From Leptolyngbya sp. SIOISBB (GTDB lineage: Bacteria > Cyanobacteriota > Cyanobacteriia > Phormidesmidales > Phormidesmidaceae), in contig JAAHII010000001.1 in the NCBI GenBank assembly GCA_010671905.1, positions 5,394,001 to 5,458,000 on the forward strand: a stretch of 64,000 bases of DNA, in the 5' to 3' direction. Below are positions 1 through 64,000 of the stretch, piece by piece (position 1 is the first letter of the stretch; every line of letters begins with the position of its first letter). The translations under genes and the position numbers were made by a program. The notes beneath the pieces are model-generated. The model did no database searches and was not told the origin of the DNA. It saw only the letters and a list, made by a program, of their open reading frames with translations.

Positions 1-227
1 TGACACGACAGACTATTCCATCTTTGGCTGGGGGTTGATACAGAGTTAATCATCAGAAACTGCTCTCACTAAAAATGAAGCCCTTGCAACAAACACTCTG
101 GCCCACGGGCGTATGGAGCTGAGCTAACTATTTGTGCTGATAGGTGGCATTAATGCTACCAAGCAAACACCTCAATAACTCACACCTCAGAAACAAATAG
201 TATAGATTTCATTCCAACGCGGCTATT

Positions 228-512
228 GTGAACACTGTGACTGCTAAAAAACATCGCGAGATGGCCCATTTAAGACGTTTAAAGTCTCTGGCTGTGTCAT
301 TTTGCCATTATCAAAAAACTTCTAGATGCTCTTTATTAGAAAGGGTCTTAAAAAATATTTTTGTAATCGAAAATACGGTATTAAAAGATTCTAAGGGACC
401 GATCTTCTCTGACTTTAACCTATCGAGATTAGGTGATGAAAAGTTGCCAATAGATGCTGTTATGACGGCTTTTGGAATAGCCCCTTGCTGGTCGGATAAA
501 TTGATTTTTTAA
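228..512 (+). CDS. Hypothetical small protein (doubtful)
   Basis: An open frame of 94 codons starting at GTG, with an in-frame ATG twelve codons in. The protein is basic at the N-terminus and has no signal peptide, membrane segment or motif that I recognise. No convincing ribosome binding site precedes the GTG. It is kept only because it is the sole open frame of any length in the first 660 bases, and its base composition is AT-richer than the neighbouring genes. It could equally be non-coding or the remnant of a gene. Confidence 0.25.
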   Translation: MNTVTAKKHREMAHLRRLKSLAVSFCHYQKTSRCSLLERVLKNIFVIENTVLKDSKGPIFSDFNLSRLGDEKLPIDAVMTAFGIAPCWSDKLIF

Positions 513-569
513 GCGCTAATGAAAAGCTCATCCTTGTGAATAGAAGATCCAGAGCCGAATTTTTTATCT

Positions 570-609
570 AAAAAAAGACCTGACTGATTTTGCTCATATC
601 AGCCAGGTC
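570..609 (-). terminator. Rho-independent terminator after the acyl-CoA dehydrogenase-like gene
   Basis: Read on the minus strand, GACCTGGCTGAT pairs with ATCAGTCAGGTC around a short loop and is followed by seven T residues. It lies about 55 bases beyond the stop codon of the minus-strand gene at 664-1824, which it should terminate. Confidence 0.85.
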
Positions 610-663
610 AAACGGAGCGATTTGACGCCAAAATATTCGTCAATCAGCGTTGAAAAAAAAAAC

Positions 664-1824
664 TTAAGAAGCAGTAGTTAAAGCTTCTTCTGGCAGTGCA
701 AATAGCATCTTCTTCAGATGCTTAAGGGCGGGAGTGACGATCGCCACAAAATAGGCCTCGCGCAACTTCCGCTCTGGAGCACTGCCATGGACATAAGCTC
801 GCGCTCCAGCATGCAACATCGTCGCTTGAGCAGCTCTCAAGGAGAGTTCTGAGCCGACAATACGAGCTTGCACGACTTCCCGCAGCAGTTGGTCATCAAT
901 CATGCCCTCGCTGGCATCCAGCCGATCTGCTAGTGCGTAGGTGCGATCGCGGGCCATTAACAAATCAGCTTCAATATCCTCAGTCTGATCATCCAAGAAG
1001 CGATTTACATGCCCCAATCGCTTATTAGACCGCTTCATCAACTCTACACAGCTATCCACCAAGCCCAAACCCATGCCCACTTGGGTCAAGATAAATCCAG
1101 GGCGGATGCGCAGAACGTATTCTTCACAGGGAGCCGCTAACACCCTGGTATCGGGCACAAACACATCGCGAAAGACGCAGCTATAGGTACCGGTGCCTTC
1201 AAGGGCGATGAAATGCGCGTTGCAGCGTAGCGTCATGCCCGCCATCTCGTCAGAAACGACGGCCATCATGTAGTCTTCACTATCGGCAATTTTGGCAGCG
1301 ATGCCGAACCAATGTCCTGGTCCTAAATTGGAGACCCAAGGTAACATCCCATTCACCCGAAAGCCTCCTTCTACAGGCTCAGCGGTCAAGGCAATTTTTT
1401 CAATCTCAACGAAATGCTTCATCGGGTTCGAGAGGCCGGTGCCTGCCAGTTGCTTGCCTGCGGCAATATCGGGCAACAATTCACTCGCCAAGGCTTGATT
1501 ATCCGTATTTTGCAAGTACCAAGTACAGGCCACTTGACACCAGGCCATAAACCCAGTGGACATGCATTCCTTAGAGATTTCTTCGATACTTTGAATGGCT
1601 GCCTTGAGGCCGAGACCAGTGCCACCCAGTTCGGGGACGACGGCATGGGCAAAAGCGCCTGCATTGCCCAGCTGATGTAAGATTTCGCTAGGATACTCAC
1701 CCTCTAAATCAATGTCTGCAACTTTGGGTGCTAAGGACTTTTGAACGACGTCTCTGACAGCTTCGGCAGCAGCTTGGAAATCGTGATTAGCACTTTTACT
1801 AGAAATTGTTTGAAGGATCTGCAT
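664..1824 (-). CDS. Acyl-CoA dehydrogenase-fold flavoprotein, probably atypical
   Basis: A 386-residue protein with the length and layout of the acyl-CoA dehydrogenase family: helical N-terminal part (residues 1-120), beta domain with a conserved W-V-S-N-L-G stretch, and a helical C-terminal part with the GARAY...ER...REA segment. In short- and medium-chain dehydrogenases the last segment continues to an EGT motif holding the catalytic glutamate. Here the equivalent position reads TPA, so the usual base is absent. Related proteins without it include flavin-dependent monooxygenases (DszC-like) and other non-dehydrogenase members, so the substrate cannot be named. Most cyanobacteria lack ordinary beta-oxidation, which also argues against a standard role. 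Starts at ATG; monocistronic, with a clear terminator downstream. Confidence 0.8.
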   Translation of the reverse strand: MQILQTISSKSANHDFQAAAEAVRDVVQKSLAPKVADIDLEGEYPSEILHQLGNAGAFAHAVVPELGGTGLGLKAAIQSIEEISKECMSTGFMAWCQVACTWYLQNTDNQALASELLPDIAAGKQLAGTGLSNPMKHFVEIEKIALTAEPVEGGFRVNGMLPWVSNLGPGHWFGIAAKIADSEDYMMAVVSDEMAGMTLRCNAHFIALEGTGTYSCVFRDVFVPDTRVLAAPCEEYVLRIRPGFILTQVGMGLGLVDSCVELMKRSNKRLGHVNRFLDDQTEDIEADLLMARDRTYALADRLDASEGMIDDQLLREVVQARIVGSELSLRAAQATMLHAGARAYVHGSAPERKLREAYFVAIVTPALKHLKKMLFALPEEALTTAS

Positions 1825-2170
1825 TGTGAGTTTATTTCAGTTTTGAGGATGTGACAGCCAGGAGAGTCAACCTGAATTGACCAGTAATGAAGAATCGCTT
1901 TTAAGCTATCAAGTTTCAACCATAAAAGCTATGAACTGAGCATGCGACTAATCAGTTGGTCGAACCCGTTGGTCTGAAAAGTCGCGATCGCCGACATAGA
2001 TTAAGGGAATTTCCGAGAAAGCATGTACCAATGCTGTAATGGGTTTAGCGGCAAGCCTGAGCGCCATCGTTACCAGCCAACAACCAAACCCGCCCCAATG
2101 GATATCGTTTTTCCTGGAAATCTCCTAACGGGAAGTCTCCTAAGCGGGTCGGCCAAATCAGCGGTCAATG

Positions 2171-2302
2171 CTAGGGCCTGTCATCCGGTCGCAGTCAAAT
2201 CCTTTCAGCAAAGGAACGACAGCCCCTAGCCTGTTGAGTGAATGCGGGCGCGGGTGTGCTTAGCCCAAAAGGTTTCTGGGATTAATTGATGACGCACCCT
2301 AG
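2171..2302 (+). repeat. CTAGGG-family MITE, copy A
   Basis: A 132-base element with ends CTAGGGCCTGTCATC and, inverted, CTAGGGTGCGTCATC. The same sequence recurs near 4.1, 4.3, 6.7, 14.4 and 50.0 kb, so it is a dispersed family with no coding capacity. An internal CCCTAG (about 2223-2228) makes the left third a hairpin of its own. The rest of the 1825-2356 gap shows no gene. Confidence 0.85.
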
Positions 2303-2356
2303 GCCCTTAAATCATGGCCGACCCACCGGCATCAGTTGTCCGATGAGAATCGCGCC

Positions 2357-2884
2357 TTATTCAGCCATTTCAACGCTGACGGGCATCGGGTTGCTCAGGG
2401 TGGCGGATACAGGCGACCAGGTATTGGCGTGGGCTACCATCGCTGCCAACGTTTCTTTGGAAGCATCGCCATCAATGTCGACCTTGACGCGAACATCGGT
2501 AAACCCAATTTGCGGTTTGGCGAGCTCGCCAGTTCCCCAAGTACTAGTGATGTTGATATCGCCTTCCAGAGAAATTTCCAACTTGGTCAAGGTAATACCT
2601 TGGGCAGCGGCGTTGGCCTGCAGACCCACGGCCAAACAAGAGCCAAACGCACCCAGCACAATCTCCGACGGGTTGGGGGCGGTATTGTCACCCAGCAGCC
2701 CCGGTGGCTCGTCTACCACAAATGGCTCCAGGTCACGAGCATAGTTCAAGCTGCGGAACTTACGGTCACAAACCGTTTTAACCTTCAAAGTCTTATCGGC
2801 CGGATTGGCACGGTTCTTTTCGCCCAGCTCTTTTAGCCCATCTTGAGGAATAGGCGCTATGGAAACCTTTGCAGTATCTGACAT
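2357..2884 (-). CDS. OsmC family protein
   Basis: A 175-residue protein of the OsmC/Ohr superfamily, which covers peroxiredoxin-like thiol peroxidases and related stress proteins. The family signature is visible in the central segment PNPSEIVLGAFGSCLAVGL, with one conserved-position cysteine. A second resolving cysteine as in true Ohr/OsmC is not evident, although a cysteine lies nearer the N-terminus. The ATG at 2884 was preferred to an upstream TTG at 2896 because a likely operator overlaps the TTG. It is followed upstream by a TetR gene in the same orientation, 100 bases away, which probably regulates it. Peroxide-reducing activity is inferred from the family only. Confidence 0.85.
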   Translation of the reverse strand: MSDTAKVSIAPIPQDGLKELGEKNRANPADKTLKVKTVCDRKFRSLNYARDLEPFVVDEPPGLLGDNTAPNPSEIVLGAFGSCLAVGLQANAAAQGITLTKLEISLEGDINITSTWGTGELAKPQIGFTDVRVKVDIDGDASKETLAAMVAHANTWSPVSATLSNPMPVSVEMAE

Positions 2885-2894
2885 CAGATTCACC

Positions 2895-2916
2895 AAATAG
2901 AATGATCTATCTATTT
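2895..2916. promoter_or_regulatory. Inverted repeat, candidate TetR operator in front of the OsmC gene
   Basis: AAATAGA and TCTATTT are perfect inverted arms separated by eight bases, placed 10 bases upstream of the OsmC ATG in an AT-rich promoter-like stretch. The adjacent TetR-family gene makes an operator the simplest reading. No binding data exist here. Confidence 0.45.
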
Positions 2917-2984
2917 ATATTAAAGGAAAATCTCTGTTTGAGAACTGTGGTAACGGCTACAGTTGGCGGCAAGATCGGCATGGA

Positions 2985-3578
2985 TTACCCTTCCTTGAGG
3001 GCGTGCTGAAGTAGGTGGCGAGCCACGTCAAAACTGCGATGCAGTCGGTCAAGGTCGCGGTGCAATTTGCCCATAAGCATGGCCCCTTCGATCGCGGTCA
3101 TCATTTGAGCCGCTAGCACTGCGGGCTCAGTTCCGGGTCGCAGTTGGTCTTGAGCTTGCTGCAATCGCTGGGCGATCGCGCCTTCCCAACGGGCAAACAC
3201 CGTCTGCAAATGTTCGCGAAAGCTGTCGTCTTGCTCCACTAAATCCACAATCAAGTTGCCGAGTAGGCAGCCCCCACACCAGGGTTCTTGGTGCTGCTTC
3301 GTTTCTAGGGTGTCGAGCATCCAAAATAATTGCTCAATGCCTGATTCTGACTGCTGGGTTGCCGGTTCCAATACGTTCTTTTCGAGCTTTTGCCACTCAA
3401 AATCAATCAGTGCGTGACCGAGGGCCTGCTTCGATTCAAAGTAGTTGTAAAAGCTTCCCGAGGAGGCCCCGCTCAAGGCAAAGAGTTCGCTTAAGCCAGT
3501 GGCTGTTAACCCTTTGCGATGAATCGTATTGATGACCGATGCGAGAATATCCTTACGGGTGCGCTTAAGATTTGCCAT
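2985..3578 (-). CDS. TetR family transcriptional regulator
   Basis: A 197-residue protein with an N-terminal helix-turn-helix (residues about 8-55, containing GLSELFALSGASSGSFYNYF) typical of TetR repressors. The C-terminal ligand domain contains a CGGCLLGNL segment with two cysteines, like the LmrA/YxaF-type TetR subgroup that senses small hydrophobic or electrophilic compounds. It lies just upstream of the OsmC gene on the same strand. An inverted repeat before OsmC suggests it represses that gene. The cysteine pair could be a redox sensor, but this is inference. Starts at ATG 3578. Confidence 0.85.
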   Translation of the reverse strand: MANLKRTRKDILASVINTIHRKGLTATGLSELFALSGASSGSFYNYFESKQALGHALIDFEWQKLEKNVLEPATQQSESGIEQLFWMLDTLETKQHQEPWCGGCLLGNLIVDLVEQDDSFREHLQTVFARWEGAIAQRLQQAQDQLRPGTEPAVLAAQMMTAIEGAMLMGKLHRDLDRLHRSFDVARHLLQHALKEG

Positions 3579-4069
3579 GGTCGACCAGCTTCAGAGGTCA
3601 CACTTGCTCAATAAAGTGCTTACCAGCGTATCACTCTGCTCTGAAAGGCGTGTGCGCCAATCACTACCGACTCTTTAAAACGTAGAGAGAATAGCGCTGG
3701 CTCTACCCTTGGCATAGTTGACCGATGAATAGATTCTGATGGGGGTTGATACTGCGCCTGCATCAGGAGACTGACTTGGGCTGTCATGGCTGAGGCTTAT
3801 GCGGTCAGGAAAGCCGCCCCGAGATCGTCAATTCCAGTCGCTGCTAGAGTGCATCAATGAGATCGTGATCAGGTCTTGATCGCCCGCTTCAATTATGGTT
3901 GGTTAGGCCAGAGTAACCCATTGCCGCCCCCTCTAATGGTCTGGCCGCTTGAGGCAACAAGAGCAACCCCTCATTTATCAACGGAAACATTGGCCACGCG
4001 GTCCAGCTAACCCTGTTAAATTCGGGCACAGGCGGAAGCAAATCCTAGTTTTCTAGGGCTGTCATTTTT
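3579..4069. other. Gene-free stretch
   Basis: No convincing coding frame or RNA gene was seen in these 490 bases. A partial MITE end (CTAGGGCTGTCAT) occurs at 4053-4065, immediately before the two full copies that follow. Confidence 0.5.
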
Positions 4070-4203
4070 CTAGGGCTGTCATTATTTAGTGGTTAAACCC
4101 GATCAATGAGGGAGCGCCAACCCCTAGTTTGTTTGATGAGGGCAGGCTACCGGTAATCCTGAGTCCCAAAGGCTTCGAGGTTTAATGTGGTGACACGCTC
4201 TAG
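4070..4203 (+). repeat. CTAGGG-family MITE, copy E1 (diverged)
   Basis: Begins CTAGGGCTGTCATT and ends with the diverged inverted terminus before CTAG at 4200-4203. It is clearly related to copies A and B but more mutated. Its last four bases CTAG are also the first four of copy E2, so the two copies share one terminus. Confidence 0.7.
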
Positions 4204-4330
4204 GGGCCGTCATCATTTAGAACCTGAATCCTGATGCAGAAAGCGGTTCAGCCCCTAACTAGATTTACAGAGCGGGCGCGGTAATGTTTATACCGCAAGG
4301 TTTTCGAGTTTAATTGATGACGCGCCCTAG
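4200..4330 (+). repeat. CTAGGG-family MITE, copy E2
   Basis: Begins CTAGGGGCCGTCATC at 4200 and ends GATGACGCGCCCTAG at 4330. It is in tandem with E1 and shares its CTAG. Its right terminus supplies the TAG stop codon (4327-4329 on the minus strand) of the small gene at 4327-4524. Confidence 0.75.
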
Positions 4331-4524
4331 GCGTTGTGTTGTTTTTCAATAAACGAGCGACCGGCCATCAATGCGGCACTGCTAGTCGTGTATTCGTAGC
4401 CGTCGTTCAACACATCCAGTGCTGAATTAATCAGCCAACATTGGTATCCTCGCTGCCGCGTATGGCTAACGCCAATGATCCATCCAGGTAAGGCGGACAA
4501 TTGCACGAATTGAGTATTTTCCAT
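4327..4524 (-). CDS. Conserved-looking small protein of unknown function
   Basis: A 65-residue protein starting at ATG 4524. It has a tryptophan-containing N-terminal half (LSALPGWIIGVSHTRQRGYQ) and a C-terminal helix rich in alanine. There is no signal peptide or membrane segment. I do not recognise a named family; the even composition and good start make it look like a real small cyanobacterial gene. The terminal CTAG of a MITE copy overlaps its stop codon, so the last residues may have been set by that insertion. Confidence 0.5.
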   Translation of the reverse strand: MENTQFVQLSALPGWIIGVSHTRQRGYQCWLINSALDVLNDGYEYTTSSAALMAGRSFIEKQHNA

Positions 4525-4966
4525 AGCTTCGATAGATTATTAAGTTAATCTTAAGCTACAGCATACCCCGATCACTCATCGGAAAGCCCAAACCTCTCTT
4601 TACGTAACTGACAGCAGGCAGCAGTTTGTCGTGTTAGCGTGCGGTGCAGTGCTCCCCTGTTTTTGGGGGGGAGTGGTGTGTCGTTATGCAGCCATCTGCC
4701 CTGAGATAATCGCCGGACAATTGCGGTTGCCCTGCGTGGGTATTGTTGGTTGTATCGTGGGTCGTTAATTGGGCGATGATATGGGTGATTTCGCCGATGC
4801 CCTTGCCAGAGTGGTTGTTGGAATCGATGATTGACGGGGAAGGCTTGGCACTTTCAGCTGCGGTGTCTCGCTTTCGTCTGCAACGTGGTTGACGTTGGCC
4901 CTCAGCGATCGCCCATTGCCCTAACTCGCATGTTTGTTAGCGACAAGTTTAAAAACCCGTTTACCG
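4525..4966. other. Intergenic region before the methyltransferase
   Basis: No gene seen. It contains a G/C-run hairpin near 4649-4674 (CTCCCC against GGGGAG) without a following T run, so it is not a clear terminator. Confidence 0.45.
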
Positions 4967-5629
4967 ATGTCGAACCAAAGTATTGGCCTGGAATCTGGAC
5001 TGTATGAATACTTGCTGTCCGTTTCTCTGCGTGAACACCCGGTACTGGCCGAGTTACGCCAAGAGACGACTAACCATGTTATGGGGCAAATGCAGATTTC
5101 GCCTGAGCAAGGGCAACTGATGGCCTTGTTGATTAAATTGACTAATGCACAACGCGCTTTAGAAGTCGGCGTGTTTACGGGCTATAGTGCGTTGGCCGTG
5201 GCGTTGGCGCTGCCGCCGACGGGTCGCCTAGTTGCCTGCGATGTTAGCGAAGACTATACCGCGATCGCCCAGCCATACTGGCAAAAGGCTGGAGTTGCCG
5301 ACAAAATCGACCTTCGCCTGGCTCCAGCGACAGACACCTTGCAGCAGCTCATTAACGTGGGAGAAACCGATACCTTTGATTTTGTCTTTATCGACGCGGA
5401 TAAGAGTAATTACGACACCTACTATGAACAAGCTCTACAACTGGTGCGGACAGGAGGACTAATCGCGATCGATAATGTGCTTTGGTATGGTCGCGTGGCG
5501 GATGCCACAGTGACTGATAACCGGACTCAAAAAATTCGGGCGCTGAACCAAAAACTCTTTGAGGACGAGCGTATTGACTTGAGTTTATTACCGGTCGGCG
5601 ATGGTTTGACCCTTGCTCGTAAACGATAG
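4967..5629 (+). CDS. Class I SAM-dependent O-methyltransferase (caffeoyl-CoA O-methyltransferase type)
   Basis: About 220 residues. The SAM-binding motif I is seen as ALEVGVFTGYSALAVALALP, followed by an acidic residue at the end of strand 2 (LVACDVS). The metal-binding and catalytic part is seen in FDFVFIDADKSNYDTYYE and LIAIDNVLWYG. These are hallmarks of the cation-dependent O-methyltransferase family 3, which transfers methyl groups to catechol-like hydroxyls. ATG 4967 is preferred to an upstream TTG at 4934 because the family begins close to this point. The natural substrate is not indicated by the neighbours. Confidence 0.88.
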   Translation: MSNQSIGLESGLYEYLLSVSLREHPVLAELRQETTNHVMGQMQISPEQGQLMALLIKLTNAQRALEVGVFTGYSALAVALALPPTGRLVACDVSEDYTAIAQPYWQKAGVADKIDLRLAPATDTLQQLINVGETDTFDFVFIDADKSNYDTYYEQALQLVRTGGLIAIDNVLWYGRVADATVTDNRTQKIRALNQKLFEDERIDLSLLPVGDGLTLARKR

Positions 5630-5713
5630 GGCTTTGATCGTCGGCAGCATTGTTCAATGTGCTTAATGCTCTGGTCCAACACGCTGTCTAAAGACTGGTT
5701 TCAATACCTTTTC

Positions 5714-6370
5714 TCACTGTCTTGCAGCCGCTTGTTGACTGGAATACATTGCCCGTAGCACCAGTGCCGGATCGACCCAATTACCGTTATATTTGAGTCC
5801 CCAATGCAGATGTGGTCCGGTGGTGCGTCCAGTCATGCCAATGCGACCAATTCGCGTACCCGTATTCACCATTTGCCCTTCTTGAATGCGGAGACCACCG
5901 GCATTATCCAGCATGTAGCGATCGCCCCCTTCTTGGGTCACATATCCCTGCATGTGGCAGTAAATATGCATCCAATTGCCTGATTGGACGACGACCGAAG
6001 TGCCGCAAGAGCTGTCATCCGAGACCTCAATAACTTGGCCCCCCCACCAACTGCGGATGTAGCTACCCGAGGGTGCCGCCATATCGAGACCATAGTGAAA
6101 GCGCTGGTCACCACCATAGGGATCAGACCGGTAGCCAAAGGGAGACGTGTAGGCTTGAAAGTTTTCGACTGGAAAAGAAGCTTGCTGCCATTGAGCAATG
6201 GCCACAGTCGTTGGGTCGAAGGCTTGGGCCAGCCCAAAGTGGCTCATGTGCAACCAAATCGCGATCGCCGTCGCTAGCAATCCACCGCAAATCTGCAAAA
6301 CTCTGGGGAGATAGCGCCTCTTTGCCATCGAGGAGGTGTTCAGACGCTTAAACCGGATCCAACGCTTCAT
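5714..6370 (-). CDS. M23 family metallopeptidase (LytM-like peptidoglycan endopeptidase)
   Basis: A 218-residue protein with a basic N-terminus and one membrane segment (about residues 24-42) that acts as an anchor or signal. The M23 domain follows from about residue 75. The zinc ligands His92, Asp96 (HYGLD) and His189 (HLH) are all present, as are the catalytic-type histidines near 139 and 187, so it should be active. It would cleave peptide crosslinks of peptidoglycan in the periplasm. No LysM or SH3 domain is present. Monocistronic; starts at ATG 6370, with a second possible ATG 14 codons later. Confidence 0.9.
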   Translation of the reverse strand: MKRWIRFKRLNTSSMAKRRYLPRVLQICGGLLATAIAIWLHMSHFGLAQAFDPTTVAIAQWQQASFPVENFQAYTSPFGYRSDPYGGDQRFHYGLDMAAPSGSYIRSWWGGQVIEVSDDSSCGTSVVVQSGNWMHIYCHMQGYVTQEGGDRYMLDNAGGLRIQEGQMVNTGTRIGRIGMTGRTTGPHLHWGLKYNGNWVDPALVLRAMYSSQQAAARQ

Positions 6371-6697
6371 AATGCAAAACCAGGCGATATCAAGAACAGG
6401 AAAATAGCGGTAGTTAACAACTGAAACTCATGACGACTAAGAATAGCCCAGCTTGGGGAAAAGTGACACTTTAGATAGAGGCACACATGAGCCCACAAGC
6501 AATCCGCAGCGGCAAAGATTCCGCAGGAAAAAAATGGCTATGACTCATCTGTAGACCCTCAATGCTGGTCGTCTGATTTAGGCCATCACTTCCGATCACC
6601 GTTAATGTCGAAAAACTTTACATCTAGGACTTATGCAGTCTTCTCATGTCTCTCTCGACTCTAGGTGATTGTTCATCGGGTCTCCTAAACCTAAATG

Positions 6698-6837
6698 CTA
6701 GTGCCTGTCATCATTTGGTGGTCAAATCCTTTCTGCAAAGGAACGACAGCCCCTAGCCTGTGGAGTGAATGCGGGCGCGGGTGTGCTTCGCCCCAAAGCT
6801 TTCTGGGATTACTGGGATTAATTGATGACGCACCCTA
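6698..6837 (+). repeat. CTAGGG-family MITE, copy B
   Basis: A 140-base copy, nearly identical in its core to copy A (CTTTCTGCAAAGGAACGACA and GAATGCGGGCGCGGGTGTGC). It carries an extra direct duplication of about nine bases (ACTGGGATT) near the right end. The surrounding non-coding sequence (6371-6697 and 6838-7057) holds no gene that I can support. Confidence 0.85.
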
Positions 6838-7057
6838 AAGCAGCCCAGAAAATAAATTCAATTGCGTCAGTCCTGGCATCAGGATACGCAGCTAACTGTG
6901 GATTATCAGGGAAGCTGCAGCGAGAAATTTGTGAAGAAATCATCAACTCGATGTTCCGCCGCTGGGCTTACTCGCATCAGATTCTGAGGGCAGCGATCAC
7001 GCGCTCCATCAGACCATGGTTTTTAAGTCCGTGCTCAAAACTGTAATGGCTAGGCTC

Positions 7058-9382
7058 TTATTGCGGGCTCAAGTGTTTTGAACCCTCAGTGGCAATCAAG
7101 GCATTGACCTGTTCTAAGAGTAATTCTGGATTGAGGGGCAGTATGGTCGTTGCATTGACATTGGCGATCGCCTCTTGCGCGACCTGATTATCTGTCAGAG
7201 CCAAAATTTTTACTTCGGTTGTGATCAGTGACTCGCGAAGCGCTGTAACCATACGCTGACCATCAATGCTGCTGAGATTCATATTGAGAATCACAATGGT
7301 CGGCTGCAGCAGCGCCACTTGCTCCACCACCCGTGATCCTTCGATCATCCAAATTACCTGATAGTCGGCTGCCGTTAATAAGTCACAAATGAGGCCTGCC
7401 CGATCTTCCTGATCTTCGATTAAGACGATGCGCCCGACTACTGGTTGCACCACATCGGTTTCGGATGTCAACTTTGGGGCAGTCGTCGGTAGGCTGGATT
7501 TTATCCGCTGCAGCGGAATCTTGACCGTAAAGACAGAGCCCACCCCGACGCGCGAACTCACCGAAATCGTTCCCCCTTGGAGCTCAATCAATTGTTTGGT
7601 CAAGGCGAGTCCGAGTCCTGTGCCCGCATATTGGCGCTGGCGACTGGCCTCTAATTGCTGAAAAGTCTGGAATAACTGGGGAATGAGTTCTTGGGGAATA
7701 CCAATGCCCGTATCTTCGACCTGAAAAACGGCAGACTGCTGTTCGTGCCATAGCCGCAGGTTGACGGTGCCGCCATCGTGGGTGAATTTGAGGGCGTTGC
7801 TGAGTAAGTTATCCAAGACCTGGCTGATCCGCCGTGGATCGCCGGTAAAGGTATCTTGTTCAGCCAGCAAGGTTGATTCGAAGTTGATAGAAATTTTGCG
7901 ATCGCGCGCTGCTTTGCGAAAAGGATCAATGGCCCGCTGCGCCAACCGCGTCAAAGAAAAACGCTGGACTTCCAGGACGATGCGGCCAGACTCAATTTTG
8001 GCCATCTCTAAAATGTCATTGATGACTGCTAGCAGGCGCTCGCCGCTATCGTGAATTGTCTTTAAATAGGTTCGTTGCCGTTCATTTAACTCGCCCAGAG
8101 ACCAGCGTAAAAGCGTTGCTGACATCCCGATCACACAAGTGAGGGGAGTCCGTAGCTCATGACTCATGGTGGCCAAAAATTCGCTTTTAGCCAGACTGGC
8201 AGACTGGGCTGCAGCTAGAGCATCTTTTAGATCTTGGGTGCGATTAATCACACACGCTTCTAAGGATTGAGTTTGTTCGCGGAGTTGGGTATACAGCTCC
8301 GCCTGCTGAATCGCAACCGCCAGATGCTCGGCAATGCACTTTAAAAACGTGAGTTCTTGCTCCGTCCACATGCGCACAGCCGTACACTGATGGGCGATGA
8401 GGAGTCCCCACAGCTGACCCTTGACCCAAATAGGGGCAATCACTTTGGCGCGTACCTGGGCTTTTTGCAAAAAGTTTTTGAGGCAGGGAAATTCCTCATA
8501 CGTGGTCTGGACATCGTTCACTGCGACCGGGTTGCCGACTCGGTACTTTTCATGGCAGCGAACATAATCGTTGAAGCAATACTGCTCACTAAATTGTTTA
8601 ACTGAGACAATCGCGGGTGAGGCCAGAGATTCGTAGGTAATGTAGCCTGGCATGACTGATGGGCGGGTGTCATCAGCGATGGGCGATGATGAGCCCGTGG
8701 CATCACCCAATGCATCGGGATGCTGAAATTGATAGACGAGCAACCGATCCGTCGATAACGATTGGCGAACTTCGGCCACAGTGGTTGAGAGAATGGCTTC
8801 GAAATCCAAGCTATTGCGAATTTTGGTGATGACTTGATTGAGTAATTCGCCTTGCTTTACTTGACGATCGAGGTTTACTTGGGCGGTGTCCTGGCCCTCA
8901 ACCGCTGCTGACGCATCGGCGATCGCCATTGGTATGGTTGAGGAAATCCCCATCATGGGGAGTAAGGTCAACAGCAACTCGGTTCCAGATACCGCCGCCC
9001 GATCACAAAGGGTTTGCTGGCCGAGCTGTAACGGTTGAACAATGGACTCAGCCCAAGCGGTTGTGAGCCAATGAGTGATCACAGCAGCAACTGCTTGTGG
9101 ATCAGTCATCAGTCCTATGGTACAAGTCCCAGCCTCGTCTCTAGAAGCTGCTTCAACCGCAAAGCGCTGGAGTAACAAAGCTTGAGTGGTGGGAGTGATG
9201 ACGAGTAGCCAAGTTTGCCAGTCACTCTCTGAAGCCTGATCGGGAAGGGGTAAATCAGCCTCAGACAGACACCAAGACTCAGGCTGCTCAGCGGTTTGCC
9301 ACAACGCCTGCCGAAGTTGCTTGTAAGCTGACCTGGGCAGCACCCGCACAGCAAACTCTGAGTTGTTGGGAAATAGAGTCAT
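7058..9382 (-). CDS. GAF-containing hybrid sensor histidine kinase with degenerate receiver
   Basis: About 774 residues from ATG 9382 (a TTG 34 codons upstream is less likely). A variable N-terminal region is followed by a GAF domain (about 190-360) of the cyanobacterial bilin-GAF type, with LWGLLIAHQC...W near its end. A coiled segment follows, then a HisKA domain with the phospho-accepting His408 (SHELRTPL), an HATPase domain with N, G1 and G2 boxes (DNLLSNALKF, DTGIGIP, GTGLGLAL), and a C-terminal receiver domain. In the receiver the phosphoacceptor aspartate is replaced by Asn700 (VILNMNL) and the conserved KP lysine is also missing, so it is probably a pseudo-receiver. In the GAF domain Cys300 occupies roughly the position of the bilin-binding Cys-His pair but is followed by Leu. 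Confidence 0.88.
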   Translation of the reverse strand: MTLFPNNSEFAVRVLPRSAYKQLRQALWQTAEQPESWCLSEADLPLPDQASESDWQTWLLVITPTTQALLLQRFAVEAASRDEAGTCTIGLMTDPQAVAAVITHWLTTAWAESIVQPLQLGQQTLCDRAAVSGTELLLTLLPMMGISSTIPMAIADASAAVEGQDTAQVNLDRQVKQGELLNQVITKIRNSLDFEAILSTTVAEVRQSLSTDRLLVYQFQHPDALGDATGSSSPIADDTRPSVMPGYITYESLASPAIVSVKQFSEQYCFNDYVRCHEKYRVGNPVAVNDVQTTYEEFPCLKNFLQKAQVRAKVIAPIWVKGQLWGLLIAHQCTAVRMWTEQELTFLKCIAEHLAVAIQQAELYTQLREQTQSLEACVINRTQDLKDALAAAQSASLAKSEFLATMSHELRTPLTCVIGMSATLLRWSLGELNERQRTYLKTIHDSGERLLAVINDILEMAKIESGRIVLEVQRFSLTRLAQRAIDPFRKAARDRKISINFESTLLAEQDTFTGDPRRISQVLDNLLSNALKFTHDGGTVNLRLWHEQQSAVFQVEDTGIGIPQELIPQLFQTFQQLEASRQRQYAGTGLGLALTKQLIELQGGTISVSSRVGVGSVFTVKIPLQRIKSSLPTTAPKLTSETDVVQPVVGRIVLIEDQEDRAGLICDLLTAADYQVIWMIEGSRVVEQVALLQPTIVILNMNLSSIDGQRMVTALRESLITTEVKILALTDNQVAQEAIANVNATTILPLNPELLLEQVNALIATEGSKHLSPQ

Positions 9383-9803
9383 AATTCTCGGCGATGAAGG
9401 CGCACTGTCCTTAGCGTTGCTGCCGCCAATTTTGAATGGCTGGCTGACCAGGGTCGATAGGGATTTTAAGCAACCTTTGCCCAATTTTAATGAGACTGGT
9501 TACTGACCAGCTGACGGGGCTGCACGCCGTTTAAGCCAGGAATCCCATAAGTGAATCGATCGCCAAAATACATGCATATAGGTAGTCGACAAGAATGTTT
9601 GTGCTCTCAGGTCAACGCTCAAAACATAGTAACTTTCCAATCTCCTATCTCTGGGTAGATACTAGAGTTCCTTCAGATTTCGGGGGTGTTGACATCCGGG
9701 GATGCATCGAACCATACGATGCAGACTCAATCTTGATGTTGGAGTTCAGGTCATTCCAAAATTAAGCAATGCCCAGATTTTATGGTGTCCTTAGGCGCAC
9801 AAT
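9383..9803. other. Divergent promoter region between the kinase and cobN
   Basis: About 420 bases shared by two divergent genes. I looked for a cobalamin riboswitch before cobN and did not see the expected conserved segments. Confidence 0.4.
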
Positions 9804-12800
9804 ATGCATAGATTAGCGGCGACTCCCGGCGGCTGGAGTCCGGATGTAGACGGGGTGATTTTTGTCGAGCAGTCTCCCGCCCCGATTGTTGTGCTAACGG
9901 CGGCTGATACTGACATTCAGTGTTTGTCGGGAGTGATCGACCAATGGCCCCCGGCGGCTCCCGCCATTCGAGTCGTTAACTTACTACAGCTACAACAGCA
10001 GTTGGCGATCGATGCCTATGCTGACTCGGTACTGAGCCAAGCCCAGATTATTGTTGTACGCCTGTTGGGGGGACGAGCTTATTGGTCCTATGGATTGGAG
10101 GTGACGAAGGCGATCGCGGCGGAAAATGAGACCGCGTTAATCGTGCTGCCGGGAGACGATCGCCCCGACCCTGATCTCATCAGTCACTCGACGGTGCCTC
10201 TAACCGTGGCCCATAAGCTATGGCGATATTTGAATGAGGGCGGCGTCGATAATTGGCGACATGGCTTGATGAGTGTCTGCGATCGCTACCTGCAAACGAC
10301 TTTTCAGCCACCGGAGCCGACGGCGATTCCCAATATTGGTTTATACACGCCTAGCGTGTCTCTGTCCTCTCAGGCATTTACCCCGGTCTCTTTGCCAAGA
10401 CAAATTGCCGCTCTGGCAACAGGCTCCATCGTTGGCATCCTGTTTTATCGGGCACATTACCTGGCAGGCAATACAGCGCCCATTGAAGCTCTGTGCAACG
10501 CTTTACAAACCCGCCAGATGCAGCCGCTGCCGGTGTTTGTCTCATCGCTGCAAAACCCGGAGATTCAGGCAGACTTACGCGATCTGCTCCGGCTCAAGGA
10601 GGCTCCCGGTATCGACTTATTGCTCAATACTACGAGCTTTGCGGTCGCCAAACTGCAGGCAGAAACCCCTCAGCTCGATCTGTGGCAGCAGCTTGATGTG
10701 CCGGTTCTGCAAGTGATCCTGAGTGGCGGTACGCAGGAGGCCTGGCAGCAAAATCCCATGGGACTCAGTCCCCGCGATATTGCGATGAATGTGGCACTGC
10801 CGGAAGTCGATGGCCGCATTATCACCCGTGCGGTTTCTTTTAAGGCGGCAGCCACGCGCAGCGATCGCCTCGAAACGGATATCGTCACCTATGAACCCGT
10901 GGGCGATCGCATTCAGTTCGTCGCTGACTTAGCGGCCAATTGGTTAGCGCTTCGCCGGACCCCGGTAGCTGACCGTCGCCTTGCCCTTGTGCTAGCAAAT
11001 TATCCCAACCGTGATGGTCGTTTGGCCAATGGGGTTGGCCTAGATACTCCCCAGAGCTGTGTGGAAATTCTCAACGCGCTACAAGCGGCGGGCTATGCCC
11101 TGCCAGAGCTGCCTGAGACTGGGGACGACCTGATCCAACAGCTCACCGCCGGAGTGACCAACGATCCAGAAAGTTGGGCCATGCGCCCAATCGCTCAAAC
11201 CCTCACGATGGCAGATTACGAGCGCGCTTGGGCTCAGCTTCCGGAACCTGTGCGGACGGGCATGGCCCAGCAGTGGGGCACCCCGCAAGCGGAACGATCT
11301 CGTCACCACGCTCCGCCGCTAGATGCCTGGCCCATCGCCGGATTGCAGCTAGGTAATGTCTTTGTCGGCATTCAGCCCAGTCGGGGCTATGATCTCGATC
11401 CCTCGCTGAACTATCATGCTCCCGACCTCGCGCCCACCCATGCTTATCTCGCGTTTTATACCTGGCTGAGAGACCAATTCGGGGCGCAGGCGATCGTCCA
11501 TGTGGGTAAGCATGGCAACCTGGAGTGGTTGCCCGGCAAGGGCATTGGCCTGTCGGCAGACTGCTACCCTGAAGCCGCCTTTGGCCCGATGCCGCATCTA
11601 TATCCCTTTATTGTGAATGACCCTGGTGAGGGCGCCCAGGCGAAGCGGAGGGCTCAGGCCGTGATTGTGGATCACTTGACGCCGCCCCTCACCCGCGCCG
11701 AACTCTACGGTCCCCTGCAGCAGCTCGAAGGCTTGGTGGATGAATATTACGAGGCGCAAAGCTTAAATCCGAGTCGGTTATCGATGATTCGCGATCGCTT
11801 GCTGACTCTGTTACAGAGTACCCACCTGCTAGACGACTTGACTGTAACTGGTGACCGTTCGGTTGAGGGAGCGGAGCCGCGATCGCTGGATGATGACCAA
11901 TTTGCGGCGCTATTACCCTCGGTGGATGGCTATCTCTGTGAGCTCAAAGAAGCACAGATTCGCGATGGGTTACACATCTTGGGGCGCTGCCCAGCCGGTC
12001 GGCAACTGCGAGATTTGGTAGTGGCGATCGCCCGCCATCCGGCGACGGGACGGGTGGGGTTGACGCGGGCGATCGCTCAAACCTGGCAGTTGGATATTGA
12101 TCCGCTCACAGACGATTTGGGTCAGTCCTGGCAGCTGCCTCCTGATCACCAAGTTTCAGGGGAACAGTATGGTCTGTTGAAATCCTGCCGCACCGTTGGC
12201 GATGTCGTTGCTCGGCTGGAAGAACAGGCCCAAGTGTGGGTTGCCTCACTCCTGTCAGATGACTCCCGGTGCCGGGACATCGACAGTTCTTACCCACCTA
12301 CCATCGCCGCAGAACTCAAGTGGATTCAACAAATACTGCTACCGAAATTGCAGCAAACCGAGGGCGAGATGCACTCTCTGCTCATGGGTTTAGACGGGCG
12401 TTATGTGCCGAGTGGCCCTGCCGGTGCCCCCACCCGCAATCGTCCTGATGTCTTGCCGACGGGGCGCAACTTCTACTCTGTCGACATTCGCGCCATTCCC
12501 ACCGAGAGCGCTTGGGATGTGGGACGCAAAGCTGCCGAGGTTTTGGTTGAGCACTATACCCAGGAAAATGGTGAGTATCCCCAAAGTTTGGGCTTATCGG
12601 TGTGGGGGACGTCAACGATGCGCACGGGGGGAGACGACATTGCCGAAGCCCTGGCATTGTTAGGGGTGCGTCCCATTTGGGATGGTCCGTCACGGCGAGT
12701 GGTGGATTTTGAAATTTTGCCAATCGCGCTCCTCGGCAGACCCCGCGTGGATGTGACGTTGCGGGTGTCGGGCTTCTTTCGGGATGCCTTTCCGAATCTG

Positions 12801-13685
12801 ATTGACTTATTCGATCAGGCGGTGGAGGCCGTGGCTCAACTCCCGGAATCGGCTAGCGATAATCCCTTAGCGGCGAAGGTGGCGGCAGAGACCGCCGATT
12901 GGCAAGCGCAAGGATTAACGGCAGAACAGGCCCAGATGCGATCTCGCTATCGCGTGTTTGGTTCCAAACCCGGTGCTTATGGAGCGGGCCTGCAAGGGCT
13001 GATCGAGGCCCAAAATTGGACAACGGATGACGATTTGGCGCGAGCGTACATCAATTGGAGTAGTTATGCCTATGGTCGCCAAGCCCAAGGCCGCTCAGCT
13101 CCCGAAGCCTTTCAGGCTCGGCTCCAGACGATGCAAATCGTGCTGCATAACCAAGACAACCGTGAACATGATGTGCTTGATTCGGATGACTATTACCAGT
13201 TTCAGGGGGGCTTGACGGCGGCAGTGCGGGCCGTGGCAGGAAAAGCCCCCCAAACTTACTTCGGCGACCATGCGGTGGTCGAGAACCCCAAGGTGCGATC
13301 GCTGTCTCAAGAAATTGCCCGCGTTTATCGATCGCGGGTGGTGAATCCTAAGTGGATTGCGGGTGTTAAACGTCACGGTTACAAAGGGGCCTTTGAGATG
13401 GCGGCCACTGTGGACTATCTGTTTGCCTATGACGCGACGACCCACTGCGTGGCTGACTATATGTATACCGGTGTGGCGCAAGCATACGTGTTGGATGATG
13501 ACACCCGCGCCTTTATTCAGCAGGCCAATCCTTGGGCGTTGCGAGATATGGCCGAGCGTTTGTTAGAGGCCCATCAGCGTGCGCTCTGGGCTGACGCCCC
13601 GCCCGACATTCTGGCCGCCCTCCGTAGTGTTGTGCATACTGCAGAGGCCGAAGTGGAACGTCACCAGCAAGCCGTGTTGGACTAA
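9804..13685 (+). CDS. cobN: Cobaltochelatase subunit CobN
   Basis: A 1293-residue protein of the CobN/BchH-ChlH superfamily, the large subunit that binds the tetrapyrrole and inserts the metal ion. The N-terminus (MHRLAATPGGW, then EQSPAPIVVLTAADTDIQ), the GILFYRAHYLAGN segment and the overall length are those of CobN rather than ChlH, so the reaction is cobalt insertion into a corrin ring precursor of vitamin B12. The small AAA+ subunits are not nearby; in cyanobacteria these are often shared with magnesium chelatase (ChlI/ChlD). Starts at ATG 9804. An ArsR-type regulator follows 195 bases downstream on the same strand, but a functional link is not shown. Confidence 0.92.
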   Translation: MHRLAATPGGWSPDVDGVIFVEQSPAPIVVLTAADTDIQCLSGVIDQWPPAAPAIRVVNLLQLQQQLAIDAYADSVLSQAQIIVVRLLGGRAYWSYGLEVTKAIAAENETALIVLPGDDRPDPDLISHSTVPLTVAHKLWRYLNEGGVDNWRHGLMSVCDRYLQTTFQPPEPTAIPNIGLYTPSVSLSSQAFTPVSLPRQIAALATGSIVGILFYRAHYLAGNTAPIEALCNALQTRQMQPLPVFVSSLQNPEIQADLRDLLRLKEAPGIDLLLNTTSFAVAKLQAETPQLDLWQQLDVPVLQVILSGGTQEAWQQNPMGLSPRDIAMNVALPEVDGRIITRAVSFKAAATRSDRLETDIVTYEPVGDRIQFVADLAANWLALRRTPVADRRLALVLANYPNRDGRLANGVGLDTPQSCVEILNALQAAGYALPELPETGDDLIQQLTAGVTNDPESWAMRPIAQTLTMADYERAWAQLPEPVRTGMAQQWGTPQAERSRHHAPPLDAWPIAGLQLGNVFVGIQPSRGYDLDPSLNYHAPDLAPTHAYLAFYTWLRDQFGAQAIVHVGKHGNLEWLPGKGIGLSADCYPEAAFGPMPHLYPFIVNDPGEGAQAKRRAQAVIVDHLTPPLTRAELYGPLQQLEGLVDEYYEAQSLNPSRLSMIRDRLLTLLQSTHLLDDLTVTGDRSVEGAEPRSLDDDQFAALLPSVDGYLCELKEAQIRDGLHILGRCPAGRQLRDLVVAIARHPATGRVGLTRAIAQTWQLDIDPLTDDLGQSWQLPPDHQVSGEQYGLLKSCRTVGDVVARLEEQAQVWVASLLSDDSRCRDIDSSYPPTIAAELKWIQQILLPKLQQTEGEMHSLLMGLDGRYVPSGPAGAPTRNRPDVLPTGRNFYSVDIRAIPTESAWDVGRKAAEVLVEHYTQENGEYPQSLGLSVWGTSTMRTGGDDIAEALALLGVRPIWDGPSRRVVDFEILPIALLGRPRVDVTLRVSGFFRDAFPNLIDLFDQAVEAVAQLPESASDNPLAAKVAAETADWQAQGLTAEQAQMRSRYRVFGSKPGAYGAGLQGLIEAQNWTTDDDLARAYINWSSYAYGRQAQGRSAPEAFQARLQTMQIVLHNQDNREHDVLDSDDYYQFQGGLTAAVRAVAGKAPQTYFGDHAVVENPKVRSLSQEIARVYRSRVVNPKWIAGVKRHGYKGAFEMAATVDYLFAYDATTHCVADYMYTGVAQAYVLDDDTRAFIQQANPWALRDMAERLLEAHQRALWADAPPDILAALRSVVHTAEAEVERHQQAVLD

Positions 13686-13880
13686 TCCTGCCGGGTTAAA
13701 AGCCTGACTCCGTTCAGGTTTCACCCCCCTTGACAGCTTCATTTCCTCGTGGTCATCAATCGCCATCCTGAGCGATCGTGCGCTACTGTGGACTCGCTAT
13801 ATTCGCCACGACGACAAATTTATTTTCGCTGCTAGAATGGCGGGGATCGTTCCTTTCACACACAGTTTGGAGTTAAACCC

Positions 13881-14255
13881 ATGGAGCCTGTATCCACTGA
13901 CGTGGTTCAACAGGTAGCGGCATACTTCAGTATTCTGAGCGAACCGATGCGCCTCAAGATTTTAAATCTGTTGCGAGACGGTGAGAAATGCGTTCAGGAT
14001 CTCGTGGAGGCTACCGCTACCAGTCAGGCCAATGTCTCCAAGCATCTTAAGGTGATGCTGCAAGCAGGCATATTGGCCCGACGATCCGAGGGGACAGCCG
14101 CCTACTACAGCGTGACCGATGATTTGATTTATGAGTTGTGTACTCTGGTGTGCGATCGCCTCGCCACCCGAATTGAACAACAGGCCCAAAGTATTCGGTC
14201 ATTTAGTCTGGCTACATCTGCTAGTAAGGGTTACCACAACGGACATATGAGATAG
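13881..14255 (+). CDS. ArsR family winged-helix regulator
   Basis: A 124-residue protein with a central winged-helix domain: ILSEPMRLKILNLLRDGEKCVQDLVEATATSQANVSKHLKVMLQAG. Only one cysteine lies in the alpha-3 region where ArsR proteins bind arsenite, and the alpha-5 metal site of SmtB-like members is not evident. It may therefore not be a metal sensor. The C-terminal tail is unusual and basic. It is preceded by a clean ATG with a purine-rich stretch (GGAG) upstream. A neighbouring target gene is not obvious; cobN is upstream on the same strand. Confidence 0.8.
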   Translation: MEPVSTDVVQQVAAYFSILSEPMRLKILNLLRDGEKCVQDLVEATATSQANVSKHLKVMLQAGILARRSEGTAAYYSVTDDLIYELCTLVCDRLATRIEQQAQSIRSFSLATSASKGYHNGHMR

Positions 14256-14341
14256 CCTTTATCAGACCCTGGCCTACACCAATCAGCACCAATCAGCTGG
14301 CGAAAAGGACTAATCGAAGATTCATTCCTCATCCGGTTTCT

Positions 14342-14624
14342 CTAAGGCGCTTCAGCAATTAATCCCAGAAGCCTTTGGGGGCAAGCATAAACTCCCCCGT
14401 ATTCACGCAACAGGCTAGCAGGGTGGTTTCATACCAGCAAAGGAAATTCTGTAAAGGCGTTTTCACGTTGCTGTTAAGGGCGCACAACCGTGCGCCCTTA
14501 CGAACTATCGACAGTCTGGAATATCCTCTAGCGACCATGAAACAGCCCTGCATTCACTCAACAGGCTAGGGGCTGTCATTCCTTTGCTGAACAGATTTGG
14601 CCGCGACCGTATGACAGGCCTTAG
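14342..14624 (-). repeat. CTAGGG-family MITE, copy C, interrupted by another small element
   Basis: Reverse-orientation copy with diverged ends CTAAGG and CCTTAG. The recognisable MITE sequence is split: the right part lies at 14342-14418 and the left part at 14551-14624. Between them sits a second element of about 132 bases. Confidence 0.75.
14419..14550. mobile_element. Second MITE-like element nested in copy C
   Basis: About 132 bases bounded by imperfect terminal inverted repeats CAGGGTGGTTTCAT and CAGGGCTGTTTCAT. It carries a perfect 11-base hairpin stem at 14475-14500 (TAAGGGCGCAC, loop AACC). It is flanked by a near-perfect 18-base direct repeat, at 14401-14418 and 14552-14569 (17 of 18 identical), ending in GGCTAG. 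This looks like a target duplication or a duplicated MITE segment. It has no coding capacity. Confidence 0.6.
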
Positions 14625-14749
14625 GCAGGCGGCAAAAATGTGAGAGCTGTTCAACTCACTCAATTCACCACCGTCAGTGTGACAGTGCGGCCGACTGAAA
14701 TTCTGCACATGAATTTAGCTTTTCGCCACTGCCAACGCCAGCTACTGGC

Positions 14750-15442
14750 CTACTCTTCAGCGGGGGCTTCGACGCCGAAATCAGTGGCTAAATCGGTGCG
14801 GGTCATCGGTTGTCTGATCTCTAATCCCTCGCCCCCCAACAGTGTCAGGGGCTCGCCGTCGACATCAATCCAGACAGACGCATCTGGGTCAAATGCGGTG
14901 GCGGTATAAATCACTTGGGCCAGGCGCCCAATCATGGATGCACTGCCACCGCCCAGTGTGAAGTCTTCGGAAAGATTCACGTGAATGCCGTCTGATTCCA
15001 CTGAGAGGGCCAACAGCTCAGTCTGCTCGGGAATGCCTGTGGCGACGCCTTCACTATCAGGCCCCCCCATGAGATTACTAAAGGCAACTGTTAGGGCATC
15101 GGCATCGGTGGCATCGGTGGGTACCTCGATGCTTGCTGGGTTAAGGGCGACAGTCGTGCCATCGGTCGAAAGCCAATATAAGGTACCGGCTGAGTCTGGA
15201 TTGACTGCCACCTCAGGGGCCGGTGGATCGGGCACCTCAATCGGCTCAGCGGTTGGCTGATCAAACCCCTCAGGCACTGCCTCGCCTTCAATCTCGAGTT
15301 CTGGAAATTCTGCTGTTGGCGCGGGGGGAGAAATGGCTCGCCAGGTAAACCATGCGGTCGCGCTGCCAGCACTCAAGGCGATCGCGATGATGGCAATAGC
15401 AATTCCTAAGGGCGGTCGACGCCGATTTGTTTTATCTTCCAT
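14750..15442 (-). CDS. GerMN domain-containing membrane-anchored protein
   Basis: About 230 residues from ATG 15442. A basic N-terminus and a membrane segment (about residues 12-33) are followed by a proline- and acid-rich linker and then a GerMN domain (about 90-215). The domain shows the typical YWLSTDGTTVALNP opening, the LMGGP turn and the VNLSEDF and IYTATAFD segments. GerMN domains are found in envelope and lipoproteins of many bacteria; their role outside spore germination is poorly defined. The protein should face the periplasm. It stands alone between two non-coding regions. Confidence 0.8.
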   Translation of the reverse strand: MEDKTNRRRPPLGIAIAIIAIALSAGSATAWFTWRAISPPAPTAEFPELEIEGEAVPEGFDQPTAEPIEVPDPPAPEVAVNPDSAGTLYWLSTDGTTVALNPASIEVPTDATDADALTVAFSNLMGGPDSEGVATGIPEQTELLALSVESDGIHVNLSEDFTLGGGSASMIGRLAQVIYTATAFDPDASVWIDVDGEPLTLLGGEGLEIRQPMTRTDLATDFGVEAPAEE

Positions 15443-15571
15443 TACTGAAGCCCTCAACACTACCTATAGCCTGGCATAGCCTTTGGACGAACCGGGCATA
15501 TATTATGACACTTCCTAGGGGATGAATACGTGAAAAAGACTCACTGCCATGGGGGACTCGTATGCCAGCCA

Positions 15572-16372
15572 CTAATCCTCGAATTCTAATAGAGGGGAAC
15601 TCGGATCAACCCGCACGTAGACGACCAAATTTAGGGTCTCTGGCTGCAGATTAAACTGCAGTACTCGAGCCACGATGGCCCAATCATCAAACTGCTTGAG
15701 GGTCAGCAACTCATCAATGCCCTCGGTAAAAGCATTGATGAGTTGCTGAGGCACACTTTGGCCATCAATGACGATAGTCGGCTCTAGTAACACCAGCTGA
15801 TGCCCGTCGATGACTTGGATGCCGGTTTCGACGAGGGCTTCAACCTCTTCTTGCAAGACGCGATCAGCTAAGTCCACTGTGATCTGTATCCGATTGCCGG
15901 GCAGAAAGGCGATTTGCGGATTGCTCAGGCGGTAGCGATTTCTCTCCCGGTCAGAAGCGCCTGGTAAGTTGAATTCCAAGGTGTTTAGCAACTCTTGAAT
16001 GCGGGGCGATCGCAGCAAGGTGTTGATATCCTCGGTTTTGAGCACAATGTGCGTAGCCGCCTGAATGGGTTCATCCAGAGCGAACTTACCGTCCTGCAGG
16101 GCGGGTAAATCAATATCAATGGGGTCAGTTTCTACATCCAGGATATCGATGCGGAATTCCGGTATCGGGGAAATGCCGCGTCCAGCAAAGCGAACTCGGT
16201 CGACTCGCCCCCCGACTAGCCGAAAGTTGGGGGTATTGTCGATCCGTACATCGACGAGGTCAGCCTGATACAAGCGATCGCGAATGACGCCCTCGGCCAC
16301 CTGATCCGCCACTATTCCCACGGGTGAAATCAGCGTAAATAAACTCGACAGGATGATCGTGATCCATTCCAT
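15572..16372 (-). CDS. DUF2993 (LmeA-like) protein
   Basis: A 266-residue protein with an N-terminal hydrophobic segment and the DUF2993 fold: repeated short strands containing VRIDNTPNFRLVGGRVDRV, IDVETDPI and a C-terminal domain with the LAD-type strands. Family members such as mycobacterial LmeA bind phospholipids in the periplasm. Lipid binding here is inferred only from the family. Starts at ATG 16372; the next gene on the same strand, proS, is separated from it by a heptamer repeat array. Confidence 0.8.
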   Translation of the reverse strand: MEWITIILSSLFTLISPVGIVADQVAEGVIRDRLYQADLVDVRIDNTPNFRLVGGRVDRVRFAGRGISPIPEFRIDILDVETDPIDIDLPALQDGKFALDEPIQAATHIVLKTEDINTLLRSPRIQELLNTLEFNLPGASDRERNRYRLSNPQIAFLPGNRIQITVDLADRVLQEEVEALVETGIQVIDGHQLVLLEPTIVIDGQSVPQQLINAFTEGIDELLTLKQFDDWAIVARVLQFNLQPETLNLVVYVRVDPSSPLLEFED

Positions 16373-16522
16373 AGCAGCATCTCTCCGATCTCAACGGCAG
16401 CAGTCGCTTCAGTTCACGAACCATTGGTATGGGTGATAGCAGAGAAGCAAGGGAGCTAAGGCGTTCTATCGGAAGGAGGTTGAGTATAGTCATGTAATAT
16501 GCGTCAGCCTCCCATTTCCACC

Positions 16523-16588
16523 CTCTGCACTCGGCACTCTGCACTCTGCACTCTGCACTCCGCACTCGGCACTCTGCACTCGGCACTC
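16523..16588. repeat. Heptanucleotide tandem repeat array
   Basis: About nine copies of a seven-base unit, CTCTGCA with variants CTCGGCA and CTCCGCA, between proS and the DUF2993 gene. Such short heptamer arrays are known in cyanobacteria. Related heptamers occur inside the TATAGCA repeat family of this window. Confidence 0.85.
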
Positions 16589-16604
16589 GTTTCACCAACC
16601 TGAC

Positions 16605-18416
16605 TCACCTATCTAAGGCATCTGCCACCCATTGTTTTAGAGTTGGGACGACATCCGCGATCGCCATTTCCTGAGCGTCTTTAGTGGCCCGCTGTACCAC
16701 TTCGACCTTGCCATTTTTCAGCGATCGCCCGGTCACAATCCGGAAAGGAATCCCGACAAGTTCCGAGTCTTTGAATTTGACCCCGGCCCGCTCGTTGCGA
16801 TCGTCTAGCAGCGTTTCGACACCAGCCGCATTGAGGTCAGTATAAAGCTGCTCAGCAGCGGCCATTTGCGCTTCATCGCTGACGTTAGGCACGACAACGA
16901 TGGCGTGATAAGGCGCGATCGCAACGGGCCAAATGATTCCATTTTTGTCGTGAGATTGTTCCACCGCCGACTGGGCTAAGCGGGATACGCCCACGCCGTA
17001 GCACCCCATCCACAGTGGCACCTCTTCACCCGACTCAGCGGTATAGGTTGCCCCCATCGCCTGGGAATATTTTTGACCCAGTTGGAAGATGTGGCCGATT
17101 TCGATGCCCCGCGCTGTCTGTAGCGTTTGAGAGGGATCATGAACCGCGCGATCGCCCGTCTGAGCTTCTCGTACATCCACCACTAATTGAGGTTTAGGGA
17201 ATTCGGCATCCCAGTTGCCGCCAACCGTGTGATAGCCCGACTCATTGGAGCCCGTGACGAAATTCTGCAAATCGACCACTGTTTGATCGACCATCCGTAG
17301 GAATTTGGGCTCTAGATCTTTCACATCTGATTGGATGTAGTCATCAGCCAGATTGGGCGCAATGTATCCTAACGGCAGGGGTTTAGCGGCCCACTGGCGC
17401 TGCATATCTTCATCCGGCACGTCCAAGGCGAGTACGGTGCTGGCACCATAATTGACCGCGAGTTTCGATAGCTCATTTTGTAGTTTGGTGTCATTCACAT
17501 CTTGGTCGCCGCGAATGTTTACTAGCACCAATACCTTGTACCCCGTGTCGTACACCACTTGGTAAAGGACGTTTTTGACGATTTGCGTCGGCGAACACTT
17601 GAGGAACTGCGACAGCGACTCGATGGTCGGCGTGTTGGGAGTCTCCAACTTTTCAAACTTTGTGAACTCTGAAGGCACCGCATCCGCTGGCAGCGAAATC
17701 GCCTTCTCAACATTGGCGGCATATTTGCCATCTTCGGTGTACAGCACTTCATCCTCACCGGCATCGGCTAACACCATAAATTCGGTCGAGCCCGAGCCGC
17801 CGATCGCCCCCGAGTCCGCATCTACCGCGCGAAATTTCAGCCCGCACCGCCGCAGGATGTTGGTATAGGCAGTGTACATATCCTGATAGGTGGCTTTCAG
17901 GCTGTCCTCGTCCGCATGGAAGGAGTAGGCATCTTTCATAATGAATTCGCGCCCCCGCATCAAGCCAAAGCGCGAGCGAATCTCATCGCGAAACTTGGTT
18001 TGAATCTGGTACAGATTCAGCGGCAGTTGGCGATAAGACCGAATCATGTCACGAGCGATCGCCGTAATCACCTCTTCATGAGTTGGCCCCAAGCCCATTT
18101 CTTGGTCGCGCCGGTCAATGAGGGAAAACATAATACCCTCAGCTTTGGTGTAGGTGTCCCAGCGGCCTGATTCCTTCCACAATTCAGAGGGCTGTAGCTG
18201 CGGCAGCAGACATTCCTGAGCACCGGTCGCGTTCAGTTCTTCTCGAACAATGGCCGATACCTTATTCATTACCCGCCACAACAGCGGTAGGTAGGCATAA
18301 ACGCCACTAGCAATGCGCCGCATATACCCCGCCCGCAACAGCAGCTTATGACTGGGAATTTCCGCCTCGGCGGGGTCTTCTCGCAGGGTGACAAACAACA
18401 TCTGAGAGAGGCGCAT
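16605..18416 (-). CDS. proS: Prolyl-tRNA synthetase
   Basis: A 603-residue class II aminoacyl-tRNA synthetase of the bacterial type. Visible features in order: N-terminal catalytic domain with motif 1 ([18 protein letters not shown]), motif 2 ([25 protein letters not shown]) and the THEE loop (GPTHEEV). Next comes an insertion editing domain (about residues 230-380) that hydrolyses mischarged Ala-tRNA. Motif 3 follows (CYGVGVSRL), then the anticodon-binding domain at the C-terminus. It charges tRNA-Pro in the cytoplasm. Length matches the long bacterial form. Start ATG at 18416. Confidence 0.97.
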
Positions 18417-18704
18417 GGGGCAATCTCCTGCCTAAAACATTGACGTGAAATACATCACAGCATTGTAAAGACTTTTGGCCCGCCGCTAAAGCGTTCTGAA
18501 GATATCTGCTGCCTCTGAGGACATCTGCTGCCATCGGTTGCCAGTGGGTTGTTGAGTGATTAACCAGAGCAGGCAAACCAGGAATCCCTCATCCGCAAGC
18601 CATGTCTTTGCGCAGTCAACTCAGTTGCATCGTTATGTAACGGCCTGTATGCATAATGGAGTTGACGTGAGAACATCTGAACTATAATTGTTCCACTGTT
18701 CACT
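18417..18704. other. Upstream region of proS
   Basis: Promoter region of proS; no further gene seen. The following 18809-19296 stretch is also gene-free and AT-rich, and probably holds the promoter of the sigma factor. Confidence 0.4.
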
Positions 18705-18808
18705 TATAGCAAAATTCGGAATGCTGAAGTCGGAATTCTGAATTGAACGGTCTGTCAGATGATGATTACAGTGATCTGGAGTGACCTAACCAAACTGAGG
18801 CTGCTAGA
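18705..18808 (+). repeat. TATAGCA-family MITE, copy 1
   Basis: Begins TATAGCAAAATTCGG. It contains short heptamer-like units (AATTCGG, AATGCTG, AAGTCGG, AATTCTG), then a unique part with GATCTGGAGTGACCTAACCA, and ends in a diverged CTGCTAGA. It aligns over its whole length with copies near 20.5, 24.8 and 43.0 kb. Confidence 0.7.
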
Positions 18809-19296
18809 GCAGTCGGCTGGAGGCCAACAAAACCGCCGCCATCAAACCTCGATTCATTGATGGGTCTCTTAATACTGTTGTCTGAACCTCACTGATAGGC
18901 CGATGCGTCTCGAATCGTTCATCACTGAAGGAACTAGAGCAGGCAAGACTTTCCGCAATGATGACGATAAAGTTAACACTGCTTTACAATCTCTCAAGAA
19001 AGGTTATGTTGTTTTCTCACAAAGATTAAGCTGCGATCGCGGTTTTGTTAGCTAGGATGCAGATTTCTGAAGGTTGAAAAGACTATTATTCGGGCACTTT
19101 AAGCTTGGTTTCGTTGTTAAAGTCTTCCTTAAGATTTTCTTCTCAGATAACCCTGAAAGCCTCTCATAAATGTTACAGTAGTTTACATAGCTGCCACTTC
19201 GATGGTGTTATCTCTAATGTTCAGTCTTGAGTGATATGCCGCTCACTGCATGGCAGCTGTAATTTTGCTTCAGTGTCATTCATTTGCTCTGTTCAC

Positions 19297-20251
<955 letters not shown>

Positions 20252-20536
20252 ACCTCGCTCTGTTGAAAGCGTTCTCCATCTAGACTGTGTCCGTTACTGT
20301 ACAAGCGGTCTTTGTCCGACTGATAGCTGCGGTAAATGCGCTGATGATGTAGCAAGAGTGCGCGTTTGATATGCGGTTGCCCAGTAATTTTGACTTTCCG
20401 GTGTCGGTCGTGATTTTATGCCGCCTTTTCCCCAAGGGCAATAACTGAGTAGTGACATCAAGGCGATCTCACTCAATCCGTCTCGCTTATCGGTAATCTT
20501 GGGACGAGCCGGTCGTTTAGGATTTTGTGATGGGTC
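20252..20536. other. Gene-free stretch after the sigma factor
   Basis: No support for a gene. The region to 20905 is occupied by a repeat copy (next entry) and the upstream region of the hydrolase. Confidence 0.4.
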
Positions 20537-20641
20537 TATAGCAGAATTCGGAATTCAGAGTTCGGAAGTCGGAGTTGAAAAGCTCAACAGATGGGAATTT
20601 CAGTCATCTGGAGTTACCTGCTCAAAATACGGCTTGCTATA
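20537..20641 (+). repeat. TATAGCA-family MITE, copy 2 (complete)
   Basis: A 105-base copy with both termini intact: TATAGCAGAATTCGG at the left and GGCTTGCTATA at the right, which are inverted repeats over TATAGCA. The left third consists of heptamer units (AATTCGG, AATTCAG, AGTTCGG, AAGTCGG). Confidence 0.8.
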
Positions 20642-20905
20642 TCGGCCTACTGCATGGCTTCCGGGATAGTGCTTGTTTTTCCAGTTGCTTGAGACTGCCA
20701 TTTTGACGGACAAAATGATTACTTTATCTTGGGCATAGATTCGTCAAGCTAAGCCTGCGACCGTCTCTTCACGCTGGAGAATGTCTCTGTTAGGGAAACT
20801 TCTCACCCCAGCAATAGCCGCTCGTATAACGCACCAACTCAGCGATAGACTACTCACATTGCCTGAGTTTGCCTGCACGAGCAAGCTGACGTATTGACTG
20901 AATTT

Positions 20906-21817
20906 ATGACTGCCCATTCTTTCCAGACTTCCTTGCCTGATTTCTTGCCAACTGCCGCAGCACAGTTAACTGAGTCGACTTCCATTGCCCTCGCCCAGCA
21001 GATCCAACAGATTGATGTGGAGACTGAGCTGAGCTATCTGCCTATCCCTACGACTTATGTTTGTCAGGGTCAGGGGCAACCGCCCCTGCTATTGCTGCAC
21101 GGATTTGACAGCTCTGTGTTTGAGTTTCGGCGTTTGATTCCTCACCTGTCGGCGTTTCGCGAAACTTGGACGGTAGATCTACTCGGTTTTGGCTTGACTG
21201 ATCGCACGGTGACCACGACGGTTTCTCCTGAGGCGATCAAGCAGCATCTCTATGATTTCTGGCAGCAATTGATCAATCAGCCGGTCATTCTCGTGGGAGC
21301 CTCGATGGGGGGCGCTGCCGCGATCGATTTCACGTTGACCTATCCTGATGCCGTGAGTCAGTTAGTCTTGCTTGATAGTGCCGGGTTGGCAGCTGGTCCT
21401 GCCATGGGCAAATTCATGTTTCCGCCATTAGATCGGTGGGCGACAGCCTTTCTCAAAAATCCTGGAGTGCGGCGACGCATCAGTCAGCAAGCCTATGCTG
21501 ACAAGTCGTTTGTGACCGCTGACGCAGAACTCTGTGCCGCTCTACATTTAGCTTGCCCGAATTGGTCAGAAGCCCTAATTTCGTTTACCAAAAGTGGTGG
21601 CTACAATTTCTTGAGCGATCGCATCTTTGACATCACTACATCAACCTTGATCATCTGGGGACGGCAGGACAATATCTTGGGGACCAAAGATGCAACCCGG
21701 TTTACCGAAATCTTGCCCAGCGCCACCCTGAACTGGCTCGATCAGTGTGGCCACGTTCCGCATTTAGAGCAGCCTAAAGCAACTGCTCAAGCCATTCAAG
21801 AGTTTCTCGCAGAGTGA
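20906..21817 (+). CDS. Alpha/beta fold hydrolase
   Basis: About 303 residues from ATG 20906. The alpha/beta hydrolase core begins at about residue 55 with LLLLHGFDSSVFEFRRL (oxyanion HG motif). The nucleophile Ser133 sits in GASMGG, an acidic residue follows in WGRQDN, and the catalytic histidine is in QCGHVPHLEQP. All triad members are present. The protein resembles the haloperoxidase/epoxide-hydrolase-like group common in cyanobacteria; the substrate is unknown. There is no signal peptide. It converges on an ArsR gene, with a 30-base palindrome between them. Confidence 0.85.
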   Translation: MTAHSFQTSLPDFLPTAAAQLTESTSIALAQQIQQIDVETELSYLPIPTTYVCQGQGQPPLLLLHGFDSSVFEFRRLIPHLSAFRETWTVDLLGFGLTDRTVTTTVSPEAIKQHLYDFWQQLINQPVILVGASMGGAAAIDFTLTYPDAVSQLVLLDSAGLAAGPAMGKFMFPPLDRWATAFLKNPGVRRRISQQAYADKSFVTADAELCAALHLACPNWSEALISFTKSGGYNFLSDRIFDITTSTLIIWGRQDNILGTKDATRFTEILPSATLNWLDQCGHVPHLEQPKATAQAIQEFLAE

Positions 21818-21870
21818 GAGCCGTAAGGGGCAGCAAACGGTTCTCACTCTCTGCAGATGTTTATGGCCAA

Positions 21871-21900
21871 TGTCAGATCACCGATATCGGCGATCTGACA
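21871..21900. promoter_or_regulatory. 30-base near-perfect palindrome between convergent genes
   Basis: TGTCAGATC, one base, CCGATATCGG, one base, GATCTGACA: fourteen of fifteen base pairs match and there is almost no loop. It lies between the ends of the hydrolase (21817) and the ArsR gene (21919). It may act as a bidirectional terminator, although no T run follows on the plus strand, or as a protein-binding site. Confidence 0.5.
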
Positions 21901-21918
21901 TCACTTTGTGATGGCGTG

Positions 21919-22239
21919 TTACTGAGTGCTGTATTCCAAGGAGGTCGGAACCGTTTCTGTCAGGTAGCGAAAATCGGCTAAGTGCTGCTCTAGAGCCACA
22001 ATTTGGGGCAAGTTGAGACTGTAATAAGTCCAACGGCCGTGAGGGCGCGATCGCACGATCGCGGCCTCTTTCAAGACGCGCAAATGAAAAGACAGCTTAG
22101 ACTGGCTGACACTGAGATAGTCACACAAGTCGGCCACACAATATTCGCTGTCGCGTAAGCTCTCAATAATCTTCAGTCTCAATGGATCAGAGAGGGCATG
22201 AAAGGCTTTTGCCGCTGGAATTTCTAGCAATGCAACCAT
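21919..22239 (-). CDS. ArsR family regulator with a partial cysteine site
   Basis: A 106-residue winged-helix protein. The DNA-recognition part reads LSVSQSKLSFHLRVLKEAAIV and the wing GRWTYYSLN, very close to arsenic-responsive ArsR proteins. In E. coli ArsR the arsenite site is ELCVCDLC; here it is EYCVADLC, so the middle cysteine is replaced by alanine while the first and last remain. It could still bind a thiophilic ligand with two cysteines, or have another inducer. No arsenic resistance genes are adjacent. Starts at ATG 22239. Confidence 0.82.
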   Translation of the reverse strand: MVALLEIPAAKAFHALSDPLRLKIIESLRDSEYCVADLCDYLSVSQSKLSFHLRVLKEAAIVRSRPHGRWTYYSLNLPQIVALEQHLADFRYLTETVPTSLEYSTQ

Positions 22240-22571
22240 CTGTTAGAAGCAACCAACTTTGATATGTTCAATATCAATGATACTTGGTAAAAACGAGAAT
22301 GACATGAGCGCCAGCAGTAAATTCCCCCTAGGGTAGAGATGTCTAGATGAATTTTTATGGTTAGGTTTGAATGTATACAAACTGGAATTTTCTGAGTCTT
22401 TCCAAAATAGCCAATTGACGGTTCGTTAAGGATGTGTTGATATCAAAAAAAACTGTTTTGTGGGATTTCAGTAATTTGAGTGGGGAGAAGGCTCCCTAGG
22501 CAAGAGCCGCCAGTAAGCTGATTTTTTTTAGGGTAAACACATACTGGCAATAGTGTAACCATTGCCTGGTT

Positions 22572-22590
22572 GATAATGAGAACTATTGCC
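22572..22590 (+). promoter_or_regulatory. Possible Fur-like box without an assigned gene
   Basis: GATAATGAGAACTATTGCC resembles the 19-base Fur consensus at about two thirds of positions. It lies in the 590-base gap between the ArsR gene and the next minus-strand gene. No plus-strand gene follows for 1.2 kb, apart from a 11-codon frame at about 22706. The rest of the gap shows nothing recognisable. Confidence 0.25.
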
Positions 22591-22826
22591 AATTATTGCT
22601 GCGTTGAATTTCCCTTTGCGTTACTGCTTCTTCGCTGTGTGACGTATGCTCTCTTGTCGTATTGATGCGTTTACTCCGCAGCCTTTCTCGGTGAGGAGTT
22701 AAAGGCATGGGTTGCCCACCTGCCTGGTCAGCGGTTCAGTAAATGACGGCCTGAAAACTGCTCTGCCAATGGATAAGGCTTAACGGCTCTAACGACCTCT
22801 GTGAGAGTGTGGCCTAGCAATCATCG

Positions 22827-23180
22827 CTAGGCATCCAAGAACTGATTGAGATCCTCAATAATGCGGGGGAGTTCGGCTTCGGTGGTCAGGCGTAGGCGAT
22901 CGTCGCGCACCGTGATCAATAGCTTGGCTGCAAAGGGACTCGGCCAAATGTTGGGATTACAAAAAACTTCTAAAAAGACCTCACCCGTGTGCTGATATTC
23001 CATTGTCGGCACGGCGGCTCTTTTGCCAGTGGTGGGTGCTTGAGTGGCGATTTCCTTCAGTTGACTTACTAACTCGGTTAGTGCAGCTTTAAGCTCTTGC
23101 GCGGCGGTGTGTGAAAAGTTGAAGCGTACTGAACCTTGCAATAAGTTCAGCGTGAGCTGGGTGACGGCGGTAGAGGTCAT
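22827..23180 (-). CDS. Conserved cyanobacterial protein of unknown function
   Basis: A 117-residue soluble protein. The N-terminal half has alternating strand residues (TQLTLNLLQGSVRFNFS) and a helix (AAQELKAALTELVSQLKEIA). The C-terminal half has a FLEVFCNPNIWPSPFAAKLLITVRDDRLRLTTEAELPRI segment. No signal peptide or known motif is present. The composition and even codon use make it a confident gene, but I do not know its role. Starts at ATG 23180; the gene on either side is far away. Confidence 0.7.
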   Translation of the reverse strand: MTSTAVTQLTLNLLQGSVRFNFSHTAAQELKAALTELVSQLKEIATQAPTTGKRAAVPTMEYQHTGEVFLEVFCNPNIWPSPFAAKLLITVRDDRLRLTTEAELPRIIEDLNQFLDA

Positions 23181-23871
23181 AGGAGTTGAGGTTGTTTATT
23201 CGTCTCCATTCTCTGGTCAAACGGCTACAAGGTTGTAGGTCTTAAGGTTGGGTAAAGGTTAGGGCCTCCTGTGAAACAGTGTTCTATAGATGGCGTTATG
23301 GTGGGCCCCATTCGACATGTGCAGGTTGAGTGACGTCGCCACTAAGCCAAGGTGGCAATTTAGCGACTGCCCTCTAAGCGTCACGCCATGCTGATGACAA
23401 CCTGGGCTGCACGCAATCTGCTCGTGGACCATTGCTGCTAAACGTTTGGTTAACGTGAAGCTGTAGCTTTCCGGGCTCTACCATTGAGTGCAGCTGGCCG
23501 CCCAAATCTAGGCTTGATGGCGACTTGCCTCGGCTTAGAATTTTGGTGTCGATAGGGTGACCCAGTCATATTGAACTTGACGCGCAATTCGGTATCTTGC
23601 CGTAGGCGGGTAGAGACTGCTCCGCTAGGGTTAAGCGAGCGATCGCTCCTGGAGTTGTGAAACGGTAAGCTTTTATCCCTGCGCCACTGATCAATCAGTT
23701 TGCATGAATTACACATGAATTACAAATGACATTAACGGACTGTTGAATCTCGTTAATCCTCCTGTCAGAGACTTCTATGATGTACAAAGGTGACAGGCTT
23801 CAAGGTGCTACTGAATTAGTCACACGCGAGGGGCGATCGCGGTTTGCAACCTATTTCCAGAGGACATCATC
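23181..23871. other. Gene-free stretch of about 690 bases
   Basis: A minus-strand open frame at 23450-23716 is present but lacks recognisable features and seems spurious. The last 150 bases are probably the promoter of the lipoprotein gene. No RNA gene was recognised. Confidence 0.4.
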
Positions 23872-24606
23872 ATGGCTCGCTGGCATTTTCTTCTAGGACT
23901 TGGACTCCTCACATCACTGAGTGCTTGTGGCCTGACCACGGACACTGACTCCTCCGCTCCAGAGAGCTTGCCAGCGGAATCTGTGGCGGCTGACGACACG
24001 GCTCTAGAGACTGACGAGCCCCCCAGTGCCTCGCCCGAAACGATGTCTCAACTCACTGATACCGTTGTGGTGCCAGGCGATCGCGTCGGTCCGATCACTA
24101 GCGATACCAGCCGTGCTGACCTAGTCGACATGTTTGGCGAAGCTGTGTTGGCCGATACCGAAGTTGCGGTCGGAGAAGGCTTTACCGAATCGGGCACCGT
24201 CGTGGCGGATGGCAGTGAGCAAACTTTTGCCGTGATTTGGGTCGATGACCGGCAGGCAGAACCGGCAACGGTCAAAGATTTTGGACCAGTTTGGCAAACC
24301 CCTGAGGGCGTTGGCATTGGGACATCGTTTGCTGAGCTGCAAGGGATCTTAGGACCCTTTGAACTGTATGGTTTCGGCTGGGATTATGGCGGTACTCTGG
24401 TATTGGAGAACTCTAATCTGTCTGATTATTACGGCTCTCTGATTTTGCGGGTACAACCCTCTAATCCCGAGCTGTTCCAACAGGAGGCCGGAGCCTTTCA
24501 AGCCTTGCAAGGCGATAAATTGATCTCTTCTGAAGATCCCAATTTGCCGGATCTTGACCTCGTTGTGGATGAAATGATTGTCTACATCAACCCGCCATCA
24601 GAATAG
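23872..24606 (+). CDS. Predicted lipoprotein of unknown function
   Basis: A 244-residue protein with a classical lipoprotein signal: short basic start, hydrophobic core LLGLGLLTSL and the lipobox LSAC, so the mature protein begins at Cys19. After a Ser/Glu-rich linker (about 25-60) comes a globular domain with two similar halves. The first is DRVGPITSDTSRADLVDMFGEAVLADTEV, the second begins at VGIGTSFAELQGILGPFELYGFGWDYGG. Both resemble a calcium-free SmpA/BamE-like start (GxxxxDLxxxFG), but the family is not certain. Membrane-anchored, periplasmic. Start ATG 23872. Confidence 0.75.
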   Translation: MARWHFLLGLGLLTSLSACGLTTDTDSSAPESLPAESVAADDTALETDEPPSASPETMSQLTDTVVVPGDRVGPITSDTSRADLVDMFGEAVLADTEVAVGEGFTESGTVVADGSEQTFAVIWVDDRQAEPATVKDFGPVWQTPEGVGIGTSFAELQGILGPFELYGFGWDYGGTLVLENSNLSDYYGSLILRVQPSNPELFQQEAGAFQALQGDKLISSEDPNLPDLDLVVDEMIVYINPPSE

Positions 24607-24751
24607 CCTTGGCAAGCGAATAAGCTAAGCCTGGCACTGATACGCAGCATCGCAATCTGCAGTTACGAGAAAGCGATCGCGGTTTTGATTCCTGAAATCC
24701 ATCGCCACTCAGCTCTTCATGGCGGCATCCCGCTTTGTTCTGCACAATCTG

Positions 24752-24846
24752 TATAGCAAGCGGCAGTGTGGTCAGGCCATTCCAGATGCCTGAAATCATC
24801 CTCTGAGTTGTTTAACTCTGACTTCTGAATTCCGAATGCTGCTATA
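24752..24846 (-). repeat. TATAGCA-family MITE, copy 3
   Basis: A copy in reverse orientation with both termini recognisable (TATAGCAAGCGG at 24752 and GCTGCTATA at 24846). Its heptamer part lies at the right side. The rest of the 24607-24950 gap has no gene. Confidence 0.75.
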
Positions 24847-24950
24847 CCCATAACAAAACCGGCACCCTGATTCGCGATCGCTTAAGCAATCACTGCTAAA
24901 ACAGGATTCCGGCTTTGCCTGAAGCTTTTTTCTAGCTGAACCGCAGGTGA

Positions 24951-25457
24951 CTAACTACCAAATTTTTCGAGTAGTCGCTGCACGATTTGTACGCCAGTAA
25001 TGGCCTGCCAGCCAAACAACCCGACCAAGGTAACATTCAGGGCAATGTGAACTGACCGAGCAGTATCGTTCCCTTTTTGCATGAAAGGTACTAGCGCAGC
25101 CGAGGTGGCAATCATGCCAGTCATCCCTAAACCCACTAGCAGGTGCGGCCCCACAAACAACTTGCCGTTGCTGACGTAGGTGGCCCCCATGCCACCGATG
25201 CAGCCCAACACCATCAGCGCCAGTAGCGCCGAACCCCATTGATGGTGACGGACGTTGAACTTGCCTTTGATGAGTGCTTTCTTCTCATCACCCTCTGCCG
25301 ATCGCGTTTTGCGAATTTTGAACCCTAAGTACATTGCGTACACGCTCAGGGCCAGCAAAACCCACATAAAAATGGGGTGGACAAAGTCTAAATAGGGCTT
25401 AAACGGTTCCAATGCGCCGATATCCATATATCTTCCTAACTGCTCACTCTCGTACAT
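24951..25457 (-). CDS. DUF4079 membrane protein
   Basis: A 168-residue integral membrane protein with four hydrophobic segments (about residues 29-46, 75-95, 103-123 and 135-155). A charged cytoplasmic loop contains KIRKTRSAEGDEKKALIKGKFNVRHHQWGS. The HHQWG segment and the overall layout match DUF4079, a cyanobacterial and plastid-related family of unknown function that resembles cytochrome b561-like four-helix proteins. An ATG at 25427 is an alternative start. No partner gene is adjacent. Confidence 0.82.
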   Translation of the reverse strand: MYESEQLGRYMDIGALEPFKPYLDFVHPIFMWVLLALSVYAMYLGFKIRKTRSAEGDEKKALIKGKFNVRHHQWGSALLALMVLGCIGGMGATYVSNGKLFVGPHLLVGLGMTGMIATSAALVPFMQKGNDTARSVHIALNVTLVGLFGWQAITGVQIVQRLLEKFGS

Positions 25458-25496
25458 AAAAATTATAGATTGCTCGTTTACCGAGGGCTACCGGAG

Positions 25497-25537
25497 GGAG
25501 TTCGGAATTCGGAGTGCGGAGTTCAGAATATCGGAGG
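25497..25537. repeat. Heptamer remnant of the TATAGCA repeat
   Basis: A short series of units of the AGTTCGG, AATTCGG, AGTGCGG and AGTTCAG type without the rest of the MITE. It lies between the DUF4079 and racemase genes. Confidence 0.55.
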
Positions 25538-25627
25538 GGTGCAGGCAAAGCTTGGTGACGCGATCACGAGCGAATGGACAGACTATTGAGTCCACCTGTC
25601 GCCCGGTGTGCTGGGTCAAGTGCCTGC

Positions 25628-26329
25628 TTAGGAGATATCCGACAGGGCAAACTCTACGGTGGCGGCAGCGTGAATGGCCGTGGTGTCAAAGAGCGGGATG
25701 GTCAGGTCGGCTGGATTGATCAGCAAGGTGATTTCAGTACAGCCAGCGATGATGCCTTCGACTCCTTGTTGCTGGAGCTTCTGAATGATGGTGAGATAGG
25801 CGTCACGCGACGCGGGGTTGATTTTGCCGAGGCAAAGTTCGTCATAGATGATGCGGTGAATGATGGCGCGATCGCCCGCTGCTGGCACGAGAACGTTCAA
25901 CCCCGGCTGCTCAGTGAGTCGATCTTTATAGAAAGCCTGCTCCATAGTGAATTGGGTGCCTAGCAATCCCACTGTCTGAAGGCCTTGGGCTTTGATCGCC
26001 GCCGCCGTCGCATCCGCAATATGCACGATGGGGATATTAATAGCAGCGGCGATCGCGGGCACGACTTTATGCATCGTGTTGGTGCAAATTACTAGGAAAT
26101 CGGCTCCGGCAGCTTCCAGGGATCGCCCCGCCTGGGCCAATGCTGCCCCCGCCGCTGCCCAGTCACCCTGGCGCTGCAGCACTTCAATCTCGTGAAAGTC
26201 CACGCTGTACAGCACGATTTTGGCGGAATGCAGTCCACCCAAACGGTTCTTAATTCCTTCATTGATTTGTTGGTAGTACGACACCGTACTTTCCCAGCTC
26301 ATGCCACCTAACAACCCAATTGTTTTCAC
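25628..26329 (-). CDS. Aspartate/glutamate racemase family protein
   Basis: A 233-residue protein of the Asp/Glu/hydantoin racemase superfamily, closest to the YgeA/amino-acid racemase branch. The N-terminus KTIGLLGGMSWESTVSYYQQIN is typical. The two catalytic cysteines are seen in VICTNTMHK and IIAGCTEI, so it should be active without cofactor. It would interconvert L- and D- forms of aspartate, glutamate or a related amino acid in the cytoplasm. It is distinct from the true glutamate racemase murI at the end of this window. GTG start at 26329. Confidence 0.87.
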   Translation of the reverse strand: MKTIGLLGGMSWESTVSYYQQINEGIKNRLGGLHSAKIVLYSVDFHEIEVLQRQGDWAAAGAALAQAGRSLEAAGADFLVICTNTMHKVVPAIAAAINIPIVHIADATAAAIKAQGLQTVGLLGTQFTMEQAFYKDRLTEQPGLNVLVPAAGDRAIIHRIIYDELCLGKINPASRDAYLTIIQKLQQQGVEGIIAGCTEITLLINPADLTIPLFDTTAIHAAATVEFALSDIS

Positions 26330-26389
26330 GAGTATCTATCTCCCAGCTATGCGAGTGAGGCTCAGGCCCGAACTATTAAACACAGAAAA

Positions 26390-26414
26390 CTCCGCTATCC
26401 AAACGATAGCGGAG
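26390..26414 (-). terminator. Rho-independent terminator after the PEP-CTERM gene
   Basis: A perfect ten-base stem (CTCCGCTATC against GATAGCGGAG) with a five-base loop. On the minus strand it is followed by TTTT. It lies about 75 bases beyond the stop codon of the minus-strand gene at 26488-27279. Confidence 0.85.
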
Positions 26415-26487
26415 CCAAATGGTCCAAAGTCAAATCATCCTAATTAGAGCTGATTCAGAGTGGCACTATTATCGAGGTTACTGGCAG

Positions 26488-27279
26488 TTATGCTTGCTGA
26501 TCGCTGCGCCGATGCTTGAGACTATAGCCAGCAGCAAGGGCTACCAATGTGCCCAGCATTGTCATTGGTTCAGGAACGCTCTCAATATCGGAGAACGTAC
26601 CGACCTTGATTTGAGCGGCTAACCGTGAATTTTGAGGGAAACTCCCGGTGAAATCAATGGTTTGCTTACCCGTCAAGGTAAATGAGCCTGTCAGGTCTGT
26701 TACTTTGAGGTAGTCAATATCTGTAACTCCCGACGGCGAGAAAGAGCCAAGGTCATCCAAATCACCAGACATACTACTATCCGTCAGTTTCAGGTCAGAA
26801 AAGTTGAAAGTAGCGCTGCCCCCATTGCGGCCTTGAGCACGGGTCCTCAAAAAGATCCCGTTGGCGTTAGCATTACCAACATTTGCCGAAATGTTAGTTC
26901 CCCCAACGGTGTAGTTGACTGCACCCGTTCCAGCGTCGTATGACAGTGTGAAGTCGAACATTCTGTCCATGTCATCAATAATACCGAGGCCACCCTGAGC
27001 ACCGGGGAAAGGACCAGGGTTGACTAAACCACCATTACCGTCAGGGAATAAGGGGCGGTTAATACCGATTTCGCGAATGCCAACGGACGGTTGACCATCC
27101 CCCCCTCGCGTTTCTGCCACAAACAGCTCAGAGAATTCACCGTCTAAGATGAGTTGCTCAAACTGATCATCATTAATGCTGGTTTGGTGGACTGTAAAGG
27201 CTTGTGCGGGCGATACAACCGCTACCGTTCCTAATGTAGAGAGGGCAAGCATCGCCCCAGTTATTGATTTTGAAATCAT
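26488..27279 (-). CDS. PEP-CTERM sorting domain-containing exported protein
   Basis: A 263-residue secreted protein with an N-terminal signal peptide (about 1-27, ending at AQA). A central beta-rich domain of low cysteine content carries many glycines and asparagines. The C-terminal PEP-CTERM signal is SVPEPMTMLGTLVALAAGYSLKHRR: VPEP box, hydrophobic segment and basic tail. Such proteins are processed by exosortase and exported to the surface or matrix; the central domain has no named function. Its own terminator follows. The promoter region holds nothing recognisable. Confidence 0.88.
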   Translation of the reverse strand: MISKSITGAMLALSTLGTVAVVSPAQAFTVHQTSINDDQFEQLILDGEFSELFVAETRGGDGQPSVGIREIGINRPLFPDGNGGLVNPGPFPGAQGGLGIIDDMDRMFDFTLSYDAGTGAVNYTVGGTNISANVGNANANGIFLRTRAQGRNGGSATFNFSDLKLTDSSMSGDLDDLGSFSPSGVTDIDYLKVTDLTGSFTLTGKQTIDFTGSFPQNSRLAAQIKVGTFSDIESVPEPMTMLGTLVALAAGYSLKHRRSDQQA

Positions 27280-27524
27280 GGTTAATACTTATGCTTTCCA
27301 AGCAGTCTTGAATCGAAGAAAGTAACACCTGATACGATTGTGAAGAATGGCTCAGTATATCTGGCTGTATGAATTCGTGATTTTACTGAATCCTCATCAT
27401 CAGTAAGATTACTCAAAGCATCCGTAAAGTCCCAGAGACGCTCGCCCAAAGCCGACCCAACAAAAAGAGCAAAAAACGGACGAAGCGCGGCAGGATAAAA
27501 GAACAGTAACGAATCAGGTCAGGT

Positions 27525-28310
27525 ATGGACGCGACTAAAAATCGCCCAAAAGGCGGATGGTTATTGGCGATCGCCACGTTCCTCTCGATTATTGGCACCC
27601 TTGCCATCAATACCCTTTCCAACTTTTATCCCCCCGGTGGTGAGAACGTCGGTGAAATTGCCAATACGGTACTCGCTGGGGTGCTGATTACGCCTGCCAA
27701 CTACGCCTTTGCCATTTGGGGTCTGATTTATCTCGGCCTCATCGCCTACGGCATTTATCAACTCGGGCCAAATCAGCGTCGCGATCCGGTGATTCGCCCG
27801 GTGGACTGGCTATTGATAGTGGCCTGCATTTCCCAAATTGTGTGGATTTTCCTGTTTACGCTGCAATTTTTTTTCTCGTCGATTTTGGCCATGTTGGGAA
27901 TTTTGTTGCCGCTGATCGGGGCCTATATTGTGCTGCGCATCGATCGCATTGACCGACAGCGTCGCTGGTTCGCGATTTATCCCTTTAGCATTTACCTGGC
28001 GTGGATTTCGGTGGCGACCATCATCAATGTTGCCTCGGCCTTGTATAACGCAGGCTGGCAGGGATGGTTCAGTGGCGTCATGTGGACGGTGATGATGATG
28101 GTCGTGAGTGCCGCGATCTCGATACTGGTGATCCTGACTCAGCAAGACATTCCCTTCACGCTGGTCTATGTGTGGGCTTACGGCGCAATCGCGGTGCGGC
28201 ATGCTGACCGACCACTGATTATGATGACGGCGATCGCCGCTGCAATTGTACTGGTTGTCGTTCTCACCCTAGTGCGCCTACGACAACCACCTGCCCTCAA
28301 AACAGGCTGA
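27525..28310 (+). CDS. TspO/MBR-related tryptophan-rich sensory membrane protein (long form)
   Basis: A 261-residue polytopic membrane protein with six or seven hydrophobic segments. The ITPANYAFAIWGLIYLGL segment, with its conserved proline, asparagine and tryptophan, is the TspO/MBR signature. Classical TspO proteins have about 160 residues, so this is the longer cyanobacterial branch. TspO proteins bind tetrapyrroles and other hydrophobic ligands and affect stress responses; that role is inferred. The 3' end overlaps the convergent DUF72 gene by 14 bases. Start ATG 27525. Confidence 0.8.
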   Translation: MDATKNRPKGGWLLAIATFLSIIGTLAINTLSNFYPPGGENVGEIANTVLAGVLITPANYAFAIWGLIYLGLIAYGIYQLGPNQRRDPVIRPVDWLLIVACISQIVWIFLFTLQFFFSSILAMLGILLPLIGAYIVLRIDRIDRQRRWFAIYPFSIYLAWISVATIINVASALYNAGWQGWFSGVMWTVMMMVVSAAISILVILTQQDIPFTLVYVWAYGAIAVRHADRPLIMMTAIAAAIVLVVVLTLVRLRQPPALKTG

Positions 28311-29160
28311 GTTGCGCCGCTGGCGGTTCCACCGAATCCCAAGGGAGGGCGGGTAGATCGGGGTAGGTACCCTTGAGCCTGTCGTAAAAGTAGCGGGCAA
28401 TGGCAGGCGATCGCGCCTCGTCTGGACAGTGAATGAACAGATAGACCGTCTTACCTTGCTGTAACCACTCCACCAATTGCGGGACCCATCTCAGAATATA
28501 GGACTCGTTGAAATTTAGCTCTGGGTGGCTGATGTAGCGTACGAGCGTGAAGTCAGCCGTGACGATGGGCTGCAAAGGCACCTTCGGCTTGCGCCGTTCT
28601 GACGTGAACTGTGGATCCGGTAGACCCTCGGCTTGGCCGTCGTACATGGTGCGGGTATCAAGTAGCACCCGACCCACCCCGAGCTGTCGCAACGTATCGT
28701 TCAACCGCTGGGCATGCACCTGCTCAAACCAAGCCAGGTGACGCACCTCAACTGAAATGGGGGCGGCGTCTCGGGGCCACTGGGTCAAAAAGTCGCGGAG
28801 ATCGGCAAAGCGATCTGGACTGTAGCTAGGGGGCAGCTGCAGAAATACGGGACCGAGGCGTGGCCCCAACCGCTGCAAGGTTTCGAGAAATGCCAGCGTG
28901 TCATCAAAGTGCGGCATCAATGCGCCGCTGTGGGAGTAAAGGCGGGGAATTTTCGGGCAAAAGCGAAACGTGTCAGGAGTCTGCGCCGCCCAGCGATCGA
29001 CCGTCGCGTCATCAGGAATGGAGTAAAACGTAGTGTTGCCTTCGACTGTGGTGAAGCGATCGCCATACAGCCGTAAAAAATCTCCTGGTCGTGCCCCCTG
29101 AGGATAAAAATCGCCGACCCAGTCTTTAAAGGCCCACACTGCGCAACCCAGATAAAACAT
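28297..29160 (-). CDS. DUF72 (YecE-like) protein
   Basis: A 287-residue TIM-barrel-like protein of the DUF72 family. Typical features are the start YLGCAVWAFKDWVGDFYP, the FTTVEGNTTFYSIPDDATVDRWAAQTPDTFRFCPKIPR stretch, and the C-terminal VYLFIHCPDEARSPAIARYFYDRL. The family is widespread and may be related to metal-dependent nucleases or sugar-phosphate enzymes, but no activity is established. Convergent and overlapping with the TspO-like gene. Confidence 0.9.
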   Translation of the reverse strand: MFYLGCAVWAFKDWVGDFYPQGARPGDFLRLYGDRFTTVEGNTTFYSIPDDATVDRWAAQTPDTFRFCPKIPRLYSHSGALMPHFDDTLAFLETLQRLGPRLGPVFLQLPPSYSPDRFADLRDFLTQWPRDAAPISVEVRHLAWFEQVHAQRLNDTLRQLGVGRVLLDTRTMYDGQAEGLPDPQFTSERRKPKVPLQPIVTADFTLVRYISHPELNFNESYILRWVPQLVEWLQQGKTVYLFIHCPDEARSPAIARYFYDRLKGTYPDLPALPWDSVEPPAAQLSLF

Positions 29161-29332
29161 ACCGTGCTCCCTAGCAATGCCGGATGACTGCTGTCCGGCG
29201 CGTTCTTTTCGGTAGATTAACGAATCACGGTAAAAGCGTCATTACTCGCAAAAAGCCAGTGGCACCGTTCCCCCTAGGTTGAACCTGAGAGTCAGGACGA
29301 TGCCACAGAGAGAGCCCGAATGGGTTGAGCTT

Positions 29333-29641
29333 CTAAACTGCTTGAGCAGATTGCTGACCGACAGCAGCATTGCTGGAAGGGGTCGCCTCTGGTTGCAAAT
29401 CAGCGGCCGTAAATTCAATATGGTTGACCAGCGTGGTCACAAACGCAAACAAGAGAAACGGCAGGGACAAGACCAAAACCAGCCCGACTGAGACCAATGC
29501 ATAGAGGGGTTGACGAGCCCCCATGAGCCCCATTGCAGCAGCTAGGCTAATGAGCAAAACCACCAACCAGGCAAGTACCTGGCCATAAATGTCCCCAAAC
29601 GTTAGGGTGCACTTAAAGCGATATCGTTGTAACTTATCCAT
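29333..29641 (-). CDS. Small membrane protein of unknown function
   Basis: About 102 residues from the ATG at 29641. The cytoplasmic N-terminus (MDKLQRYRFKCTLTFGDIYGQ) is followed by two hydrophobic segments (about residues 21-40 and 45-70) and a polar tail. No motif is recognised. It is probably a cyanobacterial conserved small protein. The pseudouridine synthase gene starts 125 bases away on the opposite strand, so the two promoters face each other. Confidence 0.6.
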   Translation of the reverse strand: MDKLQRYRFKCTLTFGDIYGQVLAWLVVLLISLAAAMGLMGARQPLYALVSVGLVLVLSLPFLLFAFVTTLVNHIEFTAADLQPEATPSSNAAVGQQSAQAV

Positions 29642-29766
29642 AATTTCAATTGCTCTAATTCTTCGGCAGATCAAGCGGCGTTATTTCTCAGGATATAAGC
29701 CTCATTTTAGAAAGCAGTATTTCTCAATATTTTTGAAGATATTGAAGCAAATAGTTACATCTGTTG

Positions 29767-30456
29767 ATGTCATTTTGTAGCGAGGCCTCTGTGACTAAAC
29801 CGGTGAAGCGCGATCGCCCCCGTCGTCGTCAGCAAAGGGCAATCGGTCATACTGCTCAACCCCCTTACCAATACGTCGTTTTCTACAAGCCGTACGATGT
29901 CTTGAGTCAATTTACCGATAGTCAGGGCGATCGCGCGACACTCAAAGATTTCATCCCGGTGCGTGATGTGTATCCTGTTGGTCGGCTTGATCGCGATAGT
30001 GAAGGCCTCCTGCTACTCACCAACCATGGGCAGCTCCAACATCGCCTCAGCACGCCTAAATATGCACATCCCCGGACTTATTGGGTACAAGTTGAGCGCA
30101 TTCCTGACGAAGCGGCGATCGCCCAGTTATGTCAAGGTGTGCTGATTCAAGGCCAACCTACCCGTCCGGCTAAGGTTCAGCCATTAATCCCGGAGCCCCC
30201 GCTGCCCCCGCGTGAGCCCCCCATTCGCTACCGCAAATCAGTCCCGACGGGTTGGTTAGAGATGGTGCTCACTGAAGGACGCAATCGCCAAGTCCGCCGC
30301 ATGACCGCTGCTGTCGGGCACCCGACCCTGCGACTCGTGCGCTGGGCGATTGGTAGCTTGACGCTGGCGGGTTTAAGGCCGGGAGAGTGGCGATCACTCT
30401 CAACTGCTGAAGTGCAGCAACTCTTGAGCGAAAACGCGCTAGCCTCTGGCCATTAA
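29767..30456 (+). CDS. rluE: Pseudouridine synthase, RluE-like (RsuA family)
   Basis: About 229 residues from ATG 29767 (a TTG precedes it directly). The RsuA/RluB/E/F family motif [15 protein letters not shown] is present with the catalytic Asp75. Adjacent conserved segments [63 protein letters not shown] match RluE closely. RluE modifies U2457 of 23S rRNA in E. coli; in cyanobacteria the exact site is inferred. The basic N-terminal extension replaces the S4 domain, which RluE lacks. Confidence 0.85.
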
Positions 30457-30702
30457 GGCCTGAATTAAGGAGGGCCGTGGTGCAGCAGCGATCAAGATGA
30501 CTGGGTTAAACTTCCGGAACGGCGATCGCAATAGATGAACATTTTTGAGTTAGATGTTTGTCTTTCAGCGCAGTATCCGGGCAAACTATCCACCAAGTAC
30601 GACGGAATTTGTGTGAATTCCCCCACTTAGAATTCTTCGGGTAAGCTAAAGTGATACGACTCTGCCAAATGCCCTGCCAGATAGCAATTTAGGTCGCTGG
30701 CC

Positions 30703-32763
30703 ATGTTTGTCTGTCCACACTGCCAATTTGAGAATCCGCTTCAAAATCGGTTTTGTCAGCAATGTGGCAAGGCTTTGCGAGAGCTGCAGGCCATCATTCT
30801 CCTTACTCCGGGGCAAGAGAGTTCACCGTCTGCCGCGATCGCTGTCAGTCCGCCGCCGCCATCAGATTTAGAGGCCGATGGCTCGGTTGATGAGGCGGCT
30901 TCGTTAACGGCTGCTGACTTGCTCACGACTCGTAACCAACTCAAAGGTGAAAAGCGCTATCAATTGCGGCAACCCACCGATGCTAACAAACCTTTGAGCT
31001 GCACCGAAACCATTCTGAGTATTTTAGATTGTGAACCCGCCACTGACTCACCGTTGGTGCAGTTTTTAGAGAACGCGCCCGATGATCTGCAAGCTGCGGA
31101 TATCGACAAGATGATTCCGCCTTTGGCCTTTCCCTATTGGGAACTACAAGAACCTCTGTATCCGGTGGTGCCAGAACTACAGGCGGCTTGGCAGACCCCC
31201 GACCACACCGTCATTGTCATCGAAGATCGTTCAAATTGGCGCACCCTGCTTGACTTTGCTCATGAAAGCCAGGTGGAACCGCTAGAGTTGGTTCACTGGT
31301 TGTATGAAATGTTGACCCTGTGGACAACCCTGGCTCCCTTTGCGGCCGAATCGAGCCTACTAGAGTCAAGCAATATGCGGGTCGATGACGACCAAGTGGT
31401 CTGTTTACAGCGCTTGATTTTAAATCCCAGCGGTGCTTCCCCGACGTTACAAACTCTGGGCCAGTGTTGGCAAACCTGGATGGAGCAATTATCGCTGCCG
31501 CCCATTGCGGCGCTGGATGACTTAGTGACCGATATGGCCGCTGGCGTGCTCCATGATCCGGCAATTGTCAAAATGCGTCTCGTTGAGATTGCTGATCAGC
31601 TCCCTGAGACTAGCGCGGTTGCTGCAGCACCATTATCGCCTGCGGAGCCCTTGCAGAACCCGGTTGACTTACCGGAGCCGCGATCATCTACGCCAGCTGA
31701 GAGCATGAGCGCCTTAGATGAGAATATCGATTGTTTGGAGGAGAGGGTTGGTGACGTAGACGAAGTTGCGCCTGATGCCGACTCGCCGCTGCTGGCGGTC
31801 GATGACATCTTGCTAGTAGCTGGGCTGGAAGAAACTTTGGAAGGTGCTGGGGCGACTGAGGCTAGTGGCGAGGATGGTGGCCTCAATGAGCTACCGACCA
31901 TGGCTTTACCTATGAAGCTCGCCCGACTCGATCAAGTCGGGCGTACTCATGTGGGTCGCCAACGGGCTCACAATGAAGATTCCTTTTTTGCCGACACTCA
32001 GATTCAGCGGGTAGATAGCCCAGCGGGGGCTGATCTCAATGCCCGCGGATTGTATATCTTGTGTGACGGCATGGGCGGTCATTCGGGTGGCGAAGTCGCG
32101 AGCGATTTAGCCGTGACGACGCTACGTGACTACTTTGACGAGCACTGGCAAGCCGAGTTGCCCGACGAGGAAGTTGTGAGAACCGGCATTCTGCAGGCGA
32201 ATCAGGCCATTTTTGATAAAAATGAAGCCGAGGATCGAGCGGGGAATGCTCGCATGGGTACCACTCTGGTGATGATTTTGGTCGATAACCAAAATGTCAT
32301 GGTGGCCCATGTCGGCGATAGCCGACTGTATTCTTTTACGCGTCAAGGTTTGATGCAAACGACGGTGGATCATGAAGTGGGTCAGCGTGAAATTAGGCGA
32401 GGTGTTGAACCCGCGATCGCCTACGCTCGTCCCGATGCTTACCAATTGACGCAAGCGTTAGGGCCTCGCAGCAATGATGAAATTGCCCCCAGCATTGCGC
32501 AGCTGACCGTCAATCAAGATACGATTTTTCTTCTGTGTTCTGATGGCTTGAGTGACAACGACTTACTCGAAACTCATGTCGAGTCTCATCTCAAACCGCT
32601 GATGCGCACCAAAACGGACTTAGAAGCAGGCGTCGCGGATTTGATTGACCTGGCCAATGAACACAATGGGCATGACAACATTACCGCGATTATTGTGCGG
32701 GTTAAGCTGCGTCCCAACCTGAATGTCATGTCAGAAGCCGTGGCTGACCCGACTGCTACTTGA
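30703..32763 (+). CDS. PP2C family serine/threonine phosphatase with zinc ribbon
   Basis: A 686-residue protein. The N-terminal zinc ribbon has Cys4, Cys7, Cys18 and Cys21. It is followed by about 370 residues with a weakly conserved, kinase-like or adaptor-like middle part and an acidic linker. A C-terminal PP2C domain begins at about residue 412. PP2C motifs are complete: RQRAHNED, LCDGMGGHSGGEVAS, MGTTLV, HVGDSRLYS, CSDGLSDN and GHDNITAI, which provide the metal-binding aspartates. It should be an active Mn/Mg-dependent phosphatase in the cytoplasm. Its 3' end overlaps the convergent transporter gene by eight bases. Start ATG 30703. Confidence 0.9.
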   Translation: MFVCPHCQFENPLQNRFCQQCGKALRELQAIILLTPGQESSPSAAIAVSPPPPSDLEADGSVDEAASLTAADLLTTRNQLKGEKRYQLRQPTDANKPLSCTETILSILDCEPATDSPLVQFLENAPDDLQAADIDKMIPPLAFPYWELQEPLYPVVPELQAAWQTPDHTVIVIEDRSNWRTLLDFAHESQVEPLELVHWLYEMLTLWTTLAPFAAESSLLESSNMRVDDDQVVCLQRLILNPSGASPTLQTLGQCWQTWMEQLSLPPIAALDDLVTDMAAGVLHDPAIVKMRLVEIADQLPETSAVAAAPLSPAEPLQNPVDLPEPRSSTPAESMSALDENIDCLEERVGDVDEVAPDADSPLLAVDDILLVAGLEETLEGAGATEASGEDGGLNELPTMALPMKLARLDQVGRTHVGRQRAHNEDSFFADTQIQRVDSPAGADLNARGLYILCDGMGGHSGGEVASDLAVTTLRDYFDEHWQAELPDEEVVRTGILQANQAIFDKNEAEDRAGNARMGTTLVMILVDNQNVMVAHVGDSRLYSFTRQGLMQTTVDHEVGQREIRRGVEPAIAYARPDAYQLTQALGPRSNDEIAPSIAQLTVNQDTIFLLCSDGLSDNDLLETHVESHLKPLMRTKTDLEAGVADLIDLANEHNGHDNITAIIVRVKLRPNLNVMSEAVADPTAT

Positions 32764-33211
32764 CTGCTCCTGGAGAAGACCGGGGTGGTTTAGGGTTCAT
32801 GAGCGGGGAGATCGCAGTATATGCCCAGGATCCGATAATCATCGCCACCAGAAAAATGAACGGGTTGGCAATCCCCAACACCGTCGCGGTAATGGCTGGG
32901 CCTGGACAGTAGCCCGCAATGCCCCAGCCAATGCCAAACAGTCCGGCACCGATCAGTAAGGTGCGGTCAATATCTTGGCGCGTCGGCAAATAGAACTTTT
33001 CGATAAAAATGGGATGCGGCCGCTGCAACACAAACCGAAAGCTGATCAGCGTTACCAACACGGCACCGCCCATCACAAACGCCAACGTCGGATCCCAGTC
33101 ACCTGCAATGTCTAAAAAACCAAGCACGCGATCGCGATCGACCATCTGAGAAACGCCCAATCCTAGCCCAAACAACAATCCGGCAATGAGTGCTAAGCCT
33201 TTTTCTCGCAT
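32756..33211 (-). CDS. YeeE/YedE-type transporter half, C-terminal type (DUF6691)
   Basis: About 151 residues from ATG 33211, preceded by AGGAGA; the TTG at 33238 is less likely. Four hydrophobic segments are seen. The segment GIGWGIAGYCPGPAIT carries the conserved cysteine of sulfur-transporting YeeE/YedE proteins. Together with the next gene (gap 49 bases) it makes a split transporter in which each half gives one pseudo-repeat, as in PmpA/PmpB. Likely substrate is thiosulfate or another reduced sulfur species; this is inferred from the family. Confidence 0.85.
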   Translation of the reverse strand: MREKGLALIAGLLFGLGLGVSQMVDRDRVLGFLDIAGDWDPTLAFVMGGAVLVTLISFRFVLQRPHPIFIEKFYLPTRQDIDRTLLIGAGLFGIGWGIAGYCPGPAITATVLGIANPFIFLVAMIIGSWAYTAISPLMNPKPPRSSPGAVK

Positions 33212-33260
33212 CGTTGATATCTCCTGAAACGGTGGCAATCACGTGATCACTTTTCTGGAA

Positions 33261-33680
33261 TTACAGCCCGAGCCCGTGGCGAGTGATGAAGACCGTGATG
33301 GCAGCGGTCACCATAAACGTGATGACTGCCGCCAGCGATCGCCCAGACAATCGTCCCAAGCCACAGACTCCATGACCACTGGTGCAGCCGTTGCCCATGC
33401 GGGTGCCAAATCCCACGATCAAGCCGCCGATCACCATGGCCCCCGGCGCAAACGTTGAGGTCGGTGTGGGTTGGGATGCTAGCCCGTACTCATACAGCGC
33501 GCCGCCCCCCAGCATGCCTCCTAAGAACCACCAGCGCCATTGCTCAGCCGTGGCGAACGTCAGCGCCCCATTGACCATGCCGCTAATCCCGGCGATGCGA
33601 CCGTTGAAGGCTAACAACAGAGTGGCGCTGAGGCCAATCAAAATACCGCCCGCTAAACCTGCAATCCAACTTGCCTCCAT
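33261..33680 (-). CDS. YeeE/YedE-type transporter half, N-terminal type
   Basis: About 139 residues from ATG 33680, which has AGGAAA at a good distance; a GTG 8 codons earlier is the alternative. The segment TRMGNGCTSGHGVCGLGRLSGRS carries the two cysteines that conduct thiosulfate in YeeE. Four hydrophobic segments. It is the upstream gene of a two-gene operon with the partner half. No rhodanese or sulfurtransferase gene is adjacent. Confidence 0.87.
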   Translation of the reverse strand: MEASWIAGLAGGILIGLSATLLLAFNGRIAGISGMVNGALTFATAEQWRWWFLGGMLGGGALYEYGLASQPTPTSTFAPGAMVIGGLIVGFGTRMGNGCTSGHGVCGLGRLSGRSLAAVITFMVTAAITVFITRHGLGL

Positions 33681-33882
33681 AACTTTCCTCGCCTTGGCAA
33701 ACACTAGTCAACTATATAGTAATGATTGTTCGTCGATGATTAAACCCCCGGTCGGATAATCGCTGCAGTTTATCCTATTTCAGGGTCGCCTAACCCTTGA
33801 GATTTCTAGCTTTTTCAGGCAGTCATCAGGTCTAGGCGGCATCATAATTGGGGCATGCCGCATCATCCTCAGGAACCTCACC

Positions 33883-35580
33883 ATGACCCAGTCTGCTGCT
33901 TCCCGCTCCTATCGCTGGTGGGAAACGGGTGTGATTTACCAGATTTATCCCCTCACCTTTGCCGACGGGAATGGTGACGGTACGGGTGATTTGCGGGGGA
34001 TTATTGAGCGGCTGGATTATTTGAATGACGGCGATCCGAAGAGTCAATCGGCACTGGGCATCGACGCGATTTGGTTATCCCCCATCAACAAATCCCCGAT
34101 GGTCGACAACGGTTATGACATTGTCGATTACCAAGATATCTGCCCAACTTTTGGGTCTTTAGAAGACTTTGACGAGCTGCTGGCCAAGGCCCACGATCGC
34201 GGCATCAAAATCATTCTCGACCTGGTGGTCAATCACACGTCTAACCAGCATCCCTGGTTTGTTGAATCCTGCACCAGCCAAGACAATCCAAAGGCTGACT
34301 GGTATCTGTGGCAAACTCCGTTTGAGGGACAAGACCGGCCCAATAACTGGCAATCTTATTTTGGCGGCACCGGGTGGACGTATTGCGAACAGCGCGACCA
34401 ATTTTACTTCCACACCTTTAATCAAAACCAGCCTGACTTGAACTGGCAAAATCCGGCAGTCCGGGCGGCGGTTTACGATATCGTCCGGTTTTGGCTCGAT
34501 CGCGGGGTCGATGGATTTCGCCTCGATGCTTCCAGTGTGTACAGCAAGGATCGCTACTTTCGCGATAACCCACTGAAGTATGGAGCCACGGATAAGAACG
34601 ATTACAACAACTATCACCACCTCTACGACAAAAATCTGCCCGAAAATCACCAAATCATCCGCGAGCTCCGCACCGTTTTGGAAACCTATGACGATCGCGT
34701 CCTGATTGGCGAAACGTTTATTGACAATCGCCTCTACGATTCCGTGATTTTTCACGGCGTCAATAACGATGAACTACACCTGCCCATCACCTTCGAATTT
34801 CCCTTTAGTCCTTGGTATCCGGGTTACCTGCAGCGAGAAGTCGAGAAAAAAGAACAGGTCACGCCCCCCGGTGCTTGGCCCTGCTATTTCCTCGATAACC
34901 ACGACATTCCCCGCCACCTATCGCGCTGGGTCGAGTGCAGCCTGTGTGTGGATTCTAATGCGATCGCCAAAGCCGCCGCGACGTTGTTGCTCACCATTCG
35001 CGGGACGCCCCTACTCTATTACGGTCAAGAGCTAGGCATGGTGGACAATACCGACATTCCCGAAGATCAGCTACAAGACCACGCAGTTGTGAAAAGCGAC
35101 ACGGGCGAAACGCCCCCACCCCGCGACGGTGCCCGTACCCCCATGCAGTGGAATGACTCTGCCCACGCCGGTTTCAGCTTTGGCAAGGCGGTTCAGCCCT
35201 GGCTCCCCGTCCACGCCAACTATCCTGACGTGAATGTGGAAAGTGAACTCGCCGACCCGGACTCGATATTGAATTTCTATCGGCGGCTGATCCAGGTGCG
35301 TAAGCAAAGTGCAGCGCTGCAATGGGGCAAGTGGCGATCGCTGATCCACTATCCCCATGAACATATGGTTTATCTGCGGGAAACCGATACGGAAACAGTA
35401 CTTGTGGCGATCAACTTTGCCTATGAGCAGCCGCTGACGATGGATGTGTCAGTTGGACGAGAAGCCTGGACGGTGTTGCTTTCCACTGATTATGAAACTG
35501 GAAAAGCGATCGACCTGCCCGACAATCTGCAAGCCTTTGAAGTCACCCTCCTGCAAAAAACTCGTGATGAACCCTGCTAG
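33883..35580 (+). CDS. GH13 alpha-glucosidase (alpha-amylase family)
   Basis: A 565-residue cytoplasmic enzyme with a (beta/alpha)8 barrel and a C-terminal beta domain. Early segment WWETGVIYQIYPLTFADGNGDGTGDLRGI is typical of oligo-1,6-glucosidase and alpha-glucosidase types. Catalytic residues are visible: nucleophile Asp215 (DGFRLDA), acid/base Glu277 (LIGETF) and Asp341 (DNHD). It should hydrolyse or transfer alpha-glucosyl residues from maltose- or sucrose-like oligosaccharides; the exact subfamily (glucosidase, trehalose-related or sucrose-related) is not settled. No sugar transporter is adjacent. Start ATG 33883. Confidence 0.9.
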   Translation: MTQSAASRSYRWWETGVIYQIYPLTFADGNGDGTGDLRGIIERLDYLNDGDPKSQSALGIDAIWLSPINKSPMVDNGYDIVDYQDICPTFGSLEDFDELLAKAHDRGIKIILDLVVNHTSNQHPWFVESCTSQDNPKADWYLWQTPFEGQDRPNNWQSYFGGTGWTYCEQRDQFYFHTFNQNQPDLNWQNPAVRAAVYDIVRFWLDRGVDGFRLDASSVYSKDRYFRDNPLKYGATDKNDYNNYHHLYDKNLPENHQIIRELRTVLETYDDRVLIGETFIDNRLYDSVIFHGVNNDELHLPITFEFPFSPWYPGYLQREVEKKEQVTPPGAWPCYFLDNHDIPRHLSRWVECSLCVDSNAIAKAAATLLLTIRGTPLLYYGQELGMVDNTDIPEDQLQDHAVVKSDTGETPPPRDGARTPMQWNDSAHAGFSFGKAVQPWLPVHANYPDVNVESELADPDSILNFYRRLIQVRKQSAALQWGKWRSLIHYPHEHMVYLRETDTETVLVAINFAYEQPLTMDVSVGREAWTVLLSTDYETGKAIDLPDNLQAFEVTLLQKTRDEPC

Positions 35581-35650
35581 CGGTTACCTGACTGAGTAAT
35601 CATGGCTTTAAGATTGAAAGGAAGCTGATCCGCTAAGTCGTGAGGTCTTC

Positions 35651-35902
35651 ATGCTGGACTCAGAAGTTTTTGAAAAGTTGCAGACAGCCTCGGTGGCAGA
35701 GAAAATTCAACTCATTGAAGCCATCTTGCAAACGCTTAAGCAAGGTTTGCGTAAGCAGACTCAGCCATCTGTGAACCATGACCGACTTCTACGCGGCAAG
35801 CTGCGTTGTTACGACAGTCCCTATGAGCCTATTGCTGCAGAAGATTGGGAAGCCTCGGCATTGGTATTAACAAGCTTTAGGAGTCAAGACGATGAACAGT
35901 GA
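35651..35902 (+). CDS. Small protein, possible antitoxin component
   Basis: An 83-residue protein whose first half is a helix (VFEKLQTASVAEKIQLIEAILQTLKQG), like the N-terminal helices of addiction-module proteins. Its 3' end overlaps the next gene, an antitoxin candidate, by eleven bases, so the three genes 35651-36394 form one operon. No nuclease motif is present. It may be an additional antitoxin, regulator, or the remnant of another pair. Confidence 0.6.
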   Translation: MLDSEVFEKLQTASVAEKIQLIEAILQTLKQGLRKQTQPSVNHDRLLRGKLRCYDSPYEPIAAEDWEASALVLTSFRSQDDEQ

Positions 35903-36140
35903 AACTGTGAATTTGAGTATTCCATTTGATTTCTTGTTGCAAGCCGTTGCCCGGCTTGACTCCGCAGAGAAAGAACGCCTGTGGGAGTTTCTGGATGAAG
36001 ATCTGCATGGAGATGACGAAGACGCTACTAGCGACCCGCAGGAAGAGGCCGAAGTCGCCCAAGCCTATCAGGAATATAAGAATGGTGATTATCTCACGCT
36101 CAATGAGTATGTGGCTCAGCGGCCCGACCGCTTGTCATGA
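35892..36140 (+). CDS. Antitoxin of a RelE/ParE-type pair
   Basis: An 82-residue acidic protein with a hydrophobic helix near the start (IPFDFLLQAVARLDSAEKERLWEFLDEDL) and an acidic C-terminal half. It overlaps the toxin gene by four bases (ATGA), the usual translational coupling of such pairs. Antitoxin role is inferred from this context. It should bind the toxin and repress the shared promoter. Confidence 0.72.
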   Translation: MNSETVNLSIPFDFLLQAVARLDSAEKERLWEFLDEDLHGDDEDATSDPQEEAEVAQAYQEYKNGDYLTLNEYVAQRPDRLS

Positions 36141-36394
36141 CCTACTCGCTGATTATTCCTAAAAGCGTTCAAAAACAACTCGACAAGTTGCCTGATATTG
36201 CGTTTAAGCGAGTCATCAAAAAGCTGCAAGCGCTATCAGCAGAGCCCCTTCCTGTTGGCGCGATTAAGTTAAAAGGAAAAGAAAACGAGTACCGGATTCG
36301 AGTGGGAGATTATCGCATCCGCTACAAGGTTGATGCTGAACAGCAGCGAATCATCATCAGCCGCTGCCAGCACCGCAAAGACGTTTACCGATAG
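36137..36394 (+). CDS. RelE/ParE superfamily toxin
   Basis: An 85-residue basic protein of the RelE family: YSLIIPKSVQKQLDKLPDIAFKRVIKKLQAL, then GAIKLKGKENEYRIRVGDYRIRYKVDAEQQRIIISRCQHRKDVYR. The conserved GDYRIRY core and the basic tail HRKDVYR are the signature. Members usually cleave mRNA on the ribosome; ParE-like members act on gyrase. Starts within the antitoxin stop codon. Confidence 0.88.
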   Translation: MTYSLIIPKSVQKQLDKLPDIAFKRVIKKLQALSAEPLPVGAIKLKGKENEYRIRVGDYRIRYKVDAEQQRIIISRCQHRKDVYR

Positions 36395-36524
36395 ATCCGA
36401 GACTCGGTTTCGTCAGTGAAATCTCGCGGATGTTTGAATCAAATGAAGGTTTGCATTGCTCTGAGATCGCCGACTACCGCCCCTCATACCCAACCACCCT
36501 CACACCCTGTCACCCTCCTACTCT

Positions 36525-36640
36525 TCAACTCAGCCCCAACTGCTGCTTCAACGCCTCTGGCACCCCAATCGCACTCTCCACCCCCTTAACCCCCTCCCTG
36601 ATTTGTGCTTTTATCCTATCGAATTCGTTTCGTCCGAATT
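36525..36640 (-). pseudogene. Out-of-frame relic of the NACHT gene C-terminus
   Basis: Directly downstream of the NACHT gene, in another minus-strand frame, codons before a TGA at 36525-36527 read IKAQIREGVKGVESAI followed by GVPEALKQQLGLS. A GVPEALxQQL tail is what cyanobacterial pentapeptide-repeat NACHT proteins typically have. The current gene ends in a different sequence (DETNSIG). The relic suggests a frameshift or replacement of the gene's 3' part. Support comes from recall of the family tail, not from an alignment. Confidence 0.4.
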
Positions 36641-39520
36641 TATTTCTTGAAGATTAAGAGATAACTCTTGAAACAGGTCTGCAGGAATTTTTGCATGACT
36701 TACATCAATACTTCCAAATCTAAGTCCGACAAATATAGTCTCCATAAGATCGCAGTTGCTTAGATCCCCATTTCCTAAAGTAATGCCGAAAAAACGCGCA
36801 CCTCTCAGATCTGAATTACTTAAGTCTACATTCCCTACAGCCATTCCAGAAAACCTTACATCTATTAGTTCTGAGTTGCTGAAGTCTGCATTGCCTAAAG
36901 TCATACCTGAAAACATTGAACCTCTTAAATCGGTATAACTGAAATCAACATTTCCCATGGAAATAGTGTCCAGACTAATGTTTCTCAAATCAAGATGATG
37001 GAGAAATGGGCTAATTAGACTCAAAGAAATATTTTCACTGATATAAAAACCCTTCGATAAAACTCTTTTCAATCTCATGTCATCAAAATATTCCGACCTG
37101 AAATTCCTGCAAGGATGGAAGTTATAAACGCTATTCATACTGGAAGTGTGCTTGTTTTTCGGAGCCAAATTAATGCCGTACCGATGCAGCTCAAATAGCA
37201 AAATCATGGTATTGAGTCCGGTGTAAACATCGACCTGACGTTGCCCTAGTATTTCTTCACAGTCAGGTGTGCGCTCTCGCAATAGACGCATTTTGCGTTG
37301 AGGCAAATTCTCTGGCGGAGCATCGATGAATTCACCGTCGCTCCAGCGCCAGTAAAAGTCGTAGAGGCGTTTGTGGAGCTTTTCGGGTTGGAAGTCGGGG
37401 TGTTTGGTGAGCAGGGCGGTGAGGTATTCGACGATTTCGGGGGTGAGGACGTGGCAACCGAGCAGGTCGTACATCAGCCAGCAAAAGGCCGGATCGTCGA
37501 TGTCGTATTCGCGATTGCGTCCGGGTTGGCAGATCTCGATTAAGCCATTGACGATGCGCTCGGCACAGAGAAATTCCCCAAAGCTTTTGTGGACAAACTC
37601 GATGGAGCCTTCGCCCTGGCGTCCTTCCTGCAGATAAAAGGCGGCGAGGGCGTTGCGTAGGGGCGTGTCATCGGTTTCGAGGCGTTTTTGAGCGGCTTCG
37701 AGAAAAGCCTTGGCGGCGCTGTCTTGGGTGAGGCGATCTTCAATCGCGCGAATACTAGCAAATTCCATGCCGGACTGCACTACACAGAGCCCTGCTTCTT
37801 GCAAAATGCGGCGCAGATGGTCGGGGGCGAGTTCGGTGATGTCGGGGTTGAGGTCGCGATCTGTGACGGTGCCTTGGGTCTCCGGCTCGCGGCGATAGCC
37901 TTCTGCCCGTTGTTTGGTCAATACCCAGTCCAGCGTGCGTTCATAAATCAGCACTTTGGCCTGAATACCCTCAGCTCCTTTAAGCATATCGAGATGAAGT
38001 TCTTCATCTCGATACATCGCTGACAACAGATATAAGATAAGAGGCTCTCTAGAGAGTTCTCGTATGCCTTCTGGCCAGCGAGAGTCCTCAAAAATATCAA
38101 ATAAGTTAGAATCACTCGCCTTGATTAATTTGGCCCAAAGGTTAAACCATTGATATTGCAACTCATCGTCCATTGGCATAATTTCAATGCGGGTGAGGTT
38201 GCTGGGCATCCGGCTGTCGATCGCTTGCAAGGCCAACGTCCGTCCCGTAATCAACACCCGATGGTTCTTTTCCGAGTTCCGTGCGCACTGCTCTTGAAAC
38301 CGTCCAACCTGGTCGAGAAAGTTGTCCAGACCGCCGCTGGTGCGCCCTTCCATCAGCAGTTCGTCAAACCCATCGAGAATGAAGAGGAAATTGACGTTGC
38401 GATCCGTCAGCCAGCCTGAGTCGGTTTTGGCAAAGTCGCGATCCACCGCCTTGGCCAGGGTCTCTTCAAAGTCGCGAGACAGCACCGCTACATCCCGCAG
38501 GCGAATCAAGATCGGCGTCCAGTGGGGATGTTCGTGTCGGCGCACCCAATCGGCAAACATGCGACAAAACACGCTTTTGCCGCGACCCGGTCCGCCCTGT
38601 ACAAACAGCACTCGGTCTTTGTGCTCACCAGCATTGAGCATTTGCCGCGCCCACTGCTCCAACACCACAGTTTCTTGGGACTCTTCTGGTTCGCCAGCAT
38701 TGGTGAGGGGCTGTGCCTTCAACGGCACGTAGATGTCTTTAAACGTGAACGATTCGGCAAAAACTTGCTCGTGGGGCTTCGGGGCGACCACTTCCTCCAG
38801 GTAAATATCGATGCTGAGATACTTCTCAAATTCATTCTTGCCGCCAATCTTTAGCCACTCCACTAAAGCCCGCACGCTATTGCTGCAGTTCACGAGGGTT
38901 GGTAGCATCAAACGATTGGTTTGGCGAGCGAGTTTATCGGCAATCTTGGCGGCTTGCTCAGTCCTGATGCCGAGTGCTGACAGCCGTGCTATCAGCACCT
39001 CTCGATACACTTCTGCCAATCTGGATTCGTGAAAATAGAACAGGGCACGGCGAGCTTCGGTATCGTTTAGCTCGACTAGCTCTAGTTGCTTGAGCTGTTT
39101 TTTGACCAGATCGGAGGCGGGGCGATCTCCCACTTTAGCCAGCCATTTTTTCGCCTGGGGCTGCTCCAGAAACTCCTTGACGGTGGCCAGATAGGCGGCT
39201 TGGCTGACTAACGCTACACTTTGCGCGATCGTCGGTTCTTTTTTCGTCTTCTCCAAATAGAACTTCAGCAGTCCTGTCGCGATGGAAACAAACGGCAAGC
39301 TGGCACCGACAAGGTTGCCCAACGGCGAATTCAGCACGTCCAGCAGTGAGTCCAATTGGGTGACCAGCGGAGCCAGTTGCTGAACGTTTGGCCCTTCAGT
39401 TTGCAGTACCTCCGCTAAACCCAGCACGGCCTCGGCGGCATCTTTGCTGCTAGCCACCGTGTCCAGAGACACCAATTCCCCAATATCCGTAGTGAGAAAT
39501 TTCCAGAGTCGACTCGCCAT
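36611..39520 (-). CDS. NACHT NTPase with C-terminal pentapeptide repeats, probable defence protein
   Basis: A 969-residue protein in three parts. Residues 1-280 are a helical N-terminal domain similar in style to the NACHT-associated helical domains. Residues about 305-480 are a NACHT-type STAND NTPase with Walker A GGPGRGKS (Lys315) and Walker B LFILDGFDE (Asp383), followed by helical regions with the WHD-type segment GSIEFVHKSFGEFLCAERIV. The C-terminus (from about 850) is five pentapeptide-repeat blocks of 20 residues each, e.g. TLGNADFSNSELIDVRFSGM. Bacterial NACHT proteins of this design have been linked to anti-phage defence, with the C-terminus as sensor; a toxin-antitoxin operon lies next to it. 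The last third and an internal patch are much AT-richer than the rest. Confidence 0.88.
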   Translation of the reverse strand: MASRLWKFLTTDIGELVSLDTVASSKDAAEAVLGLAEVLQTEGPNVQQLAPLVTQLDSLLDVLNSPLGNLVGASLPFVSIATGLLKFYLEKTKKEPTIAQSVALVSQAAYLATVKEFLEQPQAKKWLAKVGDRPASDLVKKQLKQLELVELNDTEARRALFYFHESRLAEVYREVLIARLSALGIRTEQAAKIADKLARQTNRLMLPTLVNCSNSVRALVEWLKIGGKNEFEKYLSIDIYLEEVVAPKPHEQVFAESFTFKDIYVPLKAQPLTNAGEPEESQETVVLEQWARQMLNAGEHKDRVLFVQGGPGRGKSVFCRMFADWVRRHEHPHWTPILIRLRDVAVLSRDFEETLAKAVDRDFAKTDSGWLTDRNVNFLFILDGFDELLMEGRTSGGLDNFLDQVGRFQEQCARNSEKNHRVLITGRTLALQAIDSRMPSNLTRIEIMPMDDELQYQWFNLWAKLIKASDSNLFDIFEDSRWPEGIRELSREPLILYLLSAMYRDEELHLDMLKGAEGIQAKVLIYERTLDWVLTKQRAEGYRREPETQGTVTDRDLNPDITELAPDHLRRILQEAGLCVVQSGMEFASIRAIEDRLTQDSAAKAFLEAAQKRLETDDTPLRNALAAFYLQEGRQGEGSIEFVHKSFGEFLCAERIVNGLIEICQPGRNREYDIDDPAFCWLMYDLLGCHVLTPEIVEYLTALLTKHPDFQPEKLHKRLYDFYWRWSDGEFIDAPPENLPQRKMRLLRERTPDCEEILGQRQVDVYTGLNTMILLFELHRYGINLAPKNKHTSSMNSVYNFHPCRNFRSEYFDDMRLKRVLSKGFYISENISLSLISPFLHHLDLRNISLDTISMGNVDFSYTDLRGSMFSGMTLGNADFSNSELIDVRFSGMAVGNVDLSNSDLRGARFFGITLGNGDLSNCDLMETIFVGLRFGSIDVSHAKIPADLFQELSLNLQEINSDETNSIG
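36690..36970 (-). repeat. 60-base tandem coding repeats (pentapeptide blocks)
   Basis: Nearly five consecutive 60-base units inside the NACHT gene, each coding for four pentapeptides (A/G-N-x-D-F/L-S pattern). The units have diverged from each other only moderately, which allows gain or loss of units by recombination. Confidence 0.75.
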
Positions 39521-39586
39521 ATCGAATCCTGAAACGCTTTCCCAAAGGGTAGCCTAACCAGCGGAGGGACACAGCACAGCCAGAAC

Positions 39587-42103
39587 TCAACCGTTGACAG
39601 CCGCGTCAGGTATTTTGCCCTGAAGTTGTGTCAGGCCGTCAAAACCATAGAGCCAGCACACCACCACGACCCAATGCACCACAGTGACCGCAAACATCGA
39701 GCCCGTTAGGCCATAGAGCGTGGTCAGCACGATGCCTATCCAAAACACAATGAGCAAAAAGCGGCGATCGCTCAGCACGGCCCCGGCTTTCGGTCGCAAC
39801 CAGCTAAATACCACGTGATACAGCACAAATAACCCGATACTCAGCGCCGCCCAAGCTAGCCAGCGCGGTGTAGGTATTCCCTCCGTCGGATGGGGCAATA
39901 AGCCGACCCGAAAGATCAGTTCCTCAAGCAGCGATGGAATAAAGAATAGTTTGATTAGGTTCAACACCGCTTTAATCGGGTTGTCAACGCTGAACCGCGC
40001 AGTCAAAAAGCCACTTTGACGACCATAGAAGACGGCGACGGCAGCGATCGCTAGCAACGCCAGCACTGTATACCCAATCACGGCACCCGAAATCGGCACT
40101 GCAAAACTCCGCGCCAGTCGCAGGGCGACGCGCGACACTCCCGGAATCAGTCCAAATAAAGCCGTGGGCGGAATCGGCTCGATAGTGGGATCAAAGCCGC
40201 CGATTTGGTTGGGCCGGAGGAACCAGAGATCGGCTCCATTTTTCAGGAAAATCAGGGCGATATCGTCCTGTCCCCAGCGCGGCATCATTGAGCGCCAGCT
40301 AAAGATGCCTGCGAGTAACCCACTGCGCGTAGCCAACTCATTGCCCCGCGCATCGACCCCAGCTAAGGTTTCGGCGTTGCTTTGCCAATCGGGGCGGACG
40401 ACGCCGTAAGGTGCCAGCGCCTGTCGCAAATCTGTGGCCAGGGCGGCAAATTGGTCGATCTTTTGCACCTCTGGATCATCGGGATTCGCCGCCACATACG
40501 CCGCCAGATTGGGATCTTGTTCTGCCTTGATTCGAATTTCCTCGGTGGCAATATAGAGAGCTTGATTGGAATCTTGGACACAGGAAGTGGCGGGGGAGAT
40601 CGCTGTTACCCCAGCTCCGTCACCGGTGCGGTAGCGAGCGGCAATGATCTGCGCTTGAATCAGCAGTTCCTTGAAGAGCGACAGGGTGGTGTCACCTAGT
40701 TGCAAATCTTCAACGAAATAGTCCAGCTTGATCACAATGTCGGATATGGGGCGTTGCCCGAGCCAACCCCGCTGCATATCGCCGGAATAAGACGCCCAAT
40801 CGTGGGTGCCCGCAATAATCGCGCCGCCGTTATGGGTATAGATTTGCTGATAATCGATTTGAAATTGTGGTTCTTGGGCGATCTGTTCTTCGATCACTTC
40901 GGCCAGACCATAGGCAAAGTGACCGGTGACCGTACCCGCCGGGGTGAACTCTTTATTCTCGCCACCGATGCCGCCAAACAAATGGATGACGAGACCATAG
41001 TCACCGACCTGCCAAGCGTTGACCGCCGCATCCTGATTCTGGGCGTGACTGAGCAACACCTTTTGAATCTGACCTTTACGCTCACGCGGGTTGCTCCAGT
41101 TACCGCGATCAATGTAGTTGGTACCAGCCTTGTCGCCCAAAATTACCTCATCGGGCGTCAATTGCAGGAGCTTACGGGGCTGCAGCGATCGCACCGTAAA
41201 GACCCCCTCAGTATCCCGTGCTCCATAGACATACCAGCCTGCGCTGCCGGCGGGCGCGTCTGCTAAGTCAAGAATGTTGGAGAAAAAGCGATCGCCCTTC
41301 AACATGGGCTGCTGGGGAATGCGAATTGTTTCTGCAGGGCCAGTAAAGTCTTTCGTCGCGGTGTTGAAGTGCCGCACCTTGAAATATTCCGTCGGGCAGG
41401 GTGACGCTCCCGGACAGGCTTCTGGCAGTGGTTGGTCCACGCTAGTATCCGGTTCGACAATCTGCACCAGGCCATACTCTCGACCCGTGACTTGCACCGG
41501 TTCCAACCCCAATCGCACGACGGGTTGGCCGTTTTCCGTTTCGAGCAAGGGCCGTCCCACTAACCGAACCGTGACATCATCCTTGGGGCGGGCTCCGGCT
41601 AGCGATTGCAGTGGACCGACATTCTGGCGACCATCTAACCGAATCGGAACGATGGTGCCGCCTTCCCAAAACTTTTTTGCCCGGTCCGAAAATACGACGT
41701 CTCGGGTCACGGCGTCGACATATGCTTGCAAGCCCGGCGAGTCTTGCCAGGCGACTTTGATCTGTTGTCCCAAAAGCTCTGGATTAGCGGGGGTATGCCA
41801 CGCCTCAAACCAAGCCCAGTCACCAGGATCGGCGGCATAGTCTTCAACGCTGGGCAAAATTAGCCGCCCCACCCAGTTGCCGACAGGACGATAGGTGGCT
41901 GCCGAAGGTAAGGCCGTGATGGGATACGTCTCAACTTGGTTGAACGGAGCCGCCTGCGCCAGTTCATAGTTAGAGACAGGTGCGGTTGCTGACACCGGAT
42001 GTCCAGAGATGCCCCAAGTCAATAGTGCGGCAAACAAAGCTAAAACAATATACCTGAGCGGTTTTAAGCACCGCTGACAATTGACTCGGAAATTTGGCCA
42101 CAT
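39587..42103 (-). CDS. CPBP intramembrane protease fused to a large extracytoplasmic domain
   Basis: About 838 residues from ATG 42103 (a GTG nine codons upstream is less likely). A signal or anchor segment (about residues 15-35) is followed by roughly 600 residues without membrane segments. This part has strand-rich repeats and no family that I recognise. The C-terminal part has several membrane segments with the CPBP/Abi motifs EELIFR (two glutamates and arginine), HVVFSW and HWVVVV; these supply the catalytic glutamate and histidines of type II CAAX-like proteases. Known CPBP proteins usually have 200-300 residues, so this is an extended form. Targets are unknown. Confidence 0.82.
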   Translation of the reverse strand: MWPNFRVNCQRCLKPLRYIVLALFAALLTWGISGHPVSATAPVSNYELAQAAPFNQVETYPITALPSAATYRPVGNWVGRLILPSVEDYAADPGDWAWFEAWHTPANPELLGQQIKVAWQDSPGLQAYVDAVTRDVVFSDRAKKFWEGGTIVPIRLDGRQNVGPLQSLAGARPKDDVTVRLVGRPLLETENGQPVVRLGLEPVQVTGREYGLVQIVEPDTSVDQPLPEACPGASPCPTEYFKVRHFNTATKDFTGPAETIRIPQQPMLKGDRFFSNILDLADAPAGSAGWYVYGARDTEGVFTVRSLQPRKLLQLTPDEVILGDKAGTNYIDRGNWSNPRERKGQIQKVLLSHAQNQDAAVNAWQVGDYGLVIHLFGGIGGENKEFTPAGTVTGHFAYGLAEVIEEQIAQEPQFQIDYQQIYTHNGGAIIAGTHDWASYSGDMQRGWLGQRPISDIVIKLDYFVEDLQLGDTTLSLFKELLIQAQIIAARYRTGDGAGVTAISPATSCVQDSNQALYIATEEIRIKAEQDPNLAAYVAANPDDPEVQKIDQFAALATDLRQALAPYGVVRPDWQSNAETLAGVDARGNELATRSGLLAGIFSWRSMMPRWGQDDIALIFLKNGADLWFLRPNQIGGFDPTIEPIPPTALFGLIPGVSRVALRLARSFAVPISGAVIGYTVLALLAIAAVAVFYGRQSGFLTARFSVDNPIKAVLNLIKLFFIPSLLEELIFRVGLLPHPTEGIPTPRWLAWAALSIGLFVLYHVVFSWLRPKAGAVLSDRRFLLIVFWIGIVLTTLYGLTGSMFAVTVVHWVVVVCWLYGFDGLTQLQGKIPDAAVNG

Positions 42104-42130
42104 GATGAAAAAGTCTCTCGTCACCACCAC

Positions 42131-42439
42131 ACTATAGAGGTGAAGAACCGCTACGGTACCAATGACGATACAAACGCTTGCATCCCCGGTTTGTCGTCCT
42201 GCAGGGGTTGCCTACGGGGGAGAAAACGTAGTTTAGGGTAGGAGTGCGGGCTAACTTGGCCAGTCAAGATTGTTGGTTGCGCGATCGCTGGACGCAGAAT
42301 GCCATCCACCCACTGGCGATGCCTCCGATACGAACTGTTGAGATCTGGGCGATCGCTCCCAGCCACGCCATATGGTTGGGTTAAGAGCCGAGCGCACTGC
42401 CAGCTCAGCTCAGTTGAAGAATTCTATGCCGGTTGATTT
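42131..42439. other. Intergenic region between divergent genes
   Basis: No gene supported; a 71-codon minus-strand frame here has no useful features. It should contain the promoters of the protease and the GNAT gene. Confidence 0.4.
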
Positions 42440-42892
42440 ATGACTGTTCACTATGCGTTGGCAACCGCTAATGACTTACCCACTTTGCTAGCGCTATTAC
42501 AGGAATTTTACGCACTAGAGGAGCTGCACTTTGACCCTAAGCAAGCTCCTCAGACCCTTTTGACCTTCTTGGAAAACCAGCATTTTGGTCGTTTGTGGCT
42601 CATCTCGGTTGATGCCGAAGTCGCTGGTTATGTGGCTCTAACGTTTGGCTACAGTTTGGAATATGGCGGCGTTGATGCGTTTGTGGATGAAATTTATTTG
42701 CGTCCAGCCTTTCGTCATCAAGGCGTGGGCACCCAAACCCTGATGTTTGTTGAAGCGCAAAGTCGAGAACTAGAGGTTAAGGCACTTCATCTAGAAGTCT
42801 TAGCGGATAACGAAAAAGCCTATGACCTGTATAAAAGGTTGGGATACCAAGACCGGGCGAGTCGGCTGCTACACAAAAGGCTGATGGACTGA
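42440..42892 (+). CDS. GNAT family N-acetyltransferase
   Basis: A 150-residue GNAT-fold protein. Strand beta4 and the acetyl-CoA binding motif A are seen in VDEIYLRPAFRHQGVGTQTLMFVE (R/QxxGxG type: RHQGVG). The C-terminal motif B is VLADNEKAYDLYKRLGYQDR. It transfers acetyl from acetyl-CoA to an amine; the substrate is unknown. Single gene before a repeat copy. Start ATG 42440. Confidence 0.88.
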   Translation: MTVHYALATANDLPTLLALLQEFYALEELHFDPKQAPQTLLTFLENQHFGRLWLISVDAEVAGYVALTFGYSLEYGGVDAFVDEIYLRPAFRHQGVGTQTLMFVEAQSRELEVKALHLEVLADNEKAYDLYKRLGYQDRASRLLHKRLMD

Positions 42893-42987
42893 TTTTGGCC
42901 TCAGGTGGAGGCACACAACAATATCAAAACTGTTCTCGCAGCTTTGATACAGAACACTTCTGCCAGCAAAATTTCGCTGACAGCCGC

Positions 42988-43091
42988 TATAGCAACAGAA
43001 TGCGGCATGCGGAGGTCGGAATGCGGAATTGAAATGCCTGCCAGAAGGCGATTTCAAAAGTCCAGGGCGACCTGATCAAATTGCGGATTGC
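42988..43091 (+). repeat. TATAGCA-family MITE, copy 4, interrupted by IS110 element 1
   Basis: Starts TATAGCAACAGAATGCGG and runs through heptamer units and the conserved ACCTGATCAAATTGCGG part. It then stops at GGATTGC (43085-43091), where other copies continue TTGCTATA. The missing TATA terminus reappears at 44597-44600 on the far side of the IS110 element, so the transposon split the right terminal repeat. Confidence 0.8.
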
Positions 43092-43129
43092 CCTGAAAAT
43101 AAACCCGTCAAACTCTGATTCGATGTTTC

Positions 43130-44350
43130 TCAAGCGACCTGTTTCGTGAGGTCAACCTGATAGCCAAGTTTTTCCAGTCGCCGCTGTAAGCGATTCACAA
43201 CGGTCTGTTCCTTGCGTTCATCACAGTAGTTGGCCCCGAGGTCTTGATACTCCGTTTTGCGGGAGAGGAGGTGATAGGCGATGGTGAGAATGGAGTGAGC
43301 GACGGCAATGGCGGCGCGTTTTTTGCCCCGCCGAGCGGCGAGACGCTGATACTGGGACTGGAGGTAAGTGTCCTTTTTCCGCCCGGCAGCATGGGCAGCT
43401 TCGGTGAGGGTAGTGCGGAGATAGCGATTGCCGTGGCCGGTGCGACCATGTTTGCGCTTACCGGCACTGGTATTGTTGCCAGGACAGAGTTTAGCCCAAG
43501 AGGCGAGATGTTGAGCGGAAGGAAAACGACTCATGTCCCAGCCGATTTCGGCGAGGAGTTCTTGCGCCCCTCGGGGCCCCACCCCGGGAATGGTCTGCAG
43601 TCGTTTCAGGTCATCCTCCAAAGGGCGCAACCGCTCCCCAATTTCGAGGTCGAGCCGTAAGATGCGAGCATCCAGGGCAGCCAAATGACCTAATTGTTCC
43701 TGGAGGAGAAACCGTTGGTGGGCCCCCATCAGCCCCTGTAAGGCTTGCACGAGTTCGTCATGTTTATTGCGCAAGCGCCCTTTCGCTAAGTTAGCCAGCG
43801 TTTCCGGATCGTCTTCGCCGTTCACCATCGCTCCCAGCATCAGCCGCACACTCTTGCCGGTCAACTTGCTGGCGACGGCACCCAGTTTGATGTTGGCACC
43901 TTCCAGCACTTTCTCTAAGCGGTTGAACTCCCGCGCGCGCTCCTCAATCAGGCTGCGCCGATAGCGCATCAGTTCCCGCAGTTCCCGCTGTGCTTTGGGA
44001 GGCACAAAGCTCCGGCGCAACAGCCCATGACGCATCAGGTCACACAGCCAGTGACTATCCTGTACGTCGGTCTTGCGACCCGGCACCGCTCGAAAGTCCC
44101 GCGCGTTCACCAACCACAGGTCAAAGTCATCCCCTTCCAACAGGTTGTAAAGCGGTTTCCAGTACACCCCCGTCGATTCCATCACCACTTGCTGCACCTC
44201 GCACTCGTGCAGCCAATCTGCCAATTCCAGCAACTCAGTCGTCATCATGCCAAAACTGCGGGTTTCCTTCAGCCTCGGCGTCTGCACATGCACCACACTT
44301 TGACGTTTACCGATATCAATCGCGGCGACTTCTCGATAGACTACTTCCAT
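43130..44350 (-). CDS. IS110 family transposase (DEDD recombinase)
   Basis: About 406 residues from ATG 44350 (a TTG eight codons earlier is possible). The N-terminal RuvC-like DEDD domain shows Asp12 (AAIDIGK), Glu58 (VVMESTGVYW), Asp95 and Asp98 (KTDVQDSHWL). The C-terminal transposase_20 domain begins at RLQTIPGVGPRGAQELLAEIG and contains the conserved S-A-G-K-R-K-H-G-R-T-G-H-G segment with the nucleophilic serine. The gene appears intact and is somewhat longer than the IS621-type. It works with a structured bridge RNA encoded upstream. Confidence 0.95.
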   Translation of the reverse strand: MEVVYREVAAIDIGKRQSVVHVQTPRLKETRSFGMMTTELLELADWLHECEVQQVVMESTGVYWKPLYNLLEGDDFDLWLVNARDFRAVPGRKTDVQDSHWLCDLMRHGLLRRSFVPPKAQRELRELMRYRRSLIEERAREFNRLEKVLEGANIKLGAVASKLTGKSVRLMLGAMVNGEDDPETLANLAKGRLRNKHDELVQALQGLMGAHQRFLLQEQLGHLAALDARILRLDLEIGERLRPLEDDLKRLQTIPGVGPRGAQELLAEIGWDMSRFPSAQHLASWAKLCPGNNTSAGKRKHGRTGHGNRYLRTTLTEAAHAAGRKKDTYLQSQYQRLAARRGKKRAAIAVAHSILTIAYHLLSRKTEYQDLGANYCDERKEQTVVNRLQRRLEKLGYQVDLTKQVA

Positions 44351-44404
44351 CACTCCAGTCTCCAACGTCGACAAACACGGTTCACTAGCCGTTTTTTACA
44401 GGAA

Positions 44405-44570
44405 GAGTTTGCCCTGCGTACTCCCGCTCGTGACGTCGCGAGCGGGGTGACAATTCGGAGTACCTCAAACGGCTTGGGTCAGGTTGCTATACGGGGTACA
44501 TCACACCAAATATGCGCCGACCTCGCAGAACCGATATCTGACATATACTCCCTTTTCATCCTTTTGGAGT
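44405..44570 (-). ncRNA. Candidate bridge RNA of IS110 element 1
   Basis: Located in the non-coding end before the transposase start. On the minus strand it contains CGTATAGCAA (44493-44484), identical to the flank plus core at 44602-44593 and so a target-guide candidate. It also contains CAGGGCAA (44416-44409), identical to the far transposon end plus core at 43095-43088 and so a donor-guide candidate. Between them is a stem: GTACTC (44463-44458) with GAGTAC (44423-44418), enclosing CCGCTCG with CGAGCGG. The right-hand guides are weaker: CGAATTG for target, CCGT for donor. Ends of the RNA are estimates. Confidence 0.6.
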
Positions 44571-44651
44571 GTCGCCACTGCGTCATGAGCCGTTGCTATA
44601 CGTATTTACAGGGTGCAGGCTGACGGCTAACTGTCTCTAGTCAGCCATGCC

Positions 44652-44828
44652 CTAGCGCGATCGCTTTTTACGTCTAGCTACGGCTTTGCGCTTACGCTTT
44701 TCTTGAGGTGTTTCAAAATGGCGGCGGCGCTTAACCTCTGAAAAGATTCCCGCCTTTGAAACTTGGCGCTTAAAACGCCGCAATGCCGATTCGACACCTT
44801 CGTTTTCACCTACAACGACTTGAGTCAT
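44652..44828 (-). CDS. rpsU: 30S ribosomal protein bS21
   Basis: A 58-residue, very basic protein: [19 protein letters not shown], then [16 protein letters not shown] and a C-terminal tail of Arg/Lys clusters ending RKKRSR. This is ribosomal protein S21 in length and sequence, a late small-subunit protein involved in initiation near the 16S rRNA 3' end. ATG at 44828. Its stop lies only 60 bases from the outer flank of IS110 element 1, so the insertion sits just downstream of an essential-type gene. Confidence 0.96.
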
Positions 44829-44942
44829 AGCGTACTTTGAGAATCAACGTCAGAAACTAAACAAGAGATCTTGTCTAAGGGTTAGAAACCTCTGCAGACT
44901 CGTCGAGATTTACTCAACTGAGAATTTTAATAATATCAGACA

Positions 44943-44975
44943 CCAAAAAACAGGCGGAACGTAATCCTCCTGTTT
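44943..44975 (-). terminator. Rho-independent terminator after the envelope protein gene
   Basis: On the minus strand AACAGGAGG pairs with CCGCCTGTT around a short loop and is followed by a run of T. It lies about 25 bases after the stop codon of the gene at 45001-45948. Confidence 0.75.
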
Positions 44976-45000
44976 GTAAGCGTACGTTAACACACTCTTA

Positions 45001-45948
45001 CTAAAGCATCCACTCTAGTAAGATGCCGACCCGACTTTCCTGACGATCGCGCGTATTTTGAATCTGAATATCGGTGCCAATTCGCCAATCTTCCGCGATC
45101 GCGTAACCTGCAGCAAAGGTGGTTAAACCGACCTCTCGATCCGTTCCAGGGGCTACCCAGCTTTGGGTCACGGACAAATCGGCTGTCCCCGTGCGTGATG
45201 GAATCAGGATGACGCGCAGGCCCAGGTTGAGGCCATCAGCAGTAAATTCTGGGGTTTGAATATCGCGGTAACCAATCACGGGTGCCACATTGCCATACCA
45301 GCCCAAAGGCAACAGATAATATTGGGCATCAGCGCCAATCACCTGGCGATCGCCGCGACCATTCACGGCGTATTCAGCGCTTAACGTCAGCGGTGTGCGC
45401 CCGATAAACACATCTTGCACGCCCACATAAATCCCTCCGGTGTTGTCGGTAGACGGAAACTCGGCATAGCCCACCCGAACCCGCGTCCGAAAGGCCGGGT
45501 CATGGTGAATATCGACGGCTAAATCGGGCACTTCTTCTAGCCATCGCTGCAAGACAGGACTGCCCTCAATAATTGCCGGGTCAACATCCACTCGCTGCAC
45601 GGATGAGTCAGGCCAATCATCCGTTGCGGGAACGTCAGCCAACTGCAGGGAATTGGTGAGCGGCTCAGCAGGCCCGGTGGTGCCAGGAAACGGAGCCGCA
45701 ACAGCGGTTTTGTCAGGCATAGTCGCCAAGTTCGTCAGCACCTGTAGCTGGCAACGGGGCTGCTTGCTCTCAACGCTGCCTAAAGCTGAGCGCTCAGCAC
45801 AAGGCTTTTGATGAGTCGCTGGAATGGACTGAGCGATTGGCATTGAGTCTGCGGCCACGCTCAAAGTGGGCAGTCCGACCAGCGTCATGGAGACGCCTAA
45901 CAGTAAACGGCTAAGCCGCCAAGTTGCACTCAAAACCAATGCCGCCAT
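45001..45948 (-). CDS. Predicted exported, possibly outer membrane protein
   Basis: About 315 residues from ATG 45948; GTG 45963 is also possible. An N-terminal signal segment (hydrophobic, ending near SVAADS) is followed by a low-complexity stretch with Pro and Ser. From about residue 150 on there are alternating strands with aromatic girdle residues (RVRVGYAEF, GGIYVGVQDVF, LTLSAEYAVN, RQVIGADAQYYLLP), ending in RVGILLEWML. This is compatible with a small beta-barrel. I do not recognise a named family. It has its own terminator. Confidence 0.65.
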   Translation of the reverse strand: MAALVLSATWRLSRLLLGVSMTLVGLPTLSVAADSMPIAQSIPATHQKPCAERSALGSVESKQPRCQLQVLTNLATMPDKTAVAAPFPGTTGPAEPLTNSLQLADVPATDDWPDSSVQRVDVDPAIIEGSPVLQRWLEEVPDLAVDIHHDPAFRTRVRVGYAEFPSTDNTGGIYVGVQDVFIGRTPLTLSAEYAVNGRGDRQVIGADAQYYLLPLGWYGNVAPVIGYRDIQTPEFTADGLNLGLRVILIPSRTGTADLSVTQSWVAPGTDREVGLTTFAAGYAIAEDWRIGTDIQIQNTRDRQESRVGILLEWML

Positions 45949-46058
45949 CGGATTAAGACCCACGCTCAAGGTAATGCCCCTGGGAAGATTGCCTCTTTCA
46001 ATACATGAGAAGTGGGCAATTTTCAGGACGACGGGCGATCGCTGCCGTCTTTATACAG

Positions 46059-46088
46059 CAAAAAGCCCCAGTCATAAACCGGGGCTTT
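46059..46088 (-). terminator. Rho-independent terminator after acsF
   Basis: On the minus strand AAGCCCC pairs with GGGGCTT, followed by TTTT. It lies 24 bases after the acsF stop codon. Confidence 0.88.
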
Positions 46089-46111
46089 GGCAACTTATGC
46101 GGAAACTAAGG

Positions 46112-47191
46112 TTAACGAACTACTGCGCGCATTTGCTCAGCGTTGATGGGCTTCATGAAATACAACCGCAGCAGTTGCCAACCAATCGTGGCAAGGTGGG
46201 GCAACTGACGGAAGAACTTTAAGACCTTCGGCTGATCAACTTGGCCTAGGGCCGTCAGTTTTTCATTGGCGGCAGCACTCGTATCCAGCGCCTTAAAGAA
46301 CTCAGGATGATCAACATTCAGAATCACGGGGAAAACGCGGGCCGCACTTTCGTTAGTGTTACGAATGACGTCGATATCATAGGGACGCGCATCGATCCCC
46401 AACGTGGCGTAGAAATCCTTGCCCTTCAAGTCGTTTAAGAACATGGTCGCAAAGACCGATAGAAGGAAAAAGCGGCACCACAATCTTGCTCTCCAGTCAT
46501 TCAAAAGCTGGGGCTGAGATTTTAGAAAAGCCGAAAAGAAGTCGCCGTGGCGGTTCTCATCCTGACACCAGTTTTCGAAGAATTTGAAGATGGGATAGAC
46601 CCGGTTTTCGGGATGCGATTCAAGATGGCGATAAATCTTGATATAGCGCCAGTAGCCAATCTTTTCAGAGAGGTAGGTGGCATAAAGAATGAACTTTGGC
46701 TTAAAGAAGGTGTACTTCTTGCTTTTAGTCAAAAAGCCTAGATCTAACTGGAGATTAAAGTCCGACATGGCCCGGTTCAAAAAGCCAGCGTGACGAGCTT
46801 CATCCCGCGAGATCAGGTCAAAGCACTCGGCAACGAACGGATTTTTGTCCTTTAGGCGACGGCCTAACTCTTTGTAGAGCAAGAATCCTGAGAATTCAGA
46901 CGTACAGGAACGCTCTAAAAACTCAACCAAGAGTTTGCGGGTCTTGTCATCAAGATAGTCCCAAGACTGATCAAACTCTTCACCCCGAATGAAGTGATGG
47001 CGATTGTAGTCTTCACGCAGTTCTTCGCGGATCGCCTGCATTTCTTCTTCATTGACCGAGAAATCCATCTCGGCCATTTCATCAAAATCGGTGGTGTAAA
47101 ACCGGGGGGTCAGGAGAGTATCTTTAGCTGGTGCCTTGACCCCAGAGCGTAACTCTTCTTTTAATTCTGGCTTTTTAAGGGAATCTACCAT
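46112..47191 (-). CDS. acsF: Mg-protoporphyrin IX monomethyl ester oxidative cyclase
   Basis: About 359 residues from ATG 47191 ([19 protein letters not shown]); upstream codons do not belong to the family. AcsF (also called ChlE or CycI) is the di-iron, oxygen-dependent enzyme that forms ring E of chlorophyll. Two iron-binding motifs are visible: [14 protein letters not shown] with DEARHAGF, and [14 protein letters not shown]. The typical [23 protein letters not shown] segment is present. The protein acts at the thylakoid surface. A terminator follows; it is monocistronic. Because oxygen is a substrate, this is the aerobic isoform typical of cyanobacteria. Confidence 0.97.
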
Positions 47192-47533
47192 GAGTCCTCT
47201 GGTACAAGCTCGTGATGCCGAAAACGACAACCTCTCAAGCAGGTAATCAACTATAGACAAACCCCTATTGATTTCCCAAAAGAACCTATAGGTAAGCGGT
47301 TTGCCTAGCTAACCACTGCTCAATTAACTGTCACATAGTCTATCAACTGTAGGGGGGGAGAAGGCACTCAAAGCTTTAAGAATTGCAACATTCAGACATC
47401 TGTCGTAAACCCTTTCGAGCGTGCTGCCTGAGGCGTGACGTTGGCTGTGATGCTAAGTAATGTTGTCTGGTGGTGATGTTAGCACTATTTCGCAGCGGCT
47501 ATCACCCCTTGTGGGATAAGCCTTTTGCTCTAT

Positions 47534-48322
47534 TCATAGCGATTCCAAGTGACAGAGAAATTGAATGAGTTCTTCTTCAGAGAGTTCGTGGCGAGATCGC
47601 TTTTGGTAGGTTTTTTCTAAATAGTCTCGTCCGGCTTCAACTGACCAGCCCAGTCGCCGCAGCTCAATATCAGTTTGGGCAATCACATCGGACAAATTGA
47701 TCGGCGCGGGTAACGCTTCGGTCGATATCGGTGCAGCGGCTGCATCGACCGGCGGCTCAGGCAGGGGGGGGCTCTTAGCCGAGGTGTCGTCCACCGCTAC
47801 GGGCTCAGAGATATCTACGGGCTCATCGGTTGGCGGGGCCGTTTTTTCCACCTTGGTTGGCATAGCGGTTGTTTTCACGGACTTAGGGGCCGCTGGGGCG
47901 GCTGTCGTCGTCTGGTCGCGGCTGGGGCTGACCGCTGGGGGCGATATTTGCCTGCTCTCTGGAACCTCTGCGGGGGCCTCTAGGGGGGGCCGTGGCAGTG
48001 AGACGGGATCAATGGCCTCAACTTGCTCCCGTTCCTTGATCTCAGGCATCATCACTTTATCTGTAGTGCCATTGGGGATGTCATTCGTGCCGTTTGATGC
48101 GTCACTGTGGGCATACCCGAGGGCGGCTAAGGCGCGGGTGCGGGCGCGATCTTCTGCCATTTCAATCGAGGTGTGTGTTGCCAAGCCCGATGCCGATCCT
48201 GCAGATGTCGTAGTTACGGTGACTTTGACCACAAAGCGATCGCGCTGGACGAGCAAGAGATCACTGGTGATATGAGCGTCGGGATAGCGATCGCGAAAGG
48301 CTTGAAAAGACACAGTCATCAT
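47534..48322 (-). CDS. Conserved cyanobacterial protein of unknown function, two-domain
   Basis: A 262-residue protein. An N-terminal globular part (about residues 1-75) contains FVVKVTVTTTSAGSASGLATHTSIEMAEDRARTRALAALGY. This resembles the AEDxAxxRAL pattern seen in Rad52/ERF-like single-strand annealing proteins, but the similarity is weak. A long Pro/Ala-rich linker follows. The C-terminal part (about 215-262) reads LRRLGWSVEAGRDYLEKTYQKRSRHELSEEELIQFLCHLESL. It looks like a compact helical domain that I associate with cyanobacterial proteins. Function unknown. Start ATG 48322. Confidence 0.7.
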   Translation of the reverse strand: MMTVSFQAFRDRYPDAHITSDLLLVQRDRFVVKVTVTTTSAGSASGLATHTSIEMAEDRARTRALAALGYAHSDASNGTNDIPNGTTDKVMMPEIKEREQVEAIDPVSLPRPPLEAPAEVPESRQISPPAVSPSRDQTTTAAPAAPKSVKTTAMPTKVEKTAPPTDEPVDISEPVAVDDTSAKSPPLPEPPVDAAAAPISTEALPAPINLSDVIAQTDIELRRLGWSVEAGRDYLEKTYQKRSRHELSEEELIQFLCHLESL

Positions 48323-48637
48323 TGCTCACATCGAGCCGGTTATGAAACGGATGAAATTACGCTGGCAAAATTGGCCCGGAGGCGCCCTGGATACCGGCAA
48401 GGTGGCGCTCTACTCAAACCCGGTTTATCGATCGGTTGATTGCTAGGTCATGCCTCACAAGCCCTATCGTAATCGCCGGTCAGTCATGTAGACGTCACCA
48501 GCCTCAGTAATTTTTGCCGCGGAATGTAGCCAATAGCAGAAAAATTGTGGATCCCAGGCACAATTCCGGTGTGATCGCGTCGTACCTTAGTAAGTAAGGG
48601 CTTACGCCAACCTACAGGATTTTCGTGATCAGGCAAT

Positions 48638-49423
48638 ATGACTCTACCCGACTTTCCGCATGAAGGGCAGGCGCTGCCCTCCAATCACGCTGACGATAAA
48701 TTCTCAGAAGCGCTAGCAGAACCCCCCGCACAGACTAAGCAAGGCAGTGCCGCTGATGCGACTTCGCAGACCGCGCAATTAGTTCAACAGGTCAATGCCT
48801 CCGCCCGCAAGACTTGGCTGGGTGTGCAAAGAATCACTGCACAGTTAGCCAACAAGACGGATACAGCCAAGCCACAAAAGCGCGTGGGGCAACTCTTATC
48901 ACTGACGGGTGGCGCGATCGCCGTCTTGCTGCTGCTAATCCTCGGCTGGAACAACCATCAACTAAAGCGATCGCTGGCCACTCAGGAGCAGGAATTGGCG
49001 CAAGCGAATGCCACTATCGATGACCTAGAGCAACAGCGCACGGCTGTCAGCACGGCGCTCACCAATTTGGCTAATCCCCAATCGGCCTATGCCTTAAGAG
49101 GGGAAGGCGAACTGGCCAATGCGGCGGGCAGCGTGGTCACGATTGCTGATGAGAATAAAGCCTTTTTGGTGACTCCTGATCTGCCTAGTTTGCCAGAAGA
49201 ACAGGTGTATCGATTTTGGGCCACTACGGACTCTCAAGACCGGTTGATGTACTGTGGCCAATTTACGATCGGCCAAACTCAGTTTGTCGAGTGGTCATTG
49301 CCCGTGCCTGCTTGCGCGCGCCAAGCCACTCAAGCACTTATCACGATTGACCCGATCACCGCTTCTACCGCATCTGAGGGCGAGGTTGTCTTGCGGAGTC
49401 AATCAGTCCCTGCGGCTGAATAA
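48638..49423 (+). CDS. Membrane protein with RskA-like anti-sigma C-terminal domain
   Basis: A 261-residue protein. Residues 1-85 are cytoplasmic and polar, without the HxxxCxxC zinc motif of typical anti-sigma factors. A membrane segment (about 88-108, IAVLLLLILGW) follows, then a coiled segment (109-145) and a periplasmic RskA-type domain containing VVTIADENKAFLVTPDLPSLPEEQVYRFWATTDSQ. No sigma factor gene is next to it, unlike usual sigma/anti-sigma pairs. It may be an orphan regulator or have another envelope role. Start ATG 48638. Confidence 0.75.
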   Translation: MTLPDFPHEGQALPSNHADDKFSEALAEPPAQTKQGSAADATSQTAQLVQQVNASARKTWLGVQRITAQLANKTDTAKPQKRVGQLLSLTGGAIAVLLLLILGWNNHQLKRSLATQEQELAQANATIDDLEQQRTAVSTALTNLANPQSAYALRGEGELANAAGSVVTIADENKAFLVTPDLPSLPEEQVYRFWATTDSQDRLMYCGQFTIGQTQFVEWSLPVPACARQATQALITIDPITASTASEGEVVLRSQSVPAAE

Positions 49424-49527
49424 GTTCTTGGCTGACGATGCCCTGTGAGGATCTCCCTACCGGGGAGAGCTGGCGATCGTCGGTGGCGTTGCGGCATGCT
49501 AGAGATAGCAATGAAGACAATTCAGTT

Positions 49528-49986
49528 ATGGCTACCCGCTCCACCTTGGTTTATTCGGCGGCTGCCATCCGTCGGATGATGGGGCTGCCAGCGTCGGTTC
49601 CGGTACAACTGCGAGAATTTCTCGACGTTGTTTGGGTCTGGGTTAAGGGCGATCGCCCCACCTTTGTTTCTAAAGCTGACTTCAAACGTCATTTTGTCGA
49701 ACGACGACAGGCGGCAGCCGAATCGCTAACCGTGATTGATTGGCTAAGCGATCCCCCGCGCTACATGGTGACGAATCCTGAGACGGGTTCCAATCATCTG
49801 GTTGTTGAGCAGGGCGATCGCCTTGACTGCGACTGCGAAGACTATCAGTGGCAGCAGCGATTTATCGGCCGGGGCTGCTGCAAACATGGCTATGCGGTGC
49901 TGCGTTACTTAGGGTTTGACTCGCTGGGCGATTTCCTGCCGGGGAATTTTAGTCCGGACGAGATGAGGCCAGCCGCTAACGCCTAG
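49528..49986 (+). CDS. SWIM zinc-finger protein
   Basis: About 152 residues from ATG 49528 (an upstream ATG at 49438 gives 182). The zinc-binding pattern CDCEDYQWQQRFIGRGCCKH fits the SWIM motif CxCx(n)CxH. The motif occurs in many DNA- or protein-binding proteins. The N-terminal part has a helix and a KADFKRHFVERRQ segment. The stop codon TAG lies inside the CTAG end of a MITE copy. No partner gene identified. Confidence 0.75.
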   Translation: MATRSTLVYSAAAIRRMMGLPASVPVQLREFLDVVWVWVKGDRPTFVSKADFKRHFVERRQAAAESLTVIDWLSDPPRYMVTNPETGSNHLVVEQGDRLDCDCEDYQWQQRFIGRGCCKHGYAVLRYLGFDSLGDFLPGNFSPDEMRPAANA

Positions 49987-50114
49987 GGTGCGTCATCAAT
50001 GTAATCCCAGCAATCTTTGGGGTACAGCATTTCCGCGCCCGCATTCACGCCATAGGCTAGGGGCTGTCGTTCCTTTGCTGAATAGGGTTTGGCCGCGACC
50101 GGATGACAGTCCCT
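49983..50114 (-). repeat. CTAGGG-family MITE, copy D, cut by IS110 element 2
   Basis: Begins CTAGGGTGCGTCATC, overlapping the stop codon of the SWIM gene, and reaches GATGACAGTCCCT at 50114. The terminal AG of the expected CCCTAG lies 1.23 kb away at 51349-51350, on the other side of the IS110 element. With these two bases the element is 134 long, like the other copies. Confidence 0.88.
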
Positions 50115-50124
50115 TGTATGTGGG

Positions 50125-50305
50125 AGGGGCAAGCAATAATGGTTTGGGAAGTGACTCTGGACAGGCCCTCAAGCCTAAGTGAGTTTGCGAGCTAGATAGA
50201 GAGCCTTCCAGACTGCCTGCCCATCCCCATCGTGTCAGCAGACTGGACAGTATGAGAGGGCGTCTTCTCGTAAGACGGACCCAGGATTCACAAGGATAGC
50301 GCTGA
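50125..50305 (+). ncRNA. Candidate bridge RNA of IS110 element 2 with recognisable guides
   Basis: Four short segments fit the IS621-type bridge RNA plan. Target loop: GACAGGCCCT (50160-50169) equals the consensus MITE end up to CT (the actual site has one mismatch, GACAGTCCCT), and CTAG (50192-50195) can pair with the core and right side CTAG. Donor loop: ACAGTAT (50247-50253) equals the transposon right end just before CT (51340-51346), and ACAAG (50290-50294) is the reverse complement of CT plus the left end TGT (50113-50117). A six-base hairpin CGTCTT/AAGACG (50261-50277) lies between the two donor guides. The ends given are estimates. Confidence 0.75.
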
Positions 50306-50343
50306 GTGACGATGTGTTCTAATCGTTCCGGAGCCTTAACCTG

Positions 50344-51324
50344 ATGAGTGAAGCGTTGCTGCCCCTCGGCATTGATATCAGCAAAACGGATTTTCACGTG
50401 GCCCTGCTGAAAAGCGCCAAACGTTCAAAATATGAGCACTTCTCCAACGATACTGAAGGCTTTCGGCAGCTGAGCCAATGGCTAGACCAGCCAGGCGTGG
50501 GACCGGTTCACGCCTGCTTAGAAGCGACCAGCATCTACGGTCATGCCCTCGCCCTCTACCCGCATCAACAGGGACATCAGGTGAGTATCGTGAATCCGTT
50601 GCGGGTGAAAGGCTACAGTAAAAGCCAACTCTCTCGCACCAAGAGTGATCGCGCCGATGCCAAATTAATTGCTCAGTTCTGCCGTGACCTGAAGCCCGCG
50701 CCTTGGCAACCATCGGCAGTTGAGGTGAGTCAGTTACAAGGCTATACTCGTCGCCTCGATGCCTTAGAGCACATGCTGACCGAAGAGAAGAATCGTCTCC
50801 AAGTCACTCCCCAAGACTTCGAAGCCGATATCGTCGCCCATATCCAGTTTCTGCAGGGGCAGGTGGAAACGGTAAAAAAGCGCTTGCGCGAGCATATTCA
50901 GGCCCATGAGTCACTCCAGTCCCAGCAGGCATTGCTCACCAGCATCGTGGGGGTCGGGGAGAGCACGGCCGCACGGGTGTTAGCAGAAATCGGGTCGATT
51001 GAGCACTTCACCTCGGCGCGTCAACTGGCGGCCTTTGCGGGGCTAACCCCGCAAGAACACACCTCCGGCACCTCCGTGCAGGGCAAAACCCGGCTGTGCA
51101 AAATCGGCAATCGACGACTGCGCAAGGCGCTTTACTTTCCGGCGCTGACCTGGTGGCGGCGGTGTCCCCAAGCCCGCGCTTTTGGCGAACGGCTCTTAGC
51201 CGCAGGCAAGGCCAAGATGCAGGTCATTGGTGCTTTGATGCACAAGCTCATGCGCGTCATCTATGGCATCCTCAAGTCGGGAAAACCCTTTGACCCAGGC
51301 AAACTCCTGCCACGCAGTTCTTGA
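50344..51324 (+). CDS. IS110 family transposase (DEDD recombinase)
   Basis: 326 residues, the same length as the IS621 transposase. DEDD residues are Asp11 (LGIDISKTDF), Glu60 (CLEATSIYG), Asp102 and Asp105 (KSDRADAKL). The C-terminal domain has the helix-hairpin-helix IVGVGESTAARVLAEIG and the serine-containing PQEHTSGTSVQGKTRL with the GNRRLRKAL segment. The gene is intact. Protein and gene differ strongly from those of IS110 element 1, so the two are independent arrivals. Confidence 0.95.
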   Translation: MSEALLPLGIDISKTDFHVALLKSAKRSKYEHFSNDTEGFRQLSQWLDQPGVGPVHACLEATSIYGHALALYPHQQGHQVSIVNPLRVKGYSKSQLSRTKSDRADAKLIAQFCRDLKPAPWQPSAVEVSQLQGYTRRLDALEHMLTEEKNRLQVTPQDFEADIVAHIQFLQGQVETVKKRLREHIQAHESLQSQQALLTSIVGVGESTAARVLAEIGSIEHFTSARQLAAFAGLTPQEHTSGTSVQGKTRLCKIGNRRLRKALYFPALTWWRRCPQARAFGERLLAAGKAKMQVIGALMHKLMRVIYGILKSGKPFDPGKLLPRSS

Positions 51325-51478
51325 CACGCCAAAATCAACACAGTATCTAGAGAACAATTTGAATCAGCCTTGTCCAGATCAAAACTAGCTCTCTGCAACA
51401 GTGTGAATCCAGGACAATTTTGATTTTCGGGGCGACTGCCAGTGAGAATGGGGAAACCCCTTTACGTTCTTGAACTCC

Positions 51479-53095
51479 ATGCGTGCTTTGGACTGGATGG
51501 CGAATCATCGTCGTTTGCTGTGGATCGGCCTGATCTTTTGGCTCCTGATGGTGCTCAGCATCCTGAATCGTCACTGGGCGATGTATCCGTCCTTTTCCAC
51601 CCACGACCAAGGCATCTTTAATCAGATTTTTTGGAACGGCACCCAGGGGCGATGGTTTGAAGGCACCCTCTCCTCTGGGGAATCGGCGGCTGTGCTCTTT
51701 GAAAATCAACTGCCGGATGTCAGTTACCGTCGCTTGGGCCAGCACTTCACGCCGATTCATCTGCTGTGGTTACCGCTATATGCCCTACTGCCGTTTTCCG
51801 CGACGCTGCTGGTGTTGCAGGTGACCTTGGTGGCGGTCGGAGGCATGGCACTGTATTTCCTGGCGCGACAGCGGCTGTCAGAACAGGTATCGCTGTGGCT
51901 GACGCTGGGATATTTTTGTGCCCAATCGGTCATCGCGCCAAATTTAGCGAATTTTCACGATTTTTCGCAGATTCCTTTGTGGGTCTTTTTGCTGCTGCTC
52001 GCGGTGGAGCGACAGCGCTGGCTGTGGGCGATCGCAGCCATTCTCCTTATTTTTCTATGCCGCGAAGATGTTGGCATCATGCTGTTTGGCTTCGGGCTGT
52101 ATTTTGTCGTTAGTCGGCGGCATCCTTGGTTTGGCGGGGCCTTATGTGTCGTGAGTGTCGCCCATGTCGTGTTCACAACGACGGTACTGATGCCGTTATT
52201 TTCAGAAGAGGTAGGCACCAATTTTTTAGCCTTTTCGTACTCCAACTATGTCGAGGGCGATGCGTCGACAGTGGATTTGTTGTTGGCGTTTCTCCGACGC
52301 CCGGATCGCGTTCTTGTAGATCTATTTGTACCCTTCGATAGCACGCTCCGGTTTCTCTTAGGGCACTGGCTCCCATTCCTCTTTGTGCCAGCGATTTCGC
52401 CTGCCGCTTGGTTGTGTACTGCGCCGCCGTTAGCCACCTTGCTGTTGCGATCTGATACCCACATCGCATTATCAATGCAGCTGCGCTATACGGTGATGGT
52501 GTTACCGGGGATGTGTTACGGAGCCATTGTGTGGTGGAGTCACCATGGGCAAAAGTTATCGCAACGCACTCGGAGCTTTTGGGCGGCCTGTCTCTGTCTC
52601 AGTCTGCTCTTTACGTTTACGCTTAATCCGTCGCGGACGTGGTCGTTCATCATTCCCGACTCGGTCGACCCGTGGGTGCATCTGACCTTATCGAAACAGT
52701 GGCACCATGCGAATGAGGTGCGATCGCTGATTGCGCAAATCCCCCCTGAGGCCAGTGTTGCGGCGACGGATAATCTGTTGCCCCACGTTTCAGGACGACG
52801 GGCGATCCTGCGATTCCCCACGCTGCAGTATCGCAATGACACTGGGGAACCGACAGACGTGGATTATGTGCTGATCGATTTTTGGCAACTGCAACAATAT
52901 GCCGAGGCTTTTTCCGGGTCGCGCGATCGCCTCCAGACCTGGATGCCCTTGGGGCAATCGTTAGTGGAAGAGAACCGTTATGGCGTGGTCGCGGCGGTGC
53001 CTGGTGTCTTTTTGCTACAGCGGGCCACCCCCTCGAATGCTGATGCGGCGGCGGCATGGCAAACTTTTCAAGCGATGCCTGCTGGTGAATTGTAA
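51479..53095 (+). CDS. DUF2079 multi-spanning membrane protein
   Basis: About 538 residues from ATG 51479, with ten or more hydrophobic segments. The DUF2079 features are seen: STHDQGIFNQIFWNGTQGRWFEGT in the first large loop, GQHFTPIHLLWLPLYALLP, and LWLTLGYFCAQSVIAPNLANFHDFS. The family resembles integral membrane glycosyltransferases of the GT-C type, and the acidic HDQG and FHDFS sites in loops support that, but no activity is established. Function may concern envelope glycans. The preceding IS110 element may have brought or removed its native promoter. Confidence 0.87.
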   Translation: MRALDWMANHRRLLWIGLIFWLLMVLSILNRHWAMYPSFSTHDQGIFNQIFWNGTQGRWFEGTLSSGESAAVLFENQLPDVSYRRLGQHFTPIHLLWLPLYALLPFSATLLVLQVTLVAVGGMALYFLARQRLSEQVSLWLTLGYFCAQSVIAPNLANFHDFSQIPLWVFLLLLAVERQRWLWAIAAILLIFLCREDVGIMLFGFGLYFVVSRRHPWFGGALCVVSVAHVVFTTTVLMPLFSEEVGTNFLAFSYSNYVEGDASTVDLLLAFLRRPDRVLVDLFVPFDSTLRFLLGHWLPFLFVPAISPAAWLCTAPPLATLLLRSDTHIALSMQLRYTVMVLPGMCYGAIVWWSHHGQKLSQRTRSFWAACLCLSLLFTFTLNPSRTWSFIIPDSVDPWVHLTLSKQWHHANEVRSLIAQIPPEASVAATDNLLPHVSGRRAILRFPTLQYRNDTGEPTDVDYVLIDFWQLQQYAEAFSGSRDRLQTWMPLGQSLVEENRYGVVAAVPGVFLLQRATPSNADAAAAWQTFQAMPAGEL

Positions 53096-53939
53096 ATACC
53101 CGGTCTAGCCTCAGCGCGTTTTCGGTGGGGCTGAGGCCTCATGATTTTCAGCGCTACCCTCTGGTGATGCTAGAGGACAGAACGTCTTTGATTGTTTGAC
53201 GAGACTTGGCAAAACATCGTCACGAAATAACCAAGACACCTAAAACCAGATCATATTGAAATTCTTGAACAGAATCTGAACAATAAATTAAATTTTTGGC
53301 TGGTTTTCTGAGATGGAGATAAGCGTGTCGATCTCGCTATCTTGATAATCCTCCTATGGATAAGAAAACCTGTCTTCACTAACAGCCAAATAGACTCTTG
53401 TCTTCACATAAAACTTGAATTTTTCGCTTAGTTTCTCTAGGTAAAATCTTCGATTTTGTTAAGAGCTGTAAAGGTTGAGATGTTTGGAGATGGAATTTGT
53501 TTTGTAGTATGGACGGAGTCAGAACTCTTTGGGGAGTGACGATTTCGGCTGATCGAAAAAACTGCTTTTGATCTGCTTTGGGGCTTTAAGGTAGATGTCA
53601 TCAGAGCTTGATATGCCGGAATAAAGTTTAGCTAAAAAGCGCAACTCAATGAAGTTTTTGATGGCAAAATATCAGGTGTGCAAGACCAAAAGGATTATCG
53701 ATACCTTGTATCAAGGCGCACAAATGATGTCACCTTTAATCGTCTAGATCTTGTACCTAAAGCCAGCAAAAATGCTGCTGGTTCACTCGTTTGAGTTGAT
53801 TGCCTGTGTCTGTTTCCTGAGGAAAGCATGAAGTAGAAAGTCTTAGGGAAATTGACAGTAACGTTTTTGGCTTCGGTGAAAATCCGCCTTTTGCGCGCTA
53901 GCAGTTTTGCCGTTGCCCAACACACCTAGAGGGCTCATC
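53096..53939. other. Long AT-rich region before nifJ
   Basis: About 840 bases with no supported gene. It is distinctly AT-richer than the coding sequence around it. It holds a small palindrome GATACCTTGTATC near 53699 and should contain the nifJ promoter and perhaps a long leader. No NtcA-type or Fur-type site could be assigned with confidence. Confidence 0.45.
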
Positions 53940-56900
53940 ATGACCGATCGAATCTTTGCCACGCTTGATGGAAATGAAGCCGTTGCTCGCGTGGCGTATC
54001 GCCTCAGTGAAGTCGTTGCCATTTATCCGATTACGCCCTCCTCGCCCATGGGGGAATGGTCCGATGCTTGGGCCGCTGCTGAACAGCCGAATATCTGGGG
54101 GACAGTGCCCTCCGTCGTCGAGATGCAGAGTGAAGGCGGGGCGGCTGGAGCCGTTCACGGATCACTACAAGCCGGTTCGGTGACGACTACGTTTACGGCC
54201 TCCCAAGGGTTGATGCTGATGCTGCCCAACCTCTACAAAATTGCTGGGGAGCTTACGCCAGCAGTACTGCATGTGGCAGCGCGATCGCTGGCGGCTCAAG
54301 CCCTTTCGATCTTTGGTGATCACAGTGACGTGATGGCGGCGCGATCGACTGGCTGTGCCATGCTGTGTTCTGCTTCGGTGCAAGAAGCGCACGATCTTGC
54401 CGCGATCGCCACCCGGGCCACCCTGCAATCGCGCATTCCCTTCCTCCATTTCTTTGACGGCTTCCGCACCTCTCACGAAGTGCAGAAAGTAGAGCTGATC
54501 CCCGATGCCGTGCTGGAGCAGTTGGTGCCGTTGGATCTGGTTTTGCAGCATCGAGAGCGATCGCTGACGCCTGACCGCCCCGTTGTTCGCGGCACCGCTC
54601 AGAATGCCGACGTGTATTTCCAGGGACGGGAAACCGTCAATCCCTTCTACGACGACTGTACGGCAGCGGTGCAGCAAGCCATGGACGAGTTTGCTGAGTT
54701 GACCGGTCGTCAGTATCAGATTTATGAGTACCATGGAGCCCCCGATGCTGAGCAGGTGATCGTGCTGATGGGCTCGGGTTGTGAGACCGCTCATGAAACG
54801 GTAGATTACCTAACCGCGCAGGGCGCCAAAGTCGGCGTGCTGAAAGTGCGCCTGTATCGGCCCTTTGCCTCTGCCGAATTTATGCAGGCGTTACCGGCAA
54901 CGGTGAAGGCGATCGCCGTCTTAGATCGCACTAAAGAACCCGGTGCACCGGGCGAACCTCTTTACCTGGACACGGTGCATGCGGCTAGTGAAGCGGCCGC
55001 TCAAGGTGCTACGGTTCCTAAAATCGTGGGAGGGCGCTACGGTCTGTCCTCAAAAGAATTTACGCCGGCGATGATCAAGGGGATTTTTGACAACCTGACT
55101 CAGGACGTGCCCAAAAATCATTTCACCGTGGGCATTCATGATGATGTCACTCAAACCTCTCTCGAATGGGAGCCGACGTTCACCATCGAACTCGATAGCG
55201 TGGTGCGCGGCATCTTCTACGGGTTGGGCTCAGACGGCACCGTTGGGGCGAACAAAAACTCCATCAAGATCATTGGTGGCGATACCGAAAACTATGCCCA
55301 GGGCTATTTCGTTTACGACTCGAAGAAGTCAGGTTCTGTGACGGTGTCTCACCTGCGCTTTGGTCCGCAACCCATCCGCTCGACCTATCTTATCGACAGC
55401 GCCAACTTTGTGGCCTGTCACCAATGGGAATTTCTGCAGCAGCTCGAAATTCTGGCCGAAGCTAAAGTCGGCGGCACCTTCCTGCTCAATTCCCCCTTTG
55501 ATGATCCACAGGAAACGTGGCTACGACTCCCGCAACCCATTCAGCAGGCCATCCTGGATAAGGAGCTGAAGGTGTATGCCATCAATGCGTACAAGGTGGC
55601 GAGTGAAGCGGGAATGCGGAACCGCATCAACACGGTGATGCAGACTTGTTTCTTTGCCCTATCGGGTGTGCTACCGCGAGATGAGGCGATCGCCGCCATC
55701 AAGCAAGCCATCCGCAAGACCTATGGCAAAAAGGGCGAAGAAATCGTCAATATGAATATCAAAGCGGTGGATAGCACCCTGGGCAACTTGTACGAAGTGC
55801 CCGTAGGGACGCCGTCTCCTGTTGCAGCACCTTATGAGTGGGTGCCGGATACCGCCCCGCCCTTTGTCAAAGATGTGTTGGGGCCGATCATGGCCCGCCA
55901 CGGCGACGACTTGCCGGTGAGTGCGATGCCAGTGGACGGCACCTTCCCCACGGCCACGACTCAGTATGAAAAGCGCAACGTCGGCCAAGAGATTCCCGCT
56001 TGGGATCCTGATGTGTGTGTGCAGTGCGGCAAGTGCGTGATGGTGTGTCCCCACGCGGTTATTCGCTCCAAGGTATACGAACCTGAACAACTCGAAAACG
56101 CCCCCGCCGCCTTCAAACACACGGGGGCGAAAGACAAAGCCTGGTCAGATCTGCAGTTCACCATTCAAGTGGCAGCCGAAGACTGTACGGGCTGCGCCCT
56201 GTGTGTCGAAGTTTGTCCGGCTAAAAATAAGGCGGAGCCCAGCAAAAAGGCGATCAATATGGCTGCTCAGTTGCCTTTACGGGAGCAAGAGCGAGAGAAC
56301 TGGGATTTCTTCCTCGATTTGCCGAATCCAGAACGTGATGGCCTGAACCTGAACAAAATCTCCCATCAGCAAATGCAGGAGCCGCTGTTTGAGTTCTCTG
56401 GCGCCTGTGCCGGTTGTGGGGAAACGCCGTATATCAAGCTGGCAACCCAATTGTTTGGCGATCGCATGTTGATTGCCAACGCCACGGGCTGTTCCTCGAT
56501 CTACGGCGGCAACTTACCCACGACCCCCTACAGCAAAAATGCGGCAGGCCGGGGCCCCGCCTGGTCGAACTCCCTGTTTGAAGACAATGCCGAATTTGGT
56601 ATGGGCTTCCGCCTGTCTATTGATAAGCAAAGTGAACAGGCCGTAGAACTGCTGCAATACCTGGCGTTTGAGCTCAATGGTGCCTCCTTTATTCCCCGCG
56701 ATTTGGCGACTAATCTGCTGAATAATGAGCAGAAGGATGAAGCCGACATCGTTGAGCAGCGGGAATGGGTTGAAGCGTTGCAAGGCCATCTAGATAGCTG
56801 GTTGGCAGGGCTCGATACCGATACAGAGAGTCGGGCACCGGGTCTCCGCAACCGCCTGATCAACCTGAAGTCTTTGGCGAACTATCTGGTGCGCAAGAGC

Positions 56901-57686
56901 GTGTGGATTGTCGGTGGCGACGGTTGGGCCTATGACATTGGCTATGGCGGTCTCGATCACGTGCTCGCTAGCGGTCGCAATGTGAACGTGCTGGTGATGG
57001 ATACCGAAGTGTATTCCAACACGGGTGGGCAAATGTCGAAGGCCACCCCTCGGGGGGCGGTGGCGAAATTTGCGGCGGGGGGCAAGCCTGCTCCGAAGAA
57101 GGATCTGGGCTTAATGGCGATGACCTATGGCAACATCTACGTTGCCAGCGTGGCCATGGGAGCTCGTAATGAGCACACTCTCAAGGCCTTCCTGGAAGCG
57201 GAAGCCTATGAAGGGCCGTCGTTGATCATCGCTTACTCTCACTGCATCGCCCATGGCATTAACATGGCGAAGGGGATGACCCAGCAACAACTGGCGGTGG
57301 AATCAGGCCGCTGGCTGTTGTACCGCTATGACCCCCGCAAGGGTGAGCAGGGTGAAAACCCGCTAATGCTCGATAGTCGGACGCCGAAGCGATCGCTGGA
57401 AGAGGCCATGTACAGCGAAAACCGCTTCAAGATGTTGCTCCGCAGCAACCCCGCAGCGGCGAAAACCTTGCTGAAGCAGGCCCGAGAGGATGTCTCGACG
57501 CGCTGGCACATGTATCAGTATCTGGCGGCGCGGAATCCTGCAGAGGAGCCGGAAATGCCCACTCGTAAGACCTTTCAGCCCCGCAAGGAGGCAACGCCTG
57601 GCGACTTTAAGCCGGTGAAGTCGCCAGAAGGTCAGAAGGTTGACTCCCAAGATGCCGAATCGAATCCGGCTAACACATCGGCCTAG
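53940..57686 (+). CDS. nifJ: Pyruvate:ferredoxin (flavodoxin) oxidoreductase
   Basis: About 1248 residues from ATG 53940 (MTDRIFATLDGNEAVARVAYRLSE). All family domains are visible in order: domain I with YPITPSSPMGEW, domains II and III, and a ferredoxin-like domain with two 4Fe-4S clusters (CVQCGKCVMVCPH and CTGCALCVEVCPA). The TPP-binding domain has GACAGCGETPY (proximal cluster) and GDGWAYDIGYGG. It converts pyruvate and CoA to acetyl-CoA, CO2 and reduced ferredoxin or flavodoxin, in fermentation, in micro-oxic growth, or as electron donor to nitrogenase. A dihydroorotate-dehydrogenase-like gene follows 126 bases downstream, forming an operon with a shared terminator. No other nif genes are seen here. 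Confidence 0.97.
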   Translation: MTDRIFATLDGNEAVARVAYRLSEVVAIYPITPSSPMGEWSDAWAAAEQPNIWGTVPSVVEMQSEGGAAGAVHGSLQAGSVTTTFTASQGLMLMLPNLYKIAGELTPAVLHVAARSLAAQALSIFGDHSDVMAARSTGCAMLCSASVQEAHDLAAIATRATLQSRIPFLHFFDGFRTSHEVQKVELIPDAVLEQLVPLDLVLQHRERSLTPDRPVVRGTAQNADVYFQGRETVNPFYDDCTAAVQQAMDEFAELTGRQYQIYEYHGAPDAEQVIVLMGSGCETAHETVDYLTAQGAKVGVLKVRLYRPFASAEFMQALPATVKAIAVLDRTKEPGAPGEPLYLDTVHAASEAAAQGATVPKIVGGRYGLSSKEFTPAMIKGIFDNLTQDVPKNHFTVGIHDDVTQTSLEWEPTFTIELDSVVRGIFYGLGSDGTVGANKNSIKIIGGDTENYAQGYFVYDSKKSGSVTVSHLRFGPQPIRSTYLIDSANFVACHQWEFLQQLEILAEAKVGGTFLLNSPFDDPQETWLRLPQPIQQAILDKELKVYAINAYKVASEAGMRNRINTVMQTCFFALSGVLPRDEAIAAIKQAIRKTYGKKGEEIVNMNIKAVDSTLGNLYEVPVGTPSPVAAPYEWVPDTAPPFVKDVLGPIMARHGDDLPVSAMPVDGTFPTATTQYEKRNVGQEIPAWDPDVCVQCGKCVMVCPHAVIRSKVYEPEQLENAPAAFKHTGAKDKAWSDLQFTIQVAAEDCTGCALCVEVCPAKNKAEPSKKAINMAAQLPLREQERENWDFFLDLPNPERDGLNLNKISHQQMQEPLFEFSGACAGCGETPYIKLATQLFGDRMLIANATGCSSIYGGNLPTTPYSKNAAGRGPAWSNSLFEDNAEFGMGFRLSIDKQSEQAVELLQYLAFELNGASFIPRDLATNLLNNEQKDEADIVEQREWVEALQGHLDSWLAGLDTDTESRAPGLRNRLINLKSLANYLVRKSVWIVGGDGWAYDIGYGGLDHVLASGRNVNVLVMDTEVYSNTGGQMSKATPRGAVAKFAAGGKPAPKKDLGLMAMTYGNIYVASVAMGARNEHTLKAFLEAEAYEGPSLIIAYSHCIAHGINMAKGMTQQQLAVESGRWLLYRYDPRKGEQGENPLMLDSRTPKRSLEEAMYSENRFKMLLRSNPAAAKTLLKQAREDVSTRWHMYQYLAARNPAEEPEMPTRKTFQPRKEATPGDFKPVKSPEGQKVDSQDAESNPANTSA

Positions 57687-57812
57687 ATTCCCCAGAACCT
57701 CGGTTTCTGGCCGAAATCGGGGTTCTCCATAACAACGGATTCATGAGGAAACGCCTTCAAAAACCATCCTCCCAAATCCGCAATGCCAAATCATCCTTGA
57801 TGGAGAACGAAG

Positions 57813-58835
57813 ATGGACTTAACCACGACCTATCTCGGCCTGACGCTGAAATCTCCCCTGGTGGTGGGAGCGGCTGGTCCCTTGACGGAAGAGGTGGGCA
57901 ACATTCGCTGGCTCGAAGATTCTGGAGCCGCTGCGATCGTGCTCCATTCTCTATTTGAAGAACAAATCCGGCGAGAGCGGCTGGAGCTCAACCATCATAT
58001 GGAGCATGGAACGGAAAGTTTTGCGGAAGCGCTGACCTACTTTCCCGAGCCAGAAGTGTTTCATGTGGGTGCCGAAGCGTATCTTGACCACATTCGGATG
58101 GCTAAAGCCACGGTCGATGTGCCCATCATTGGTAGCTTGAACGGATTTACCCTCGGGGGCTGGACCGATTACGCCAAACAGATCGAAGCAGCGGGAGCCG
58201 ACGCGATCGAGCTGAATATTTATTGGATTCCCACTGATGTTGATCTGTCAGGGGCTGATGTCGAGCAGCATTATCTGGATGTCTTGCGCGCGATCAAGAA
58301 CACCGTCAATATTCCGGTGGCGGTGAAGCTGAGTCCCTACTTCAGTAACCTGGCCAACCTGGCTAAGCGCTTGTGCGAAGTCGGTGCTGATGGTCTCGTA
58401 CTCTTCAACCGCTTCTACGAGCCCGACATTGATATCGAAAATCTAGAGGTGCAGCCCAGCCTGATTCTCAGCCATCACTCCGATATGCTGCTGCCCCTTA
58501 ACTGGATTGCCCTTTTGCACGATCGCCTGCCGGTGAGCCTCGCCGCTACCACCGGCATCAGCAAAGCCGAAGATGTGATCAAAATGCTGATGGCGGGGGC
58601 TGACGTCACGATGTTGGTCGCTACCCTGCTGCGTCACGGCATCGGTCACCTCAAGAGCATTGAAGAAGATCTGATCACCTGGCTGCAAGAGCATGAGTAC
58701 GAATCTCTCGATATCCTACGGGGCAGCATGAGTCAGCGCAATAGCCCCAATCCCAGCGAGTTTGAGCGGGTGCAGTACATGCGGGCGGTGCAGTCCTACC
58801 ATCCCATTTGGGAAGCTAATGTACCGTCGGCGTAA
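57813..58835 (+). CDS. Dihydroorotate dehydrogenase-like protein linked to nifJ
   Basis: A 340-residue flavoprotein of the dihydroorotate dehydrogenase superfamily: start TTTYLGLTLKSPLVVGAAGPLTE, then GADAIELNIYWIPTD, VKLSPYF, and the FMN-phosphate-binding VSLAATTGISKAEDVIKMLMAGADVTMLVATLL. This subgroup is commonly found next to nifJ in cyanobacteria and is not the pyrimidine enzyme pyrD. Its substrate is not established. The shared orientation, close spacing and a single terminator after it support cotranscription with nifJ. Confidence 0.88.
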   Translation: MDLTTTYLGLTLKSPLVVGAAGPLTEEVGNIRWLEDSGAAAIVLHSLFEEQIRRERLELNHHMEHGTESFAEALTYFPEPEVFHVGAEAYLDHIRMAKATVDVPIIGSLNGFTLGGWTDYAKQIEAAGADAIELNIYWIPTDVDLSGADVEQHYLDVLRAIKNTVNIPVAVKLSPYFSNLANLAKRLCEVGADGLVLFNRFYEPDIDIENLEVQPSLILSHHSDMLLPLNWIALLHDRLPVSLAATTGISKAEDVIKMLMAGADVTMLVATLLRHGIGHLKSIEEDLITWLQEHEYESLDILRGSMSQRNSPNPSEFERVQYMRAVQSYHPIWEANVPSA

Positions 58836-58872
58836 AGCTCAACAACAATTCTCAATCTGATTGACTGCTGGC

Positions 58873-58908
58873 AAAACGCTGCTTCCAAATATTGGGGCAG
58901 CGTTTTTT
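58873..58908 (+). terminator. Rho-independent terminator of the nifJ operon
   Basis: AAAACGCTGC pairs with GCAGCGTTTT with a short loop and ends in six T residues. Located 38 bases after the stop codon of the dihydroorotate-dehydrogenase-like gene. Confidence 0.92.
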
Positions 58909-59173
58909 GTGGCCACAACTGCGACCGCGATCGCGTTGCGTTTTTTGACAGGATTGCCCTCTACCCTGGTCGGCCCTTTATCCTCAGCAAATAGACTTGC
59001 CAACCATCCGACACGCTTGCTCCCAACTCTCTGTAACTGGACTGCACATCCAGAGGGGCAAGCCCTCTTCAACAAGGGGGCGGCGACAGCGGGAGAGCCT
59101 CGATCTGTAGCGCTATTTTGCAGAATCGGTACTGCATGGTTGGTGCATTCGCGATCGCCAACTTCAATATCCC

Positions 59174-59728
59174 ATGCATCCGATTTCGCTGATTTTTCTA
59201 GGACTCTGCGCCTTTCTAGTAGGCTTTTGGCTCGTGCGCAAACTGGAAAGGCGCAAAATTAAATCGTCTGGTCCACAGGCAACGATTCCCCCTACCCAAT
59301 CTGTCCCTGCCAATTCCGCTTACCCTGACGAAACTAACCGGGAATCTCCCCCAGTCAGTCTTGCTCATCTGGCTGAAACCCAGTGGGAATCGCCTCCCAT
59401 CGAGCCTGCTCAGCCTGCCAATGCTCACCGGGAACCCTCTCCGGCCAAGAATGGTGATATTCGAGATTTGATTTTGGAAAATCGGCAATCGGCAGCGATC
59501 AACCTACTCCATGAGCAACATGACTGGGACTTAGAACACGCCAAGGAATATGTGGCACAGCAGGAGCAACGGCAATCGTCCAAGCAGCTTGATCCCGAGG
59601 TGATCGCTGCTGCCCAAAAACTGCTGGCGGAAAATCGAAAAATCGTCGCGATCAAGCTCATTTATGACCACACCGGGTGGAGTCTGAAAGCCGCCAAAGA
59701 TTACGTGGAGAATTCTCTGTCGGGGTGA
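59174..59728 (+). CDS. Membrane-anchored protein with two L7/L12-like short repeats
   Basis: A 184-residue protein. Residues about 4-24 (ISLIFLGLCAFLVGFWLV) are a membrane anchor, followed by a basic patch and a proline-rich linker. The C-terminal half contains two similar units of about 45 residues, the first with ILENRQSAAINLLHEQHDWDLEHAKEYV and the second with LLAENRKIVAIKLIYDHTGWSLKAAKDYVE. Their pattern (KxxAIKLxxxxTGWxLxxAKxxV) recalls the C-terminal domain of ribosomal protein L7/L12. Function unknown. Start ATG 59174, with a long open frame on top in another phase that is not coding. Confidence 0.75.
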   Translation: MHPISLIFLGLCAFLVGFWLVRKLERRKIKSSGPQATIPPTQSVPANSAYPDETNRESPPVSLAHLAETQWESPPIEPAQPANAHREPSPAKNGDIRDLILENRQSAAINLLHEQHDWDLEHAKEYVAQQEQRQSSKQLDPEVIAAAQKLLAENRKIVAIKLIYDHTGWSLKAAKDYVENSLSG

Positions 59729-59789
59729 GGCATTCTCGGAATCAAGTTTTGGATGCGCCCAAACTCATTACGGCGAGAATGCCTCGCCT

Positions 59790-60254
59790 CTAAGACAACG
59801 GTTTGTTTAACCAAAGGGAATGAGTGTGGTAGCCCAGCTTGCGGTAGAGGGCGATCGCCCCCTCATTTTCGGCAAACACCTGGAGTCCAATTTGACGATC
59901 TCCCCGTGCTTGTGCCCACGCCTGCGCCTTTTGCAATAAAGCTGTGGCGATGCCCTGACGACGATGTGCTGGCGCGACATACAGAGCTAACACATAGCTA
60001 TGGCGATCGCCCTGCTGCTGATCGACGGCATTACCTAGCCACAGGCACCCGACGGTTTGAGCCGTTGGGGTGGTGGTGGTCACCCACCACACGGGTGTCT
60101 CTACCGAAAAGTGTTGCTCTACTGTTTCGGCCAAATGCTGAGTGTTTTGCGGGCCAATGGTTTCTTGATAGGTTTTGCCCAGAAACTTCACTAACAGCGC
60201 CCGATCGCTGCCGGAGCCGCGTCGGAGCGCATAGCCTGCGATCGCAAATTTCAT
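59790..60254 (-). CDS. GNAT family N-acetyltransferase
   Basis: A 154-residue GNAT protein with motif A VLALYVAPAHRRQGIATALLQKAQAWAQ (RRQGIA) and motif B LQVFAENEGAIALYRKLGYHTH. Transfers acetyl from acetyl-CoA to an unknown amine acceptor. Just 12 bases separate it from the small membrane gene at 60267, so the two may be co-transcribed on the minus strand. Start ATG 60254. Confidence 0.88.
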   Translation of the reverse strand: MKFAIAGYALRRGSGSDRALLVKFLGKTYQETIGPQNTQHLAETVEQHFSVETPVWWVTTTTPTAQTVGCLWLGNAVDQQQGDRHSYVLALYVAPAHRRQGIATALLQKAQAWAQARGDRQIGLQVFAENEGAIALYRKLGYHTHSLWLNKPLS

Positions 60255-60266
60255 GGGCGCGATCCG

Positions 60267-60488
60267 CTAACTAAAAATCCCTGATCGCTCTGACCAAACC
60301 TCTATCTGTCCTGATGCGCTGGCGATCGCTGCTGTAGACTCAACAGTCAACTGTCCGATGGGTTCCTCGATCGGAGCCGGTGCCAACATATCACTAGGCA
60401 AAAAGATCCGCGCACTTACCGCCACCATGGCAAATAAAAACGTGAGGACAATCAAGAGCGGCGCAATATAAGCACGAAAGAAAGACAT
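60267..60488 (-). CDS. Small single-span membrane protein of unknown function
   Basis: A 73-residue protein from ATG 60488 (MSFFRAYIAPLLIVLTFLFAMVAVSARIF). One membrane segment is followed by a periplasmic or cytoplasmic Pro/Ala/Ser tail. It lies immediately upstream of the GNAT gene on the same strand. Longer upstream codons exist but have no typical features. Confidence 0.6.
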   Translation of the reverse strand: MSFFRAYIAPLLIVLTFLFAMVAVSARIFLPSDMLAPAPIEEPIGQLTVESTAAIASASGQIEVWSERSGIFS

Positions 60489-60625
60489 GGCGTTAGGACA
60501 AATTAACAAATTCGATGGTGATTCAAGCCGTTGGCAATGAGCCATTATGGGGTATCCCAAAGTGGCAGTGGATAGACCTTGCACTCTGCAACCCTACTCA
60601 CTCCTTTACCCTATCACTCTGCATC

Positions 60626-62567
60626 TTACCTGCCATCCAGTTCGCTACCGACATCTTCTAAACCCGGTCGAGGCATGGGGGCAATGCGGGCCCGTTGCAG
60701 TCGGCGGAGCCATAGACTGCCCAATACTGCAATCACGAGACTGAGCCAGCCAGTTAAGGGTTGCAGCAGCAAAAAGCCGCCGATCGCAAACATGCTGCCA
60801 AAGAGTAAAGAGATCGCGGCAATCACCTGTTGCGCCTGCAATAGCAAATCCTGCTCTGGCGAAATGCCCGGCTGATCAAAGCCGATTTGGGGCCAGCCTC
60901 CCGTAAACGTAATGAGGCGAATGGGTCGTTCTCCAGCGGCGACGCGTTGCCGGTTCCAGCCGGGGCCACCGGGCCTGACTTTTTGATAAAAGCGTTCCAA
61001 AGTCTCTGAAGTTTCCGGCGGCGTGAGATACATGGCAGTCACCCAAATCACGGTGGTAATGCCCGCGATCACCGCCAGCCGTTGGCCAAAATCGCTGGTT
61101 TGCAAGATCGTCACGCGAGACTGCAAACCAGCCAGCAGAATGATTAAGGGATTTTGAGCGGTTTCTGGATCGGCAATGGGAATGGTTAATACCCCAATCA
61201 AGAAACCTGCCACCATGGAGGCCAACTCGGCGGTGGCGTTGATGCGCCACCAAAACCAGCGCAGAATTAGCACTAGTCCAGGGCCAGTCCCAATCGCAAT
61301 CACCAGTCGGAAAATCGTCGTCACATCTTGGGCATAGAAGGCCGCGATCGCACCCAAAACCGTGACCAGCAATGACGCCACCCGTCCGGCAAAGACCAAC
61401 TCTTCGTCATTTGCTGTGCGATTAATAAAGCGACCATATAAATCGTTCGTCAGATAAGAGGCTCCCCAGTTGATCAGGGTCGAAACGGTGCTCATAAACG
61501 CCGCGATCAATGAGGCCACCACGAGCCCCAGCAGCACCGGCGGCAAAAAATCGAGCATCAATAAGGGATACCCCAATTCGCGATCTTCCAACGTGGGGTA
61601 GACCACTAGTGCGACCAGCGCCACAATGACCCAGGGCCAGGTGCGAATGACATAGTGCAAAATGTTGAAAAACCAAGCGGCCTTCTCAGCTTCTGCCTCA
61701 TTTTTAGACGCCGCCAATCGCTGAATGAACTCGCCGCCGCCATCACTGCGACGAAAGGCCCACCATTGTAGGCCAATGTAGGCCAGAAACGTATTGGCAG
61801 AAATGCCTGCTGTCTCGCTCCATCGGATGCCGCCGCCATCACCCCAATGGACCGGCACTAGCGCCAGAGTGTCTGGCCCAAACTGACTGTTGATTTGCTC
61901 CACCAACATCCCCATGCCGCCAATTTTGATCAAGGCGGCTCCGGCCACCACGATCGCTCCAAATAGCGCTAAAAAGAACTGAAAGAAGTCGGTTGCGACG
62001 ACTCCCCATAAGCCTGAAAACCCGGCATACACCAGCACAAATACGCTGATGCCAATGACGCTCCATAGTTTGGCATCAGCCCCTGGTTCAAAGCCGAGAC
62101 TTTCCCAGAGCTGCAGCGCGGTAATGACCTTGACCATGGCCAACATGGCGTAGCCAATGCCAATACAGTTAATTGGCACTGCAAAGAGAAAAGCTTTAAT
62201 CCCCCGTAGCCAAGCCCCCATCTGCCCGCCGTAGCGCAGCTCGGTCAATTCAGCGTCGGTAACAATTTCCGATCGCCGCCATAGCCGCGAAAACACATAA
62301 ATCATCACCACATGGGCAATGCCAAAACTCCACCATTCCCAGTTGCCGGCAATGCCCCGAGTGCCCACAACGCCCGCAATGTATAGCGGCGTATCAATGG
62401 AAAAAGTCGTGGCGGCCATGCTGGTGCCCGCCAGCCACCAAGGCAGCGATCGCCCTGACACAAAAAAAGTCTACCAACGACCCCGAGGCGCGACGCGACA
62501 AATACAGCCCCAACCAGAGGGTCAGTACGAGATACGTCAACACAATCAGCCAGTCAATCCAAATCAT
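60626..62567 (-). pseudogene. Sodium:solute symporter (SSS family), frameshifted near the N-terminus
   Basis: The main frame (60626-62461) codes for about 611 residues with at least twelve hydrophobic segments and SSS features such as GRSLPWWLAGTSMAATTFSIDTPLYIAG and the ITDAELTELRYGG loop. The first helix is missing from that frame. It is found immediately upstream, in another frame, from ATG 62567: MIWIDWLIVLTYLVLTLWLG, then LYLSRRASGSLVDFF. Both join perfectly if one base is removed from the seven A at 62462-62468. The substrate may be a sugar, amino acid or proline-like solute; not determined. Error in the A run or true inactivation are both possible. Confidence 0.82.
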
Positions 62568-62607
62568 CGGTAGCTACGGGGAGAAACTCCTGGCTATCTT
62601 CTCACAA

Positions 62608-62640
62608 GGTACGGAAGTCAGAATTCGGAAGTCAGAAATG
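62608..62640. repeat. Heptamer remnant of the TATAGCA repeat
   Basis: A few units of the AAGTCAG, AATTCGG, AAGTCAG type in the region upstream of murI, without the remaining MITE sequence. Confidence 0.5.
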
Positions 62641-62838
62641 AACACTTCACAGACGTTTCGTTACCGTGCTCTCGGGTACTATGGCCTATCGGCAAACGGC
62701 GATCGCCATCTGGTAACCCTAACCCCCAAATCAGTCCTCTGTGATTGATGAGACTTTGCAATCAGTGCGCGATCGCTACTGAAATTTACAAAAACCCGAC
62801 TAAACTCTTATAAACCTTGGAGTCGACTCAGATACGTT

Positions 62839-63675
62839 ATGGCCAACCAGCGTGATACCCTCTCAAATCCAATTAGCACTGCCCCTATTGGCATTTTTGA
62901 TAGTGGCGTTGGCGGGTTAACGGTGCTGCGGGAGATCAAACGCCAATTGCCAAACGAATCCATTCTCTATGTGGGTGATACGGCTAGATTGCCCTATGGC
63001 GATCGCACGCCTGAAGAGATCTTGCAGTTCGTCCGCGAAATCATGACTTGGATGATGGCCCAGGGTACCAAGATGGTGATGATGGCCTGCAATACCAGTT
63101 CTGCCCTCGCGTTGGAAGAAGTGCAAGCCGAATTTCCCATCCCAATTTTGGGGTTGATTTATCCAGGCGCTCGCGCTGCCGCTAAGGCGGGCCAACGCAT
63201 TGGTGTCATTGCGACCCCAGCTACGGTGGCTAGCGATGCCTATCGTCAAGCCATTCTAGAAGTCGATGCGAGCAAACAGGTTTGGCAAATCGGCTGTCCG
63301 CAATTTGTGCCGCTGATTGAGCAAGATCGCCTGCAAGATGCCACCACGATTGAAGTGGCTAAAACCTACTTGCAGCCGTTGATAGAAGCTGAAATTGATA
63401 CGTTGATCTATGGCTGTACCCACTATCCGCACTTGGCGCCAGTCTTCAAAACGTTTTTACCTGACGCCATTCAGCGTATTGACCCCGCCCAATCTATGGT
63501 CAAAGCTGCTGCCAAAGAGCTCGAACTGCTAGACCTTAAAAGTGCTATTTCAGGAAGACCCACACAATTTTTTGTCAGTGGTTGCCCAGAGCAATTTGCC
63601 CATAATGCGACCCGCTGGCTGCAAAAAACACCTCAAGTGCAGCAAGTGAACTTTGCCTCGTTTGTGGTTTCATAG
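62839..63675 (+). CDS. murI: Glutamate racemase
   Basis: A 278-residue cofactor-independent racemase that makes D-glutamate for peptidoglycan. The start IGIFDSGVGGLTVLREIKRQLPNESILYVGDTARLPYG is the family signature. The two catalytic cysteines are Cys84 (ACNTSSA) and Cys193 (GCTHYP). Cytoplasmic. Starts at ATG 62839. panB follows 29 bases downstream on the same strand, so both may be co-transcribed. Confidence 0.97.
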   Translation: MANQRDTLSNPISTAPIGIFDSGVGGLTVLREIKRQLPNESILYVGDTARLPYGDRTPEEILQFVREIMTWMMAQGTKMVMMACNTSSALALEEVQAEFPIPILGLIYPGARAAAKAGQRIGVIATPATVASDAYRQAILEVDASKQVWQIGCPQFVPLIEQDRLQDATTIEVAKTYLQPLIEAEIDTLIYGCTHYPHLAPVFKTFLPDAIQRIDPAQSMVKAAAKELELLDLKSAISGRPTQFFVSGCPEQFAHNATRWLQKTPQVQQVNFASFVVS

Positions 63676-63704
63676 AACATCCACGTTCTTGCACCCTGGC
63701 GACA

Positions 63705-64000
63705 ATGGTAGCCTCACCTCCGCAACGCATTACGATTCAAACGGTTCGTGCTTATAAGCAGACTGGTAAACGGTTTGCGATGTTGACCGCCTATGATTTT
63801 TTGACGGCGACGGCGTTTGATCGAGCGGGAGTGCCGCTCCTGCTGGTCGGCGACACTTTGGGGATTTTTGTTCAAGGTCACGATACGACCTTGCCCGTCA
63901 CGATGGACGCGATGATGTATCACTGCGAAATCGTGGCCCGAGCGGCGAAACAAGCTCTGGTCGTTGGCGATCTCCCCTTTGGCACTTACCATACTCTGGA
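63705..64000 (+). CDS. panB: 3-methyl-2-oxobutanoate hydroxymethyltransferase (partial)
   Basis: The first 98 codons are present and the gene continues beyond the window. The sequence ITIQTVRAYKQTGKRFAML, then TAYDFLTATAFDRAGVPLLLVGDTLG and GHDTTLPVTMDAMMYHCEIVARA, is characteristic of PanB (PF02548). The enzyme adds a hydroxymethyl group from methylene-THF to 2-oxoisovalerate, the first step of pantothenate and CoA synthesis. The metal-binding aspartate (VGD) and the conserved MMYH segment are visible. Confidence 0.95.
   Translation, partial: MVASPPQRITIQTVRAYKQTGKRFAMLTAYDFLTATAFDRAGVPLLLVGDTLGIFVQGHDTTLPVTMDAMMYHCEIVARAAKQALVVGDLPFGTYHTL

What the first reader, a model, noticed from the sequence alone, without database searches (positions are those of the whole stretch)
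43088..44602. IS110 element 1: second bridge RNA with a target guide and a donor guide matching its boundaries
TTGCTATACG occurs at 44484-44493 inside the element and at 44593-44602 at its flank. TTGCCCTG occurs at 44409-44416 inside and at 43088-43095 across the other end. These are the matches expected of target and donor guides in an RNA encoded before the transposase gene. A double stem (GTACTC/GAGTAC, CCGCTCG/CGAGCGG) separates them. The second halves of both guides are less clear.
Basis: partly seen in the sequence, partly recalled or inferred. Interest (0 to 1): 0.75.

Follow-up and report, generated by a model that had tools for sequence, protein, structure and literature searches.

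The report
Bridge RNA with swapped target guides
A jumping gene in a cyanobacterium carries a guide RNA that appears to steer it into the ends of another family of jumping genes, and comparison with relatives suggests that its two target-reading segments sit in the opposite order to the best-studied bridge RNA.

Summary
The element (43088-44594, transposase on the minus strand) is an IS110-family insertion sequence; the genome holds seven near-identical copies, this one included, and one 86% copy. Both matches are guides of a bridge RNA encoded upstream of the transposase. In 22 non-redundant elements from four phyla the left target guide matches its own left flank (4.82 of 5 bases; 1.47 with partners permuted) and the left donor guide its own right end (4.86; 1.92). 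The target is the terminal sequence TATAGCA of an IS630-type element and a 105-bp repeat; 68 and 49 uninterrupted sites fit two forms of it. Across the 22 it pairs with the right flank (3.50 of 5; 1.79 permuted; p<=1e-5); in this genome the fit is only 2 to 5 of 7. This order reverses that of IS621 and ISEc21 and is the one published for IS1111. I found it nowhere in print for an RNA upstream of the transposase, in a limited search. No right donor guide was found, and activity is not shown.

The parts
43088..44594 (-). IS110-family element, with the core dinucleotide (AA on the minus strand) at both ends
   Evidence: junctions of 8 copies and uninterrupted repeats
43130..44374 (-). DEDD transposase gene (TTG start as listed; an ATG lies 24 bases further in)
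   Evidence: PF01548, PF02371, NF033542; alignment with IS621 keeps D20, E66, D103, D106 and S303 by eye
44519..44522 (-). target loop outer stem, 5' strand (GGTC)
   Evidence: pairs with 44477-44480; all four pairs form in 19 of 22 elements
44509..44517 (-). right target guide with core complement (GCGCATA-TT)
   Evidence: register scan and permutation over 22 elements; fit to this genome's sites weak
44493..44508 (-). stretch between the two target guides, probably a small hairpin
   Evidence: by eye: GGT...ACC here, GG...CC in many relatives
44477..44480 (-). target loop outer stem, 3' strand (GACC)
44467..44474 (-). donor loop stem, 5' strand (AGCCGTTT)
   Evidence: covarying helix, 14 of 23 elements at or above the 95th percentile of swapped pairs
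   Evidence: sequence; not supported by covariation
44409..44417 (-). left donor guide with core (GCAGGGC-AA)
44387..44394 (-). donor loop stem, 3' strand (AAACGGCT)
43088..43099 (-). left donor and core at the right end of the element (TTTTCAGGGC-AA)
43080..43087 (-). right target flank (TCCGCAAT)
44593..44600 (-). left target flank and core (TATAGC-AA)
44583..44592 (-). right donor (CGGCTCATGA); its first two bases covary with the two bases after the left target guide in relatives
42996..43091 (+). interspersed repeat that served as target (left part; its last bases follow the element at 44595-44600)
   Evidence: 34 further matches in the genome; alignment

Best explanation
An IS110-family element whose upstream non-coding end encodes a bridge RNA. 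Its target loop reads the terminal sequence (TATAGCA) of a resident IS630-type element and a MITE-like repeat; its donor loop reads the element's own right end; the recombinase would join a circular form and the target at a shared dinucleotide. In this clade the target loop runs 5'-right target guide, small hairpin, left target guide-3', the reverse of IS621, and the core on the transposase strand is AG (AA here). Read on the other strand the core is CT and the plan equals that of IS621, so the RNA and transposase genes are turned round relative to the recombination sites. Shown by comparison: junctions, uninterrupted sites, guide-flank covariation, two stems. Inferred: transcription, complex formation, circle, strand exchange.
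For: Copies and uninterrupted sites. Left target guide agrees with its own left flank at -5 to -1 in 86-100% of 22 elements against 23-30% for other elements' flanks; left donor guide with its own right end at -5 to -1 in 92-100% of 26 against 25-41%. Permutation p<=1e-5 for left target, left donor and right target guides. A register scan without chosen anchors puts the right target guide 5' of the left one (z 6.4-6.5; the neighbouring register 3.1-3.6). Stems of both loops covary. IS621 read with the same conventions shows the published order.
Against: The left target guide was located by searching for its match, which flatters it; in a control in which other elements' flanks could slide over 11 positions, 14.3% reached 5 of 7 against 19 of 22 for own flanks. 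In this genome the right target guide fits its sites at only 2 to 5 of 7 bases. Anchors of the base-by-base table were set by motif and by eye, in L069 and L098 with the flank in view. No right donor guide was found. Four of 29 elements gave no left target guide.
Confidence: 0.8

Rival explanations
1. A bridge RNA on the ordinary IS621 plan: left target guide first, right target guide 3' of it but missed here, the 5' match being an accident.
For: IS621 and ISEc21 have that order; the right target guide fits this genome's own sites poorly.
Against: No complementarity to the right target 3' of the left guide (z -0.3 to 1.4) but z 4.8 to 5.2 on its 5' side, in one register; the two guides are enclosed by a covarying stem.
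Confidence: 0.12
2. No guides: TTGCTATA and TTGCCCTG are internal copies of the element's ends or chance repeats.
For: The matches are short (8 to 11 bases) and TTGC stands at both ends of every copy.
Against: Relatives keep the matches at the same places with other letters, and the left flank lies outside the element; 100000 permutations did not reach the observed values for any of the three guides.
Confidence: 0.02
3. The RNA is a decayed relic and no longer guides anything.
For: Other copies have frameshifts; nothing here shows transcription.
Against: The window copy has an open frame over all 414 codons, and the left target and donor guides are unchanged in the other copies aligned.
Confidence: 0.06

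Closest known systems
IS621 bridge RNA, IS110 group (PMC11208160, PMC11208158; passages read)
   Same: RNA upstream of the transposase, target loop then donor loop, guides to both strands of the target, a shared core dinucleotide, insertion in repeated sequences, DEDD transposase with a serine
   Different: Order of the two target guides reversed; core AG or AA on the transposase strand; left target guide of 5 bases beside the core instead of 7; the two bases after the 3' guide match the right donor, not the left donor
ISEc21 seekRNA, IS110 type (PMC11187229; passages and section 12 read)
   Same: Upstream non-coding region; RNA matches both strands of the target; target lies in another insertion sequence family
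   Different: There the top-strand match is 3' of the bottom-strand match; here it is 5'
IS1111-group seekRNAs such as ISEc11 and ISPa11 (PMC11187229; same passages)
Elements that target terminal or extragenic repeats: IS4321/IS5075 in Tn21 ends and IS1383 in IS1384 ends (titles in the reference list of PMC11208160); ISPpu9 in REP sequences (abstract start of PMC8450116)
   Same: Insertion in ends of other mobile elements or in short repeats
   Different: Other targets; their guide arrangement was not examined here
ISArsp3 (annotation of L075)
   Same: Belongs to the set analysed: guides at the same places, right target guide 5' of the left
   Different: Outer stem of the target loop forms 3 of 4 pairs in the fixed register

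Membership tests
IS110 family | DEDD_Tnp_IS110 and Transposase_20 domains | tested here: met
   PF01548 106.8 bits, PF02371 80.7 bits, NF033542 284.9 bits, all above cut-off
IS110 family | Catalytic D, E, D, D and serine | tested here: met
   Residues aligned with IS621 by eye; positions
IS110 family | RNA with guides to target and donor | tested here: met
   Covariation of left target, left donor and right target guides with DNA; the RNA itself was not observed
IS110 family | Right donor guide | tested here: inconclusive
   No signal in the regions scanned; the right donor is conserved, which lowers power
IS110 family | Circular intermediate and RNA-dependent recombination | not testable with these tools
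   Needs experiment
IS110 group (IS621 type) | Long non-coding end upstream of the transposase | tested here: met
   Guides at 44409-44517, upstream of the gene
IS110 group (IS621 type) | Left target guide 5' of the right target guide | tested here: not met
   Right target guide found 5' of the left one; IS621 control
IS1111 group | Non-coding region downstream of the transposase (usual) | tested here: not met
   Guides lie upstream
IS1111 group | Top-strand complement precedes bottom-strand match in the RNA | tested here: met
   definition from PMC11187229
IS1111 group | Subterminal inverted repeats of 7-17 bp | not tested
   Seen by eye only: a short TGAAAA motif near both ends
IS1111 group | Transposase phylogeny | not tested
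   No tree was built

The most novel reading that the evidence does not exclude
A clade of IS110 elements in cyanobacteria, Bacillota, Actinomycetota and Pseudomonadota carries an upstream bridge RNA whose gene cassette is turned round relative to the recombination sites: right target guide first, left target guide second, core CT on the opposite strand. The two bases after each 3' guide match the DNA of the other loop, a natural signature of handshake pairing on the other strand. Position of the non-coding region then does not predict guide order, and models built on IS621 may misassign such guides.
Probability: 0.6. Interest if true: 0.7.

Novelty: new variant of a known kind. Interest (0 to 1): 0.58.

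Why it matters
Bridge recombinases are being developed as programmable tools for joining DNA, and guides must be assigned correctly before they can be reprogrammed. Here the RNA lies where IS110-type RNAs lie but its target guides follow the order published for IS1111, so location alone would mislead. The covariation of the bases beside the 3' guides gives independent natural support for handshake pairing. In its host the RNA points at the ends of another transposon family, with 117 uninterrupted sites in two forms (some are two ends of one repeat), and seven mini-elements suggest movement in trans.

Tried and rejected
A right target guide 3' of the left one and a right donor guide in four RNA regions: no signal (register scan). 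An early reading of the core as GC or CA was dropped when relatives showed AG at that place. A helix TGGTGC/GCACCA that would have crossed the donor-loop stem as a pseudoknot does not exceed swapped pairs (14.0 against 13.8) and is not claimed. The hairpin inside the donor loop (12.1 against 11.5) and a hairpin of the donor guide (9.1 against 8.5) do not exceed swapped pairs either. Rfam: no match in the window at gathering scores. Pairing of 44467-44474 with the right donor, by eye, was considered as a right donor guide and put aside, since that segment is explained by the covarying stem.

Dropped rows: of 29 elements compared, four had no assigned left target guide (L066, L092, L095, L102), two are near-duplicates (L105, L065) and one had too little left sequence (L062), leaving 22; 26 were used for the donor guide and 23 for the donor-loop stem. 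L068 (partial) and L076 (the same element as L061) were not used. Of 66 plasmid records with a match, regions of 20 hits were read.

Full report
What is there. The window lies in an 8.3-Mb genome that I take to be a cyanobacterium: the closest relative of the element is in Filamentous cyanobacterium CCP5 (87% protein identity), and the same element was found in a genome of the window's own family. The minus-strand gene 43130-44374 encodes an IS110-family transposase that aligns with IS621 over both domains. The element is rare in its phylum: at E 1e-60, 3 of 385 other genomes in the phylum sample and 1 of 62 in the family had a relative. The genome holds seven copies at 99.6-100%, the window's included, and one at 86%. 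Only the window copy is open over all 414 codons. In the aligned RNA region the near-identical copies differ only by single bases in runs of one letter, which may be sequencing errors.

Junctions and target. On the minus strand each of 8 copies reads TATAGC-AA at the upstream junction and CAGGGC-AA before a variable flank at the downstream one. The target is seen uninterrupted: a repeat of about 105 bp, with 34 further matches (40 of 199 candidates scored), continues TTGC|TATA in 15 of 24 aligned copies. One insertion (L007) lies at the other end of the repeat. Another (L004) lies at the end of an IS630-type element whose two frames match HTH_Tnp_IS630 and DDE_3; L005 looks, by eye, like a decayed relative. 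So the RNA addresses the terminal sequence TATAGCA of an IS630-type family and of a repeat that is probably its MITE (inference). Exact sites: 68 for TATAGCAANCYGYRG (1 for the pattern read backwards) and 49 for TATAGCARAATGCGG (0).

Guides in relatives. I compared the window element with 28 related loci of four phyla (44-88% protein identity). Longest common substrings between the upstream region and the two ends brought up the same two segments repeatedly. A left target guide was assigned in 25 of 29 elements and a left donor guide in 28. In 22 non-redundant elements the left target guide agrees with its own flank at -5 to -1 in 86-100% of cases against 23-30% for flanks of others, with no excess at -6 to -8; in 26, the donor guide agrees at -5 to -1 in 92-100% against 25-41%. 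Permutation of partners gave p<=1e-5 for each. Because the left target guide was found by its match, I also let foreign flanks slide over 11 positions: 14.3% then reached 5 of 7, against 19 of 22 own flanks. The core as assigned is AG, except AA in the window element and L061.

A further match. The two RNA bases after the left target guide and core agree with the first two right donor bases (1.77 of 2; 0.76 permuted; p<=1e-5), not with the right target (0.36; 0.50 permuted). The two bases after the donor guide agree with the right target (1.05 of 2; 0.68 permuted; p 8e-4), not with the right donor (0.32; 0.36 permuted). That these right donor bases belong to the element is shown by copies at different sites of L070 (alignment), L071 and L074 (patterns open at those bases). 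The window element itself matches at 1 of 2. The placement by longest match may flatter the first figure. The pattern resembles the handshake guides of IS621 (PMC11208158, passages), on the other strand.

The missing half. RNA complementary to the right target is absent 3' of the left target guide (z -0.3 to 1.4) and present 5' of it (z 4.8 to 5.2; 32 tests, the rest at most 1.9). Scanning registers at fixed offset gave one peak, z 6.4-6.5, with the neighbouring register at 3.1-3.6. Base by base, +2 to +6 pair at 0.55-0.82 against 0.32-0.37 for swapped partners, wobble counted half; mean 3.50 of 5 against 1.79 permuted, p<=1e-5. Anchors of that table were set by motif and by eye, in L069 and L098 with the flank in view; the scan does not depend on them. 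In the window the guide is GCGCATA-TT (44509-44517). Its fit to the eight sites of this genome is 2 to 5 of 7, best at L007, where the other end of the repeat supplies ATGCG.

Structure. The two target guides are enclosed by a four-pair stem (GGTC/GACC here). In a register fixed by eye, all four pairs, wobble included, form in 19 of 22 elements with six different stems, among them CGTC/GACG, GTTC/GAAC and CGCC/GGCG; L063 forms 2, L075 and L104 form 3 (own mean 3.82, swapped 2.93, permutation p 1e-5). The donor loop is closed by AGCCGTTT/AAACGGCT, in relatives for example AGATGCCC/GGGCATCT or GCAGCCCT/AGGGCTGC (own score 19.7, swapped 14.3; 14 of 23 at or above the 95th percentile; in L062, L063, L064 and L073 the best helix lies elsewhere; control region 15.2 against 14.0, 2 of 23).

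Comparison. IS621, fetched and read by eye with the same conventions, shows the left guide ATCGGGCCT first and GTAG after it, as published. Siddiquee et al. (PMC11187229; [quoted passage not shown] The clade studied here has the IS110 position of the RNA and the IS1111 order of target guides. Read on the other strand it has a CT core and the IS621 plan, so I think the genes are turned round relative to the recombination sites. Durrant et al. (PMC11208160, passages) draw six diverse elements in a figure not held here, so the arrangement may be shown there. Library searches with the terms bridge RNA, IS110, IS1111, seekRNA, LTG, pseudoknot and cyanobacteria listed no paper on this point; I saw titles and abstract beginnings, and the library lacks most subscription journals.

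Host picture. Seven mini-elements of about 170 bp carry sequence like both element ends but no transposase gene and, by length and alignment, no bridge RNA. Four of seven sit at the end of the target repeat; three sit at sites reading AGGAC, AGGGC or AGAGC before the core. They look like derivatives moved in trans. L061 has the target guide AGGGC and sits behind 15 bases identical to its own left donor and core.

Limits. All evidence is comparative, the elements are related, and several placements were by eye. No right donor guide was found. Whether the RNA is made and works is unknown.

Noticed in passing
L077-L083 (seven places in the window's genome, none in the window): Mini-elements of about 170 bp with IS110-like ends around an unrelated hairpin-containing middle; four of seven at the end of the target repeat. 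Possible IS110-derived non-autonomous elements.
   Followed up: partly
42996-43091 and genome-wide: An interspersed repeat of about 105 bp with TATAGCA at both ends, probably a MITE of an IS630-type element.
   Followed up: partly
window 50365-51279: A second IS110-family transposase of another group (open frame 333 aa); the genome has 31 matches to PF01548.
   Followed up: no
L002-L007: Near-identical copies differ from the window copy by single-base changes in runs of one letter in the RNA region and by frameshifts in the gene: decay or sequencing errors.
   Followed up: no
L132: In a Variovorax plasmid, head-to-tail copies of a relative 1488 bp apart, separated by the same 12 bases.
   Followed up: no
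L136, L137: In IS621 the two bases after the left target guide (TG) equal the first right donor bases; in L137 one of two agrees.
   Followed up: no
L061: Target guide and donor guide share AGGGC, and the left flank equals its own left donor over 15 bases: possible self-targeting.
   Followed up: no
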